Below are positions 1-64,000 of a stretch of DNA of 64,000 nt, one piece after another; positions within the stretch are counted from its first letter, which is position 1, and the number at the start of each line of letters is the position of its first letter. The notes beneath the pieces were generated by a model. That model worked only from the letters and a program-made list of their open reading frames with translations. It ran no database searches and had not been told where the DNA came from. Source of the DNA: Acuticoccus sp. MNP-M23. GTDB taxonomy: Bacteria > Pseudomonadota > Alphaproteobacteria > Rhizobiales > Amorphaceae. The stretch spans positions 3,588,501 through 3,652,500 of the forward strand of contig NZ_CP133480.1 of the NCBI RefSeq assembly GCF_031195445.1. The letters run 5' to 3'. A program made the position numbers and the translations under genes.

Positions 1-864
1 GCTCTTTTGCAGGAACGCCATGACGGGGTTGGCGGGAAGGGCGCGGCGATCGATTTTTGCGGCAAGCCCGTCCGGCAGGATGCGGGGGATATTGCCGGTG
101 AGGCCGCCGCCGGTGATGTGCGCAACGGCCTTGATGGATGCGCCGTGGGACTTGAGCGCCGCCAGCACCGGGCGAACATAGATGCGGGTGGGCGCAAGGA
201 GCGCTTCGCCGAGCGTTCCGCCCTCGAAGGGCGCGGCCATATCCCATCCGTTGTCGGCGGCCAGCTTGCGGATGAGGGAATAACCGTTGGAGTGGGCGCC
301 GCTGGACGCCAGGCCGATCAGAACGTCGCCCTCCGCCAGAGTGTCGCGGGGGAGGACTTCGTCCCGTTTGACGGCGCCGACGGAGAAGCCGGCAAGATCG
401 TAATCGCCCTTGGCATAATGGCCGGGCATTTCCGCCGTTTCGCCGCCGATGAGGGCGCAGCCGGCGTCCTTGCAGCCGGCGGCTATGCTCTCGACCACGG
501 TGGCCGCGGCGGCAACGTCCAGCGCGCCGGTGGCGTAATAGTCGAGGAAGAAGAGCGGTTCGGCGCCCTGTGCGAGAATGTCGTTGACGCACATGGCCAC
601 AAGGTCGATGCCGATGCCCTCATGGCGGCCAAGGTCGGTGGCAAGGCGCAGCTTGGTGCCGACCCCGTCCGTTGACGCAATGAGGAGCGAGCCTTCGTGC
701 CCGGCTGCACCAAGGTCGAACGCAGCGCCGAAGCCGCCGAGGGCGGGCAGGGCGCCGGCGCGCTGGGTGGCCGCGGCGGCGGGCGTGATGCGATCGACAA
801 GCCTGTCACCGGCGGCAACGTCGACACCGGCCTCGGCGTAGGCCTTGAGGGGATCTTGAGACAT
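1..864 (-). CDS. purM: Phosphoribosylformylglycinamidine cyclo-ligase (AIR synthetase), 3' part missing
   Basis: PurM catalyses ATP-dependent ring closure of FGAM to AIR in purine biosynthesis. Read leftwards from the ATG at 864, 288 codons stay open to the window edge, so the C-terminus is missing. Family marks are visible in order: the N-terminal [14 protein letters not shown] start, the [12 protein letters not shown] glycine/aspartate loop, the [14 protein letters not shown] segment, [15 protein letters not shown], and [12 protein letters not shown] followed by [13 protein letters not shown]. The gene diverges from hdaA across a 177-bp gap, an arrangement common in alphaproteobacteria. The family is certain; only completeness is unknown. 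Confidence 0.97.
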
Positions 865-1041
865 AATTGTTCCTGCGGATTGTCACTCCCTTGCCAGTTT
901 GGGGCGCGCTTTGGAAGCGCTGTCCACAGGCGATCCCGTGTTGAGGTGGGTAAAGCGGGTGTCACCGCAATGCGATGCGCACGCCTTGGCAGCGCGCTCT
1001 ATGGTCAGCTGGTCGCGCCCCGGCGGTGAGCGGAGAGTTTG

Positions 1042-1707
1042 ATGGAACAGCTTGTGCTGGATCTCGGCATGGTGGATGCGCCGCCGCACACGGTGGTGTC
1101 GCAGTCCAACGAGGCCGCGTATTCGCTGCTGTCGAAGTGGCCGAGCTGGCCCAACCCCATCGTTCTGGTGACGGGGCCGGACGGGTCCGGCAAGAGCCAT
1201 CTCGCCCGCCGCTTTGCTGAAACTGCCGACGTTGCCGTGGTGAATGGCGCGGCACTATGCGCCGACGATGCGCTGACGCTGGCCGAGGCCACCGTAGTGG
1301 TGGACGATGCGGACGTTGCGGCAGACCGGGCGCTGTTCCACCTCATCAATGCGGTGCGCAATGCGGGCGGGACGATGCTGCTGACGGCCTCGCGCCGCCC
1401 GGTGGGGGGCTTGCGCGATCTCGACTCCCGCCTGCGCGCCTTCCCGGAGGTGGCGCTTGAGCCGCCGGACGATGCGCTGATCCGCCGGGTCATGATCGAT
1501 GCGTTCCAGCGCCGCCAGTTGCCGGCGGAAAGTGCCGTCCTCGATTTCCTGATGGCGCGGATGGAGCGGACGCTTCACGATGCGATGCACTGGGTGGATG
1601 CGCTGGACAAGAAAGGGCTTGCGGAAAAGCGCGGGCTGACCCGGCCGCTGGCAGCGAGGCTTTTGCAGTCGGCTGGCGGTTCCGCTGCGGATGAGAGTGT
1701 GCCATAG
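1042..1707 (+). CDS. hdaA: DnaA regulatory inactivator HdaA (DnaA-related AAA+ protein)
   Basis: HdaA stimulates ATP hydrolysis on DnaA when bound to the DNA-loaded beta clamp and so prevents re-initiation of replication. The 221-residue protein begins with MEQLVLDL, whose QLVLDL matches the N-terminal clamp-binding motif of Hda proteins. A Walker A loop (GPDGSGKSHLA) and a Walker B-like TVVVDDADV follow, and there is no C-terminal DnaA DNA-binding domain. The ATG at 1042 is preceded at good distance by GGAGAG (1032-1037); an in-frame TTG at 1039 is less likely. It lies 39 bp upstream of ppk on the same strand. Confidence 0.93.
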   Translation: MEQLVLDLGMVDAPPHTVVSQSNEAAYSLLSKWPSWPNPIVLVTGPDGSGKSHLARRFAETADVAVVNGAALCADDALTLAEATVVVDDADVAADRALFHLINAVRNAGGTMLLTASRRPVGGLRDLDSRLRAFPEVALEPPDDALIRRVMIDAFQRRQLPAESAVLDFLMARMERTLHDAMHWVDALDKKGLAEKRGLTRPLAARLLQSAGGSAADESVP

Positions 1708-1746
1708 GCCCGGACGACCGCCGCCGAGAGAGGGATTCTGAAGGCA

Positions 1747-3912
1747 ATGGCCGCCGATTCCGTGAAGACCGATGCGTCCGCGCATTCGACCGAAGCGAAT
1801 GAGGGGCTGCGCACCAGTCCCGAGCGTTTCATCAACCGCGAGCTTTCCTGGCTCTCCTTCAACGAACGGGTTCTGGAGGAGGCGGCGAATCCGCACCACC
1901 CGCTTCTGGAGCGGCTGCGTTTCCTCTCGATTTCCGCCAACAATCTTGATGAATTTCTGATGGTCCGCGTTGCCGGCCTGATTGCGCAGCAGCGCGCCAG
2001 GGTGGACACGCGCAGCGACGACGGGCGCGGTCCCGGCGAGCAACTGGCGCGGATCGACGAGCGTGTGAAGGGCCTTCAGGCCAAGCAGCAGGAGCAGCTT
2101 CTTGCCCTGCGTGGGGAGCTGGCGGCGGTCGGCATCGAGATTGCCGAACCCGGCACGCTGGGCGATGCCGAGCTGGACAGCCTCGAAAACACCTTCCTCA
2201 GCCAGGTGTTTCCTGTGCTGACGCCGCTTGCCATCGACCCGGCGCACCCGTTCCCGTTCATTCCCAACCTCGGCTTTTCGCTGGTGCTGCAGCTGAAGGC
2301 ACCGGACGGCGAAAAGCGCATCGCGCTGGTGCGCATCCCGGCGCAGGTGCAGCGCTTCATCCGTCTTGAAGGCGGGGGACCGATTACGCGCTTCATCGCG
2401 CTTGGCAACGCCATCCGCCTGCATCTGGACCGGCTGTTCCCGGCGCATGACGTGCTGGCGACCGGCGCCTTCCGCGTGATCCGCGACAGCGACCTCGAAA
2501 TCGAGGAAGAGGCGGAAGATCTCGTGCGCACCTTCGAAAGCGCGCTGAAGCGGCGGCGGCGCGGTTCGGTGGTGCGCCTCGAAATCGAGGCGTCGACGCC
2601 CGACGAGCTTCGCACCTTCGTGGCCGGCGCGCTGGGGGTCGGCGAAAGCGGGATCATGGTGATCGAGGGGACGCTGGCGCTGAAGGACCTGTCGCAACTG
2701 GTCTCGCTGGAGCGGCCGGAATTGAAGTTCGCGCCCTACACGCCGCGCTTTCCGGAGCGTGTGCTGCAGCAGGGCGGCGACTGCTTTGCGGCCATCCGCG
2801 AAAAGGACATGGTGGTCCATCACCCGTACGAATCGTTCGACGTTGTGGCCCAGTTCGTGGCACAGGCCGCCGCTGACCCCGACGTCGTCGCCATCAAGCA
2901 GACGCTCTACCGCACGTCAAACGACAGCCCCATCGTGGCGGCGCTCATTGCAGCAGCAGATGCCGGCAAGTCCGTCACCGCACTCATCGAGATCAAGGCG
3001 CGCTTCGACGAGGAGGCCAACATCAGGTGGGCGCGCGACCTGGAGCGCGCCGGGGTGCAGGTGGTCTACGGGTTCCTGGAGCTGAAGACCCACGCCAAAC
3101 TGCAGATGGTGGTGCGGCGCGAAGGCGGGCAGCTTGCCACCTACGTGCACATCGGCACGGGCAACTACCACCCGATCACCGCCAAGATTTACACCGACCT
3201 GTCCTTCTTCACCGCCGACCCGGTGATCGCGCAGGACGTGGCGCGGGTGTTCAACTTCATAACCGGCTATGCCGAGCCCGCGGAGCTGAACCGGCTTGCG
3301 GTGTCGCCGCTGACGCTGCGCAAGCGGATCCTGGATCATATTGACGCGGAGATTGCGCATGTGCGGGCTGGCCGGCCCGGCGGGATCTGGATGAAGATGA
3401 ACTCGCTGGTGGATGTGAAGATCATCGATGCGCTTTACGATGCGTCGAGAGCGGGCGTCGAGATCGACCTCGTGGTGCGCGGCATCTGCTGCCTGCGGCC
3501 CGGCGTGCCCGGGCTTTCGGACAATATCCGGGTCAAATCCATCGTCGGGCGGTTTCTGGAACACAGCCGCATCTTCTGCTTCGGCAACGGGGCGGCGCTG
3601 CCGTCGCGCGAGGCTGTGGTCTACATCGGTTCGGCTGATCTGATGCCGCGAAATCTCGACAGGCGGGTGGAAACTCTGGTGCCGATCGACAATGAAACTG
3701 TGCACGAGCAGATACTTGATCAGATAATGGGCGTATCGCTCAGGGATAACCAGCAAAGTTGGCTCGTGTTGCCGGATGGCGGCCATGTCAGGATAGAAGC
3801 AGGCGAGGACGATATGGTGAACGCCCACGAATACTTCATGACCAACCCGTCGCTATCGGGCCGGGGACACGTGCAGAAGAAGCGCGAGTCCAAAGCGTTT
3901 GCGTTCGATTGA
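1747..3912 (+). CDS. ppk: Polyphosphate kinase 1
   Basis: PPK1 polymerises the gamma-phosphate of ATP into inorganic polyphosphate. The 721-residue protein carries the usual N-terminal [19 protein letters not shown] block and the two phospholipase-D-like C-terminal domains. His449 in the KTHAKLQMV motif aligns with the autophosphorylated histidine of the family, and HIGTGNYHP follows it. Length is normal. The stop codon overlaps the start of ppx (TGATG), so synthesis and breakdown of polyphosphate are translationally coupled. Confidence 0.97.
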
Positions 3913-5447
3913 TGAGCGACCCGCAATGGCGTGAAGCGACCGAGATTGACGTCGGTCGGCGAATTGGCGACGGCGCTGTCGGCGTGATCGACGTCGGCTC
4001 CAACTCAATCCGGCTTGTGCTGTACGAGCGGGCCTCGCGCGCGCCGGCAGTGCTGTTCAACGAAAAGGTGCTGGCGGGGCTTGGCGCGGATCTGGCGGAC
4101 GCGGGCCGATTGTCCGACGATGCCATGTCGCGCACGCTCTCTGCCATTCGCCGGTTCATGACGGTGGCGCGTTCGGCCGATGCCAACGCGCTGACCATTC
4201 TGGCAACGGCAGCGGCGCGCGTTGCGGCCAATGGCGCGGAGTTCATGGCGCAGATCGAGGCGGCTGCGGGGGTTCCGGTCCGCGTGCTCGATGGGCGGGA
4301 AGAGGCCGAGATGGCCGCCAACGGCGTCCTGTGCGGTTTCTGGCAGCCCGACGGCGTGGTGGGGGACCTTGGCGGCGGCTCGCTCGAGCTGATCGACGCC
4401 GGAGACGACAGGCTGGGCATGGGCGAGAGTTTTCCGCTCGGCACCTTGCGGCTGAAGGGCGACGCGAAGGACTCGCTTGCCAAGGGTGCCGATCTGGTGG
4501 CCAAGGAGCTGGCCGCCTCCCGCCAGCTGCCGCTGCTTGCCGGTCGCAATTTTTACGCCGTGGGCGGCACGTGGCGCTCGCTCGTTCGGCTCCACATGGC
4601 GCAGACGTCCTATCCGGTTTCGGTGATGCACCATTATTCGGTGCCGGCGGACAAGCTGGAGGCGTTCTGCGACCTCATCATCTCCGACGGGCTGGACAAG
4701 ATGGATGGCACCAGCGTCGTTTCAAAGGGGCGGCGGCCGCTGGTTCCGTGGGGTGCGGTGGTGCTGCGCGAGATCATCCGGCGTGGCAAGCCGGAAGCGA
4801 TCGTCGCCTCTGCGCTCGGCGTGCGCGAGGGGCTGATCTACAGCGGCCTGACCGACGAGGAGAAGACGCGCGATCCGCTGATCCTTGCCAGCGAGGAGCT
4901 GGCGATCCTGCGGGCACGCTCGCCGGCAAACTGTGCAGAGCTGATCGGTTGGACCGCAGAGCTGTTCGAGGCAGTCGGCATTCGCGAGAGCGAGGAGGAG
5001 CGGCGCCTGCGCACGGCGGCCTGTCTGATGTCCGACATCGGCTGGCGCGCCCACCCCGATTACCGGGGCGATCAGGCGATTGCGATCATCTCCAACGTTG
5101 CGCTTTACGGGATCGACCATGCGGGGCGCGGCTATCTGGCGGCAACGCTGCACGACCGCTATGGCGGGCTGGCGGATGGCGCGGCAAGGCCCCCGGCCGA
5201 GGGCCTTTGCCCCAAGCGGCTGGCGCAGCGGGCAAAATTCCTCGCTCAGGCGTTCAAGGTGGCTTACGTGCTGGCGCCCGGCGTTGCCGGGATTCTGCCG
5301 CGCACCCACGTGAAGGTGGTGGACGGTTCGCTGGTGCTCGTCCTGCCCGAAGAGCTGGATACGCTGGATGGCGAACGGCCCCGCCGGCGACTGAAGCAGC
5401 TGGCCAAGCTGGTCAACCTCGATTCCAGGATTGCTATCGGCGGTTAG
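3912..5447 (+). CDS. ppx: Exopolyphosphatase / guanosine pentaphosphate phosphohydrolase (Ppx/GppA family)
   Basis: A 511-residue Ppx/GppA-family enzyme expected to release orthophosphate from polyphosphate chain ends. The actin-like ATPase fold shows as GVIDVGSNSIRLV near the N-terminus and GDLGGGSLEL further on, and the C-terminal half is HD-like. The ATG at 3912 overlaps the ppk stop; an upstream in-frame extension into ppk is not needed. The gene ends only 9 bp from the end of the convergent ABC ATPase gene. Confidence 0.93.
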   Translation: MSDPQWREATEIDVGRRIGDGAVGVIDVGSNSIRLVLYERASRAPAVLFNEKVLAGLGADLADAGRLSDDAMSRTLSAIRRFMTVARSADANALTILATAAARVAANGAEFMAQIEAAAGVPVRVLDGREEAEMAANGVLCGFWQPDGVVGDLGGGSLELIDAGDDRLGMGESFPLGTLRLKGDAKDSLAKGADLVAKELAASRQLPLLAGRNFYAVGGTWRSLVRLHMAQTSYPVSVMHHYSVPADKLEAFCDLIISDGLDKMDGTSVVSKGRRPLVPWGAVVLREIIRRGKPEAIVASALGVREGLIYSGLTDEEKTRDPLILASEELAILRARSPANCAELIGWTAELFEAVGIRESEEERRLRTAACLMSDIGWRAHPDYRGDQAIAIISNVALYGIDHAGRGYLAATLHDRYGGLADGAARPPAEGLCPKRLAQRAKFLAQAFKVAYVLAPGVAGILPRTHVKVVDGSLVLVLPEELDTLDGERPRRRLKQLAKLVNLDSRIAIGG

Positions 5448-5456
5448 GCGGCCGGA

Positions 5457-7316
<1,860 letters not shown>

Positions 7317-7716
7317 GGAACTTCCCTGTGCAGAGCCAGCGGGCATCCATCCGCGTCGCAATCATTGTGCCAACAGTGCTGCAAAGTAGCGATCAGGCAT
7401 GATTTATCAGGGAAGACGCGCGGTATAAGCCCTTCTTATGAAGTCGTTTCATAGTTTTTATCAATCGCATTCGACGTTGTGACAGGCGCGAATAAGATGC
7501 TGATTTTTGAGGAATATTTGGATCAAGGCCGCCATCGAGCGGCTGGCGCGGCGAAATCTGTGGCACTGCGGTTGCAATGACCGGTCTGATCTTGCCGGCT
7601 GGCATGGCTCCGGGGTGAGCCACGGCGTGAAAGCGACACTCAGGGTGTGCCGGGCGGCAATTGTCTCAGGCTGATGCGGCGCTTTTGCGGCCGCGAAAAC
7701 CGAGGGAGTGCGCAAA
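7317..7716. other. 400-bp divergent intergenic region of the ABC/isochorismatase locus
   Basis: No gene is apparent. The left-centre part (about 7380-7520) is clearly richer in A+T than its surroundings and should hold the divergent promoters for the ATPase gene (leftward) and the binding-protein operon (rightward). No promoter hexamers could be assigned with confidence. Confidence 0.5.
7437..7453. promoter_or_regulatory. Candidate operator: perfect inverted repeat
   Basis: TATGAA (7437-7442) and TTCATA (7448-7453) form a perfect 6-bp inverted repeat separated by 5 bp, inside the A+T-rich part of the divergent intergenic region. Size and position suit a dimeric repressor or activator site. 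No regulator gene is adjacent, so the binding protein is unknown. Confidence 0.35.
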
Positions 7717-9255
7717 ATGCACCTTGCATCGTCCACGAAGCAGACGCGGCGGTGGGTGGCTGCCCTGACGCTTGGAGGGTTGGCGGCCATGGCCGCAACG
7801 CCGGACGCGAAGGCTCAGACCCGCGTTACCGTCGCCGTCACCGAGACCATCGCCAGCCACAATCCGCACGCCGACAGCGTATCGCTGATGTATGCGGCCT
7901 GGTGCCAGGTCTACGGGTGCCTGTTCCACTACGACTTCGACACCGCATCGCATTATTCGATCGCGCTGAAGGACTGGGGGCTGAAGGACGATTCCAATCC
8001 GCTGGTGTGGTCCTTCACCCTGAAGGACGACCTCATGTTCCAGAACGGGACGCCGGTGACCACGGCCGACATCCTCCATTCGGTCGATCGCATCCGCAAC
8101 GATCCGCAAACCCGTCAGAGCCACAACGCCCGCTACATCGAGGACATTGTGGCGGTGGATGACCGCACCTTCGAGATCACCACCACCGAGCCGGTGGCGA
8201 CGCTGCCCTTCTACCTTGCCAATTTCATCATCTCTTCGAAGGACGTGTTCGACGAGTTCGGGCGGGAGGCTGCGGACCGCGAGCATCCGGTCGGCTTCGG
8301 GCCCTACAAGCTGAAGGAGCTTGTGGTCGACAACTACATGGTCATCGAGAAGGTGCCGGGGAACGAACTCGTCAGCGAGGACAACCCGGACGAGATCATC
8401 TTCAAGATCATGAAAGAGCCCGAGCAGCGGGTGACGGCGCTCCTGAACGGCGAAGTGCAGATCGCGCAGTTCATTCCGCCGCAGCTGGTGCCGCGGATCG
8501 AGCAGGCGCCGAACGCCGATGTGGCATGGGTGGACAGCGTGGAGCTGATGTTCCTGGCGATGAACCCCGAGTTCAAGCCGTGGGATGACAAGAGGGTGCG
8601 CCAGGCGGTGGCCTATGCCATCAACCGGCCGGCCATTGTGAAAGCCATTCTGCAAGGCCAGGCCAGCGTGCTCGACGGACCCGTGGGGCCGGGGCAGGTG
8701 GGGTACGATCCCGACAACAAGATGGGCTACGAATACGACCCCGAAAAGGCGAAGGCGCTGCTGGCCGAAGCCGGATACGCCGATGGCGTGGAGATCGAGT
8801 ACCAGACCCCGGTCGCCCGCTACATTGCTGACAAGCAAGTCTCCGAAGCGCTGGTGCCGATGCTGGAAGCGGTCGGCTTCAAGGTGAACTTCAAGACGCC
8901 GGAATGGGGCACCTTGTGGTCCAACGTGCAGAAGGGCGGCGTGCCGTTCTACTACATGGGCCGGGGCAGCGTGGTGGACCCGTCCGCCGCCCTCTCGCAA
9001 TATTTCGAGACCGGGGCGTCGCCGCGGATCGGCTTCTCCAGCGAGAAGGTCGACACACTCCTCAAGCAGGAGCGCCAGACCTTCGACCCCGAGGCGCGCA
9101 TGGAGGTCCTGGGTGAAGCCATGGCGGCGATCACCGAGGAAGCGCCGGCCCACTTCATGTGGCGCCACCAGATGGCCTGGGGGATCTCCAAGGCAATCGC
9201 GTACGAGCCGCTGCCGGATGCTTCAATCTTCGGCTGGGAAATTCACATGAAATGA
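7717..9255 (+). CDS. ABC transporter substrate-binding protein, family 5 (peptide/nickel type)
   Basis: A 512-residue periplasmic binding protein of SBP family 5 (DppA/OppA-like). The N-terminus has Arg residues, a hydrophobic core and a signal-peptidase-like end near DAKA, so export is expected. Family features include the segment around FTLKDDLMFQNGTPVTTADI and the later RQAVAYAINRPAIV. The ATG at 7717 has GAGGGA upstream at about nine bases; a GTG at 7708 is possible. It is the first gene of a nine-gene same-strand run. Family-5 proteins bind peptides, opines, glycosides, nickel and other compounds, so the ligand cannot be named. Confidence 0.92.
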   Translation: MHLASSTKQTRRWVAALTLGGLAAMAATPDAKAQTRVTVAVTETIASHNPHADSVSLMYAAWCQVYGCLFHYDFDTASHYSIALKDWGLKDDSNPLVWSFTLKDDLMFQNGTPVTTADILHSVDRIRNDPQTRQSHNARYIEDIVAVDDRTFEITTTEPVATLPFYLANFIISSKDVFDEFGREAADREHPVGFGPYKLKELVVDNYMVIEKVPGNELVSEDNPDEIIFKIMKEPEQRVTALLNGEVQIAQFIPPQLVPRIEQAPNADVAWVDSVELMFLAMNPEFKPWDDKRVRQAVAYAINRPAIVKAILQGQASVLDGPVGPGQVGYDPDNKMGYEYDPEKAKALLAEAGYADGVEIEYQTPVARYIADKQVSEALVPMLEAVGFKVNFKTPEWGTLWSNVQKGGVPFYYMGRGSVVDPSAALSQYFETGASPRIGFSSEKVDTLLKQERQTFDPEARMEVLGEAMAAITEEAPAHFMWRHQMAWGISKAIAYEPLPDASIFGWEIHMK

Positions 9256-9261
9256 CGTTCG

Positions 9262-9288
9262 GGCCGGGGGCGGCACACGCCCCCGGCC
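9262..9288 (+). other. Strong stem-loop after the binding-protein gene
   Basis: GGCCGGGGGC (9262-9271) and GCCCCCGGCC (9279-9288) form a perfect 10-bp stem with a 7-base loop, six bases after the binding-protein stop codon. No T-run follows, so it is more likely an mRNA 3'-end stabiliser or processing block than a terminator. Such structures allow more binding protein than membrane subunits to be made. Confidence 0.55.
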
Positions 9289-9325
9289 ACCATCTTGTGA
9301 CCTCCAATGAGCGAAGGCGGACGTG

Positions 9326-10333
9326 ATGGTCGGCTATATCCTGCGCCGCGCTGTTGGCACGATCCCCGTGATCCTGCTGATTTCCATGCTGGTGTTCATG
9401 CTGCTGCAGGCAGCACCCGGCGACCCGGCGGACATTCTGATCAACGATGAGGCGACGGCAGCCGATGTCGCCGAGGCGCGGGCCCGGTGGGGCCTCGATC
9501 AGCCTGTCATCGTCCAGTACGGCAATTTTCTGGCGTCCGCGCTGACGCTCGATTTCGGCGAAAGCTTTCGCTACGCGATGCCGGTGACGGACCTCATCAA
9601 GGAGCGCTTTCCGGCCACGCTGGAGCTGGCGTTCTTTGCCACCGTCTTTGCGCTGCTGATTGGCGTGCCGCTGGGGCTGGCGGCGGGCGCGCGGCCCAAT
9701 TCGTGGATCGACAACCTGGGTTCCTTGGGCGGCTTCTTCGGCATCTCGATGCCGAATTTCTGGCTCGCCATCATGCTGATCCTGCTGGTTTCGGGAGAAC
9801 TCAACCTGCTCCCGTCATCGGGCCGGCACACCTGGGGCATCGAGGTGGAGCCGATCACCGGCTTTCGCGTCTTCGACAGCCTCATTCAGGGGCAGTTTGC
9901 GGCGGCGTGGGATGCGTTTCTCTACGTGATCATGCCGGCCTTCGTTCTGGGCATCAACATGACCGGGATTTTGATGCGCATCACCCGCTCGTCGATCCTG
10001 GAAGTGATGAGCGAGGACTACATCATGACGGCGCGGGCCAAGGGCCTGTCGGGGAGCACCATCCTTTGGCGGCACGCGCTGCGCAACGCGATGGTGACCG
10101 TCATCACCATCGTCGGCTTGGAGTTCGGCGCGCTCCTGTCGGGCTCGATCATTGTGGAGACGGTGTTCTCCTGGCCCGGCATCGGCCAGCTGCTGCTCTC
10201 CGGCCTCGGCGCACGGGACTACCCGCTGATCACCGGCGTGGTGCTCGTCTACACCACGCTTTTCATTGTCGTGAACCTTGTTGTGGATCTTCTTTATGCC
10301 CTCACCGACCCGCGCATCCAGCTTGCCCGCTGA
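9326..10333 (+). CDS. ABC transporter permease, DppB/OppB type
   Basis: A 335-residue inner-membrane permease (BPD_transp_1 family). It starts with the typical YILRRAVGTIPVILLISMLVF first membrane segment. The cytoplasmic coupling motif is recognisable in DYIMTARAKGLS followed by WRHALRNAM. The ATG at 9326 is supported by AAGG at 9314-9317; GTG at 9323 is an alternative. It partners the next gene and the divergent fused ATPase. Confidence 0.93.
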   Translation: MVGYILRRAVGTIPVILLISMLVFMLLQAAPGDPADILINDEATAADVAEARARWGLDQPVIVQYGNFLASALTLDFGESFRYAMPVTDLIKERFPATLELAFFATVFALLIGVPLGLAAGARPNSWIDNLGSLGGFFGISMPNFWLAIMLILLVSGELNLLPSSGRHTWGIEVEPITGFRVFDSLIQGQFAAAWDAFLYVIMPAFVLGINMTGILMRITRSSILEVMSEDYIMTARAKGLSGSTILWRHALRNAMVTVITIVGLEFGALLSGSIIVETVFSWPGIGQLLLSGLGARDYPLITGVVLVYTTLFIVVNLVVDLLYALTDPRIQLAR

Positions 10334-11222
10334 CGCCGTCATCGCGCGCACCGGTGCGCGGTTTGCGGCCATTCACAAGGCGCTGCGTCCCTGGCTGACC
10401 ATGAAGGTGATCGTGGCCGGCGTGATCCTGGCCTTCTTTGTGGTGGCCGCGCTGTTTGCGCCCTTCGTGGTGCCGTTCGACCCCAACGGCCAGGACCTGA
10501 TGGCAGCGCTGACGCCGCCGCAATATTTTACCGGGCCGCATTTTCTGGGCACCGACCATGTCGGCCGCGACATTCTCAGCCGCGTGATCTACGGCGCGCG
10601 AATCTCGCTGCTGATCGCGCTGGTGGTGGTGGTTGTGTCGGGGCTGGTCGGCATGGCGCTGGGGCTGATCTCCGGCTATTTCGGCGGCTGGATCGACTTC
10701 GGCATCCAGAAATTCCTCGAAGTGTTCTGGGCCTTTCCGCCGCTGCTTCTGGCCATCGCCATTCTGGCGTTTCTGGGGCAGGGGCTGGGGGTTCTGATCC
10801 TGGCGCTGGCGATCCAGCGGTGGATCCCCTACTGCCGCGTTGCCCGCGCCAACACCATGAGCGTGAAGGAACGGGACTTCATCCATGCCGCCCGCGCCAT
10901 TGGCGCCAGCCGCAAGCGGATCATCCTGAGGCACGTCCTGCCCAACATCGTGCAGGCGGCGCTGGTGATCGGCACGTTTGCGATGGCGACCTCGATCATT
11001 GCTGAGGCGGCGCTGTCGTTCCTCGGTCTCGGCGTGCCGCCTTCGATCCCGACATGGGGTTCGATGCTGGCGGACGGGCGGACCTATATTTCCACATCGT
11101 GGTGGATGGCGCTGTTTCCGGGCCTCGCGATCTTCCTGACGGTCCTGTCGATCAACATGCTGGGCGACGCGCTGCGCGACAATCTCGACCCGCGGCTGAA
11201 ACGCTCGGGACAAAACACGTGA
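10296..11222 (+). CDS. ABC transporter permease, DppC/OppC type
   Basis: A second inner-membrane permease of 308 residues. An N-terminal OppC-type segment leads into VIAGVILAFFVVAALFAPF-like hydrophobic sequence, then HFLGTDHVGRDILSRVIYG, which is typical of DppC proteins. The EAA coupling region is present as RDFIHAARAIGAS. It overlaps the upstream permease gene by 38 bp; no strong ribosome-binding site is seen, so translational coupling is likely. Its stop overlaps the GTG start of the MFS gene. Confidence 0.92.
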   Translation: MPSPTRASSLPADAVIARTGARFAAIHKALRPWLTMKVIVAGVILAFFVVAALFAPFVVPFDPNGQDLMAALTPPQYFTGPHFLGTDHVGRDILSRVIYGARISLLIALVVVVVSGLVGMALGLISGYFGGWIDFGIQKFLEVFWAFPPLLLAIAILAFLGQGLGVLILALAIQRWIPYCRVARANTMSVKERDFIHAARAIGASRKRIILRHVLPNIVQAALVIGTFAMATSIIAEAALSFLGLGVPPSIPTWGSMLADGRTYISTSWWMALFPGLAIFLTVLSINMLGDALRDNLDPRLKRSGQNT

Positions 11223-12466
11223 CACCACCGGCCCTGGGCGCTGCTGCACCCGTGCCGCGGTCCTACCGCGCAACCTTTCAGGCCGCGCCCGGCCTGCCGC
11301 TGATCATGGCAACGGTTGCCGCGCACATGATGATGTTCGGCATGCTGACGCCGGTGATGGCGATCTATGCCTCCGACTTTGGCGTGGCGGAGTGGGCGAT
11401 CGGGCTGATGATCACCGTCTTTGCCGCAGGGAGGCTGCTCGCCGACATTCCGGCAGGCCATGCCTCACAGCGCTTCGGCTTGTCCACCATGCTGTGGCTG
11501 GGGCCGGCGATAGCGGGATCGGCCTCTCTGCTCGGCGCGTTTGCGGTGAGCTACGAGATGCTGCTGGCCGGCCGCGCGCTGCAGGGCGTCGGCTCCGGCA
11601 TCTACATGACGGCGGCCACCGTCTACTGCGCGTCGGTGGGAGACCGGCATGTGCGCGGGCGGATCATGGCGCTGTTTCAGGGCGCGCTTCTGGCCGGGGC
11701 GGCGATGGGGCCGGTAACGGGCGGGATCGTGGCGGATCTCTTCGGCCTCAGCGGCCCGTTTCTGGCGAGTGCGGCTGTGGGCGGGGTCACCGCAATCCTG
11801 GTCGCCGTCACCATCCATCCGCCGGAGATCGGCAAGAAGGGCGGGCACCACGGACCTTCGGGCAAGCTGTTGGCGCTCTTGCTGATTGCGCCGTTTGCCT
11901 GCGTCCTCCTCATCAACTTCGGCATCTTCATGACGCGGACTGCAGGGCAGTGGCAGATGATCCCGCTTCTGGCCACCGAGCGGTTCGCGATGAGCCCCGG
12001 CGACATCGGGCTGGCGATCACCGTCTCGGCGCTCGCCAATCTGGCGGTGCTCCCCATTGCCGGCACCATAGTCGACACGCTGCCGCGGCCGCTCGTGATC
12101 GTCCTGTCGACGCTCGCTGCGGCAGCTTCGGTTGCGGTGATCGCGCTGTCGGGCTCGGAACTGGCGTTCTGGCTGGCGATGGCGGCGATGGGGGTCTCCA
12201 CCGGTCTCGGCGGCCCTGCCGTGGCCGCTTTTGCCGTGGACGTGGCGCCGGAAGAGATGATCGGGCCCGCCATGGGCGTGATGCGCTTTGCCGGCGACTT
12301 CGGCTACCTGCTCGGCCCGCTATCCCTCGGAGCGCTGGTCGACCTTGCGCTGGTGACCCATGCCGGCGCGCTCCTGGTGAATGCGGTGCTGCTGGCCGTG
12401 TTCGCCGTCGTCTTTTCAATCTTCGTGGCCATCAGGCCCGCCAAACCCGCAGGAGGTTCCTCATGA
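11219..12466 (+). CDS. Major facilitator superfamily transporter
   Basis: A 415-residue protein with about twelve hydrophobic segments and an MFS motif-A-like loop (GRLLADIPAG followed by QRFG) between the second and third segments. The GTG at 11219 overlaps the preceding stop (GTGA). The reading frame is open further upstream inside the permease gene, but that part is not membrane-protein-like. A second transporter in an operon that already has an ABC importer suggests export of a product, or import of a related substrate. The substrate is unknown. Confidence 0.88.
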   Translation: MTPPALGAAAPVPRSYRATFQAAPGLPLIMATVAAHMMMFGMLTPVMAIYASDFGVAEWAIGLMITVFAAGRLLADIPAGHASQRFGLSTMLWLGPAIAGSASLLGAFAVSYEMLLAGRALQGVGSGIYMTAATVYCASVGDRHVRGRIMALFQGALLAGAAMGPVTGGIVADLFGLSGPFLASAAVGGVTAILVAVTIHPPEIGKKGGHHGPSGKLLALLLIAPFACVLLINFGIFMTRTAGQWQMIPLLATERFAMSPGDIGLAITVSALANLAVLPIAGTIVDTLPRPLVIVLSTLAAAASVAVIALSGSELAFWLAMAAMGVSTGLGGPAVAAFAVDVAPEEMIGPAMGVMRFAGDFGYLLGPLSLGALVDLALVTHAGALLVNAVLLAVFAVVFSIFVAIRPAKPAGGSS

Positions 12467-13221
12467 GCGAACGTATCTGGGACAAGTTTCTGACCGAGCG
12501 TGACAAGGAGGTCTTTGCGGCCGCCGGTTATGGTGCGCTGGGGGCCTGGGGTGAGCGCCCCGCGCTTCTCGTCATCGACATTAACTATGCATTTTGCGGC
12601 GAGGAACCCGAACCGATCGTCGAGAGCATCAAGAAGTGGCGCAACTCCTGCGGCGAGGACGCCTGGGAGGCGATGCCGGTGGTGGAGGGCCTGATCGAGA
12701 CCTGCCGCGGCAAGGGGATTCCGGTGATCTACACCACCGGCATCCGCCGCCCGGACAACTGGGATGGCGGCTCTTGGCTGTGGAAGAACAACCGCGGCAA
12801 GGAAGCGCCCAAGGTTGCCACGGACGGCCGCGACGGCAACGCCATTGTGGACGAGATTGCGCCCGGCCCGCGCGATCTGGTGGTGACGAAGCAGAAGCCG
12901 TCGGGCTTTTTCGGCACGCCGCTGCAAAGCTATCTGCAGCTTCTGGGTTGCGACAGCGTGATTGTGGTGGGGACCACCACGTCGGGCTGTGTCCGCGCCA
13001 CGGTGCTGGATGCGTTCTCGCAGAATTTCCGCGTGACGGTGGTGGAGGACGGCTGCTTCGACCGCTCGCAGGCCAGCCACGCCATCAACCTTTGCGACAT
13101 GAACGCCAAGTACGCCAACGTCCTGCCATCGGAGGAGGTGCAGAAATATCTCGCGACGCTGTCGCAGGGGATGTTCGACCTGCCGTCGGGTGCCGGGATG
13201 TCCAAGATGGCGGCGGAATAG
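12463..13221 (+). CDS. Isochorismatase-fold cysteine hydrolase, copy 1 (N-carbamoylsarcosine amidase-like)
   Basis: A 252-residue hydrolase of the isochorismatase-like superfamily. The expected Asp/Lys/Cys triad can be read as Asp39 (LLVIDINYAF), Lys143 (VVTKQKPSGFF) and Cys176 (TTTSGCVRAT), spaced as in N-carbamoylsarcosine amidohydrolase. The cis-peptide-type GTTTSGC segment is intact. The ATG at 12463 has a perfect AGGAGG (12451-12456) and overlaps the MFS gene by 4 bp. It lies 3 bp before a close paralogue. An amide, carbamoyl or imide substrate is inferred from family and operon; the real substrate is unknown. Confidence 0.88.
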   Translation: MSERIWDKFLTERDKEVFAAAGYGALGAWGERPALLVIDINYAFCGEEPEPIVESIKKWRNSCGEDAWEAMPVVEGLIETCRGKGIPVIYTTGIRRPDNWDGGSWLWKNNRGKEAPKVATDGRDGNAIVDEIAPGPRDLVVTKQKPSGFFGTPLQSYLQLLGCDSVIVVGTTTSGCVRATVLDAFSQNFRVTVVEDGCFDRSQASHAINLCDMNAKYANVLPSEEVQKYLATLSQGMFDLPSGAGMSKMAAE

Positions 13222-13224
13222 AAC

Positions 13225-13983
13225 ATGGCGCGCGTTTGGGACGAATTTCTGACGCCGCGGGACCGTGAGGTCTTCGCCAAGAGCGGGTTCGGTGCGCTGG
13301 GCGGGTTTGGCGAGCGGCCGGCGCTGCTGGTGATCGACGTGAACTATGCGTTCTGCGGCGAGGAGCCGGAGCCGATCCTGGAGAGCATCAAGCAATGGCC
13401 CAACTCGTGCGGGGAGGACGCCTACAAGGCGCTTCCCGTGCTCCAGCAGCTGATTGCCGCGTGCCGCACCAAGGGCGTGCCGGTGATCTATACCACCGGC
13501 GTCGTCCGTCCGGACGGCTGGGACATTGCAAGCTGGGGCTGGAAGAACAACCGAACGGACGAATCGGTTTCCAGCGCCGGCGTCAAGCCAACCAACCGGG
13601 ACGGCAATGCGATCATGGACGAGATTGCGCCGGCGCCAGAGGACATTGTGGTTCTGAAGCAGAAGCCTTCGGGCTTCTTCGGCACGCCGCTGCAAAGCTA
13701 TCTGCAGCTTCTGGGCTGCGACAGCGTGCTGGCGACAGGCACCACCACGTCGGGCTGTGTGCGGGCGACGGTGATTGATGCGTTCTCGATGAATTACCGG
13801 GTGGCGGTGGTAGAGGACGGGTGTTTCGACCGTTCGGAGGCCAGCCATGCGATCAACCTATGCGACATGAACGCCAAGTACGCAGACGTTCTGCCAAGCC
13901 CGGACGTGCTCGCCTATATCGACAACCTGCCGGACGGGTTGTTTGCGGCGACCGCGCCCAAGTCTCCGGCCGCCGCCGGATGA
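13225..13983 (+). CDS. Isochorismatase-fold cysteine hydrolase, copy 2 (tandem paralogue)
   Basis: A 252-residue tandem paralogue of the upstream gene, 3 bp downstream of it. The triad is Asp38, Lys145 and Cys178. The segment from the catalytic lysine onward (KQKPSGFFGTPLQSYLQL) is identical in the two proteins and nearly so at DNA level. The regions that line the pocket in this fold, after RPDNWDGG in copy 1 and RPDGWDIA here, differ. The pair may form a hetero-oligomer or use related substrates; the family members are usually oligomeric. Confidence 0.88.
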   Translation: MARVWDEFLTPRDREVFAKSGFGALGGFGERPALLVIDVNYAFCGEEPEPILESIKQWPNSCGEDAYKALPVLQQLIAACRTKGVPVIYTTGVVRPDGWDIASWGWKNNRTDESVSSAGVKPTNRDGNAIMDEIAPAPEDIVVLKQKPSGFFGTPLQSYLQLLGCDSVLATGTTTSGCVRATVIDAFSMNYRVAVVEDGCFDRSEASHAINLCDMNAKYADVLPSPDVLAYIDNLPDGLFAATAPKSPAAAG

Positions 13984-14008
13984 GCCAACAATTGCTGCGG
14001 GGCATGTG

Positions 14009-14536
14009 ATGTCCCGCGTCAATCTTGTGTTTCTGGCGTTGGCGGTCGCTTCGGGGGCCGCCTGCTTCTGGTACGGGGGCGGGGATGCGGTGGTGGCCGC
14101 GCTCGCCGATGGGGGGGAACTCCTCCTGATGATCCTGCCGCAGCTGGGTGCGGGACTGCTGATTGGCGGGCTCGTGCAGCAGCTTGTGAGCCGCGAGCGG
14201 ACGGCGGCACTCCTTGGCGCCCAGTCGGGCTTCAAGGGTCTGATGGTGGCCGCTGGCGCGGGCATGGTCACGCCCGGCGGGCCGTTCACGTCGTTTCCGC
14301 TGGTTTATGCGCTGTGGACGTCGGGCGCCGATGCCGGAGCGCTGATCAGCTACATCGTGGCCTGGGCGCTGATCGGCATCCACCGGCTCCTGATCTGGGA
14401 ACTGCCGTTCATGGGGGCGGAGTTTTCCGCGCTGCGCTTTGCGGTGAGCCTGCCGCTGCCGATCCTTGCCGGGCTTTCGGCGCGCTGGCTGGTGGCCCAC
14501 ACCGCGCTGCGGCTGAAGGAGCCTCCTTCGGCATGA
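14009..14536 (+). CDS. Half-size membrane protein A (possible permease half)
   Basis: A 175-residue polytopic protein with about five hydrophobic segments. A conserved re-entrant-looking motif TPGGPFTSFPLV spans residues 88-99, and IHRLL with ELPFMG follows at about 124-136. The same motifs sit at the same residue numbers in the next gene. The pattern recalls two-repeat permeases of the DUF318/ArsP sort, but this assignment is an inference. The ATG at 14009 is preferred over GTG at 14006. It is in the operon with the isochorismatase-fold genes and overlaps membrane protein B. Confidence 0.72.
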   Translation: MSRVNLVFLALAVASGAACFWYGGGDAVVAALADGGELLLMILPQLGAGLLIGGLVQQLVSRERTAALLGAQSGFKGLMVAAGAGMVTPGGPFTSFPLVYALWTSGADAGALISYIVAWALIGIHRLLIWELPFMGAEFSALRFAVSLPLPILAGLSARWLVAHTALRLKEPPSA

Positions 14537-15054
14537 TCGCAATTTCACTGACCATGTGGGCGTTTGTCTGCCTGCTCGCGATGATCGTCTACCAGCGCAA
14601 GGGCGGGGAGGGCGTGGCGGCGGCCGGTGGCTTTGCGCTCAAGCAGGGCAAGGCGTTGGCGATCCGCTTGCCGCTGGCACTGCTGGTGGCCTCCTTTCTC
14701 AGTCAGGTGGTGCCGACGGCCGCCATCGCGACGATCCTCGGCCGAGACTCCGGTCTGGCGGGGATTGTTCTGGCGTCGCTGCTGGGGGGCATCCTGCCGG
14801 GGGGGCCAATGGCGTCCTTCCCGCTTGCCCTCTTCATCTGGGACGCGGGGGCGGGGACCGGACAGATGGTGGCTCTTCTTGCCGGCTGGTCCGTTTTCGC
14901 AATGCACCGTGTGCTGGCCTACGAGGCGCCCGTGATGGGGTGGCGCTTTGTGGCGCTGCGCATGGCGTCGAGCTTCTTCCTGCCGCCGCTGGCCGGACTA
15001 CTCGCTGCTCTCATCGTTCGAGAGTTTTCCCTGAGCGCAACGCTCGGACATTGA
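14533..15054 (+). CDS. Half-size membrane protein B (paralogous permease half)
   Basis: A 173-residue polytopic protein with about five hydrophobic segments, translationally coupled to protein A (ATGA overlap). It has LPGGPMASFPLA at residues 88-99 and MHRVL with EAPVMG at 124-136, aligning without gaps to protein A over about 50 residues. The two are therefore probably the two inverted or parallel halves of one transporter, encoded separately. The substrate may be the product or substrate of the neighbouring hydrolases. Confidence 0.72.
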   Translation: MIAISLTMWAFVCLLAMIVYQRKGGEGVAAAGGFALKQGKALAIRLPLALLVASFLSQVVPTAAIATILGRDSGLAGIVLASLLGGILPGGPMASFPLALFIWDAGAGTGQMVALLAGWSVFAMHRVLAYEAPVMGWRFVALRMASSFFLPPLAGLLAALIVREFSLSATLGH

Positions 15055-15069
15055 ACCATGGAGACTGCC

Positions 15070-15777
15070 ATGAGTGCCTTTGAAGATCATGCGTGGAAAG
15101 ACATCGCACCCGACGATCTGTTGCAGATCTATGCGCCCTACGAGCGGGAGACGTTCATCGGTCCTGCCCCTGCGCTCCTGTGCATCGACCTGTACAACAT
15201 CGTCTACAAGGGCGGGGCAAAGCCGCCGGTTGAGATCCAGGACGAGTTTCCGAACACCTGCGGGATGTATGCGCACGCGGCCATCGAGCCGACGCTGACA
15301 CTGATTGCGGCGGCACGCCGGGCCGGATTGCCGGTGTTCTGGTGCACGCAGGACCGGCGCCCGATGAACCGGCCGATGGGGGTCGGCTCCACCAAGCGGA
15401 AGAATGCCGGCTTCAAGGACGAGGATTTCGGCATCTACGAGGCGTTCGAGCCGCAGCCCGAGGACGTGATGATCACCAAGCAGCGGGCCAGCATCTTTCA
15501 GGGCACACCGATTGTGTCGCACCTCAACTTCCTGGGGGTGAAGAGCCTGATTGTGTGTGGCGAGAGCACCAGCGGCTGCGTGCGCGCCAGTTGCGTCGAC
15601 GCCTACTCCAACGGCTTCCACGTCACCCTTGCCGAAGAGGCGACGTTCGACCGGCACGAGTTGATCCACAAGGTGAACCTCTTCGACCTTCACCACAAAT
15701 ACGTCGACGTGATGCACGTCCCGGAAATTGTCGACGTGCTGGACGGCGGAACACAGCAGGCCGCAGCAGCGGAATAA
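15070..15777 (+). CDS. Isochorismatase-fold cysteine hydrolase, copy 3 (divergent)
   Basis: A third isochorismatase-fold enzyme (235 residues), clearly more distant than copies 1 and 2. Triad residues are Asp40 (LLCIDLYNIV), Lys137 (MITKQRASIF) and Cys170 (ESTSGCVRAS). The ATG at 15070 is chosen because GGAG (15061-15064) precedes it; an in-frame ATG at 15058 is an alternative. It closes the operon. A different step or a different amide is likely, given the altered pocket. Confidence 0.86.
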   Translation: MSAFEDHAWKDIAPDDLLQIYAPYERETFIGPAPALLCIDLYNIVYKGGAKPPVEIQDEFPNTCGMYAHAAIEPTLTLIAAARRAGLPVFWCTQDRRPMNRPMGVGSTKRKNAGFKDEDFGIYEAFEPQPEDVMITKQRASIFQGTPIVSHLNFLGVKSLIVCGESTSGCVRASCVDAYSNGFHVTLAEEATFDRHELIHKVNLFDLHHKYVDVMHVPEIVDVLDGGTQQAAAAE

Positions 15778-15837
15778 TTCAGCCTGCCGCCCGAACCGTT
15801 GCCGTGAAGGGGGCGCGATCTGCCTCCATCCGGGGTG

Positions 15838-15921
15838 TGGTACGGGCGGCGGGACTCGAACCCGCACGGCTTCCGCCTCCGGATTTTAAGTCCGGTATGT
15901 CTACCATTCCATCACGCCCGC
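15838..15921 (-). tRNA. tRNA-Leu (anticodon TAA)
   Basis: On the minus strand the acceptor GCGGGCG (5') pairs with CGCCCGT (3'), closing with one G-U pair, followed by A and an encoded CCA at 15838-15840. The anticodon arm is CCGGA-CTTAAAA-TCCGG with anticodon TAA. A long variable arm and 84-nt length fit a class II leucine tRNA, and the T arm has GGTTCGAGTCC. Its 3' end faces the isochorismatase operon. Confidence 0.95.
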
Positions 15922-16070
15922 CGGGCCTTTCGGGCACCGTTGGCGTTTGGTAGCGCGCGCGGGGCCTGGCGGCAATCGTGCATGGGCCGGGCGCAACACG
16001 CTGGGCGTCCGGCACTTTCAATGAACGCTCCAGTCGCATATCAACCGATGAAACGGGAGTGTTGTTCAGC

Positions 16071-17846
16071 ATGTGCGGAATTTGCGGCGAGATACGGTTC
16101 GACGATCAGACAGCTTCTGTGCCGGCGGTCGCGAAGATGGCGGACGCGATGGCGCCCCGCGGGCCCGACGGGGCTGGCATTCTGGCGCGCGACCGGGTCG
16201 CGTTCGGTCACCGCCGCCTGACCATCATCGACCTTTCGGTGCGATCCTCACAGCCGATGACAGACCCTGACCTTGGCCTGTCCATCGTCTTCAACGGCTG
16301 CATCTACAACTACCCGCAGTTGCGCAAGATGCTGCAAGAGAAGGGCTATCGGTTCTTCTCGTCGGGCGATACCGAGGTGATCCTGAAGGCATATCATGCC
16401 TTCGGCCCCGACTGCGTGAAGCACTTCCACGGCATGTTTGCCTTTGTCATCCACGAGCGGGACACGGGCCGTGTCGTGATGGCGCGCGACCGTTTCGGCA
16501 TCAAGCCGCTTTATATTGCAGAGGCCGGCAAACGGCTGCGCTTTGCCTCATCGTTGCAGGCGTTGCTGGCGGCGGGCGACGTGGATACCTCGATCGATCC
16601 GGTCGCGCTCAACCATTATATGAGCTTTCACGCCGTGGTGCCGCCGCCCCGCACGATCGTCAACGGCATCCGCAAGCTGCCGCCGGCAACCGTGCGCGTA
16701 ATCGACCAGGATGGCAGCAGCCGCGAAGAGATCTACTGGGACATCGACTACGCGCGCACGGCCGATGACGAGAAGACCTCCGCCGACGAATGGCGCGACC
16801 GGGTGCTGGAAGCACTGCGCATTGCGGTGGACCGGCGCATGGTGGCTGACGTTCCGGTGGGCGTGCTGCTTTCCGGCGGTGTGGATTCCTCGGTGATTGT
16901 CGCGCTTCTGGCGCAGGCCGGGCAGAAGGATCTGAAAACCTTCTCCATCGGGTTTGAAGATGCCCATGGGGAAGTGGGCAACGAGTACCAATATTCCGAC
17001 CTGATTGCCGATCACTTCAAGACGGACCATCACAAGATCTTCATTCCGTCATCCGAGATGATTGAATCGATGCCTGCGACGGTGGCGGCGATGCCGGAGC
17101 CGATGGTGTCCTACGACAATGTCGGCTTCTTTCTGCTGTCACGCGAGGTGGCCAAGCAGATCAAGGTCGTCCAGTCGGGGCAGGGGGCGGACGAGGTCTT
17201 TGGCGGCTATCACTGGTATCCGCCGATGGCGTCTGCAAACGATCCGCTGGCAGCCTACTCGGGCGCCTTCTTCGACCGCCCGCACACGCGGATGCTCGAA
17301 GAGGTGGCGCCGGCCTACCAGGCCGATCACGACGCGGCGCGGGCTTTTGTGGAAGCGCACTTTGCCAAGGCCGGGGCGGATGATCCCGTGGACAAGGCGC
17401 TGCGCCTCGACAGCACGGTGATGCTGGTGGATGACCCGGTGAAGCGCGTGGATGCGATGACCATGGCGTGGGGGCTTGAGGCGCGCGTGCCGTTCCTGGA
17501 CCATGAGCTTTGCGAGCTGGCGGCGCGAATTCCACCCCGGCACAAGCTTGCACAGGGCGGGAAGGGCGTGCTGAAGGATGTGGCGCGGCTTCTGGTGCCG
17601 AACGAGGTGATCGACCGCAAGAAGGGCTACTTCCCGGTTCCGGCGCTAAAGTATATTTCGGGGCCGGTTCTGGATATGGTTCAGGATGTGCTGGGATCCG
17701 AGGCGGCAAGGTCGCGCGGGCTGTTCCAGCAGGGCTATCTCGACAAGCTGTTTGCCGATCCGCCGGCACACATCACACCGCTTCGCGGATCGGAACTTTG
17801 GCAAGTTGCGTTGCTTGAGATGTGGCTGCAGACGCACGAAGTCTGA
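16071..17846 (+). CDS. asnO: N-acetylglutaminylglutamine amidotransferase (asparagine synthase-like)
   Basis: The final enzyme of NAGGN osmolyte synthesis, amidating the C-terminus of N-acetylglutaminylglutamine. The 591-residue protein begins MCGICGE, placing the class-II glutaminase nucleophile Cys2 right after the initiator Met, which fixes the start at 16071. The C-terminal asparagine-synthase ATP-pyrophosphatase domain shows as VLLSGGVDSSVIVALL. Length and the next two genes match the NAGGN cluster of Sinorhizobium and Pseudomonas rather than a true AsnB. Osmotic induction is known for the family; no promoter is evident here. Confidence 0.92.
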   Translation: MCGICGEIRFDDQTASVPAVAKMADAMAPRGPDGAGILARDRVAFGHRRLTIIDLSVRSSQPMTDPDLGLSIVFNGCIYNYPQLRKMLQEKGYRFFSSGDTEVILKAYHAFGPDCVKHFHGMFAFVIHERDTGRVVMARDRFGIKPLYIAEAGKRLRFASSLQALLAAGDVDTSIDPVALNHYMSFHAVVPPPRTIVNGIRKLPPATVRVIDQDGSSREEIYWDIDYARTADDEKTSADEWRDRVLEALRIAVDRRMVADVPVGVLLSGGVDSSVIVALLAQAGQKDLKTFSIGFEDAHGEVGNEYQYSDLIADHFKTDHHKIFIPSSEMIESMPATVAAMPEPMVSYDNVGFFLLSREVAKQIKVVQSGQGADEVFGGYHWYPPMASANDPLAAYSGAFFDRPHTRMLEEVAPAYQADHDAARAFVEAHFAKAGADDPVDKALRLDSTVMLVDDPVKRVDAMTMAWGLEARVPFLDHELCELAARIPPRHKLAQGGKGVLKDVARLLVPNEVIDRKKGYFPVPALKYISGPVLDMVQDVLGSEAARSRGLFQQGYLDKLFADPPAHITPLRGSELWQVALLEMWLQTHEV

Positions 17847-17855
17847 GGGGCACCG

Positions 17856-19643
17856 ATGAACAAGAGTTCACATGCGCTTGCCGACAGGCTTCGGCGCAAC
17901 AGGGAGCGATCCTGGGCGATGGAGAATCCTGGCGCCGGCACGGGCGCGACCAACGTGGGGCTGGACTGCGGCTGGGGTACGCTGCATTTCGCCAACACCT
18001 ATCCGAGCCCCGAGGCGCTTGCAGAAGCGATGCGCCGCGAGGGGCCCGGCCGCCGGGACATCGCTTTTTATGTGTCCGAGCCGCATGTGATGCTGTCTGC
18101 AGCGCCGCTGGAGATGTTTCTCGACCCCAGCCATGCGTTCCGGCTGGACCTGTCGACGTACACCCCCGCGCGAAAGGCCCGTCAGGGCTTTACGGTGCGC
18201 CGGCTGACCAACCTTGAAGATGCCGAGGCGCTGAACAAGATCTACGCTTCGCGCGGGATGGTGCCCGTGCGGCCGGACTTTTTCTGGCGCAAGCGTGACT
18301 CTAGGGCGTTCACGTATCTTGTGGCCGAGGATGACAAAACGGGGACGATCATCGGTACCGTCACGGGCATCGACCATGCGCGCGCCTTCGGCGATCCGCA
18401 CCACGGCAGCTCGTTGTGGTGTCTCGCCGTGGATCCGCAAACGCGCCACTCCGGTGTGGGTGAAGCGCTGGTGCGCCGCCTTGCCGAGGTGCTGATGGCG
18501 CGCGGCGTGGCATCGCTCGACCTTTCGGTCCTGCACGACAACGACCTTGCGATCCAGCTCTACGAGAAGCTCGGCTTCCGGCGTGAGCAGATCTATACGC
18601 TGAAGCGCAAGAACCCCATCAACGAACGGCTTTTCGCCGGCCCGGTGGTGGAAACCGATCTCAACCCGTACGCCCTCATCATCGTGAACGAGGCGCGGCG
18701 ACGCGGCATCGACATCGAGCTGATCGACGCGGCCAACGGTTATTTCAGGCTGACTTACGGCGGCCGCTCCATCCGCTGCCGGGAATCGCTCTCCGAGCTG
18801 ACCAGCGCCGTCGCCATGTCGATCTGCGACGACAAGGCGGTCTCGCGCAATGTGGTCGACGCGGCGGGTGTGGCGGTGCCCGATGAGGTCGAAGCGGCGA
18901 ACGCCGACGATATCCGCGCCATGCTGGAACGCCACAGCCAGGTGGTGGTGAAGCCGGCGCGCGGCGAGCAGGGGCGCGGCATTTCGGTCGGGCTGACGGC
19001 CGAGGACGATCTGGACGCCGCCTTCCGCCATGCCCGCGAGGTATGCGAGCGTGTGCTGGTGGAAGAGTTCGTCGAAGGGGACGACCTGCGCCTGGTGGTG
19101 ATTGACCACCGGCTGGTGGCAGCAGCGGTGCGCAAGGCTGCGCGCGTCTATGGCGACGGCAAGTCGACCGCGCGCGAGCTGATCGAGAAGCAGAGCCGCC
19201 GCCGGGCTTCGGCAACGGGGGGCGAATCCTCCATTCCCATGGACGGGGAGACCGAGCGATGCCTGCGCGCCGAGGGCCTCACCTATGACAGTGTCGTGGA
19301 GGATGGCCGCGAGGTGCCGGTGCGCCGCACCGCGAACCTTCACACCGGCGGCACGATCCACGATGTGACCGACCATGTGCATCCAACGCTGGTCGAAGCA
19401 GCGGTGCGCGTTTCGCGATCCATTGATATTCCTGTGGTCGGCGTCGATTTGATGGTGCCTTCCCATCGCACCGGCGCGTACCATTTCATTGAGGCAAACG
19501 AGCGTCCGGGGCTTGCCAACCACGAGCCGCAACCGACGGCGGAACGCTTCATCGACCTTCTTTTCCCGCTTTCCGTGCCGCATGCTGCGCGGCAGGCAGC
19601 CCGCAAGAAACCCAACGATTCCGAGGCCCCGTGTCCCGCCTGA
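17856..19643 (+). CDS. ngg: N-acetylglutaminylglutamine synthetase (GNAT plus ATP-grasp fusion)
   Basis: A 595-residue bifunctional enzyme expected to acetylate glutamine and ligate a second glutamine. A GNAT acetyltransferase domain occupies roughly residues 105-225 (SLWCLAVDPQTRHSGVGEALV is the acetyl-CoA loop region). A RimK/cyanophycin-type ATP-grasp domain covers about 300-590 (VVVKPARGEQGRGIS, VLVEEFVEGDDLRLVV, HFIEANERPGL). It begins 9 bp after the amidotransferase stop and overlaps the peptidase gene by 13 bp, so the three form one operon. Confidence 0.93.
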   Translation: MNKSSHALADRLRRNRERSWAMENPGAGTGATNVGLDCGWGTLHFANTYPSPEALAEAMRREGPGRRDIAFYVSEPHVMLSAAPLEMFLDPSHAFRLDLSTYTPARKARQGFTVRRLTNLEDAEALNKIYASRGMVPVRPDFFWRKRDSRAFTYLVAEDDKTGTIIGTVTGIDHARAFGDPHHGSSLWCLAVDPQTRHSGVGEALVRRLAEVLMARGVASLDLSVLHDNDLAIQLYEKLGFRREQIYTLKRKNPINERLFAGPVVETDLNPYALIIVNEARRRGIDIELIDAANGYFRLTYGGRSIRCRESLSELTSAVAMSICDDKAVSRNVVDAAGVAVPDEVEAANADDIRAMLERHSQVVVKPARGEQGRGISVGLTAEDDLDAAFRHAREVCERVLVEEFVEGDDLRLVVIDHRLVAAAVRKAARVYGDGKSTARELIEKQSRRRASATGGESSIPMDGETERCLRAEGLTYDSVVEDGREVPVRRTANLHTGGTIHDVTDHVHPTLVEAAVRVSRSIDIPVVGVDLMVPSHRTGAYHFIEANERPGLANHEPQPTAERFIDLLFPLSVPHAARQAARKKPNDSEAPCPA

Positions 19644-20782
19644 CGATCGACACCGTTTATCTGAAGGACACGTTGGCCGAGCTTTTGTCCATCGCGTCGC
19701 CAACGGGTTATACCGACACCATCGTCCGCGCCGCAGCGGCCGAACTGCGGCGCCTCGGCGTCGAGATCGAGATCACGCGGCGCGGTGCGATCCGGGCGCG
19801 CATCCCGGGCGCGACCCCTCTGGGCGCGCGGGCGCTGATTGCCCATCTCGACACCATCGGTGCCCAGGTGAAGATGCTGAAGGGCAACGGGCGGCTGGAA
19901 CTGGTGCCGGTGGGCACCTGGTCGGCCCGCTTTGCCGAGGGCGCACGCGCCACGGTGTTCACCGACAGTGGCGCATACCGGGGCACGATCCTGCCGCTGA
20001 AGGCGAGCGGCCACGTCTTCAATGACGAGATCGATAATCAGCCGGTGGGGTGGAACAACGTCGAGCTGCGCGTGGATGCGCCGGTGTTCAACGAGGGCGA
20101 CCTGACCAAGCATGGCTTCGCCATCGGCGATCTGGTGGCAATCGACCCGCAGCCGGAGTTCATGGACAACGACTTCATCGTCTCGCGCCATCTGGACGAC
20201 AAGGCAGGCGTTGCGATCCTGTTTGCGACCATGGAAGCGCTGATCCGCTCCAAGGCGGAACTGCCGGTGGATCTGGTGGTGATCTTCTCCATTGCCGAAG
20301 AGGTCGGCATTGGCGGCGCGTCCGTTCTGACCGACGACATTGCCTCGCTGGTGGCCATTGACAACGGCACCAGCGCGCCGGGGCAGGCAAGCTCCGAGTT
20401 CGGCGTGACGGTGGCGATGGCCGACCAGTCCGGCCCGTTCGATTTTCATCTCACGCACAAGCTTGTGAAGTTGTGCGAGGTCAACGAGATCCGCTATCAG
20501 AAGGATGTGTTCCGGTACTATCGTTCAGATAGCGCTGCGGCGCTTCAGGCGGGGTTCGATGTTCGCACCGCGCTGGTGACGTTTGGTGTGGATGCCTCCC
20601 ATGGCTATGAGCGGATCCACATGCATGCGTTGCGCTCGATTTCGGAGCTGTTGACGGCGTTCGCGCTGAGCCCCGTGGAGATTACAAGAGACCGGGAGCA
20701 GATCGGTTCGATCGCCGGCTTCCCCTCACAGCCGATGGAGGATGCCGACGTGTTTCCGCCTCCCGAGAAACCGCCGGTCTGA
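19631..20782 (+). CDS. M42-family metallopeptidase/hydrolase of the NAGGN osmoprotectant system
   Basis: A 383-residue M42-like zinc aminopeptidase family protein of the type found with asnO-ngg genes. Candidate metal ligands include ALIAHLDTIG, SRHLDDKAGVAIL and FSIAEEVGIGG, all canonical for the family. The GTG at 19631 overlaps ngg by 13 bp. In known clusters this gene always accompanies the synthetase and is thought to degrade or recycle the osmolyte; the exact reaction is unproven. Confidence 0.9.
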   Translation: MSRLTIDTVYLKDTLAELLSIASPTGYTDTIVRAAAAELRRLGVEIEITRRGAIRARIPGATPLGARALIAHLDTIGAQVKMLKGNGRLELVPVGTWSARFAEGARATVFTDSGAYRGTILPLKASGHVFNDEIDNQPVGWNNVELRVDAPVFNEGDLTKHGFAIGDLVAIDPQPEFMDNDFIVSRHLDDKAGVAILFATMEALIRSKAELPVDLVVIFSIAEEVGIGGASVLTDDIASLVAIDNGTSAPGQASSEFGVTVAMADQSGPFDFHLTHKLVKLCEVNEIRYQKDVFRYYRSDSAAALQAGFDVRTALVTFGVDASHGYERIHMHALRSISELLTAFALSPVEITRDREQIGSIAGFPSQPMEDADVFPPPEKPPV

Positions 20783-20785
20783 TCA

Positions 20786-22051
20786 ATGGACGTCATCACC
20801 GATACAGACACGCTCGCCGCCTTGTGCGAGCGTTTGCGTACCGCCCCGTTCGTCACCGTGGACACCGAGTTCATGCGCGAGACGACGTTCTGGCCCAAGC
20901 TGTGCCTGGTTCAGGTCGCGTCGACCGAGGACGCGGCGGTCATCGATCCGCTGGCGGACGGCATCTCGCTGGAGCCGCTGTTTGCATTATTGGCAGACGA
21001 GCGTGTGCTGAAGGTGTTCCACGCCGCACGGCAGGACATCGAGATCTTCCACCACCTGTCCGGCTCCGTGCCGACGCCGATCTTCGACACCCAGGTGGCG
21101 GCGATGGTGTGCGGGTTCGGCGATAGCATTGCCTACGACCAGATCGTGCAGCGGGTGACGGGTGCGACCGTGGACAAGTCGTCCCGCTTCACCAACTGGG
21201 CCGAGCGGCCGCTCAGCGAGGCGCAGCTGACCTATGCGCTGGCCGATGTGACCCACCTTCGGGACGTGTACGTCCACTTGCGCGATACGCTTGAGGCGCG
21301 GGGGCGGCACGAGTGGGTGGCCGAAGAGATGGCAATGCTGGCGTCTCCCGACACCTACGATCTGAAGCCGGAGGATGCCTGGCGGCGGTTGAAATCGCGC
21401 GCGCGGCAGCCGGTGGAGCTTGCCGTGCTGCAGGAGATTGCGGCGCTGCGCGAGCGCGAGGCCCGCAGCCGCGATGTACCGCGCAACCGGGTGCTGAAGG
21501 ACGACGTGATCTACGAGATCGGGTTGCAGCGGCCGCGCACGCCAGAAGCGCTCGGCAAACTGCGTGCTGTGTCCAAGGGGTTCGAGCGGTCGCGACTGGG
21601 TGCGATGGTTCTGGATGCCGTGAACGAGGTTCTGGCCCGTCCGTCCGGCACGCTGCCTTCACTGCCCAAGCGCAAGCAGAGCATCGAGGGCGCCAATGCG
21701 GCAGTGGACCTGATGAAGGTGCTTTTGAAGCTGTGCGCCGAAGCCGAAGGGGTTGCCCCCAAGGTTCTGGCCACGGTGGACGACCTGGAGGCGATCGTTT
21801 CGGGCGAGGACACGCCGGCGCTGAACGGTTGGCGGAAAGTTGTATTCGGCGACAAGGCGCTGCAGCTGAAGGACGGTGACATTGCCATCGCGTTCGACGG
21901 TCGCAGTCTGCGCACCATCGACTGCGCGCGACCCGTCAATCCGGCACCCGGCTCGGTTGCTGGCAAGAAGGGACGCCGGCGGCGCAAGAAAAGCGGTGAC
22001 GATGCGGCAGTTGCGCCGGAGGCCGCTGCCGAGCCCGCCGCCGAAAAATAG
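20786..22051 (+). CDS. rnd: Ribonuclease D
   Basis: A 421-residue DEDD-family 3'-5' exoribonuclease acting in tRNA 3' maturation. Exonuclease motifs are visible as FVTVDTEFMRE (Exo I), VFHAARQDIEIF (Exo II) and LTYALADVTHL (Exo III). An HRDC-like domain begins around ELAVLQEIAALRE. A basic, lysine/arginine-rich C-terminal tail (GKKGRRRRKK) is present. It begins 3 bp after the M42 gene and may be co-transcribed with it. An intrinsic-type hairpin follows the stop. Confidence 0.95.
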   Translation: MDVITDTDTLAALCERLRTAPFVTVDTEFMRETTFWPKLCLVQVASTEDAAVIDPLADGISLEPLFALLADERVLKVFHAARQDIEIFHHLSGSVPTPIFDTQVAAMVCGFGDSIAYDQIVQRVTGATVDKSSRFTNWAERPLSEAQLTYALADVTHLRDVYVHLRDTLEARGRHEWVAEEMAMLASPDTYDLKPEDAWRRLKSRARQPVELAVLQEIAALREREARSRDVPRNRVLKDDVIYEIGLQRPRTPEALGKLRAVSKGFERSRLGAMVLDAVNEVLARPSGTLPSLPKRKQSIEGANAAVDLMKVLLKLCAEAEGVAPKVLATVDDLEAIVSGEDTPALNGWRKVVFGDKALQLKDGDIAIAFDGRSLRTIDCARPVNPAPGSVAGKKGRRRRKKSGDDAAVAPEAAAEPAAEK

Positions 22052-22052
22052 C

Positions 22053-22078
22053 AACGGCACCGTTGCGGCGGTGCCGTT
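22053..22078. terminator. Hairpin between convergent rnd and gpt
   Basis: AACGGCACCG (22053-22062) and CGGTGCCGTT (22069-22078) form a perfect 10-bp stem with a 6-base loop, located between the two convergent stop codons. There is no long T-run, but position and symmetry fit a bidirectional terminator. Confidence 0.7.
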
Positions 22079-22097
22079 CAGCCGATCTGCGGATGCT

Positions 22098-22598
22098 TCA
22101 GTTCGTGCCGCGGATCGGCGGCTGGAACGAATAGCCGAGATCCCACGGGAAGTAGATCCACGTATCCTGGCTGACTTCGGTGACGAACGTGTCCACCTGG
22201 GGGCGGCCCGACGGCTTGGCGTAGACCGTGGCGAGATGGGCGCCGGGGAGCATCTGACGGACGAGCATTGCTGTCTTGCCGGTATCGACCAGGTCGTCGA
22301 CGATCAGGATCTTCGACTTGTCCGGCATGTCGATGAGGGCCTGGTCGATCTTCTTGACGACGCTCAGTTCGTCCAGCTGCTTGAACTCGCCATAAGAGAC
22401 GACGCAGACAGTGTCGATCAGGCGCAGGTCGAGTTCCCGCGCGACGATCGCCGACGGCACGAGGCCGCCGCGGGTGATGCAGACGATGGCCTCGAACGGG
22501 CCGACGCCTGAAAGGCGCCAGGCAAGTGCGCGGCAATCGCGGTGGAATTGATCCCAGGAAACGGGAAAGGCTTTTTCGGGCAGCGCGGCGGTTGTCAT
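22098..22598 (-). CDS. gpt: Xanthine phosphoribosyltransferase
   Basis: A 166-residue purine salvage enzyme that transfers phosphoribose from PRPP to xanthine/guanine. The PRPP-binding motif is [15 protein letters not shown], and [24 protein letters not shown] is typical of Gpt. WIYFPWD near the C-terminus is the purine-stacking segment. The ATG at 22598 ([11 protein letters not shown]) is preferred to the open extension up to 22661, which would run into the neighbour's spacing. Confidence 0.93.
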
Positions 22599-22629
22599 GA
22601 AGTTCGGTTCGCGCTGCCGGGCGCAATTG

Positions 22630-22965
22630 TCAAGGGCGCGGAAGGTTTCCGTGCGCTGCAATGGCCGGTTGTTGCTGTGACGCGGTGGCCGGTGCGAGGC
22701 GTTTGTCTTCGCCGGTGAGGGGAAGCTCGCTCTGGCCTTCGGTGCCGTCGTTCAGGATGGAACGCAGGGCTTCGCTGACCAGATCGCCGGTGGTGTAGGC
22801 AATTTCGGCACCTTGCTGGCAGGCCTGGGGGCGGCGGTCGCAGAAGCTGGCCGCGTCCTCGACTGCCGCGGACACGAATTCGCCCACGGGGGTCTCCGGC
22901 CGCAGCACGGAAATCGCAAAGGCGACCGCAATTACCACGAGCACCAGTTTAAATAGCGTTTTCAT
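22630..22965 (-). CDS. Small secreted or membrane-anchored protein, DUF5330-like
   Basis: A 111-residue protein with a positively charged start and one hydrophobic segment (residues 5-21), then a polar region containing two cysteines in [12 protein letters not shown]. Overall shape resembles DUF5330 proteins known from Hyphomicrobiales; the match is from memory and function is unknown. It lies 31 bp upstream of gpt on the same strand and is divergent from the peptidoglycan-binding gene. Confidence 0.7.
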
Positions 22966-23045
22966 GGAGTTAGCCTCGATTGACCTTGCGTCTGCCGAGA
23001 CTCTAGCCTTGGTAAGTTAAAGGAAAGGCGGATTGATTCGTTCAA

Positions 23046-23092
23046 ATTGCAACGGCGTGGCTGCACTGCAACACCAAAGGATTTGTTGCAAT
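23046..23092. promoter_or_regulatory. Inverted ATTGCAAC / GTTGCAAT boxes in a divergent promoter region
   Basis: ATTGCAAC (23046-23053) and GTTGCAAT (23085-23092) are exact reverse complements, with a third related ACTGCAAC at 23064-23071. They lie in the 190-bp divergent region between the DUF5330-like gene and the peptidoglycan-binding gene, which is richer in A+T. A regulator-binding role is possible but unproven. Confidence 0.3.
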
Positions 23093-23156
23093 CAGTTTAA
23101 CGTCATTTTCATTGCTCACGCACAAAAGTCTTGCCGAGGACGTGGAGGCGAGTGTC

Positions 23157-23903
23157 GTGAGTATTTCAGTCTGGCTCGAAGAACTTCCGGTTGAAAACTG
23201 GGCGGCGACGGTGGCGCGCACTGCGCGCCGGGTTCGCCGGCGGATTGCACGCAAGCCCGTGCGCACCCTTGGTTCGGGTGTCGCGGTGGTTGGCGTGCTT
23301 CTGATTGGCGCGAACGCCTTGTGGGATCAGGACAGCCGCCACCCGGCGCCGCTCTGGTCACAAGGCGGTGATGCCGGCGCGCAAGCGCGGCTGCTGGGCG
23401 CCCACGCGCCTGTGCGGCAGGCCGAGGACGATTCGGCCGGGCCCGACCCGCTGGTGGAGCAGTTTCAGGCGGGTCTGGCGGACATGGGCCTTTATGATGG
23501 CGCCGTGGACGGGATCCTTGATGAGCGCACTGCGTCGGCCATCGGACAGTTCGAGGCATCGCGCGGGCTTACGATGACGGGCAAGCCGAGCGTCGGCGCT
23601 CTGGCTGCGCTCGGCGAGGGCGCCGACGGTGGCGGCGCGGCGGACGACCAGATCGCGGCACTGACCGGCGGCTCGGAAGCGATCTCGATCACCGCTGCGT
23701 CGTTGGAGGCGATCCCGCCGGTGCGGACGGCCGCAGAGATCCAGGCCGCTCTCAACCGCGTTGGCTATGGACCGCTGACCGTAGACGGGGTGATGGGGCC
23801 GAACACGCAGTCCGCTCTCGCGCGGTTTGCCGAAAGTCAGGGGATGGCTGGCTCCGGAATGACGCCTGCGGTGCTGACTGCGCTTGCTGCTGCCAGCCAA
23901 TGA
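23157..23903 (+). CDS. Membrane-anchored peptidoglycan-binding protein (two PG_binding_1 repeats)
   Basis: A 248-residue protein with an amphipathic basic N-terminus (ARRVRRRIARKPV), one transmembrane segment (about residues 39-56), and two peptidoglycan-binding_1 repeats. The repeats read LVEQFQAGLADMGLYDGAVDGILDERT-like and EIQAALNRVGYGPLTVDGVMGPNT-like (quoted in part). GTG at 23157 is chosen because GAGGCGAG precedes it; an in-frame TTG at 23112 is less likely. It probably ties the inner membrane to the cell wall. DUF1491 follows 15 bp later. Confidence 0.78.
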   Translation: MSISVWLEELPVENWAATVARTARRVRRRIARKPVRTLGSGVAVVGVLLIGANALWDQDSRHPAPLWSQGGDAGAQARLLGAHAPVRQAEDDSAGPDPLVEQFQAGLADMGLYDGAVDGILDERTASAIGQFEASRGLTMTGKPSVGALAALGEGADGGGAADDQIAALTGGSEAISITAASLEAIPPVRTAAEIQAALNRVGYGPLTVDGVMGPNTQSALARFAESQGMAGSGMTPAVLTALAAASQ

Positions 23904-23918
23904 CGCCAGATAGGCGTC

Positions 23919-24269
23919 ATGGCTGCCTTGTTTGATGACGACCCCGCGCCTCGACTGAAGGCGTATTTCTGGATTGCAGGATATTTGCGCCGCTGCAGCA
24001 GCCGCGGCGCATTTGTGGCGCTGTCGCGCAAGGGCGACGCCAGCGCGGGCGCAATCTTCATCGAGATTCTCCACGGGCTTGGAACCGACCTCTGGGCGCC
24101 GGCCCCCGGCGGGGACGGGCGCGTGTTCGAGCGCGTTCTCAACAGCGTTCCCGGCTGGGAAGTGACCGAGCGGATGGACAAGGAAGCCGCGTTCGACCGC
24201 GACTTGTGGCTGGTGAGTGTGGAAGACCGGGCCGGGCGGTCATTTCTGGAGCGGGGCGAATATGTCTGA
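23919..24269 (+). CDS. DUF1491 family protein
   Basis: A 116-residue soluble protein matching the DUF1491 family of alphaproteobacteria ([21 protein letters not shown] start, and [19 protein letters not shown] near the end). Function unknown. It overlaps the YcgN-type gene by 8 bp and follows the peptidoglycan-binding gene closely, so the three may be one operon just upstream of the GTA cluster. Confidence 0.85.
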
Positions 24270-24720
24270 TCCGTTCTGGACGACCAAGGCGCTTGAAGAC
24301 ATGTCGCCGGCAGAGTGGGAATCGCTTTGCGACGGCTGTGGTCGCTGCTGCCTCAACAAGCTGGAAGACTGGGACACGGGGGAGATCGTGTTCACGACGG
24401 TGGCGTGTACGCTGCTGAACTCGGACACATGCCGTTGCCGTAATTACGAAAACAGGGCGGCCGTTGTGCCGGACTGCGTGACGCTGACGCCGGCAACGGT
24501 GCGCGAGATCGTGTGGCTGCCCGACAGTTGCGCCTACCGGAAGGTGGCGGAGGGGAGGGCGCTTTCGTGGTGGCACCCCCTCGTGTCCGGCTCTGCGGAG
24601 ACTGTGCATGAGGCCGGCGTTTCGGTGAAGGGGCGCACAGTGTCTGAGGATGGCATCACGCTGGAAGAGTATGAGCACTTCGTTGCGATGTGGCCGGGCG
24701 AGCCGGTGGAAGAAAACTAA
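24262..24720 (+). CDS. YcgN/UPF0260 family cysteine-cluster protein
   Basis: A 152-residue protein of the YcgN (UPF0260) family. Conserved cysteines appear in [15 protein letters not shown], then [18 protein letters not shown] and VPDCVTLT, which suggests metal or Fe-S binding. The ATG at 24262 has GGAGCGGGG upstream and overlaps DUF1491. The biochemical role is unknown. Confidence 0.9.
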
Positions 24721-24729
24721 AATCATAGG

Positions 24730-24758
24730 TTGACAGCGCAACGCTGTCGGCGTATAGA
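24730..24758 (+). promoter_or_regulatory. Near-consensus sigma-70 promoter upstream of the GTA cluster
   Basis: TTGACA (24730-24735), a 17-bp spacer and TATAGA (24753-24758) give an almost perfect housekeeping promoter ten bases after the YcgN-type stop. Transcription would start near 24765 and run through a 236-base leader into the TerS gene. Confidence 0.75.
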
Positions 24759-24818
24759 TTGTGCACAGTCGGAGAAATGGGCGCAGGGGTGGCGCCACGG
24801 TTTCTTCGCACGGGTTTG

Positions 24819-24889
24819 ACGGTCCGGATGGACCGTGAGCGGTTCGGGGTTGTTGCCGGTTTCGGTCGCAAACGCCGGGCCGTTTTTTT
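24819..24889 (+). promoter_or_regulatory. Leader hairpin and poly-T stop: possible attenuator or short RNA end
   Basis: Within the GTA leader, ACGGTCC (24819-24825) pairs with GGACCGT (24830-24836) around a 4-base loop. About 50 bases later a G+C-rich segment containing AAACG and CGTTT (short 5-bp stem) runs into seven T residues (24883-24889). This could be a weak terminator that yields a roughly 125-nt RNA, or an attenuator controlling entry into the cluster. The second stem is short, so the call is tentative. A small frame from ATG 24778 to 24989 is open but not convincing. Confidence 0.4.
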
Positions 24890-25000
24890 GTGCCATTTGC
24901 ATTGGGGCGCAGCCGCCTTGGGTGGCGGCACCGGCAGCTCTCCGGCTGCGGGCTGGCGGCGATGCTTCAGGTTTTGCGGGCTCGATTGAGTGGAGTGTCC

Positions 25001-25333
25001 ATGGTTGATTTGGGCTCTGAGGAGGCCGGGCGCGCCCGGCTGGTGACGCGGCTTTTCAACGCTTTTGGAAAGCAGCTGGACGATATCGAGGCGCGGGTGG
25101 AGGCTGCCGACGGCGCGAAGATTCTGGATGACACACGGGTCCTGAGCGGCCTTGCCAAGACGCTGGAGACGCTGCTTGGGGTGGAGCGGCGGCTTTCGGA
25201 GCCGGGTGGCGGCAAGGCGATGGATCTCGATGCGGTCCGCACCGAGCTTGCCGAGCGGCTGGCAGCGCTTCGGATGGCTCCGGACGATGGCAGCGCCGAG
25301 AGCCACGGCGACGTGCCGGACGGGGCGTCTTGA
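25001..25333 (+). CDS. GTA gp1-like small terminase subunit candidate
   Basis: A 110-residue, highly helical, charged protein directly upstream of TerL with overlapping stop/start (TTGA). The ATG at 25001 has GGAG five bases upstream; the open frame further upstream lacks such support. Position, size and a coiled-coil-like N-terminal half match the GTA g1 protein that acts as TerS in DNA packaging. No DNA-binding motif is obvious. Confidence 0.72.
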   Translation: MVDLGSEEAGRARLVTRLFNAFGKQLDDIEARVEAADGAKILDDTRVLSGLAKTLETLLGVERRLSEPGGGKAMDLDAVRTELAERLAALRMAPDDGSAESHGDVPDGAS

Positions 25334-26688
25334 CGGGGCCGCGCAAGCGCTCGACCACGGCACCCAACCTCAAGCGCGCTCTGGTGGCTTGCGCACGCCG
25401 CGGCCAGCTGGCGGCATTTGTCGCGTCGTTGCCGGCGGATCTGGCCGAGGCGCTGCTGGCGGACTGGCCGCTCTGGGCACGGGTGCAGCAGCTTGCGCCC
25501 AGGGGGCGCTGGGTGACGTGGGTCATGCTGGGCGGCCGGGGTGCCGGCAAGACCCGCGCTGGCGCCGAGTGGGTGCACACGCTGGCAACCGGGCATGGCG
25601 CAGGCGGTGAGGCGGCCGTGGGTCGGATCGCGCTGGTCGGCGAAACGCTGGCGGATGCGCGCGAAGTTATGGTGGAGGGCGTTTCCGGCCTCCTCTCCGT
25701 CGGGCGGCGGTGTGACCGGCCGAATTTTCAACCCTCGCGGCGGCGGCTGGAGTGGCCGAACGGTGCGGTGGCGCAGTTGTTTTCCGCAGCGGACCCGGAG
25801 AGCTTGCGAGGGCCGCAATTTGGCGCGGCATGGAGCGATGAGCTGGCCAAGTGGCCCGATGGGCAGGCCGTATGGGACATGCTGCAATTCGGCCTGCGGC
25901 TGGGGACGCGGCCCCGGCAGGTCGTGACGACAACGCCGCGCCCGGTACCACTGCTGAAAAACCTGATTGCGGCCTCGTCCACCATAGTGACGCGGATGAG
26001 CACCCACGAGAACGCGGCAAATCTGGCGCCGGGTTTTCTGGACATGGTGGTGGACAAGTATCAGGGCACCCGGCTCGGCCGGCAGGAGCTGAATGGCGAC
26101 ATTGTGGAGGACCGGGACGACGCGCTGTGGGAGCGCGGGCGGATCGAGCTTTCGCGGGTCGCCGAGGCGCCGGCGCTGGAACGCATTGTTGTGGCTGTGG
26201 ATCCACCGGCGACCAGCGGCGCAAAATCCGCCGCATGCGGAATTGTGGCAGCGGGGCTTGGCGCCGACGGAACGGCCTATGTGCTGGCAGACCGCACACT
26301 GGCGCGGGCAAGCCCGGAGGCCTGGGCGTCTCGTGCCGTGTCGCTCTATCACACGCTGGAGGCCGACGCGTTGATTGCGGAGGTGAACCAGGGCGGCGAG
26401 ATGGTGGCCACCGTGGTGCGCGAGCAGGATGCCGGCGTGCCGGTGACGGCGGTGCGTGCCAGCCGGGGCAAGTGGACACGGGCCGAGCCGGTGGCGCTGC
26501 TGTATGCGCAGGGCCGCGTGAAGCACGTGGGCGTGATGCCCGAGCTTGAAGACCAGATGTGCAATTTCGTGCCGGGCGGGACCAGCGAGGGCGTCTCGCC
26601 GGACCGGATCGACGCGCTGGTGTGGGCGATCGCCAGCCTGATGCTGGACCGCTCCGGCCAGGCGCCAAGGGTGAGGCGCTTTGGCTGA
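25330..26688 (+). CDS. Terminase large subunit (GTA gp2)
   Basis: The ATPase/nuclease that packages DNA into heads. The 452-residue protein has Walker A GGRGAGKT at residues 68-75, Walker B-like GAAWSDELAKW, a coupling TTTPRP motif and a C-terminal RNaseH-like nuclease with IVVAVDPPAT and PDRIDALVWA acidic residues. The only sensible start is the TTG at 25330, which overlaps the gp1 stop. A GTG at 25384 would be the next option. GTA terminases package random headfuls of host DNA. Confidence 0.93.
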   Translation: MTGPRKRSTTAPNLKRALVACARRGQLAAFVASLPADLAEALLADWPLWARVQQLAPRGRWVTWVMLGGRGAGKTRAGAEWVHTLATGHGAGGEAAVGRIALVGETLADAREVMVEGVSGLLSVGRRCDRPNFQPSRRRLEWPNGAVAQLFSAADPESLRGPQFGAAWSDELAKWPDGQAVWDMLQFGLRLGTRPRQVVTTTPRPVPLLKNLIAASSTIVTRMSTHENAANLAPGFLDMVVDKYQGTRLGRQELNGDIVEDRDDALWERGRIELSRVAEAPALERIVVAVDPPATSGAKSAACGIVAAGLGADGTAYVLADRTLARASPEAWASRAVSLYHTLEADALIAEVNQGGEMVATVVREQDAGVPVTAVRASRGKWTRAEPVALLYAQGRVKHVGVMPELEDQMCNFVPGGTSEGVSPDRIDALVWAIASLMLDRSGQAPRVRRFG

Positions 26689-26714
26689 ACGACAGACTTT
26701 CGACGGACGTTTCG

Positions 26715-26737
26715 GGGCCCTTCTGGGGCCCTTTTTT
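26715..26737 (+). terminator. Intrinsic terminator between terminase and portal genes
   Basis: GGGCCC (26715-26720), a 5-base loop, GGGCCC (26726-26731) and six T residues (26732-26737) form a textbook intrinsic terminator 27 bases after the terminase stop codon. The portal ribosome-binding site comes 22 bases later, with no obvious new promoter in between. Confidence 0.75.
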
Positions 26738-26768
26738 GTTGGCCGGTTCGCTGGCGGGAAGGATCGCG

Positions 26769-27956
26769 ATGGGCATTTTCGGGAAACGCGAAGAGAAGGC
26801 CTCGCGGGTGGGCCGCCTGATGCAGGTGGAGACGCTCGGCCGCCCGGCCTGGACGCCGCGGGACTACGCGTCCCTCGCACGGGAAGGGTTTGCCAAGAAC
26901 CCCATCGTGTTCCGCGCGGTGCGGATGATTGCGGAGGCCGCGGCCTCGGCGCCGTGGCTGCTTTACGACGGGGCGCGGGAGGTTGAGACGCACCCGCTGC
27001 TCGACCTGCTGATGCGCCCGAACCCGGCACAGTCGGGCGCAACGCTGATGGAGACCGTTTACGGGCACCTGATGGTGGCCGGCAACGCCTACATCGAGGT
27101 GGTCGCCATCGAGGGCCGGCCGCGCGAGATGTTTGCGCTGCGGCCGGACCGGATGCGGGTGGTGCCGGGCGCGGATGGCTGGCCGTCCGGCTTCGTCTAC
27201 CGGGCCGGAGGGCGGACGGTGGAGTTCGTGCAGGAGGGGGCGGTGCCGCCAATCCTGCACCTAACGATGTTCCATCCGCTCGATGACCACTACGGGTTTG
27301 CGCCCATCGAGGCGGCGCAGACGAGCCTTGATATTCACAACGCCTCTGGCGCGTGGAGCAAGGCGTTGCTCGACAACGCGGCGCGGCCGTCCGGCGCGCT
27401 GGTCTATACCGGCGAGGGGAACCTGACCGATGACCAGTTCGACCGGCTGAAGGCCGAGCTGGAGGATGGCTATAGCGGGGCGCGCAACGCGGGCCGTCCG
27501 CTGCTTCTGGAGGGCGGGCTCGACTGGAAGACGATGGCCATGAGCCCGCGGGACATGGACTTCATCGAGGCCAAGAACCAGGCCGCGCGCGAGATTGCAC
27601 TGGCCTTTGGTGTCCCGCCGATGCTGCTCGGCATTCCGGGGGACAACACCTACGCCAACTACCGCGAGGCGAACCGGGCGTTCTGGCGCCAGACGGTGCT
27701 GCCGCTGGTGAACCGGACCGCACAGTCTCTCGGCAACTGGCTGGGGGAAGCCTGGCCGGAGGAGCTGCGCCTTGCCTTTGATGCCGATCAGATCGACGCG
27801 CTTTCCACCGAGCGCGAGTCGCTCTGGGACCGGGTTGCGTCCGCCGACTTCCTGACGCGTGCGGAAAAGCGGGAAGCCGTGGGGTATGGCGCGGAAGAAA
27901 CCGCGGCGGAAGGAACTGGTGCGGAGGGCGGCCCGCAGGCGGCTGCCACGCGCTGA
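26769..27956 (+). CDS. Phage portal protein, HK97 family (GTA gp3)
   Basis: A 395-residue portal that forms the DNA entry ring of the head. Family features include NPIVFRAVRMIAEAAASAPW near the N-terminus and FGVPPMLLGIPGDNTYANY toward the C-terminus. The ATG at 26769 (MGIFGKREEKAS) has AAGGA at 26759-26763. The stop overlaps the next start (TGATG). Confidence 0.94.
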   Translation: MGIFGKREEKASRVGRLMQVETLGRPAWTPRDYASLAREGFAKNPIVFRAVRMIAEAAASAPWLLYDGAREVETHPLLDLLMRPNPAQSGATLMETVYGHLMVAGNAYIEVVAIEGRPREMFALRPDRMRVVPGADGWPSGFVYRAGGRTVEFVQEGAVPPILHLTMFHPLDDHYGFAPIEAAQTSLDIHNASGAWSKALLDNAARPSGALVYTGEGNLTDDQFDRLKAELEDGYSGARNAGRPLLLEGGLDWKTMAMSPRDMDFIEAKNQAAREIALAFGVPPMLLGIPGDNTYANYREANRAFWRQTVLPLVNRTAQSLGNWLGEAWPEELRLAFDADQIDALSTERESLWDRVASADFLTRAEKREAVGYGAEETAAEGTGAEGGPQAAATR

Positions 27957-28141
27957 TGGATCCGCTGACGCAAAGCGTGGTGGAGCGCGGTGACCTTGCG
28001 CACCTCGCTCTTTTTATGTGGGCCACCGCGAGCTCCGGACTGCTGGTCTGGACGATGCGGGAGCTGGCCCGGTCCAACCGGCGATTCAGCGACTTTGTCA
28101 GTGCCATCGCCAAGATCAACTCATTGTTCGGGCAGGATTGA
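27956..28141 (+). CDS. Mini-protein with one membrane segment between portal and protease
   Basis: A 61-residue protein coupled to the portal stop (TGATG) and to the next mini-gene (TGATG at 28139-28143). One hydrophobic stretch lies at about residues 16-33, followed by a basic RELARSNRRFSDF segment. RcGTA clusters also carry a tiny gene between gp3 and gp4 (g3.5), which this may match by position. Function unknown. Confidence 0.65.
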   Translation: MDPLTQSVVERGDLAHLALFMWATASSGLLVWTMRELARSNRRFSDFVSAIAKINSLFGQD

Positions 28142-28317
28142 TGGCTGTTTTCTGGAAGCGGGCGATGACGCCTGTGATCCGTCTGACGACGGTTGAGCCG
28201 GTTGCCCATGAGGCAACCTTCGAGGAATTCGCCGCCAGGTTGCGGCGCGCCGTGGTGGAGCACCGCATTCGCGACATGCCGCGGGTGGTGAGCTTTGCCA
28301 GGAGGCGGGCGCTTTGA
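28141..28317 (+). CDS. Second mini-protein between portal and protease
   Basis: A 58-residue basic protein starting at the ATG at 28141, which overlaps the preceding stop, and ending in an overlap with the TTG start of the protease (TTGA). The composition is coding-like for this genome (FEEFAARLRRAVVEHR is an amphipathic helix). No family recognised; possibly a scaffold or delta-like accessory factor, though there is no direct evidence. Confidence 0.55.
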   Translation: MAVFWKRAMTPVIRLTTVEPVAHEATFEEFAARLRRAVVEHRIRDMPRVVSFARRRAL

Positions 28318-28868
28318 TCGCGCCGGAGCGCAAGTACGCCGCCCCGCTCGCCAGCATTGACGCCGACGGGCGCTTCTGCGGGTACGCCTCGCTGTTTGGC
28401 AGGTGCGACCTGTCGGGCGACATCGTCGAGCGGGGCGCGTTTGCGCACACGCTGGCGGGGCGCGGGGCCGATGGCGTCGGCATGTATTTGGAGCATGACC
28501 CCAAGCGGCCCATCGGCACCTGGACGGTGCTGGAGGAAGACGCTGTGGGCCTTTGGGTCGAGGGGCGCCTTGGCGGCACGCCGGACGCTGCGGACGCCGC
28601 GCTGAGGATGCGCGGCGGCCAGCTCGACGGACTTTCGATCGGCTTTCGCACGGTTGCGGCCGATGAGGATCGGCGGGCGCGGGTGCGCCGGCTGACGGAA
28701 ATCGACCTCTGGGAAGTGTCCGTGGTGTCGAACCCGATGCTTCCCGAGGCGAGAGCGCGTGCGGCGGATGTTGCACGTTTCGCACGGGACAATCCCGTAA
28801 CTGCCGTGGACGTGGGGCTTCTGGCCCGGATGCGTCGGACAACGGCCTTTCTTCGTCAAACGAGGTGA
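28314..28868 (+). CDS. HK97-family prohead protease (GTA gp4)
   Basis: A 184-residue serine protease (U35/HK97) that cleaves the capsid N-terminus during maturation. The YASLFGRCDLSGDIVERGAF start, the histidine motif MYLEHDPKRPIGTW and the serine motif LDGLSIGF are all present. The first possible start is TTG at 28314, overlapping the previous stop; the next Met is inside the catalytic domain, so TTG use is practically forced. Confidence 0.92.
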   Translation: MIAPERKYAAPLASIDADGRFCGYASLFGRCDLSGDIVERGAFAHTLAGRGADGVGMYLEHDPKRPIGTWTVLEEDAVGLWVEGRLGGTPDAADAALRMRGGQLDGLSIGFRTVAADEDRRARVRRLTEIDLWEVSVVSNPMLPEARARAADVARFARDNPVTAVDVGLLARMRRTTAFLRQTR

Positions 28869-28870
28869 AT

Positions 28871-30094
28871 ATGGATATTTCGATGGGTGCGCCCGAAACG
28901 AAGGCCGATCTGGCGCGGGCAATGGACGACATGCAGGGCGCCTTCGAGGCCTTCAAGGCCACCAACGAGGAGCGTCTTGCCGAGGTGGAAAAGAAGTCCT
29001 CCGTGGACGTTCTCACCACCGACAAGCTGGCCCGCATCGAAGCGGCGCTCGACGCCAACCAGCGCCGGATGGACGACATGGTGCTGAAGTCGGCCCGCCC
29101 GGCGCTCTCCGGCTCGCCAATCATCGGCGCCAGCGAGCACAAGAGCGCGTTCGACGGTTATGTGCGCGGCGGCAACGAGGCTGGCCTTCGCAGCATTGAG
29201 CGCAAGGCGGTTTCGACCTCCGGTGATGCGGGCTTCACCGTGCCGGTGGAGATCGAAGCCGAGGTGATGCGCCGCCTGACCTCGCTGTCGCCGATCCGCG
29301 CGATTGCCGGCCAGCGCCAGGTGTCGAGCTCGACCTTCAAGAAGCCCGTGACCAGCGCCGGTCCGCAGACCGGCTGGGTCGCCGACACCGACGCCCGCAC
29401 CATGACCACCGAGCCGACGCTCTCCGAGCTTCAGTTCGACACCATGGAGCTTTACGCCATGCCGGCCGCAACGTCGGCCCTCCTCGACGACACCGCAGTC
29501 AACATCGACCAGTGGCTTGCCGACGAGATCGAGACCGCGTTTGCCGAGCAGGAGAGCAAGGCGTTCGTCGTCGGCACCGGCATCGGCCAGCCGAAGGGCT
29601 TTACCCAGTACACCACGGTTGCCGAAAGCGCCTGGACCTGGGGTTCGCTCGGCTTCGTCAACACCGGTGTGGCCGGTGGCTTTGCCGCCAGCGACCCGGC
29701 GGACGGCCTCGTCGACCTCATCTACACGCTGAAGGCCGGCTACCGGCAGAATGCGCACTTCGTCATGTCGCGTGCGACGCAGGCGGCCGTGCGCAAGATG
29801 AAGGACGACAACGGCCAGTATATCTGGGCGCCGCCGTCCATTCCGGGTGCCAAGTCCTCAATCTACAACTTCGCGGTGGTGGAATCCGAGGACATGCCGG
29901 AGATCGCCTCGGGCAGCCTCTCGATCGCCTTCGGCGACTTCAAGCGGGGCTATTTGGTGGTCGACCGCCAGGGCATCCAGATCCTGCGCGATCCGTACTC
30001 CTCCAAGCCCTACGTGCTGTTCTACACCACCAAGCGTGTGGGCGGCGGCGTGCAGGACTTCGACGCGATCAAGTTCCTGAAGTTCGCCGCCTGA
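28871..30094 (+). CDS. Major capsid protein, HK97 fold (GTA gp5)
   Basis: A 407-residue capsid precursor. The first ~80 residues are a charged, coiled-coil delta domain (LARAMDDMQGAFEAFKATNEERL-like), presumably removed by the protease. The HK97-fold body follows from about residue 115 and ends VQDFDAIKFLKFAA. The ATG at 28871 has GAGG at 28862-28865; GTG at 28865 is an alternative. A strong terminator follows, as is common after capsid genes. Confidence 0.95.
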   Translation: MDISMGAPETKADLARAMDDMQGAFEAFKATNEERLAEVEKKSSVDVLTTDKLARIEAALDANQRRMDDMVLKSARPALSGSPIIGASEHKSAFDGYVRGGNEAGLRSIERKAVSTSGDAGFTVPVEIEAEVMRRLTSLSPIRAIAGQRQVSSSTFKKPVTSAGPQTGWVADTDARTMTTEPTLSELQFDTMELYAMPAATSALLDDTAVNIDQWLADEIETAFAEQESKAFVVGTGIGQPKGFTQYTTVAESAWTWGSLGFVNTGVAGGFAASDPADGLVDLIYTLKAGYRQNAHFVMSRATQAAVRKMKDDNGQYIWAPPSIPGAKSSIYNFAVVESEDMPEIASGSLSIAFGDFKRGYLVVDRQGIQILRDPYSSKPYVLFYTTKRVGGGVQDFDAIKFLKFAA

Positions 30095-30106
30095 GGCGAG
30101 CCTTTG

Positions 30107-30134
30107 GGGCCGGCTTTCGAGCCGGCCCTTTTTT
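30107..30134 (+). terminator. Strong intrinsic terminator after the capsid gene
   Basis: GGGCCGGC (30107-30114), loop TTTCGA and GCCGGCCC (30121-30128), then six T residues (30129-30134). The 8-bp perfect G+C-rich stem with T-run is a textbook terminator 12 bases after the capsid stop. Confidence 0.88.
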
Positions 30135-30175
30135 CTTTCGCGCTTCGTGCGGCTTTCGAACAATTGGGTGGAACG

Positions 30176-30748
30176 ATGGTAGCGATCCTGGTGAGCGCGC
30201 CGCAGGAAGAGCCTGTGACGCGCGACGAGGCGAAGGCGCACGCGCGCATTGACGGCACCGCGGAAGATGCGCGCGTAGACGCGCTGATTGCCGCCGCGCG
30301 GGCCGAGGTGGAGAACCGCACCGGCCGCGCGATGATGGCGCAGGGTTGGCGCATCGTGCGCGACGCGGTGCCGTCCGGCGGGGTGATCCGCCTTGCGCCG
30401 GGGCCTGTCCTGTTTGTGAACGCGGTGACGGTTTATGGCGCCGACGGTTCGGCCTCCGTCGTGTCCGGCGATGAGTACCAGCTCGACACCAACTCGGTGC
30501 CGGGGCGGCTGCGGCTTGGGGCCGGGCGGTTCTGGGGTTCGCGGGCAATGAACGGCATCGAGGTGGACATGACCTGTGGCCACTTCGACCCGGCGGAAGT
30601 TCCGGCACCGATGAAGCAGGCCGTTCTGATGCTGGTGGCCTACTGGTTCGAGCAGCGGGAGGCCGCAGCGGCGGGTGCGGTGGCGGGGCCGGTGGCCCAC
30701 GCGGTCGCCTCTCTGCTGGCGCCTTACCGGGCGCCGAGGGTCGCCTGA
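30176..30748 (+). CDS. Head-tail connector protein (GTA gp6)
   Basis: A 190-residue phage gp6-like connector (VTRDEAKAHARIDGTAEDARV N-terminal helix pair, and QAVLMLVAYWFEQREAA near the C-terminus are typical). The ATG at 30176 has GGGTGGA upstream at 30166-30172. It forms the adaptor ring below the portal. The stop overlaps the next start. Confidence 0.9.
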   Translation: MVAILVSAPQEEPVTRDEAKAHARIDGTAEDARVDALIAAARAEVENRTGRAMMAQGWRIVRDAVPSGGVIRLAPGPVLFVNAVTVYGADGSASVVSGDEYQLDTNSVPGRLRLGAGRFWGSRAMNGIEVDMTCGHFDPAEVPAPMKQAVLMLVAYWFEQREAAAAGAVAGPVAHAVASLLAPYRAPRVA

Positions 30749-31071
30749 TGGTGACGGTGGGAGAGCTTCGTCGCCGTCTCACGCTGGAGGCGGCGAGCGA
30801 CGTGGCCGACGGGCGCGGCGGCATGGTGCGGACCTGGGCGACACTGGACACGGTGTTTGCCGCCGTGACGCCCCGCCGCCGCCGCGAGGACGTTGTGAAC
30901 GGCCGCGAGGTGGGGCTTGTCACCCACCGCATCACCATCCGCTGGCGGGGGGATGTGACCGGCGACATGCGCTTTGCCGATGGGGACAGGCTCTACCGTG
31001 TCCTGTCGGTGGAAGACGCTGACCCGGTCCGCCGCTTTCTGGACTGCTGGTGCGAGGAGGAGCAGCCATGA
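30748..31071 (+). CDS. Phage head-tail adaptor / head closure protein (GTA gp7)
   Basis: A 107-residue SPP1 gp16-like head closure protein (LRRRLTLEAASDVADGRGG start, then HRITIRWRGDVTGDMRF). It is coupled on both sides by start/stop overlaps. It seals the connector before tail joining. Confidence 0.88.
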   Translation: MVTVGELRRRLTLEAASDVADGRGGMVRTWATLDTVFAAVTPRRRREDVVNGREVGLVTHRITIRWRGDVTGDMRFADGDRLYRVLSVEDADPVRRFLDCWCEEEQP

Positions 31072-31472
31072 GCGATCCACGCGATGTGCTGATCCGCGCT
31101 GTGTACGAGGCCCTGACAGGGGATGCGGCGCTGTCTGCAATTCTGGCGGACGGCGGTGTCTACGATCATCCGCCCCGTGCCGCGTCCTTTCCTTTCGTGA
31201 GTTTTGGCGAGGGGCGGACGACGATCCTCGATGCCGATGCGGTGCCGACGCGGGAGCACCGCTTCGAGGTGGTGGTGCATTCGCGCGCGCCGGGGCGGCG
31301 CGAGGCGTCGGACATTGCTGCAAGGGTGGAGGCGCTGCTGACGGGAGGGCTCGTTCTTTCTGAAGGCCGGCTTGTGGGCCTGCGTCTGCGCGACACGATT
31401 TTGGCCGAAGGCCGCGACCAGCACGCGTATCGCGCGCGGTTGCGCTTTGTGGCGTTGACGGAAACCGACTGA
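31068..31472 (+). CDS. DUF3168 family tail terminator (GTA gp8)
   Basis: A 134-residue DUF3168 protein (VYEALTGDAALSAILADGGVYDHPP near the start and RARLRFVALTE at the end). The ATG at 31068 overlaps the preceding gene by 4 bp. In siphovirus-like tails this family caps the tail tube. Confidence 0.87.
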   Translation: MSDPRDVLIRAVYEALTGDAALSAILADGGVYDHPPRAASFPFVSFGEGRTTILDADAVPTREHRFEVVVHSRAPGRREASDIAARVEALLTGGLVLSEGRLVGLRLRDTILAEGRDQHAYRARLRFVALTETD

Positions 31473-31482
31473 GGAGGGCGCG

Positions 31483-31896
31483 ATGGCTGCGCAAATGGGC
31501 AAGGACCTTCTTCTGAAGGTCGACGAGAGCGGTGGCGGATCGTTTGTGACCGTGGCGGGATTGCGCACCAAGCGCATCTCCTTCGGCGCGGAGGCGGTGG
31601 ATGTGACCGACCAGTCTTCCGCCGGGCAGTGGCGTGAGCTTTTGGACGGGGCCGGCGTGAAGCGCGCCAACGTTTCGGGCGCGGGCATCTTCAAGGATGC
31701 CTCGTCGGACGGGACGGTGCGGGCGATCTTCTTTTCCGGGACGGTGCGGGACTGGCAGATTGTGGTGCCGGACTTCGGCACCATCTCTGGCCCGTTCCAG
31801 GTGACGGCGCTGGAGTATGGCGGCAACTACAACGAGGAAGTCGTCTACGACATCGCGTTGGAGTCCGCCGGTCAGCTCGCCTTTGCAGCAAGCTGA
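31483..31896 (+). CDS. Major tail protein, TP901-1 family (GTA gp9)
   Basis: A 137-residue tail-tube protein. It shows the family N-terminus MAAQMGKDLLLKVD and the VDVTDQSSAGQWRELL motif of TP901-1-type tail proteins. The ATG at 31483 follows an AGGAGGG site. It polymerises into the tail tube around the tape measure. Confidence 0.92.
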   Translation: MAAQMGKDLLLKVDESGGGSFVTVAGLRTKRISFGAEAVDVTDQSSAGQWRELLDGAGVKRANVSGAGIFKDASSDGTVRAIFFSGTVRDWQIVVPDFGTISGPFQVTALEYGGNYNEEVVYDIALESAGQLAFAAS

Positions 31897-31906
31897 GGGC
31901 GCATTC

Positions 31907-32242
31907 ATGGCAAACCGGTACAGAGGCGAAGTGAGCGCCATTCTGGATGGGCGGGGCTGGACGCTCTGCCTGACGCTTGGCGCACTGGCGGAGCTGGAGC
32001 GCGCGTTCCAGGTGGACGACATGACGGCGCTGGTGGAGCGCTTTACCGCGGGCACGCTTTCGGCGCGTGACGCGGTGCGGATCATCGGTGCGGGCCTGCG
32101 CGGTGCTGGCAACAGCGTCGACGACGACCAGGTGGCGCGCATGACCGCCGACGGCGGTGCGGCGGGGTTTGCCGCAATTGTGACCGACCTCCTGACGGTG
32201 ACGTTCGGGACGGCCGAGCCGGAGACATCCGACCCTTCTTGA
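31907..32242 (+). CDS. GTA gp10-like tail assembly chaperone (TAC_11)
   Basis: A 111-residue protein, MANRYRGEVSAILDGRGWTL at its start, with the LGALAELERAFQVDD motif typical of the GTA family chaperone upstream of the tape measure. It probably works with the next small gene to guide tail assembly. The stop overlaps the TTG of gp10.1. Confidence 0.87.
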   Translation: MANRYRGEVSAILDGRGWTLCLTLGALAELERAFQVDDMTALVERFTAGTLSARDAVRIIGAGLRGAGNSVDDDQVARMTADGGAAGFAAIVTDLLTVTFGTAEPETSDPS

Positions 32243-32445
32243 CCAAGACGGCTGCGGATACGCCGCAGCCGTTTCCCTGGCGTGACCTGATGGCCCTGTT
32301 CATTGGCGAACGGGGCTTCGCGCCACGGGATTTCTGGGCGCTGACCCTTCCTGAAATTGAAGCCGTGCTTGGCCCGGCGCCGTCGTCTCACGCGACGCGG
32401 CGGCACGATCTGGCACGCCTTATGGAGGCCTTTCCCGATGGCTGA
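32239..32445 (+). CDS. Small tail assembly chaperone (GTA gp10.1, TAC_6)
   Basis: A 68-residue protein with the PFPWRDLMALFIGERGFAP and FWALTLPEIEAVL segments of the phage tail chaperone family 6. The family domain begins before the first internal Met, so the TTG at 32239, overlapping the gp10 stop, is the probable start. It overlaps the tape-measure gene by 8 bp. Confidence 0.82.
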   Translation: MTKTAADTPQPFPWRDLMALFIGERGFAPRDFWALTLPEIEAVLGPAPSSHATRRHDLARLMEAFPDG

Positions 32446-33010
32446 AGATGATGCGCTGCGCGACAGCGCGGTGATTGCGGCGGAGATCGCCGACACGCTT
32501 ACGGTTTCGGCCTCCAGCTTCAGCCGCGTTCTGCGCGCGGGGCTGAAGGATGCTGTGATTGAGGGCCGCGGCCTTAATGAGGTTTTGCGTTCCGCGGCCC
32601 TCTCCCTGTCCAACCGTGCGCTGACGACAGGTTTGCGCCCGCTCACCAACCTTGTTTCGAACGGGTTGAATGCGGTGGGCGGCAAGCTGGCTGGTGCGGC
32701 GGTTGGTGCCCTGTCTGGCGCGGGCACCAAGGTCGTCCCGTTTGCCGAGGGGGGCGTGATTGGCGCGCCGACCGCGTTCGGGCTCGGCGGCGGGCGCACC
32801 GGGCTGATGGGCGAGGCGGGGCGCGAGGCGATCCTGCCGCTGGCGCGCGGAACGGACGGGCGCCTTGGGGTGGCGATGGAGGGCCAGGGCAGCGGCCCGC
32901 GCGTGACCATCAACGTGACCACGCCCGATGCCGAGAGCTTCCGGCGCTCCGAAGCGCAGATGACAGCCATGCTGGCCCGCGCCGTGGGCCGCGGCCGCCG
33001 GGGGCTTTGA
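32438..33010 (+). CDS. Short tail tape measure protein (GTA gp11)
   Basis: A 190-residue protein with helical N-terminal half and a glycine-rich membrane-insertion-like middle (VPFAEGGVIGAPTAFGLGGG and GLMGEAGREAILPLARG, which are typical of tape-measure C-termini). Its size, close to RcGTA gp11, predicts a short tail compared with ordinary siphoviruses. Confidence 0.85.
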   Translation: MAEDDALRDSAVIAAEIADTLTVSASSFSRVLRAGLKDAVIEGRGLNEVLRSAALSLSNRALTTGLRPLTNLVSNGLNAVGGKLAGAAVGALSGAGTKVVPFAEGGVIGAPTAFGLGGGRTGLMGEAGREAILPLARGTDGRLGVAMEGQGSGPRVTINVTTPDAESFRRSEAQMTAMLARAVGRGRRGL

Positions 33011-33013
33011 TCC

Positions 33014-33649
33014 ATGAGCGGTTTTCATGATGTGCGCTTTCCGCTGGGTGTTGCGTTCGGCTCCACCGGCGGTCCTGAGCGCCGCACAGAGATCATCACG
33101 CTGGGGTCTGGCCGCGAGGAGCGCAACCAGCGCTGGGCGATGAGCCGGCGCCGGTTCGATGCCGGCACCGGTGTGCGCAATGCGGATGATTTGCAGACGG
33201 TGGTGCGGTTCTTCGAGGAACGGCGCGGACGGCTCTACGGCTTCCGCTTCACCGATCCGCTCGACCACAAGAGCTGCCTGCCACGCGAGAGCGTTGCGGC
33301 GACCGACCAACTCCTTGGCGTCGGGGACGGGGTGCGCACCGAATTTGCGCTGATCAAGACCTATGGCGACGTTTTTGCGCCCTACGAGCGGCCAATCGCA
33401 ATGCCGCAGCTGAACACGCTGGTGGTTGAGGTGGATGGGCTGACGCGGGTCCTGAATGGCGACTTCACCGTCGCGGATGGCGTGATCTCGTTTTTGCCTG
33501 GAGCGGTGCCGCCGCTGGGGGCTGCGGTGCGGGCAGGGTTCGAGTTCGACGTGCCGGTGCGTTTCGATACCGACCGGCTGGAGGTGAACCTTTCGCGCTT
33601 TCTGGCCGGTGAGATCCCGTCCATTCCGATGGTGGAGATTGTGCCATGA
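33014..33649 (+). CDS. DUF2460 distal tail protein (GTA gp12)
   Basis: A 211-residue DUF2460 protein (FHDVRFPLGVAFGSTGGPERRTE start, RLYGFRFTDPLDHKSC in the middle, FDVPVRFDTDRLEVNL near the end). It forms the distal tail ring that joins the tube to the hub. It overlaps gp13 by 4 bp. Confidence 0.92.
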   Translation: MSGFHDVRFPLGVAFGSTGGPERRTEIITLGSGREERNQRWAMSRRRFDAGTGVRNADDLQTVVRFFEERRGRLYGFRFTDPLDHKSCLPRESVAATDQLLGVGDGVRTEFALIKTYGDVFAPYERPIAMPQLNTLVVEVDGLTRVLNGDFTVADGVISFLPGAVPPLGAAVRAGFEFDVPVRFDTDRLEVNLSRFLAGEIPSIPMVEIVP

Positions 33650-34497
33650 GGACGCTTGATCCGGGTCTTGCGGCCCATCTGGCGTCGGGTGTGACCAGCA
33701 CCTGCCGCTGCTGGCGGCTCACGCGGACGGACGGCGTCTCGTTCGGCTTCACCGATCACGACCGGGCGCTGACGTTTGAGGGTGTGGTGTTTTCGGCGAT
33801 GGATGGGCTGGAAGCCTCCGGCGATGTGACGAAGGCGGGGCTCGGTGTCGGCGGGCTCGAAATTTCCGGCGCACTGTCCGCCGCGTCGCTCGATGCCGGC
33901 GACTTGCAGGACGGGCGCTTTGATGGCGCCACGGTGACGCTGTGGCTGGTCAACTGGGCCGATGTTTCCGAGCGCACCGTGGTGCGCACCGGGACGCTTG
34001 GTGAGGTTACGCGAGCGGATGGCGCGTTTGGCGCTGAAGTGCGCGGGCCGATGCAGGCGTTGGAAACGGTGCGCGGCCGGGTGATTGCGACGGGATGCGA
34101 CGCTGACCTCGGCGATGCGCGGTGCGGTGTGGACCTCGGTGCTCTGGAAGAGAATGCGACGGTGCATTCGGCCGACGGAGCCGGGGTCCGCGTGACGGGG
34201 ATCTCGAACCGGGGGGCCGGCTACTTTGCCGGTGGCCTTGCGGTTGTGACAAGCGGCTCTGCGACCGGCGCAAAGCGGTTGGTTGTCGGGCACACGGTGG
34301 ATGCGCTGGGGAGGGTGATCACCCTGCGCGAGACGCTGCCCGGCCTTGCGGCCGGCGATGTGCTGACGTTGACGCCCGGCTGCGACAAGCGCTTCGACAC
34401 GTGCCGCGCGAAGTTTCAGAACGGGCTGAACTTTCAGGGCTTTCCGCATCTGCCGGGCAATGACCGCGCGTTCTCCTATCCGCGGAGCGGGTCATGA
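33646..34497 (+). CDS. DUF2163 hub protein (GTA gp13)
   Basis: A 283-residue protein with the DUF2163 N-terminal part (RLTRTDGVSFGFTDHDRAL) and a BR0599-type C-terminal part (CDKRFDTC to NFQGFPHLPGNDRAF). Four cysteines, 151, 160, 246 and 253, are arranged in two pairs that could hold a metal or Fe-S cluster, as has been described for the RcGTA hub. It overlaps gp14 by 4 bp. Confidence 0.92.
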   Translation: MRTLDPGLAAHLASGVTSTCRCWRLTRTDGVSFGFTDHDRALTFEGVVFSAMDGLEASGDVTKAGLGVGGLEISGALSAASLDAGDLQDGRFDGATVTLWLVNWADVSERTVVRTGTLGEVTRADGAFGAEVRGPMQALETVRGRVIATGCDADLGDARCGVDLGALEENATVHSADGAGVRVTGISNRGAGYFAGGLAVVTSGSATGAKRLVVGHTVDALGRVITLRETLPGLAAGDVLTLTPGCDKRFDTCRAKFQNGLNFQGFPHLPGNDRAFSYPRSGS

Positions 34498-34922
34498 GAC
34501 GCACTGACATTGTTGCCGCTGCGCGTGGCTGGGTCGGGACGCCCTACCACCATCAGGCGTCCGCCCGCGGCATCGGGTGCGACTGCCTCGGGATGGTCCG
34601 CGGTGTCTGGCGCGAGTGTCTTGGGGCGGAGCCGGAGCTGGCGCCGCCTTACAGCCGCGACTGGGCGGAAAGCCACGGCGCGGAGACGCTGCTTGAGGCC
34701 GCCAACCGCCACTTCGTGCCGGTTGAGACGGTGCGTGCAGGCGCGCTGCTGGTGTTCCGCTGGAAGGCGGACGTGCCAGCCAAGCACGTGGGCATTGCAG
34801 TGGGCGAGGGGCGCTTTGTCCATGCCTACGATTCGGTTGGCCGCGTGGTGGAGGGCGCGCTGGGCGCGCCCTGGCGGCGCCGTCTGGCGGGGATCTTCGA
34901 TTTTCCGGGGGTGAGCGACTGA
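34494..34922 (+). CDS. NlpC/P60-family tail peptidase (GTA gp14)
   Basis: A 142-residue cell-wall hydrolase of the phage NlpC family. Cys31 in GCDCLGM is the likely nucleophile, and the histidine is supplied by the KHVGIAVGEGRFVHAYD region. It acts at the tail tip to open peptidoglycan during DNA delivery. The stop overlaps the gp15 start (TGATG). Confidence 0.93.
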   Translation: MRRTDIVAAARGWVGTPYHHQASARGIGCDCLGMVRGVWRECLGAEPELAPPYSRDWAESHGAETLLEAANRHFVPVETVRAGALLVFRWKADVPAKHVGIAVGEGRFVHAYDSVGRVVEGALGAPWRRRLAGIFDFPGVSD

Positions 34923-37900
34923 TGGCGACGCTAGTTTTGCAGGCGGCCGGGCAGGCCGTGGGCGGCATGTTCGGCCCGGTCGGCGCATTTGTGGGCCAGG
35001 CTGCCGGCGCGCTCGCCGGCAATTATATCGACCAGCGGCTGCTGGGTGACAACGACACCCGCTCGGTGGGGCAGCTCGACGATCTTTCGGTCCAGACCGC
35101 CACCGAGGGAAACCCGTTGCCCCGGATCTACGGGCGGATGCGGGTTGCGGGGACGCTGATCTGGGCAACCGACTTTGTGGAGCATTCGGCCACGCAGTCG
35201 AGCGGGAAGGGCGGCGGGCCGTCCGTGCGCGAGTACAGCTACACCGTCAGCTTTGCGGTTGCGCTTTGCGAGGGGCCCATTGCGCGCATCGGGCGTGTCT
35301 GGGCCGATGGCGATGAGCTGGACCTCACGCAGGTTGCGATGGAGGTGCACACCGGCCGGCCGGATCAGGACCCCGACGACGTAATTGCGGGAATAGAGGA
35401 TGAGGCGCCGGCCTATCGCAACACCGCCTATGTGGTGTTCGCGCATCTGCCCGTGGGTCCGTTCGGCAACCGCATTCCGCAGCTGACCTTCGAGGTGGTT
35501 CGACCCATCGGTGCGCTGGAGAGCACGGTTCGGGCTGTCACCATCATCCCCGGCGCGACCGAGTTTGGCTATGAGCCGGGTGAGGTGAAGCGGGTTCTGG
35601 CGCCAGGTGAGCGGACCGCTGACAACCGCCACGTGGGAACTGCGGTGTCCGACTTCGAGGCATCGCTGGATGAATTGCAGGCGCTCTGTCCGAACCTGGA
35701 GCGGGTGGCGCTGGTGGTGTCGTGGTTCGGCGATGACCTGCGCGCCTCCGATTGCACCATTCAGCCCTGCGTGGAGGCGACCGAGCGCGATACGGACACG
35801 CCCTGGGCCGTTGCCGGCGAGACGCGGGCGACCGCGAAGCTGGTGAGCCTCGATAGCGAGGGCCGGCCATCTTACGGCGGAACACCGTCCGACAGCGCGG
35901 TGCTGAATGCGATTGCGGCGCTGAAGGCGCGCGGGCTGAAGGTGGTGTTCTATCCGTTCATTCTGATGGATGTGCCCGCAGGCAACGGGCTTGCCGATCC
36001 CTATGGCGGTGCGGAGCAGGCCACGCATCCCTGGCGGGGGCGGATCACCGTTTCACCGGCACCGGGTGAGACTGGCTCGCCGGACGGGACTGCTGCGGCG
36101 ACGGCGGACATTGCGGCACTGGTGGGGTCCGCCGCGCCAGGTGATTATTCGACCTCGGGCGGGAAAATTGTTTATGGCGGGCCGGCCGAATGGTCGCTCC
36201 GGCGCATGGTGCTGCACTACGCCAATCTGGTGGCTCTGGCCGGGGGCGTCGATGCGTTTCTCGTCGGTTCGGAGTTGCGCGGGCTGACGACCGTTCGGGG
36301 CGCAAGTGGCTATCCGTTTGTGGACGCACTTTCCGCGCTGGTTGATGACGTGCGCGGCATTGTCGGCGGCGCTGTGCGCATTTCGTATGCGGCGGACTGG
36401 TCGGAGTATTTTGGCCATCAGCCGGATGCGGGCACCGTGTCGTTTCATCTGGATCCGCTCTGGAGCAACGCCAACGTCGATTTCATCGGGATCGACAATT
36501 ACTGGCCGCTTTCGGACTGGCGGACCGGACCGCATCTTGACGAGGCGCTGGCTGACACCCCCCACGACGACGCCTACCTGACCGGCAACATTGTGGGCGG
36601 AGAGGGGTACGACTGGTATTATGCCGATGATGCGGCGCGCGCAGCGCAGGTTCGCACGCCCATCACCGGAGACTGGCTCTACCGTTACAAGGATGTGAAG
36701 GGCTGGTGGTCAAACCAGCACTATGACCGTGTCGGTGGTGTTCCGGTTGCGCAGCCCACTTCGTGGGTGCCGCAGTCCAAGCCGATCTGGTTCACCGAGG
36801 TGGGCTGTCCGGCGGTCTCGTTCGGGGCCAACCAGCCGAACGTGTTCTACGACCCCAAGAGCTCCGAATCGCGGCTGCCTTATTTCTCCACGGGCCGGCG
36901 TGATGACGCGATGCAGCGGGCCTATCTGAAGGCAATGCTGGGTGCGTTCGATCCGGCGGTGTCGAGCGATATCGATTTGTTCAATCCGGTGTCGGGTGTT
37001 TACGCCGGACGGATGATCGACCCCGGTACGGTTCATGTGTGGACCTGGGATGCGCGGCCCTGGCCGGTCTTTCCGCACCGGAGCGATGTTTGGACCGATG
37101 GCGAGAACTGGGAGCGCGGCCACTGGTTGACGGGCCGGCTCGGTGCCGCGCCGGTTGCCGACCTTCTCGCCGCGCTGTTTGCGGACTGGGGGGTGCCGGC
37201 GCCCGATATTTCCGCGGTGAACACGGTGCTGGACGGCTATCTGATCGCGCGGCCGCAAAGTTTGCGCGACGCGATTGAGGACATCACCGCAGCCACCTCG
37301 ATCGTTGGCGCCGACACCGGGACGGGCATCCGCTTCGTGGGACTGGACCGGCCGTCAGGCGCTCTGATCGAAGTGGACGACCTTGTCGAGCTTTCTGCGG
37401 AGCGGCCTCTTCTGACAGAGGTGCGGGATGAGGCCGCGGGGCTGCCGGTTGAAGAGCGGCTTCGCTATTTCGACAGCGGCCGATCGTTTCAGGTGGCGAA
37501 CGCGCGCTACCGGCCGCTCGAGGCTTCGACGCGGCAGATCGAGGTGATCTCGGTTTCTGCCAGTCTGAACGATGGGCTGGCCACGGAACTTGCCCAGCTT
37601 GCGCTCAGCGCGCGCTGGGCGCGGCGGACGACGCTGCGGTTTGCGTTGCCGCCGAGCGCCATTGCGATGCTGCCCGGCGACATCGTGACGGTGCGCCATG
37701 ACGGGCGGGACCGTGACGTGATTGTGGAAGAGGTGGAGGATGTCGGCCACCGGGAGGTGACCGGCCGCACCATCGATCGGGTTGCCCTGGCGCCGACCCC
37801 GACACCGGGCGCGCTGACGCCGTCCATCTCCTTTGTGACCAAGTCGCCACCCTTTGCGGTGGGTGTGAACCTGCCGTTGATTGGCGACGTGGTGCGCGAT

Positions 37901-38797
37901 CAGCGCGCCTGGATTGGCGCCTATGCCCGGCCATGGCCGGGCAATGTCGGCGTCTGGCGGCTGGATGACGACAACGGCTTCATTCTGGAGACCACCGTGA
38001 CGCGCCCGGCCTCCATGGGTCAGGTGATCGGCGGGATCGACGATGGACCCACGAGCCGATGGGACTATGGCGGTACGCTCGATGTTTTGATGTTCAATAC
38101 GCTGCTGGAGACCGAGTCGAGGCGGAACGTGCTGGACGGCGCCAACACGCTGGCGGTTCGGGCCGCCAACGGCGTCTGGGAGGTTGTTCAGTTCCGCCGG
38201 GCGGATTTGATTGGCGAGCGCACCTATCGTCTGTCGACGTTGTTGCGCGGCGGTCTTGGTACCGAGGATGCAACCGTTGCGGGGCTGCCTGTTGGCGCGC
38301 CCGTTGTGGTGCTGGACGACACACTGTCAGTCCTGCCGGTTCTGTCGGCCCACGTCGGGCAGCCGCAGACATACCGCGTCGGACCCCTTGTCGAAGGGGT
38401 TGGCGGGACCAACACGACGACCTTCAATTTCACGCCGACCGGCCGGGCGATCACGCCCTATGCGCCTGTGCATGTGAAGGCGCGCCGCCGAACCGCGAAC
38501 GCTGCCATGGATATCTCGTGGATCAGGCGCACGCGCATTGACGGAAACGAATGGCCGAACCGGACGACAGTCCCGCTCGGCGAAAGTGCAGAGATCTACC
38601 TCGTCGAGATTCTCGACCAGGGCGTTGTCGTCCGCTCGGCGGAGACAACCAAACCCATCTATTTGTATTCGCTGGCAAATCAGCTGGCCGACTTTGGCGT
38701 TGCGCAAACCGTTGTGACGGTGCGCGTGACCCAGATCGCGCCTGGCTTCGGCCCCGGCGTGCCCACGGAGGTGACGGTGAATGTCGAACAGCCTTAA
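34922..38797 (+). CDS. Large tail/host-specificity protein (GTA gp15, megatron)
   Basis: A 1291-residue tail protein. The first ~40 residues are hydrophobic and glycine-rich. A region of about 320-660 matches the GTA TIM-barrel-like domain (YGGAEQATHPWRGRI, WFTEVGCPA), and the following ~740-900 resembles the phage-tail_3 domain. It forms the baseplate and contacts the recipient surface. Its last 17 bases overlap the fibre gene. Confidence 0.93.
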   Translation: MATLVLQAAGQAVGGMFGPVGAFVGQAAGALAGNYIDQRLLGDNDTRSVGQLDDLSVQTATEGNPLPRIYGRMRVAGTLIWATDFVEHSATQSSGKGGGPSVREYSYTVSFAVALCEGPIARIGRVWADGDELDLTQVAMEVHTGRPDQDPDDVIAGIEDEAPAYRNTAYVVFAHLPVGPFGNRIPQLTFEVVRPIGALESTVRAVTIIPGATEFGYEPGEVKRVLAPGERTADNRHVGTAVSDFEASLDELQALCPNLERVALVVSWFGDDLRASDCTIQPCVEATERDTDTPWAVAGETRATAKLVSLDSEGRPSYGGTPSDSAVLNAIAALKARGLKVVFYPFILMDVPAGNGLADPYGGAEQATHPWRGRITVSPAPGETGSPDGTAAATADIAALVGSAAPGDYSTSGGKIVYGGPAEWSLRRMVLHYANLVALAGGVDAFLVGSELRGLTTVRGASGYPFVDALSALVDDVRGIVGGAVRISYAADWSEYFGHQPDAGTVSFHLDPLWSNANVDFIGIDNYWPLSDWRTGPHLDEALADTPHDDAYLTGNIVGGEGYDWYYADDAARAAQVRTPITGDWLYRYKDVKGWWSNQHYDRVGGVPVAQPTSWVPQSKPIWFTEVGCPAVSFGANQPNVFYDPKSSESRLPYFSTGRRDDAMQRAYLKAMLGAFDPAVSSDIDLFNPVSGVYAGRMIDPGTVHVWTWDARPWPVFPHRSDVWTDGENWERGHWLTGRLGAAPVADLLAALFADWGVPAPDISAVNTVLDGYLIARPQSLRDAIEDITAATSIVGADTGTGIRFVGLDRPSGALIEVDDLVELSAERPLLTEVRDEAAGLPVEERLRYFDSGRSFQVANARYRPLEASTRQIEVISVSASLNDGLATELAQLALSARWARRTTLRFALPPSAIAMLPGDIVTVRHDGRDRDVIVEEVEDVGHREVTGRTIDRVALAPTPTPGALTPSISFVTKSPPFAVGVNLPLIGDVVRDQRAWIGAYARPWPGNVGVWRLDDDNGFILETTVTRPASMGQVIGGIDDGPTSRWDYGGTLDVLMFNTLLETESRRNVLDGANTLAVRAANGVWEVVQFRRADLIGERTYRLSTLLRGGLGTEDATVAGLPVGAPVVVLDDTLSVLPVLSAHVGQPQTYRVGPLVEGVGGTNTTTFNFTPTGRAITPYAPVHVKARRRTANAAMDISWIRRTRIDGNEWPNRTTVPLGESAEIYLVEILDQGVVVRSAETTKPIYLYSLANQLADFGVAQTVVTVRVTQIAPGFGPGVPTEVTVNVEQP

Positions 38798-41700
38798 TCT
38801 GGAATTGCCCTATGTTGCGGGCGGTCAGGCGCAGAAGCATGTGACGGTGAATGATGCGTTCCGTCGCATCGACTCGGTGGTTCAGCTCACCGTTGAGGAC
38901 CGCGACCAAACTGCACCGCCGGTGTCGCCGCAGGAGGGGGAGCGCCATGTTGTGGCGGCCCCGGCTTCCGGCGCGTGGGCGGGCCAGGAATTCAACGTCG
39001 CCGCGTATCAGGACGGTGCGTGGGTCTTCTTCGAGCCGCGGGAAGGCTGGCTGGCATTCTCCCGCTCCGAACAGGCGCTTATCCTGTTCAACGGTACCAG
39101 CTGGGAGATCTTTACCGCAGTTGGCGCAGCGCAGACGGCGTCGATCTTCGGCGTGAACGGGACGGCGGACACCAGCAAGCGCCTTCAGGTGTTTTCGGAG
39201 GGTGTGCAGTTTGCCCCGGATGGCACCACGGGCAACCCGACGGGCAATGTGCGGGTCTACGTGAACAAGACCGGCGTTGCCGGCACAGCGGCGCACATTT
39301 TCCAGCGCGGCTACTCGGGGCGTGCGGAATTCGGCCTGCTCGGCTCGGATGATTTTTCGCTGAAGGTCTCGGACGACGGCAACACCTTCACCGAAGCATT
39401 TGCTGTTGGTGCGGCGGATGCGCGGGTCGATTTCTCGCAGCTGCCGGCAATTGGCGGCAGCGACGCGCTTCTTCTCAGCTTCGCCACGCGGGCCGACGCT
39501 GCGGCAGCCTCGATCCCGGCGGCGGTGAACCATATCGAGGTGCGCGGCTACAGCGCCGAGAATGACGGTGGTGGTGCGCGCTACTTCCGCGTTGGATCGC
39601 TGCCGGCGGACGGGCTTGGGTTCGGCAACGCCAGCGCGGGTTTCTGGTCTCTCCTGGGCGATACCGTGACGGCCAAGCAGGCTGGCGCTGCCGGCAATGG
39701 CGCAACGAACGACACCGGGGCGCTGATCCGCGCGTTCACCTCTGGCCGCAACGTCTATCTCGATACCGGCACATATTATGTGACCGACCAGCTTACGTCC
39801 GGAGCCATCTACCAGCGTGTGTTCGGGGCCGGTCGCGGCAAGGCCGTGATCAAGGTCGACAACCAGTTCCGGATGAATGCGGCGGGTGTGATCAAGCTGT
39901 CGCATTCTTTCACGTCGCTCGAAGACTTTACGATCGATTTCGACCAGTCGAGCGCATCGTCTCGCGCAACGCTGATCCAGTATCCGGCGGCGGTGAACCT
40001 CGTTGACCGGACGCGGGTGCGCCTCGCCAGGCTCCGCTTTCAGCGCGCCTACAACGGTGTGCTGGCCGACGGAAACTGCGGCGGCGCGATTTTCGACGAC
40101 GTCGAGTGCGGGTCTTTCAACATCGGTTTCAAGGTTGCCGGGTCGCTCGACACCGTGGAGCTGCGCAACTGCCGCGTGTGGCCGTATGATTTTGCAGGTT
40201 CCGCGGTTTTGTACGGGATCTACAGCGACGGGGCGACCTACGGCTTTCGCATTGGTGAATGCGACGACCTGAAGATGACCAACTGCACGCCGTTCCGCTC
40301 GCGGATCCTGTTTGAGAAAACCGGGACGAAGGCGCCGTTCGGCACGGTTAACGGATTGGCACTCGACGGGCGCTACTCCAGCATCGAGATGCAGGATGGC
40401 CAGATCACGATTTCCGGTCTCTACGCTTCGACGGACGTTGCCAACGACAAGTTCATCTTCCAGACGGGCGGCTCGCTCGCGATTTCCGACTTTCGCTTTT
40501 CGACCAATACGATCTCCAACGTGCCGATGGTGCATGTGGCCGGGCTGGAGGCGAGCTGCCTGATCCAGAACGGACGTGCGCTCATGGGGGCAAGTGCCAC
40601 CGCCGAGGGCTTCCTGGTGGCTGCAGGCAAGCTCACGGTTTCCAATGTGAGTTTCAGTCTCAACCCGACGGTGACGCGCGCCACCGCGGCGTGCATCCGG
40701 CAGGCTGCTGACGGGCAGCTGACGGCATTTGGCAATACGGTGAACGGGCCGAGCACCGGGTCGGGCCGATTCATCTGGGTGCAGACTGATGGCCACCATT
40801 CGGTCTTCGGCAACGACTCGAACGGGTGGGCGCTCGATTTTCCCGCCCTGAGGACCCTCGGGACATATGGGCCCAACCACGACGGGAATGCCCTGAGGCT
40901 GGACACCGTCCTTGCGGTCGGCCCGGTGGATTCCGGCTCAGAAGGTGGCGAACTGAGGCTCGATGGCGCGGGGAGTAACGCGGCTATCCGGGTCGATAAC
41001 TCGGCCGGCAATGCGCGCTTCTTCACGCTGGGTGCCGGCAAGTCCCTCAAGGTTATCTCGGCGGACGGGACGGGGTCGCTTTACGGCAATCGGCTTGAGT
41101 TCTCGGGCGGGCTTGCCTTGGGGCGCGGCGCATCCGACGAGCTCTCGTCGGTGTCCCTGGGAGAATTCGCGCTGTCGTCGGTCACAAGCGGATCGAACAA
41201 CCTGGCGATCGGGCGAGGTGCGTTTTCATCCATGACATCCGGCAACGGCAATATTGCAATCGGACAGAGCGCCGGTCTGTCATCGACGAGCGGGACGGGC
41301 AACGTGTTTTGCGGCTCACGCGCTGGCTCGACCATGACGACCGAGAGCGGGTCGACGCTCGTCGGCTTTAAGGCTGGTGAGTTCATATCCGGCGGGGGCA
41401 ACAACACGGCGGTCGGTCGCACCACGTTTTCCAACATCTCCGGCAGCCTCACCAACGCCACCGCGCTGGGTTTCAATGCGACCGTGCAGGGGTCCAACCA
41501 GGTTCAGCTGGGCAATTCGGCCACCACCACATACGCCTACGGTGCCGTTCAGAACCGCTCGGATGCCCGCGACAAGACCGATGTGCGCGACACGGTTCTG
41601 GGCCTCGAATTCGTGCGTGCGTTGCGGCCGGTGGATTTCCGCTGGGACTACCGGGAGGATTATCTGCGCCCGGCTGATGCAGAGGGTGACTGGGAGGCCC

Positions 41701-41942
41701 CGGCGCCGGGAAGCATGGCACGGCTGCGCTACCACCACGGCTTTCTGGCGCAGGACGTGGAAACGCTGATCGGCGCAACCGGCTGCGACTTCGGTGGCTA
41801 TCAGGACCACGCGATCAATGGTGGCAACGACGTAAAGTCTCTTGGCTACGAGGAGCTTCTGGCGCCGCTGGTGAAGGCTGTTCAGGAGCTTTGCGTGCGC
41901 CTCGACGCGCTGGAAGCGTGCGACGAGAACGAGCAGGACTGA
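38781..41942 (+). CDS. Tail fibre with DUF2793, beta-helix, beta-roll repeats and S74 auto-processing domain
   Basis: A 1053-residue fibre. Residues 1-110 match DUF2793, the adaptor to the tail. From about 296 a pectate-lyase-like beta-helix begins (AGAAGNGATNDTGALI). Residues ~793-920 contain trimeric-adhesin-like repeats (SGSNNLAIGRGAF, SGNGNIAIGQSAG, SGTGNVFCGSRAG). From ~925 a peptidase S74 intramolecular chaperone follows (NRSDARDK, then FVRALRPVDFRW and YHHGFLAQDVE), which should cleave itself off after trimerisation. The ATG at 38781 has GGAGG upstream. A receptor-binding role is inferred. Confidence 0.88.
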   Translation: MSNSLNLELPYVAGGQAQKHVTVNDAFRRIDSVVQLTVEDRDQTAPPVSPQEGERHVVAAPASGAWAGQEFNVAAYQDGAWVFFEPREGWLAFSRSEQALILFNGTSWEIFTAVGAAQTASIFGVNGTADTSKRLQVFSEGVQFAPDGTTGNPTGNVRVYVNKTGVAGTAAHIFQRGYSGRAEFGLLGSDDFSLKVSDDGNTFTEAFAVGAADARVDFSQLPAIGGSDALLLSFATRADAAAASIPAAVNHIEVRGYSAENDGGGARYFRVGSLPADGLGFGNASAGFWSLLGDTVTAKQAGAAGNGATNDTGALIRAFTSGRNVYLDTGTYYVTDQLTSGAIYQRVFGAGRGKAVIKVDNQFRMNAAGVIKLSHSFTSLEDFTIDFDQSSASSRATLIQYPAAVNLVDRTRVRLARLRFQRAYNGVLADGNCGGAIFDDVECGSFNIGFKVAGSLDTVELRNCRVWPYDFAGSAVLYGIYSDGATYGFRIGECDDLKMTNCTPFRSRILFEKTGTKAPFGTVNGLALDGRYSSIEMQDGQITISGLYASTDVANDKFIFQTGGSLAISDFRFSTNTISNVPMVHVAGLEASCLIQNGRALMGASATAEGFLVAAGKLTVSNVSFSLNPTVTRATAACIRQAADGQLTAFGNTVNGPSTGSGRFIWVQTDGHHSVFGNDSNGWALDFPALRTLGTYGPNHDGNALRLDTVLAVGPVDSGSEGGELRLDGAGSNAAIRVDNSAGNARFFTLGAGKSLKVISADGTGSLYGNRLEFSGGLALGRGASDELSSVSLGEFALSSVTSGSNNLAIGRGAFSSMTSGNGNIAIGQSAGLSSTSGTGNVFCGSRAGSTMTTESGSTLVGFKAGEFISGGGNNTAVGRTTFSNISGSLTNATALGFNATVQGSNQVQLGNSATTTYAYGAVQNRSDARDKTDVRDTVLGLEFVRALRPVDFRWDYREDYLRPADAEGDWEAPAPGSMARLRYHHGFLAQDVETLIGATGCDFGGYQDHAINGGNDVKSLGYEELLAPLVKAVQELCVRLDALEACDENEQD

Positions 41943-42013
41943 CCTGCTGCACGACCGCCGGACGGCACTGCCGCCGGTTCAATCATTCCCATTCATGAAC
42001 TTAGGAGTGCGTC

Positions 42014-42964
42014 ATGTCTGAGCGTGCGCCGTGGCTTGAGTATTTGTCAAACCACCTGGGCTTGCGGGAAATTGCAGGGCCAAAACACAACCCACTGATT
42101 GTGGAGTGGGGCCAGCAGTCGGGGATCGGCTGGTGGACCAATGACGAGGACGCGTGGTGCGCCGTCGCCGTAAACGGTGCGCTCGTCAACAGCGGTTATC
42201 CCTCGACGCGCTCCGCGCTTGCCCGCTCCTTCACGCGGTATGGCACACGGCTTGAAAAGCCGGTTCGTGGTGCCATCGTGGTGTTTCCGCGAGGCTCGAA
42301 CCCGCTTTACGGGCATGTGGGCATTGTGGAGACGGTGAACGCGAACGGAACCGTGACTGTCGTCAACGGCAACGTCAGCAATGAGGTGCGACGCTCGGTG
42401 TTTCGGAGCGCCTCGATCCTGCCGGACGGGATTCGCTGGCCTCCCGGCGCAATGCCGCCTCTGGAAGCCGGTGCGCACCAAAGCGATCTGCCGCTGGGTG
42501 TTCGGGTCCTGCGGCACGGATCTCGCGGCAAGGATGTGGAGGCGCTGCAGCGCGATCTCAATGTTCTCGGCTACGGCCTCGAAACAGACGGCGATTTTGG
42601 CGCTCGGACGCGCGATGCGGTGATGCGGTTCGAGGCTCGGCGTAGCCTGACTGCCGATGGTGCTGCGGACCCGGCGATGCTGGCGGCGCTCAGCACGGCG
42701 GTGTCGGACCGCAAGGAGCGGACCGCCCGGCGCAAGACAGCAGCCGCTGCCGCAAGCCCGATTGCCGGTGCCGGTGCAGTGGTGACTGCCGGTGCCCTTG
42801 CGCAGACCGGCGTGCAGATCGGGCGGGATGTTCAGTCCCTCAACGACGGCACCGTTTTCGGGCTGGTCATGGCTTTCTTGGTTGTGGCGGCGATTGGCGG
42901 GGTTCTGTTGTGGCGGTTTGCGCTGCGTCGTGCCGAAGGGCCGGCGCGGGAGGACGGGCTTTGA
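42014..42964 (+). CDS. Tail-anchored endolysin: CHAP-like (TIGR02594) domain, PG-binding repeat, C-terminal membrane segment
   Basis: A 316-residue predicted lysis enzyme. Cys49 (EDAWCAVAVNGAL) and His101 (YGHVGIVETV) are the expected catalytic residues of the CHAP/NlpC-like TIGR02594 fold. Residues ~160-235 form a PG_binding_1 repeat (RHGSRGKDVEALQRDLNVLG). A hydrophobic stretch at ~280-303 near the C-terminus (FGLVMAFLVVAAIGGVLLW) would anchor it in the membrane. The TAGGAG site at 42002-42007 supports the ATG. Release of particles by host lysis is the inferred role. Confidence 0.82.
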   Translation: MSERAPWLEYLSNHLGLREIAGPKHNPLIVEWGQQSGIGWWTNDEDAWCAVAVNGALVNSGYPSTRSALARSFTRYGTRLEKPVRGAIVVFPRGSNPLYGHVGIVETVNANGTVTVVNGNVSNEVRRSVFRSASILPDGIRWPPGAMPPLEAGAHQSDLPLGVRVLRHGSRGKDVEALQRDLNVLGYGLETDGDFGARTRDAVMRFEARRSLTADGAADPAMLAALSTAVSDRKERTARRKTAAAAASPIAGAGAVVTAGALAQTGVQIGRDVQSLNDGTVFGLVMAFLVVAAIGGVLLWRFALRRAEGPAREDGL

Positions 42965-43248
42965 CCATCCTTCTTCAACTCGTCGCAGCTGTTGGCTGGC
43001 GCGGGCTGATTGCCGGCGTGGTCGGCGCAGCGCTGTCGGCCGTTGCGGCATACCCCGCAGGACGCCTGGTCGAGCGGGCCGTGTGCAAGGAGCGCATCGT
43101 GCGCCGTCTTGCCGAGGTTGAACTTCAGAATCAGGAGACGCGCAATGCCAGGATCCAAGAGGCGCTCGATGCGCGCCGGACCGTTCGCCATGGGAATGCT
43201 TCTGCCGCTGATGGCGGCTTGCCAGACGACGGGTTCCGGCGGGATTGA
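42961..43248 (+). CDS. Rz-like inner-membrane spanin candidate
   Basis: A 95-residue protein with an N-terminal hydrophobic region (residues ~10-36) followed by a charged helical stretch (CKERIVRRLAEVELQNQETRNARIQ, coiled-coil-like). It starts at a TTG that overlaps the endolysin stop (TTGA). A lipoprotein gene is embedded over its 3' end in another frame, which is the classic Rz/Rz1 arrangement. A GTA-type holin is the main alternative. Confidence 0.6.
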   Translation: MTILLQLVAAVGWRGLIAGVVGAALSAVAAYPAGRLVERAVCKERIVRRLAEVELQNQETRNARIQEALDARRTVRHGNASAADGGLPDDGFRRD

Positions 43249-43405
43249 CGTGTCCTGCGCTGCGTTTGAGCCGATCGGCTGGTCGGCGACCGACAGCGGT
43301 GCGACCCAGCGAGAGGTCCGAGAGCACAACGCGGCCTGGTCCGCGTTGTGCAAGCAATCTGGTCCTGCGCAATTGAGTGACCGTTCTGCAACAAATCAGA
43401 AATGA
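43145..43405 (+). CDS. Rz1-like outer-membrane spanin lipoprotein candidate, overlapping the Rz-like gene
   Basis: An 86-residue protein with a basic start, a hydrophobic core and a lipobox ending LMAAC (lipidated Cys near residue 26), then a short polar mature part with three more cysteines. The ATG at 43145 is preceded seven bases upstream by AGGAG (43133-43137). The gene overlaps the Rz-like gene by 104 bp in a +1-related frame. Together they could span the envelope and fuse the two membranes after endolysin action. Confidence 0.65.
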   Translation: MPGSKRRSMRAGPFAMGMLLPLMAACQTTGSGGIDVSCAAFEPIGWSATDSGATQREVREHNAAWSALCKQSGPAQLSDRSATNQK

Positions 43406-43453
43406 CCGCCTGCGTTCATGCCGAATTCACGGCCCTAAAAGTATTTCGGCGGC

Positions 43454-43759
43454 ATGAGGAAAACGCTTGGCCTTATTCTGGTGTTCATGCTTCTGGCTTG
43501 GCCTGCGGCGCTGTCGGCGCTGTCGGCGCCTGCGGGCGCGCAGGCTGCGTGCCTGAACCGTCATGACCAGCGAGAGGCGATCAGCTCCGGCAAGGCGATT
43601 CGCCCTGCCGAGGTGCGCCGGAAGATCAGCGGGAAGGTGTTGCGTTTGCAATTGTGCCAGACGGCCGGTGGGTTGGTGTGGCAAGTGACGACCCTGCGGC
43701 TTAACGGGCGGGTGCTGGCACAAGTGCTGGACGCCCGCAGCGGCCGCAAGATCCGCTGA
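43454..43759 (+). CDS. Secreted PepSY-like small protein upstream of the FeuPQ pair
   Basis: A 101-residue exported protein: basic start, hydrophobic core, and signal-peptidase-like AGAQA site at about residues 27-31. The mature part (VRRKISGKVLRLQLCQ and TTLRLNGRVLAQVLDARSGRKIR) resembles a PepSY fold. It is 13 bp upstream of the response regulator, so it may act as a periplasmic inhibitor or ligand of the sensor kinase, as reported for a small protein of the FeuPQ system. Confidence 0.78.
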   Translation: MRKTLGLILVFMLLAWPAALSALSAPAGAQAACLNRHDQREAISSGKAIRPAEVRRKISGKVLRLQLCQTAGGLVWQVTTLRLNGRVLAQVLDARSGRKIR

Positions 43760-43772
43760 AGAAGGAAGAACG

Positions 43773-44441
43773 ATGCGTCTGCTCGTTGTGGAAGACGACC
43801 GCGATTTGAACCGACAGCTCTGCGAAGCGCTGAAAAAGGCCGACTTTGTTGTCGACACCGCCTTTGACGGGGAGGAGGGGCACTTCCTCGGTGATACCGA
43901 GCCCTACGATGCGGTTATCCTCGATCTCGGCCTGCCGGAGCTTGACGGGATCTCCGTGCTGGAACGCTGGCGGGATGCCAAGCGGACAATGCCTGTCCTG
44001 GTGCTGACGGCGCGTGACCGCTGGAGCGACAAGGTTGCCGGCATCGATGCCGGTGCGGACGATTACGTCTCCAAGCCGTTCCATATGGAAGAGGTGCTGG
44101 CCCGGGTTCGTGCGCTGATCCGTCGGTCCGCCGGCGTGGCGAGCAATGATTTCCGGTGCGGCCCGGTGCATCTGGACGCGCGGGCAAGCCGGGTGACGGT
44201 GGATGAGCAACCCGTCAAGCTGACCTCCCATGAATATCGTGTGCTTGCATACCTGATGCTTCACCAAGGGCGCATCGTGTCGCGGACCGAGCTGACGGAA
44301 CACCTTTACGATCAGGATTTTGACCGCGATTCCAATACGATCGAGGTCTTTGTCGGCCGCCTTCGAAAGAAGCTCCAAACCGATGTGATCGAGACAGTTC
44401 GCGGACTGGGTTACCGGATCACGCCGCCACAGAATGCTTAA
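43773..44441 (+). CDS. feuP: OmpR-family response regulator, FeuP-like
   Basis: A 222-residue regulator with a receiver domain (acidic pair DD8-9, phospho-acceptor Asp51 in ILDLGLP, Lys in VSKPF) and an OmpR-type winged helix (VKLTSHEYRVLAYLM, FVGRLRKKL, VRGLGYR). It overlaps the kinase gene by 8 bp. FeuP of rhizobia controls genes for osmotic adaptation such as cyclic-glucan export; the same role here is inferred. Confidence 0.88.
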   Translation: MRLLVVEDDRDLNRQLCEALKKADFVVDTAFDGEEGHFLGDTEPYDAVILDLGLPELDGISVLERWRDAKRTMPVLVLTARDRWSDKVAGIDAGADDYVSKPFHMEEVLARVRALIRRSAGVASNDFRCGPVHLDARASRVTVDEQPVKLTSHEYRVLAYLMLHQGRIVSRTELTEHLYDQDFDRDSNTIEVFVGRLRKKLQTDVIETVRGLGYRITPPQNA

Positions 44442-45801
44442 ATCTCTTTCGGCGCGCCTTCTTCTGACGTCGCTTGTGTGGAGCGTGATTGCGCTGATTG
44501 CGACGGGAGTCGTTCTTTCGACCGCGTTCCGCGAGACCGTGGAGGAGCGGTTCGATGAGACACTTAACGTCTATCTCTCGATCCTGATCGGACAGCTTGC
44601 CGACCCCAACACCGGAACGATCCAGCAGGCGATGCCGACCCTGGGCGACCCCCGTTTCATGCTGCCGCTTTCAGGCTGGTACTGGACGGTACTGGACGTG
44701 GATAAGCAGACTATTCTGATGGCGTCCGATAGTTTGGCTGGTGACGTGGTGGTCATCCCAGAAGCGATGCGGACGCTTGCACCGGGCGCAGTCTACCAAG
44801 GGTACGTGACCGGGCCGACCAGCGAACCGCTGCGCGCAGTGGCGCAGAAGATTGCCATTGAAGACGGGCAGTGGCTGCTTGCGATGGTGAGCGGAGACTC
44901 GTCCAGCATCGCCGAAGATACTGCCGTTTTTGCAGCCCGGCTCGCGATCTTTTTGGGTATCTTCGCGGCGATCCTCGTGGCGATCACCTTCATTCAGTGG
45001 CGCGTCAGTCTGCGGCCGTTGCATTCGTTGCGCCGTGAAATCGAAGCGGTGCAGGATGGGGCCGCAGCCCGTGTCGGCACGGAATATCCCCGCGAGATCG
45101 CGCCTATGGCCGAAGCCCTGAACACGCTGATCGACACGAACCGCGCGACGCTTGAGCGCGCGCGGCGCCATGTTGGCAACCTTGCCCATGCGCTGAAGAC
45201 CCCGCTCAGCGTGATGATGAACGATGCCGCGAGTGACACGACCCCGCTTGCCCGCTCGGTGCGCGAACAGACGCAGATCATGCAGCGGCAGCTGCGCTAC
45301 TATCTGGAACGGGCGCAGATGGCGGCAAAGGAGCGCATGATCGGCGCGTCGACGGATGTGGAAAGTGCGCTGGAGCGATTGTATCGCGCCATGTCACGAC
45401 TTGGTGAACGCAGGGGGATCGACGTTTCTCTGGAAATTTCGGAACCGCTGAAATTTGCTGGTGAGCGTCAGGATTTTGAGGAGATTGTCGGCAACCTGGT
45501 CGACAACGGGCTGAAGTGGGCCAAGGAGCGCGTTTTGATTGCGGTGGTCCCGGCGAAGACCACGCTGATGGGCCGGGCCAACATGATGCGCGTGACGATT
45601 GAAGATGACGGACCGGGTTTGACCGTGGAGCAGAGGCGCCGCGCCATGGCGCGCGGGCAGCGGCTGGATCAATCGAAGCCGGGGAGCGGGCTTGGCCTTT
45701 CGATCGTGTCGGAACTTGTTGAACTTTATGGCGGAACGCTTGACCTGGAAAGCTCCCCACTGGGGGGGCTCAAGGTCGTGATCACGCTGCCGCGCGGTTG
45801 A
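44434..45801 (+). CDS. feuQ: Sensor histidine kinase, FeuQ-like
   Basis: A 455-residue kinase with two membrane segments (about 8-30 and 165-190) flanking a periplasmic sensor, a HAMP-like linker, and the H-box LAHALKTPLSV with phosphorylated His252. N-box IVGNLVDNGLKWA and G-box GSGLGLSIV follow. The gene is coupled to feuP. PhoQ-type kinases share this layout, so a PhoQ-like sensor is the alternative name. Confidence 0.88.
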   Translation: MLKSLSARLLLTSLVWSVIALIATGVVLSTAFRETVEERFDETLNVYLSILIGQLADPNTGTIQQAMPTLGDPRFMLPLSGWYWTVLDVDKQTILMASDSLAGDVVVIPEAMRTLAPGAVYQGYVTGPTSEPLRAVAQKIAIEDGQWLLAMVSGDSSSIAEDTAVFAARLAIFLGIFAAILVAITFIQWRVSLRPLHSLRREIEAVQDGAAARVGTEYPREIAPMAEALNTLIDTNRATLERARRHVGNLAHALKTPLSVMMNDAASDTTPLARSVREQTQIMQRQLRYYLERAQMAAKERMIGASTDVESALERLYRAMSRLGERRGIDVSLEISEPLKFAGERQDFEEIVGNLVDNGLKWAKERVLIAVVPAKTTLMGRANMMRVTIEDDGPGLTVEQRRRAMARGQRLDQSKPGSGLGLSIVSELVELYGGTLDLESSPLGGLKVVITLPRG

Positions 45802-45911
45802 ACTTGCAGCTCCAGCGGTTACGTTTGTCCGGGTCTGTCGCCGTGTGACCGTCCTTAAGCGGCAGGTCTGACGGGTGGACTGTTCCGACCTTGTGAGAAT
45901 GGGAGCCCGGA

Positions 45912-46310
45912 TTGGCCAGAGAACTCGTCACGATCTTGGCTGTGGCAGTGATGCTCTCGGGCTGCGGCGGCCTGAGCCTTTTTGGCGGGAACAGCGGACC
46001 CCAGGTCGCCACCAACGGGCCGATGCTGCCCCGGCCATTGCCTGTGGGGCTTTTCTCTGTCCTCAACGACGATGCGCAGGTGGCAGCTTTCAGTGCACAG
46101 ACGACTGCGCTTGGTGCCGAACGCGGCGGCGTTGCCGTGCCCTGGGAGGGTGGCCGAGCCAAGGGCGCCGTGACGCCGGGCCCCATCCATTCGGTCAACA
46201 GCCGCACGTGCCGTGACATTGTGCATGTTGCAGAGGTGGATCGCGAACGCCTGCGCGGGCGGGCCACGCTGTGTCGCAGCAGCGACGGCACGTGGGAGCC
46301 CCTCAGTTGA
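45912..46310 (+). CDS. Outer-membrane lipoprotein, surface-antigen-like
   Basis: A 132-residue lipoprotein starting at TTG 45912 (GGGAG at 45901-45905), with a hydrophobic segment ending in the lipobox LSGC (lipidated Cys18). The C-terminal half has two more cysteines (RTCRDI and ATLCRSSDGTW), a pattern like the 17-kDa surface antigen/COG4520 group. Function unknown. Confidence 0.78.
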   Translation: MARELVTILAVAVMLSGCGGLSLFGGNSGPQVATNGPMLPRPLPVGLFSVLNDDAQVAAFSAQTTALGAERGGVAVPWEGGRAKGAVTPGPIHSVNSRTCRDIVHVAEVDRERLRGRATLCRSSDGTWEPLS

Positions 46311-46387
46311 CGGGCGCGATCGCCGCCGCTTGCGATTGACGACAGAGGCAAAGGCGCCTTAGGCACACCGGTCCAAGGGTGTGCATG

Positions 46388-49180
46388 ATGTTTGACAAGA
46401 CTTACGACGCTTCTGACATTGAGCCGCGGATCCGCGACGTCTGGGAAGGTGCTGACGCCTTCAAGGCGGGTGCCGGCGCCGCGCGAGATGCCGAGACCTA
46501 TTGTATTGTGATCCCGCCGCCCAACGTGACGGGCTCGCTTCACATCGGGCATGCGCTCAACAACACCCTCCAGGACATTCTGATCCGCTATCACCGGATG
46601 AAAGGGCTCGACGTGCTCTGGCAGCCGGGCACCGACCATGCGGGTATTGCAACGCAAATGGTGGTGGAACGCCAGCTTGCAGCCGCCGGTGAACCCAGCC
46701 GGCGGGAGATGGGGCGTGAGGCGTTCCTGGAGCGTGTCTGGCAGTGGAAGGCCGAATCCGGCGGGGCGATCAAGACACAGCTCGATCGGCTGGGGGCCTC
46801 GTGCGACTGGTCGCGCGAGCGGTTCACCATGGACGAAGGCCTGTCCGAAGCGGTGCTCGCCGTCTTCGTGCGGCTGCACAAGCAGGGGCTGATCTACCGC
46901 GACAAGCGGCTGGTGAACTGGGACCCGGGCCTGCGCACCGCAATTTCCGACCTCGAGGTCGAATCGCGCGAGATCAAGGGCGAGCTGGTCCACTTCCGGT
47001 ATCCGCTGGCTGACGCCACATTCGACCCAGAAGACCCCTCCACCTTCATCGTCGTCGCGACCACGCGGCCCGAGACGATGCTGGGTGACACCGCCGTTGC
47101 AGTCCATCCGGACGACGAGCGCTATCGCGCGCTGGTCGGCAAGGACGTGATCCTGCCGTTGGTGGGGCGCCGCATTCCCATTGTTGCCGATTACTATTCC
47201 GATCCGGAGAAGGGATCGGGCGCGGTGAAGATCACGCCTGCGCACGATTTCAATGACTTTGAGGTCGGCAAGCGCCACAAGCTCTCGCTCATCAACATTC
47301 TGGACGCCGACGCTGCCATCCGGATCGACGGAAACGCCGAGTTTCTGGAGGGGCTCGATGCGACGACCCTTGCCGCGCTGATCGAAGCCTTGGAAGGCAC
47401 GGACCGCTATGCCGCCCGCAAATGGGTCAAGGCGGCGATGGAGGAGGGCGGCTACCTCCAGATGGTGGAAGCAAACGTCCATCAGGTGCCTTACGGGGAT
47501 CGCAGCGGCGTGGCCGTCGAGCCGTTCCTGACCGACCAGTGGTATGTGAACGCCAAGCGTCTGGCGGAGCCTGCCCTTGCCGCCGTCCGCGACGGGCGGA
47601 CCAAGTTCGTCCCCGAAAACTGGACCAAGACCTATTATGACTGGATGGAGAACATTCAGCCGTGGTGCGTGTCACGTCAGTTGTGGTGGGGCCACCAGAT
47701 CCCCGCTTGGTACGGCCCCGACGGCAAGATCTTCGTGGAGCGCTCCGAGGCGGAGGTGCGCTCGAGCGCGGAAGTGCACTATGGCGGCGACATCGTGTTT
47801 GCCGAGCGCGACGAAGCACTGGCAGCCTGGGAGCGAGGCGACGACGGCGCGACGGTGATTTACCGTGACGAGGATGTGCTCGACACATGGTTCTCGTCCG
47901 CGCTGTGGCCGTTCTCGACGCTCGGCTGGCCCGATCGCACGCCCGAACTGCGCAAATATTATCCCACCAGCGTCCTCTCCACGGGCTTTGACATCATCTT
48001 CTTCTGGGTCGCCCGGATGATGATGATGGGCATGCACTTCCTCAACCAGGTCCCGTTCGACACGGTCTACATCCACGCCCTCGTCCGTGACGAGAAGGGC
48101 GCAAAGATGTCGAAGTCGAAGGGCAACGTGATCGACCCGCTCGAACTTGCCGACGAGTTCGGTGCCGACGCGCTGCGCTTTACGCTCGCCGCAATGGCAG
48201 CGCAGGGCCGCGACGTGAAAATTGCGAAGGCGCGCGTTCAGGGCTACCGCAACTTTGCCACCAAGCTCTGGAACGCGACCCGTTTTGCGCAGATGAACGA
48301 GTGCAAGCTCGTCGAAGGCTTTGAGCCAGACAAGGCTGAAACGACGCTGGTGCGCTGGATCCTGACAGAGGCCAGCCGGACGGAAACTGAGGTGCGCGGC
48401 GCCATCGAGGCCTATCGCTTCAACGATGCGGCGGCGTCCGTCTACCGGTTCACCTGGAACACCTTCTGCGATTGGTATCTGGAGCTGGTGAAGCCGGTCC
48501 TGACAGGGCCGGACGGGCCAGCCAAGACCGAGACGCGCCAGGCCACTGCTGCGGTAATCGATCAGATCCTCAAGCTGCTCCACCCGTTCATGCCGTTCCT
48601 CACCGAGGAGCTCTGGGCGTTGACCGCCGAGAATGCCGGCCTCAAGCGCGACCGGCTTCTGGCCCATGCCCCGTGGCCCATCGCAAGCTTCGAGGACGAG
48701 GGCGCGGCAGGGGAGGTCAACTTCGTGGTCGACCTCATTGCGACTGTTCGTTCCGTGCGGGCGGAGAGCAACGTGCCCGCGGCCCTTGAGGCACCGATTG
48801 TGGTGGTTGGCGGCACGGCCAGTCACGATGCGTGGCTGGGCCGGCATGAAGAGGCGATCAAGCGGCTGGCGCGTGCGTCTGCCGTGGAGACCGCAGGGTT
48901 CGCACCGCCCAATGCGGCGCAGGCAGTGGTTGGCGACGTGGTTGCCTGTATCCCGCTGGAAGGGATTGTCGATCTGGCCGCAGAGCGTGCGCGTCTTGCC
49001 AAGGAAGCGGCGCGCCTCGAGAAAGAGCTAGGCAAGATTGACGGGCGTCTGTCCAACCCGCGCTTCATGGAGAAGGCCGACGCCGACACCATCGCGGAGC
49101 AGCGCGGAAAACGTGACGATACGGCCGCCCGCCTCGAAAAGATCCATGCCGCCATCGATCGGTTGGACCCCGCCCAATAA
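46388..49180 (+). CDS. valS: Valyl-tRNA synthetase
   Basis: A 930-residue class I aminoacyl-tRNA synthetase. The HIGH-type motif is GSLHIGHALN near residue 44, the editing-domain motif VATTRPETMLGDTAVAVHP is present, the KMSKSKGN loop is intact, and the C-terminal coiled-coil typical of ValS runs from about residue 858. MFDKTYD at 46388 matches the usual family start; ATG 46385 or GTG 46379 are possible. Confidence 0.97.
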   Translation: MFDKTYDASDIEPRIRDVWEGADAFKAGAGAARDAETYCIVIPPPNVTGSLHIGHALNNTLQDILIRYHRMKGLDVLWQPGTDHAGIATQMVVERQLAAAGEPSRREMGREAFLERVWQWKAESGGAIKTQLDRLGASCDWSRERFTMDEGLSEAVLAVFVRLHKQGLIYRDKRLVNWDPGLRTAISDLEVESREIKGELVHFRYPLADATFDPEDPSTFIVVATTRPETMLGDTAVAVHPDDERYRALVGKDVILPLVGRRIPIVADYYSDPEKGSGAVKITPAHDFNDFEVGKRHKLSLINILDADAAIRIDGNAEFLEGLDATTLAALIEALEGTDRYAARKWVKAAMEEGGYLQMVEANVHQVPYGDRSGVAVEPFLTDQWYVNAKRLAEPALAAVRDGRTKFVPENWTKTYYDWMENIQPWCVSRQLWWGHQIPAWYGPDGKIFVERSEAEVRSSAEVHYGGDIVFAERDEALAAWERGDDGATVIYRDEDVLDTWFSSALWPFSTLGWPDRTPELRKYYPTSVLSTGFDIIFFWVARMMMMGMHFLNQVPFDTVYIHALVRDEKGAKMSKSKGNVIDPLELADEFGADALRFTLAAMAAQGRDVKIAKARVQGYRNFATKLWNATRFAQMNECKLVEGFEPDKAETTLVRWILTEASRTETEVRGAIEAYRFNDAAASVYRFTWNTFCDWYLELVKPVLTGPDGPAKTETRQATAAVIDQILKLLHPFMPFLTEELWALTAENAGLKRDRLLAHAPWPIASFEDEGAAGEVNFVVDLIATVRSVRAESNVPAALEAPIVVVGGTASHDAWLGRHEEAIKRLARASAVETAGFAPPNAAQAVVGDVVACIPLEGIVDLAAERARLAKEAARLEKELGKIDGRLSNPRFMEKADADTIAEQRGKRDDTAARLEKIHAAIDRLDPAQ

Positions 49181-49237
49181 GTTCGTTAATGAAGCCGGCA
49201 GGGTTCGAGTGCCGGGCCGGTGACAGTTGGAGTTTCG

Positions 49238-49993
49238 ATGCAAGTCGCGACCGAGCAGAAGTGGTCGACCGCCACTTATTCGAAAAATGCACGTTTCGTC
49301 AGTGATCTGGGCGCAAACGTGCTTGAGCTTCTGGCACCGCAGCCGGGTGAGCGGATCTTGGACCTTGGCTGTGGCGATGGCGTTCTGACAAGGCAGATCG
49401 CCGATGCGGGCGCATCGGTTCTGGGCATCGACCCCGCCGAAGACTTTGTCGCGAACACGCGGGCCCTCGGCGTCGATGCCGAGGTGATGCGCGGCGAAGC
49501 GCTGACGTTTGACCGCGAATTCGATGCCGTGTTCTCCAATGCGGCGCTGCACTGGATCACCGATGCTGACGCGGTGATTGCTGGCGTTCACCGCGCGCTG
49601 AAACCCGGCGGACGCTTTGTGGCGGAATTTGGCGGGCACGGGAACGTGGCCGCAATCGTGACGGCGCTCCGGGCGCTTGCGGACCGCTACGGCATCGACG
49701 ACAAGCTCGCCGACCCGTGGTTCTTTCCGACGCCGGATCAATATTCCGAAATGCTCGAAGAGGGTGGCTTTGTGGTCGAACGCGCAGCGCTCCTTCCGCG
49801 CCCAACGCCGCTGCCAAGCGGTCTTACCGGCTGGATCGAGACGTTCCGCGCGCCGTTCTTCCGAGCCGCTGGCTCACGGGCGGAGCGGGTATTGCACGAG
49901 CTGGAAGCGCTGCTGTCGCCGTCGCTGCGGGACCACAAGGGCGAGTGGACCGCAGATTACGTGCGGCTTCGCTTCATCGCGCACAAGAAATGA
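49238..49993 (+). CDS. Class I SAM-dependent methyltransferase
   Basis: A 251-residue methyltransferase with motif I ILDLGCGDGVLTRQIA, the acidic residue in VLGIDPAED, and motif IV/V FDAVFSNAALHWI with LKPGGRFVAEFGG. It resembles BioC/trans-aconitate methyltransferase-like proteins, but the substrate is not evident. The ATG at 49238 has TGGAG five bases upstream. It overlaps the DUF2155 gene. Confidence 0.88.
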   Translation: MQVATEQKWSTATYSKNARFVSDLGANVLELLAPQPGERILDLGCGDGVLTRQIADAGASVLGIDPAEDFVANTRALGVDAEVMRGEALTFDREFDAVFSNAALHWITDADAVIAGVHRALKPGGRFVAEFGGHGNVAAIVTALRALADRYGIDDKLADPWFFPTPDQYSEMLEEGGFVVERAALLPRPTPLPSGLTGWIETFRAPFFRAAGSRAERVLHELEALLSPSLRDHKGEWTADYVRLRFIAHKK

Positions 49994-50517
49994 TGGCGCG
50001 CACAGGCCTCATCCTCGCGCTGGCGTTCGCTGCGACGGCCGCCGCCGCCGAGCCGATCGAGAACCCGGTCGCCACATTTTCCGGGCTCGACAAGGTGACC
50101 GGGCGGATCATCTCGTTCGATGTCTATGTCAACGAGACGGTGCAGTTCGGGGCGTTGCGCGTGACGCCGCGCACCTGTCAGACCCAGCCGCCCACCGAAG
50201 AGCCGAACACTATGGTGTTCGCGGAAGTGGACGAGATCACGCTGGACTCGAAGATCCGCCGGATCTTCACCGGCTGGATGTTTGCCGCAAGTCCTGGCCT
50301 GAACGCCGTCGAGCACCCGGTTTACGATGTCTGGCTGAAGAATTGCTCGGTGACGTCCGACGTTGCGCCGCCGGCCGGGTTCGACGAAGCCGAGTATGCG
50401 CAGGACGAAATGGGCGTGATCCAACGGCCGGCAGGCTGGTTTCCGCTTCCGCCGCGCCGTCCCTTCCGCCAAACAGCGGCGGATGAACCCATCGACCTCA
50501 ACCTGATCGAAGACTGA
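49990..50517 (+). CDS. DUF2155 family periplasmic protein
   Basis: A 175-residue exported protein: signal peptide LILALAFAATAAAAEP (cleavage about residue 20), then the DUF2155 core (ATFSGLDKVTGRIISFDV, VTPRTCQTQPPTEEPNT, FTGWMFAASPGLNAVEHPVYDVW). Two conserved cysteines could form a disulfide. Two consecutive ATGs (49990 and 49993) overlap the previous stop. The family is conserved in alphaproteobacteria and has no fixed function. Confidence 0.9.
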   Translation: MMARTGLILALAFAATAAAAEPIENPVATFSGLDKVTGRIISFDVYVNETVQFGALRVTPRTCQTQPPTEEPNTMVFAEVDEITLDSKIRRIFTGWMFAASPGLNAVEHPVYDVWLKNCSVTSDVAPPAGFDEAEYAQDEMGVIQRPAGWFPLPPRRPFRQTAADEPIDLNLIED

Positions 50518-50532
50518 GGCCGGGCAAAAACA

Positions 50533-50564
50533 AAGCCCCCGCTGGACGTATCCGGCGGAGGCTT
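50533..50564. terminator. Hairpin between DUF2155 gene and tRNA-Gly
   Basis: AAGCCCCCGC (50533-50542) pairs with GCGGAGGCTT (50555-50564) with a single mismatch. An A-rich run precedes it, so the T-run is on the minus strand, and the structure would stop leftward transcription best, but it may work both ways. Confidence 0.6.
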
Positions 50565-50581
50565 GTATCTGGTCATGAGGC

Positions 50582-50655
50582 GCGGGTGTAGCTCAATGGT
50601 AGAGCAGCAGCCTTCCAAGCTGACGACGAGGGTTCGATTCCCTTCACCCGCTCCA
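50582..50655 (+). tRNA. tRNA-Gly (anticodon TCC)
   Basis: Acceptor GCGGGTG pairs with CACCCGC, followed by T and an encoded CCA (50653-50655). The D arm has GCTCAATGGTAGAGC, the anticodon loop is CTTCCAA (anticodon TCC), and the T arm has GGTTCGATTCC. Length 74 nt. Confidence 0.96.
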
Positions 50656-50683
50656 GCTTTTCCCGAAAAAACAGGTGTGCCGG

Positions 50684-50941
50684 TTACCGGCCGCGGACGG
50701 CCCGCGTGATCCCGATCAGCGCGCATGCACCGATCACGCCTGCGATGAGGAAGGCAATCCAGCCATAGCCGATCTGAATATCGAGCAGCGCAAGGACGAA
50801 GTTCAGGGCCGCAGCGCCGATGATGCCGAGGATGATGTTGGCGAAGAGGCCCATGTCGGACTTCATCAGTTTTTCGGCAATCCAGCCTGCCAGTGCGCCC
50901 ACGATGATGGCTGTCAGCCAACCCACGCCATTCAAGTCCAT
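50684..50941 (-). CDS. GlsB/YeaQ/YmgE family small membrane protein
   Basis: An 85-residue protein with three hydrophobic segments and the family pattern of glycine-rich helices (IIVGALAGWIAEKLMK, IILGIIGAAALNFVLALL, LIAGVIGACALIGI). It starts at the ATG at 50941. The family is stress-associated (transglycosylase-associated) in many bacteria; the molecular role is unknown. Confidence 0.9.
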   Translation of the reverse strand: MDLNGVGWLTAIIVGALAGWIAEKLMKSDMGLFANIILGIIGAAALNFVLALLDIQIGYGWIAFLIAGVIGACALIGITRAVRGR

Positions 50942-51062
50942 TCCGTCACTCCGTCGCTTTGATGTTTTCTCCGGCGCCTGCGCACGCAGATGGCCGATGA
51001 TCGTCAAACGCAGACCGGCGGAAAGATGTTTCATATTTTTGAAAAACAGTTTCGTGGGCCGT

Positions 51063-51968
51063 TCAGGCGGGGGAGGTGACCCCGACACCAGCCCGCGCAA
51101 CGGCGTACTCCAGCCGCTCGCTCTCCGGTTCCTGCACGCTGCACCCGAGACCGATGACGCCGCTGCCGGACAGCGGCAGGCTGGTCCGCCGCACGCGCAC
51201 CTCGACGTTGCCATCAGCCGAAACAAAGCTGCCATAGGACGACCGGTCCGTCAGCATGGCCACCCCGTCGCGCACGTGGATAAGGGCATGGCGGCGCGAG
51301 ACCCACTGGCATGCAACGACGATGTCGACCTCGTCCGACCGGCCGACGGACAGACTTTCCGCTTCCCCCACCTCCCAGGTGGTGCCGCCATAGGTGAGGC
51401 TGAGCCTCACGGCCATTTTCGGCTTTGGCGACAGGAGATGGCCAGGCAACTGGGTCATCCACTGCGAGCCGAGCGAATCGTAGGCATAGACCTCGATCGG
51501 CTCGGCCTTCCCCTTGAAATGAAATGAGCGAAGCGGCCGGAAGCTGGTGCGCCACTTATCCGTCAGGCGCTCCACCACCGATGTCGACGCGAGCGCCTCG
51601 TTGGTGTTGGCGATGGCGGCAAGCCTGTAGGTGACGTTGATGCAGTCACCGAAGATCGATTCGCGTGCCGTGATGGCCTCGCCGGCATGAAGCGCGACAT
51701 GCAATGCGACGCTGCTGGTGGACGCTGCTTCCAGCATGGCGGCTGCTGCTGCCGCGCCATGGTCCGCCTCGTCGAACACGCAAAGCACGTCGTCGCCGCG
51801 GGACTGGACGAACCGGCCGCCGGCGCCTTCCGCAGCGGCGCGAAGGCGGTCGAGCATGGCTGCGATGGTGGCGAACGCTTCGGTGTTGCCCAGCCGTTCG
51901 TAGAGTTCGACGCTCGCCGTAACATCAGCGACAAGGACGATGACCTCGTTAACGGTCTGGTCAGACAC
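51063..51968 (-). CDS. Class III nucleotidyl cyclase domain fused to an FHA domain (non-canonical)
   Basis: A 301-residue soluble protein. Residues ~8-165 form a class III cyclase homology domain with both metal aspartates (Asp15, Asp59) and the transition-state pair Asn111/Arg115. The substrate-specifying Lys is Gln55 and the usual Asp is Ser104. Residues ~215-280 form an FHA phosphothreonine-binding domain (VGRSDEVDI, SRRHALI, SYGSFV). GTG at 51968 follows GGAGG. Whether it makes cAMP, cGMP or nothing is open. Confidence 0.85.
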   Translation of the reverse strand: MSDQTVNEVIVLVADVTASVELYERLGNTEAFATIAAMLDRLRAAAEGAGGRFVQSRGDDVLCVFDEADHGAAAAAAMLEAASTSSVALHVALHAGEAITARESIFGDCINVTYRLAAIANTNEALASTSVVERLTDKWRTSFRPLRSFHFKGKAEPIEVYAYDSLGSQWMTQLPGHLLSPKPKMAVRLSLTYGGTTWEVGEAESLSVGRSDEVDIVVACQWVSRRHALIHVRDGVAMLTDRSSYGSFVSADGNVEVRVRRTSLPLSGSGVIGLGCSVQEPESERLEYAVARAGVGVTSPA

Positions 51969-52173
51969 GCGCGGCCTCCGAGCAACAAATGGCAGGGTTT
52001 ATCCCGTATAACGGGTCCGGCGCCGTCGAGGAAGCATCACTGATTGAATTAATTGCTCTAAATGCAATCATTTCGTTCAGGAATTGAACGGAATGGCCTG
52101 TGCAAAGGCGATTCCGGAAGTTGCCGGAAAGGGTTGCAGCCCGGCGCGGCAGGCTCTATTGCAACGGGGCCGT

Positions 52174-52249
<76 letters not shown>

Positions 52250-52473
52250 CAGCCCCCAGCACTCCCGAAACAATGTTGCCGGTGCCGGGTGTTGATGGTT
52301 CCACGGCTATCCAAAATTTTTGCTTGCAGAAACCGGTCGCGATTGTTAGCTACCGATCTTGACATCGGCGCAACAGGGTCAGTGCGCCCGAGATCGTTCA
52401 AGTCAGATGAAGCATTTTGCCTTGCGATGGTTTTATCGCAGGGCTTCGCTTGTCTGAAGGGTATGGGGTCCCA

Positions 52474-52659
52474 GTGACGACAAATCCGTTTCAGTTCATC
52501 CAGGAAGTCCGTCAGGAGACCCGCAAGGTTGTCTGGCCGACCCGGCGGGAAACGATCATCACGACCATCATGGTCTTCATGATGTGTGCGTTTGCCGCGA
52601 TCTTCTTCTTCCTGGTGGATCGACTTTTGGGTCTCGGAGTCGGTCTGATCCTGGGCTAA
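52474..52659 (+). CDS. secE: Preprotein translocase subunit SecE
   Basis: A 61-residue single-span SecE. The amphipathic helix and cytoplasmic motif FQFIQEVRQETRKVVWPTRRE precede a membrane segment (TIMVFMMCAFAAIFFFLVD). The GTG at 52474 gives the normal family length; longer readings from upstream are not needed. It starts the secE-nusG-ribosomal protein-RNA polymerase operon. Confidence 0.93.
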   Translation: MTTNPFQFIQEVRQETRKVVWPTRRETIITTIMVFMMCAFAAIFFFLVDRLLGLGVGLILG

Positions 52660-52716
52660 GCGCGGCTTTCTCTGGCTGCCGCTCCACGGATCATCGCAGG
52701 GACCATCGAGGCAAGA

Positions 52717-53253
52717 ATGAACAAGCGCTGGTACATCGTCCACGCCTACACGAACTTCGAGAACAAGGTGCGTGACGCGATCGTCGCCGAGGCGGAGATG
52801 CGCAACCTCACCGACATGTTCGACGACGTGTTGGTGCCGAAGGAAAAGATGTCGGAGGTCCGTCGCGGTCGCCGCATCGATACCGAGCGCAACGTCTATC
52901 CGGGTTACGTCCTGGTGAAATGCGCGCTGACCGACGAGGTGTTCCACCTCATCAAGAATACGCCGAAGGTGACCGGCTTTCTGGGGGCAACGCAGCGCCC
53001 GCAGCCGATCCCCGACCGTGAGGCCGAGCGCATCCTGACCCAGGTCACCGAGGGTGTGGAGCGTCCGCGCCCAACGGTCACGTTCGAGGTTGGCGAGCAG
53101 GTCCGCGTCTCCGACGGCCCGTTCGCGAGCTTCAACGGCCTGGTCGAAGAGGTCGACGACGAGCGCGCCCGCGTGAAGGTGGCGGTGTCGATCTTCGGCC
53201 GGCCCACCAACGTGGAGCTGGAATACGCGCAGGTTGAGAAGGTCGGCGCCTGA
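52717..53253 (+). CDS. nusG: Transcription termination/antitermination factor NusG
   Basis: A 178-residue NusG. The NGN domain starts WYIVHAYTNFENKV and contains RNVYPGYVLVK; the KOW domain follows with VGEQVRVSDGPFASFNGLVEEV. It binds RNA polymerase and links it to Rho or the ribosome. It lies 57 bp after secE. Confidence 0.97.
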   Translation: MNKRWYIVHAYTNFENKVRDAIVAEAEMRNLTDMFDDVLVPKEKMSEVRRGRRIDTERNVYPGYVLVKCALTDEVFHLIKNTPKVTGFLGATQRPQPIPDREAERILTQVTEGVERPRPTVTFEVGEQVRVSDGPFASFNGLVEEVDDERARVKVAVSIFGRPTNVELEYAQVEKVGA

Positions 53254-53415
53254 GGCGGCACGATCGACCTGACGGATGAGAGATTGCCGTGCGCCGGAAC
53301 TCCGGGGCGCGGCGGTGGTGCGGGAGGCGAGGGGGCGGCCAACCCCTGAACCGAAACCGCAAACGGGCATTCGGCCCGAACTTTGGCCAGGGCTTCGTGC
53401 CCGGAAAGGATCTAC

Positions 53416-53844
53416 GTGGCAAAGAAGGTTGCAGGCTTTATCAAGCTGCAAGTGCCTGCTGGTGTGGCGACTCCGTCGCCCCCCATCGGGCCGGCGCTGG
53501 GTCAGCGCGGGCTGAACATCATCATGTTCACCAAGGAATTCAATTCCAAGACCCAGGATCTGGAAAAGGGCGCTCCGTGCCCGACGGTGATCACCTATTA
53601 CACCGACAAGTCCTTCACCTTCGAGATCAAGACTCCGCCGGTGACCTTCTTCCTGAAGAAGGCGACGGGCCTGAAGTCCGGCTCCAAGACCCCCGGCAAG
53701 GAATCCGCCGGCACGGTCGGCCGCGACAAGGTGCGCGAGATTGCCGAAGCCAAGATGAAGGATCTCAACGCCGACAGCGTCGAGCAGGCCATGAAGATGG
53801 TCGAAGGCTCCGCGCGGTCCATGGGCCTGGAGGTTGTTGACTGA
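53416..53844 (+). CDS. rplK: 50S ribosomal protein L11
   Basis: A 142-residue L11 with the proline-rich [19 protein letters not shown] block and the C-terminal rRNA-binding domain ([30 protein letters not shown]). The GTG at 53416 has GGAAAGGA six bases upstream; an in-frame upstream extension to 53383 is not family-like. The stop overlaps the rplA start. Confidence 0.97.
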
Positions 53845-54539
53845 TGTCCGAAGCAAAACGCCTGAAGGCCGCCCGCGAGGGTCTGGACCGCAACAAGAAC
53901 TACACCCTCGATGACGCCGTGAAGTTCATCAAGGAGCGTTCCAAGGTGAAGTTCGACGAGACCGTCGAGATCGCCTTCAACCTCGGCGTCGATCCGCGCC
54001 ACGCTGACCAGATGGTCCGCGGCGTCTGTATCCTGCCGAACGGCACGGGCAAGGACGTCAAGGTTGCCGTGTTCGCCCGTGGCGACAAGGCCGACGAAGC
54101 CCGCGAGGCCGGTGCCGACATCGTCGGTGCCGAGGAGCTGGTGGCTGAAGTCCAGTCCGGCAAGATCGATTTCGAGCGGTGCATCGCAACGCCCGACATG
54201 ATGCCGCTGGTGGGTCGCCTCGGTAAGGTGCTCGGCCCGCGCGGCCTGATGCCGAACCCCAAGGTCGGCACGGTGACGCCGGATGTCGCCAAGGCCGTCA
54301 AGGACGCCAAGGGCGGCGCTGTCGAGTTCCGCGTCGAGAAGGGCGGCATCGTGCATGCCCCGGTCGGCAAGGTCTCGTTCGACGAGGACAAGCTGGTCGA
54401 GAACGTGCGGGCCATGTGGGATGCCGTGAACCGTGCAAAGCCTGCCGGTTCCAAGGGCACCTACATGAAGAAGGCCGCCATGAGCTCGACCATGGGTCCG
54501 GGCCTCAAGGTCGATCTCTCCACGGTGCCGGCGGCCTAA
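53844..54539 (+). CDS. rplA: 50S ribosomal protein L1
   Basis: A 231-residue L1 ([24 protein letters not shown] start, and [10 protein letters not shown] rRNA-binding loop). It forms the L1 stalk and in many bacteria represses its own L11-L1 operon. It is coupled to rplK by a TGATG-type overlap. Confidence 0.98.
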
Positions 54540-54544
54540 GGGTC

Positions 54545-54640
54545 GTGGGGGCCTCGCGCTGGCAACGGATGCTGCTTGCTGCGGCTGTCGCCGTGGTCAC
54601 CATCCTGGTGATCAAGGGCGTCGAAGGCGCATTCGGCTAG
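54545..54640 (+). CDS. Possible 31-residue membrane micro-protein between rplA and rplJ
   Basis: A GTG at 54545, five bases after the rplA stop and just behind TAAGGG, opens a 31-residue frame. The sequence is a basic start (GASRWQRM), a 15-residue hydrophobic stretch (LLAAAVAVVTILVI) and a short tail. The composition is that of a single-pass membrane micro-protein, but the ribosome-binding site sits very close and no homologue is recognised. Confidence 0.35.
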   Translation: MGASRWQRMLLAAAVAVVTILVIKGVEGAFG

Positions 54641-54922
54641 CGCGCCAGAATTTTCGCGGTGCTTCGGTGCCGCGAACAGAGCTTCGTCCGGTCCTTTGGG
54701 CCGGGCGCGGGTCGCTCCCTAAGGCTTCGGCCAGCGGGGGCAGCCTGTCCGAGACTGCAGGTGTGCCGCGACGGTGGCACTTAATCGCCCTGCATAGACG
54801 GGGGTCGGAACGGAGACGTTCTCGCCCACGGGACGGGTGTTTTGAACCGTCCGCCGGTGAAGGAGCCGGGGGGCATAGTGAGCCGGATGGGGGATGACCC
54901 CATCCTTGTCTTGGAGAGAACG
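54641..54922 (+). promoter_or_regulatory. Leader region of the rplJL(-rpoB) unit with stem-loop at 54885-54905
   Basis: A 282-bp stretch without a confident gene, in the place of the L10 leader, where L10(L12)4 binds its mRNA in other bacteria. A perfect 8-bp stem, GGATGGGG (54885-54892) and CCCCATCC (54898-54905) with a 5-base loop, ends seven bases before the rplJ Shine-Dalgarno. It could hide or expose the start site. The rest contains GC-rich helices that cannot be resolved by eye. Confidence 0.5.
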
Positions 54923-55477
54923 GTGGACAGAGCCGAAAAGCGCGAAATGGTAACCTTCCTCGATGAAGTGTTTGCCAATGCGGGCTCCGTGGTCGTGACC
55001 CAGTACGCGGGTCTTACCGTCGCCCAGATGACTGAACTTCGTCGCCAGACCAAAGCGGCTGGTGCCAAGTTCAAGGTCATCAAGAACAGGCTCGCCAAGA
55101 TTGCGTTGGACAATACCGACCGGACAGCGGCTGCGCCGATGTTCGTCGGACCGGTCGGCATCGCTTACGGGGAAGATCCCGTTGCGGCGCCGAAGGCACT
55201 GACCGAGTACGCGAAGAAGAACGAGAAGCTCATCATCATCGGCGGCCTCCTGGGCGCGTCGGCGATGGACGAGAGCGGTGTCAAGGCGCTTGCCTCGATG
55301 CCGCCCATCGAAGAGATGCGTTCGAAGCTTCTGGGTTGCATGCTGCAGCCCGCGTCGAACCTGGCGCGCGTTCTCAACCAGCCGGGCGAGAAGCTGGCAC
55401 GCCAGCTTAACGCGCCGGGTCAGAACCTCCTCGGTGTCCTTCAAGCGCAGAAGGCGAAACTGGAACAGGCGGCCTGA
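54923..55477 (+). CDS. rplJ: 50S ribosomal protein L10
   Basis: A 184-residue L10 starting DRAEKREMVTFLDEVFA at the GTG 54923, with GGAGAGA just upstream. KFKVIKNRLAKIA and the helical C-terminal L12-binding tail (NLLGVLQAQKAKLEQAA) are present. An open reading upstream into the leader is not family-like. It anchors L7/L12 dimers and regulates its own synthesis through the leader. Confidence 0.97.
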   Translation: MDRAEKREMVTFLDEVFANAGSVVVTQYAGLTVAQMTELRRQTKAAGAKFKVIKNRLAKIALDNTDRTAAAPMFVGPVGIAYGEDPVAAPKALTEYAKKNEKLIIIGGLLGASAMDESGVKALASMPPIEEMRSKLLGCMLQPASNLARVLNQPGEKLARQLNAPGQNLLGVLQAQKAKLEQAA

Positions 55478-55536
55478 GATCCCTCGGGACTGGCACACAC
55501 TGAACCGACAACCTAACTGTTAAACTGGAATAGAAA

Positions 55537-55923
55537 ATGGCAAATCTCGAAAGCCTGTACGAAGAACTGTCCAAGCTGACGGTCCTCGAAGTGTCCGAGC
55601 TCGTGAAGCAGCTCGAAGAAGGTTGGGGCGTGTCCGCTGCTGCGGCTGCTCCTGCCATGATGGCAATGCCGGCAGCTGGTGGCGGCGATGCCGCTGCGGC
55701 CGCTGAAGAGAAGACCGAATTTGACGTCGTTCTCGAGTCCGCTGGTGACAAGAAGATCAACGTCATTAAGGAAGTCCGCGGCATCACGGGTCTCGGCCTG
55801 AAGGAAGCCAAGGACCTCGTCGAAGGCGCTCCGAAGCCCGTCAAGGAAGGCGCTTCCAAGGAAGAAGCCGAGACGATCAAGAAGAAGCTGGAAGAAGCCG
55901 GCGCCAAGGTTTCGCTTAAGTAA
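55537..55923 (+). CDS. rplL: 50S ribosomal protein L7/L12
   Basis: A 128-residue acidic stalk protein: N-terminal dimer domain ([20 protein letters not shown]), an alanine-rich hinge (about residues 38-55), and the C-terminal factor-binding domain ([18 protein letters not shown]). It is a multicopy protein, so relative overproduction is expected. Confidence 0.98.
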
Positions 55924-56012
55924 GCGACGCTTGCCAGCAGCCTGCGCCTCATTGCGCGGGCCGCGCCGAGCCGTTCCGGCTCACCCGGTGGCAACACCGC
56001 CGGACAAGTCTA

Positions 56013-56036
56013 GCCGACGCCTCACGGGGCGTCGGC
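56013..56036 (+). terminator. Attenuator-like hairpin between rplL and rpoB
   Basis: GCCGACGCC (56013-56021) and GGCGTCGGC (56028-56036) form a perfect 9-bp stem with a 6-base loop, followed by CTTT. The short T-run predicts partial termination, like the known attenuator between rplL and rpoB in Escherichia coli. It lies 74 bases before rpoB. Confidence 0.6.
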
Positions 56037-56109
56037 CTTTCGCGTCGTTAGGGGCAGCGGCGCGTCACGCGCGCGGACAATCCGCGCGAAGAAGGGGCAA
56101 GAACACGAT

Positions 56110-60249
<4,140 letters not shown>

Positions 60250-60268
60250 GCAGGGGGCTGCGGCGGCA

Positions 60269-61021
60269 ATGCTGGTTTCCTATCGTCACGAATTCATTTT
60301 CGTGAAGACGCGGAAGACGGCAGGTTCCGCCGTGGAGCTCGCCTTCGAGCCGTTCGTGAGGTCGCCGGACGCTGCGGTGTCCGGCACCCGCGACAGCTTT
60401 GCCACCGCGCAATGCGTAACGCGCGACGGCATCATCGGCGCTCGCAGCCAGGCCTTCAAAGAGAAAGCGACCTATTTTGACCACATGCAGGCGCGCGATA
60501 TCCGCCGGATGGTCGGCGCCGACGTGTGGTCGCGCTTTTTCAAGTTCTGCACCATCCGCAACCCGTGGGACAAAACTGTATCCGCGTTCTATTTCGCCCG
60601 GCCTGCGGTTCGGGAGAAGACTGTCAGTAAACAGATTGAGATATTTCGAGCTTGGCTCGGACGAGATGACGTCAGAAAATTACGCGACCGTGATATATAC
60701 TACATCAAAGATCGACCGGCGATGGATGATTACATCCGATTTCATCGGCTCTCTGAAGATGTTGAGCGCATTGCCGACAAACTCCGCTTGCCCGTCGAAA
60801 ATCTACCCGAAATTCATCGTCAATCCCGCAACCGGGCAATCGCATACGCGGACTTTTACGACGATTCCGCGCGCGAGCGTGTCGCGGACATGTACAGGTG
60901 CGAAATCGCCGATTTCGGTTGGCGTTTCGAGGGCGACGAGGACATCGCGTTTCCGAAGCCTTCTCGCCTCCCGGTGCAATCCGAGCTCGTCGGCCGCCTT
61001 GGCGCATGGCTCGGGCGCTGA
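60269..61021 (+). CDS. Sulfotransferase-family protein inserted between rpoB and rpoC
   Basis: A 250-residue protein of the sulfotransferase_2-like group. A PAPS 5'-phosphosulfate loop is readable as VKTRKTAGSAVELAF (residues 12-26), and the 3'-phosphate site as CTIRNPWDKTVSAF with Arg97 and Ser105. It would sulfate a glycan or other acceptor. It starts 19 bp after rpoB. The stretch 60590-60860 is noticeably richer in A+T than rpoB or rpoC, which suggests horizontal acquisition. It lacks a signal peptide. Confidence 0.8.
   Translation: MLVSYRHEFIFVKTRKTAGSAVELAFEPFVRSPDAAVSGTRDSFATAQCVTRDGIIGARSQAFKEKATYFDHMQARDIRRMVGADVWSRFFKFCTIRNPWDKTVSAFYFARPAVREKTVSKQIEIFRAWLGRDDVRKLRDRDIYYIKDRPAMDDYIRFHRLSEDVERIADKLRLPVENLPEIHRQSRNRAIAYADFYDDSARERVADMYRCEIADFGWRFEGDEDIAFPKPSRLPVQSELVGRLGAWLGR

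Positions 61022-64000
<2,979 letters not shown>

Follow-up and report, generated by a model that had tools for sequence, protein, structure and literature searches.

In Acuticoccus sp. MNP-M23 the genes rpoB and rpoC, encoding the β and β' subunits of RNA polymerase, are separated by an intact gene for a sulfotransferase-like protein. This gene order is real and rare, it appears to be old within one genus, and the intervening gene is of a known enzyme kind. The account we prefer, to which we give a probability of roughly two in three, is that a gene of the Sulfotransfer_2 type was inserted at this junction long ago and inherited with losses, and that it is an operon passenger probably encoding a polysaccharide sulfotransferase.

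The adjacency of rpoB and rpoC is among the steadier bacterial gene orders, and β and β' are required in equal amounts. An unrelated, fast-evolving gene that has been kept between the two, and probably lost in sister species, constitutes a natural experiment on whether this adjacency matters for expression. It would also bear on the way in which an accessory gene for surface modification becomes established in an operon with strong expression.

The Split rpoB-rpoC Junction

The window, by which is meant the whole stretch of 64,000 nucleotides that was analysed, contains the three genes in the same orientation on the plus strand. An intact rpoB (56110..60249, 1379 amino acids) is followed after 19 bp by the sulfotransferase gene (60269..61021), which starts with ATG, encodes 250 amino acids with conserved PAPS-loop and 3'-phosphate-site motifs and has no internal stop. 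After a spacer of 396 bp (61022..61417) comes rpoC, which starts at 61418 and runs past the window end at 64000; in the genome its frame is open for 4212 nucleotides, or 1404 codons (1404 amino acids), and both RNA-polymerase genes are intact. The coordinates of the reading frame and the 19-bp spacer agree with the first-pass annotation, which had described a 250-codon gene 19 bp past rpoB that splits the rpoB-rpoC pair. An Rfam search of the window found three tRNAs only.

It is hardly credible that the split is an artefact of assembly or binning, because homologues occupy the same site in two congeners, G002 and G007. Three separate genomes thus show it, and the copy of the window species lies within a contig of about 4.945 Mb in a genome of 5.16 Mb; nothing pointing to an artefact was found.

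Distribution of the Gene Order

The survey comprised 61 genomes, the window genome (G000) and 60 relatives, and in 58 of these the rpoB tail and the rpoC head were found on one contig, while neither was found in G001, G026, and G057. The readable junctions belong to seven members of the genus, to which G001 would be added had its junction been found, and to 51 relatives outside it. The distance between the rpoB and rpoC matches is 87-407 bp in 55 of the 58 genomes. The three exceptions all belong to the one genus: 1171 bp in the window genome, 953 bp in G007, and 830 bp in G002 (950 bp in G007 and 827 bp in G002 when counted from the last matched rpoB residue to rpoC). A homologue was found at the same place in two congeners, and with gap size as the criterion none of the 51 relatives outside the genus has a gap above 407 bp. 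Among named alphaproteobacterial loci, drawn with the RpoB tail of G002 as query and limited to the best 80 of 577, the rpoB-rpoC gap ranges from -50 to 388 bp and no match to the 250-amino-acid protein was found. The claim that the usual pair is almost never split is therefore borne out, with three of 58 readable junctions, all in the same genus, and none of these best 80 named loci. In a tree of RpoB/RpoC, the rows of which are 75 of the best 80 of the 577 named loci and the window, the window falls in a group of 22 rows, the other 21 of which are all Hyphomicrobiales (99*).

Homologues of the protein as such are more widespread than the split. When a five-row alignment was used as query, matches at E <= 1e-30 came from 36 of 397 genomes in the order and matches at E <= 1e-40 from three of 385 in the class, the window genome being included in both counts. 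The neighbours were checked at those matches for which a locus was fetched, with up to about 1.5 kb of flanking sequence per side. Both rpoB and rpoC stand beside the gene at four of 53 sulfotransferase loci (G000, G002 twice, and G007), and neither stands beside it at two further loci from the class-wide search; eight further loci were rpoC loci. Several side-by-side sulfotransferase genes of the same type are found in other families of the order (L134, L136, and L139, in G104, G068, and G231). In the open-licence literature, covered largely at the level of titles and abstracts and including parts of PMC6283890, no report of a gene between rpoB and rpoC was found.

The Sulfotransferase-Like Protein

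The match of the 250-amino-acid protein to the Pfam family Sulfotransfer_2 (PF03567) is weak (E 0.0017) and, at 18.9 bits, falls short of the curated threshold of 22 bits. The junction copy of the window genome is also absent from the results of a whole-genome search for this family. The junction copy of G002 scores 23.1 bits for Sulfotransfer_2, with neighbours included in the frame. No credible family was found in NCBIfam, a PDB sequence search gave nothing useful, and a first scan of genome contigs with the protein gave zero relatives. Relatives reach up to 45% identity within the genus and, where the match spans most of the protein, up to 36% elsewhere in the order.

The assignment draws on conserved residues and on a sulfotransferase-like model. 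In an alignment of 35 rows, made of 30 of 42 homologues and five further sequences, the residues K13, T14, K16, T17, H72, R97, and S105 are invariant in all 35, which upholds the earlier description of a sulfotransferase-like gene with PAPS-site motifs. The PAPS-loop lysine corresponds to K16 (35 of 35 rows), which the model places in a loop between a strand (9-12) and a helix (19-29). The 3'-phosphate site reads P99-W-D-K102-T-V-S105; at position 102, 24 of the 35 rows have R and nine have K. In a review (PMC11625862), polysaccharide sulfotransferases are described as having the PAPS-loop lysine in a strand-loop-helix, a PXXRXXS motif, a serine located in the 3'-phosphate-site helix, and a histidine or glutamate as the catalytic residue. 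H72 is the putative catalytic base of the window protein.

The AlphaFold model reaches a confident pLDDT of 87.5. When it was compared with the PDB by Foldseek, hits 1-21 were sulfotransferases, all with weak E-values (>= 4.8e-3) and low TM-scores (0.26-0.43), and guanylate kinases appeared from rank 22. Teg14 and retinol dehydratase are among these first 21 hits, and we take both to be sulfotransferases. Judged by its motifs, the window protein is a distant, sulfotransferase-like protein of the Sulfotransfer_2 type.

The length of the protein varies among the homologues. At its C-terminus the junction copy of G007 (L040:1010-1831) continues for about 50 residues past the core, and that of G002 has an extension which reaches into the rpoC leader. 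Many of the free-standing copies stop at the core, and some are longer as well.

Carriers, Non-Carriers and the Age of the Insertion

G002 and G007 have their homologues at the same site and in the same orientation as the window species, and these are 36% and 45% identical to the window protein, while the RpoB identity to the same two species is about 91-92%. The gene is absent from the junctions of G003, G004, G005, and G006, which are four of the seven genus members with a readable junction, and also from those of G008 and G009 of the family. G005 has a different Sulfotransfer_2 gene (G005:C23:262417-263067, E 3.9e-25) on the opposite strand, about 1 kb past the end of rpoC.

The carriers are scattered on the species tree. 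This tree was built from rplA, rplJ, rplL, rpoB, and rpoC in three versions, using nucleotides, codon positions 1+2, and protein. The non-carriers G004 and G006 group with the carrier G002 in all three (100/100), and the carriers form one group in 0 of 200 bootstrap trees. G003 groups with G005 with nucleotides (99/100) and with positions 1+2 (90/92), a resolution not obtained with proteins. For G000, a pairing with G007 is obtained from codon positions 1+2 (89/97) and left open by the nucleotide and protein versions, and a smaller rpoB/rpoC tree places it with G002, G004, and G006 (80/76); we are thus unsure of its place within the genus.

The trees of the sulfotransferases lend themselves to more than one reading. 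One branch separates the three junction proteins from all other rows, with a support of 91/69 in a tree of 20 rows and 64/46 in a tree of 46 rows, the latter made of 41 of the 42 homologues (one duplicate start was dropped) and five further sequences. In the larger tree the proteins of G000 and G007 pair (99/97), a paralogue in G007 (G007:C265) is nearly as close to the junction genes, and this paralogue and the junction genes form a group (98/95) separate from the 42 other rows. These trees suggest, if weakly, that the three junction genes arose from one insertion.

The low value of 64/46 would also fit a junction that is a repeated landing site, where genes were inserted independently, for instance in G000/G007 and in G002, or where alleles were swapped through the conserved flanks in rpoB and rpoC. 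The unequal spacer after rpoB, 19 bp in G000 and 78 bp in G002, points the same way, and the A+T-rich middle third described below, which is found in G000 only, could be a tract recombined in such a swap. Orientation and place are however identical in all three carriers, the junction genes and G007:C265 form the 98/95 group, and G000 is paired with G007 both in the gene tree and by codon positions 1+2 of the housekeeping genes, other versions being open or different. We consider repeated insertion or allele exchange unlikely, though not far-fetched.

One early insertion in the genus followed by later loss is the simplest account of these trees and of the scatter of the carriers. In this preferred account, a PAPS-dependent sulfotransferase gene of the Sulfotransfer_2 type would have entered the junction before the species of the genus split. 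It would then have been inherited in place, with a loss in the G004/G006 lineage at the least and perhaps another in G003/G005.

Base Composition and Rate of Change

The lowest-GC stretch of 300 bp in the window starts at 60571, within the sulfotransferase gene, and has a GC content of 0.500 against a mean of 0.646 (sd 0.035). The runner-up starts at 22891 (0.503), and further patches of low G+C in the window are found at 7231-7680, 22831-23250, and 52231-52650 (about 0.50-0.54 per 300 bp). The first-pass annotation had reported a locally lower G+C content for the gene. The dip is real, but it is limited to codons about 101-200, the middle third of the gene (60569..60868, plus strand, GC 0.50, GC3 about 0.5), and does not extend to the whole of it; the first 300 bp have a GC of 0.62 and the last 153 bp of 0.66. 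Since the dip is missing from the junction copies of G002 and G007 and from two free-standing copies of the genus, the A+T-rich tract is confined to the copy of the window species. It could be due to drift as well as being a recombinant tract.

The same annotation had taken the gene to be a recent insertion. A recent horizontal arrival in the window species would explain the low G+C of codons 101-200, but it is very unlikely and has to be given up, because G002 and G007 carry homologues at this position, neither of which shows the dip, and the carriers are not one clade. The low identity to these same-site copies (36% and 45%) is also unlike that of a recent arrival. Further points against it are that the ends of the gene are closer to the native composition, that the repeats within 60200-61500 are only short (12-19 nt), and that no match at E <= 1e-5 was found in 50,697 phage records, by which result a phage origin was rejected as well.

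The gene changes fast. Between the junction genes, 37-47% of second codon positions are different, compared with 4-5% in pieces of rpoB/rpoC from the same species, and the corresponding figures for fourfold sites are 52-57% and 33-37%. After an early insertion the gene would thus have diverged fast with its active-site residues kept.

Transcription and the Spacer Ahead of rpoC

From its position, transcription shared with rpoB at the level of RNA polymerase is plausible for the sulfotransferase gene, which would then travel as a passenger with the RNA-polymerase genes. The sulfotransferase gene of G002 has a stop codon that overlaps the start of rpoC (GTGA). There is no such overlap in the window species, with its 396 bp between the two, and G007 has a spacer as well.

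The spacer of the window species contains a terminator-like hairpin followed by T6 (61131..61175, plus strand, -22.3 kcal/mol). By the criteria set in this analysis, only one of the 26 such sites in the window ranks above it; a stricter scan did not report it. A site of -19.2 kcal/mol lies inside the sulfotransferase gene itself, which indicates that chance sites occur. With a hairpin and T6 ahead of it, rpoC may depend on read-through or on a promoter of its own, and in the window species the site may partly separate the sulfotransferase gene and rpoC. No sigma-70-type promoter was found before rpoC by a simple scan, a result that says little for alphaproteobacteria.

Sites of this kind, a hairpin with T5 or T6, are present in three of the seven genus junctions (G000, and with T5 in G003 and G005; L036 and L038). 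Among the junctions from the best 80 of the 577 named loci, less one with a gap under 20 bp, they are present in two of 79, against 0.2 per shuffled set. Attenuator-like sites in so few junctions are not general, and the idea that the rpoB-rpoC junction has a conserved attenuator was rejected.

The spacer was also considered as a repeated element and rejected as such, being present in a single copy in its own genome and without a match in ten relatives searched (a set outside of which G007-G009 fall). Compared with the eight junctions of G002-G009, it aligned with none of them better than the best-scoring of 30 shuffles did, a score that G009 equalled. The folding of the whole 396 bp is no better than that of shuffles (z -0.79).

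Probable Function

An APS kinase is found in the window genome and in G001-G006, and in eight of the ten genomes searched in all (G007 was outside this search), and is a likely source of PAPS. Matches to the protein on plasmids amount to 75 records, and the surroundings were inspected for three. The homologues on a Pseudosulfitobacter plasmid, where the annotation splits the gene into two short pieces, and on a Leisingera plasmid both lie among glycosyltransferase, GDP-sugar, and export genes. That on S. meliloti pSymB is found near a pyruvyl transferase, a KpsF/GutQ isomerase, and glycosyltransferases, with unrelated transporters alongside. Since these homologues lie near polysaccharide genes, sulfation of a surface polysaccharide is, by the context of homologues, the likeliest role. 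Both the activity and the acceptor are inferred, and the enzyme would probably act on a cell-surface or exported polysaccharide.

It can further be proposed, tentatively and as something rather less than an even chance, that a cell-surface glycan sulfotransferase has become a long-term, fast-evolving member of this operon, so that surface sulfation would follow the synthesis of RNA polymerase and thereby the growth rate. The gene would be translationally coupled to rpoC in one species and have been lost in others.

Comparison with Known Systems

The window protein resembles the bacterial proteins named 'sulfotransferase family 2 domain-containing' (Sulfotransfer_2, PF03567) in the PAPS-loop lysine, in the arginine and serine of the 3'-phosphate site, and in size. 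Its identity to three such proteins, the plasmid-borne ones whose gene neighbourhoods were inspected, is 27-34%. It differs from them in its Pfam score below the cut-off and in having P-x-x-K-x-x-S in place of P-x-x-R-x-x-S, and the junction copies differ in the C-terminal extension and in the position in the RNA-polymerase operon.

With regard to the proposed role, it can be likened to LpsS and the other surface-polysaccharide sulfotransferases of S. meliloti, surface-polysaccharide sulfation being proposed here too in a member of the Hyphomicrobiales; the likeness is one of proposed role. The S. meliloti enzymes are reported (PMC5498481) alongside genes for polysaccharides or as targets of regulation, unlike a gene in the RNA-polymerase operon.

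As for the junction, rpoB and rpoC are fused in the Helicobacteraceae and in Wolbachia, as stated in PMC7483510. That fusion and the gene order described here are both lineage-specific changes of the rpoB-rpoC junction, but while the two genes have been joined into one in those bacteria, in the genus of the window species an unrelated gene has come to lie between them.
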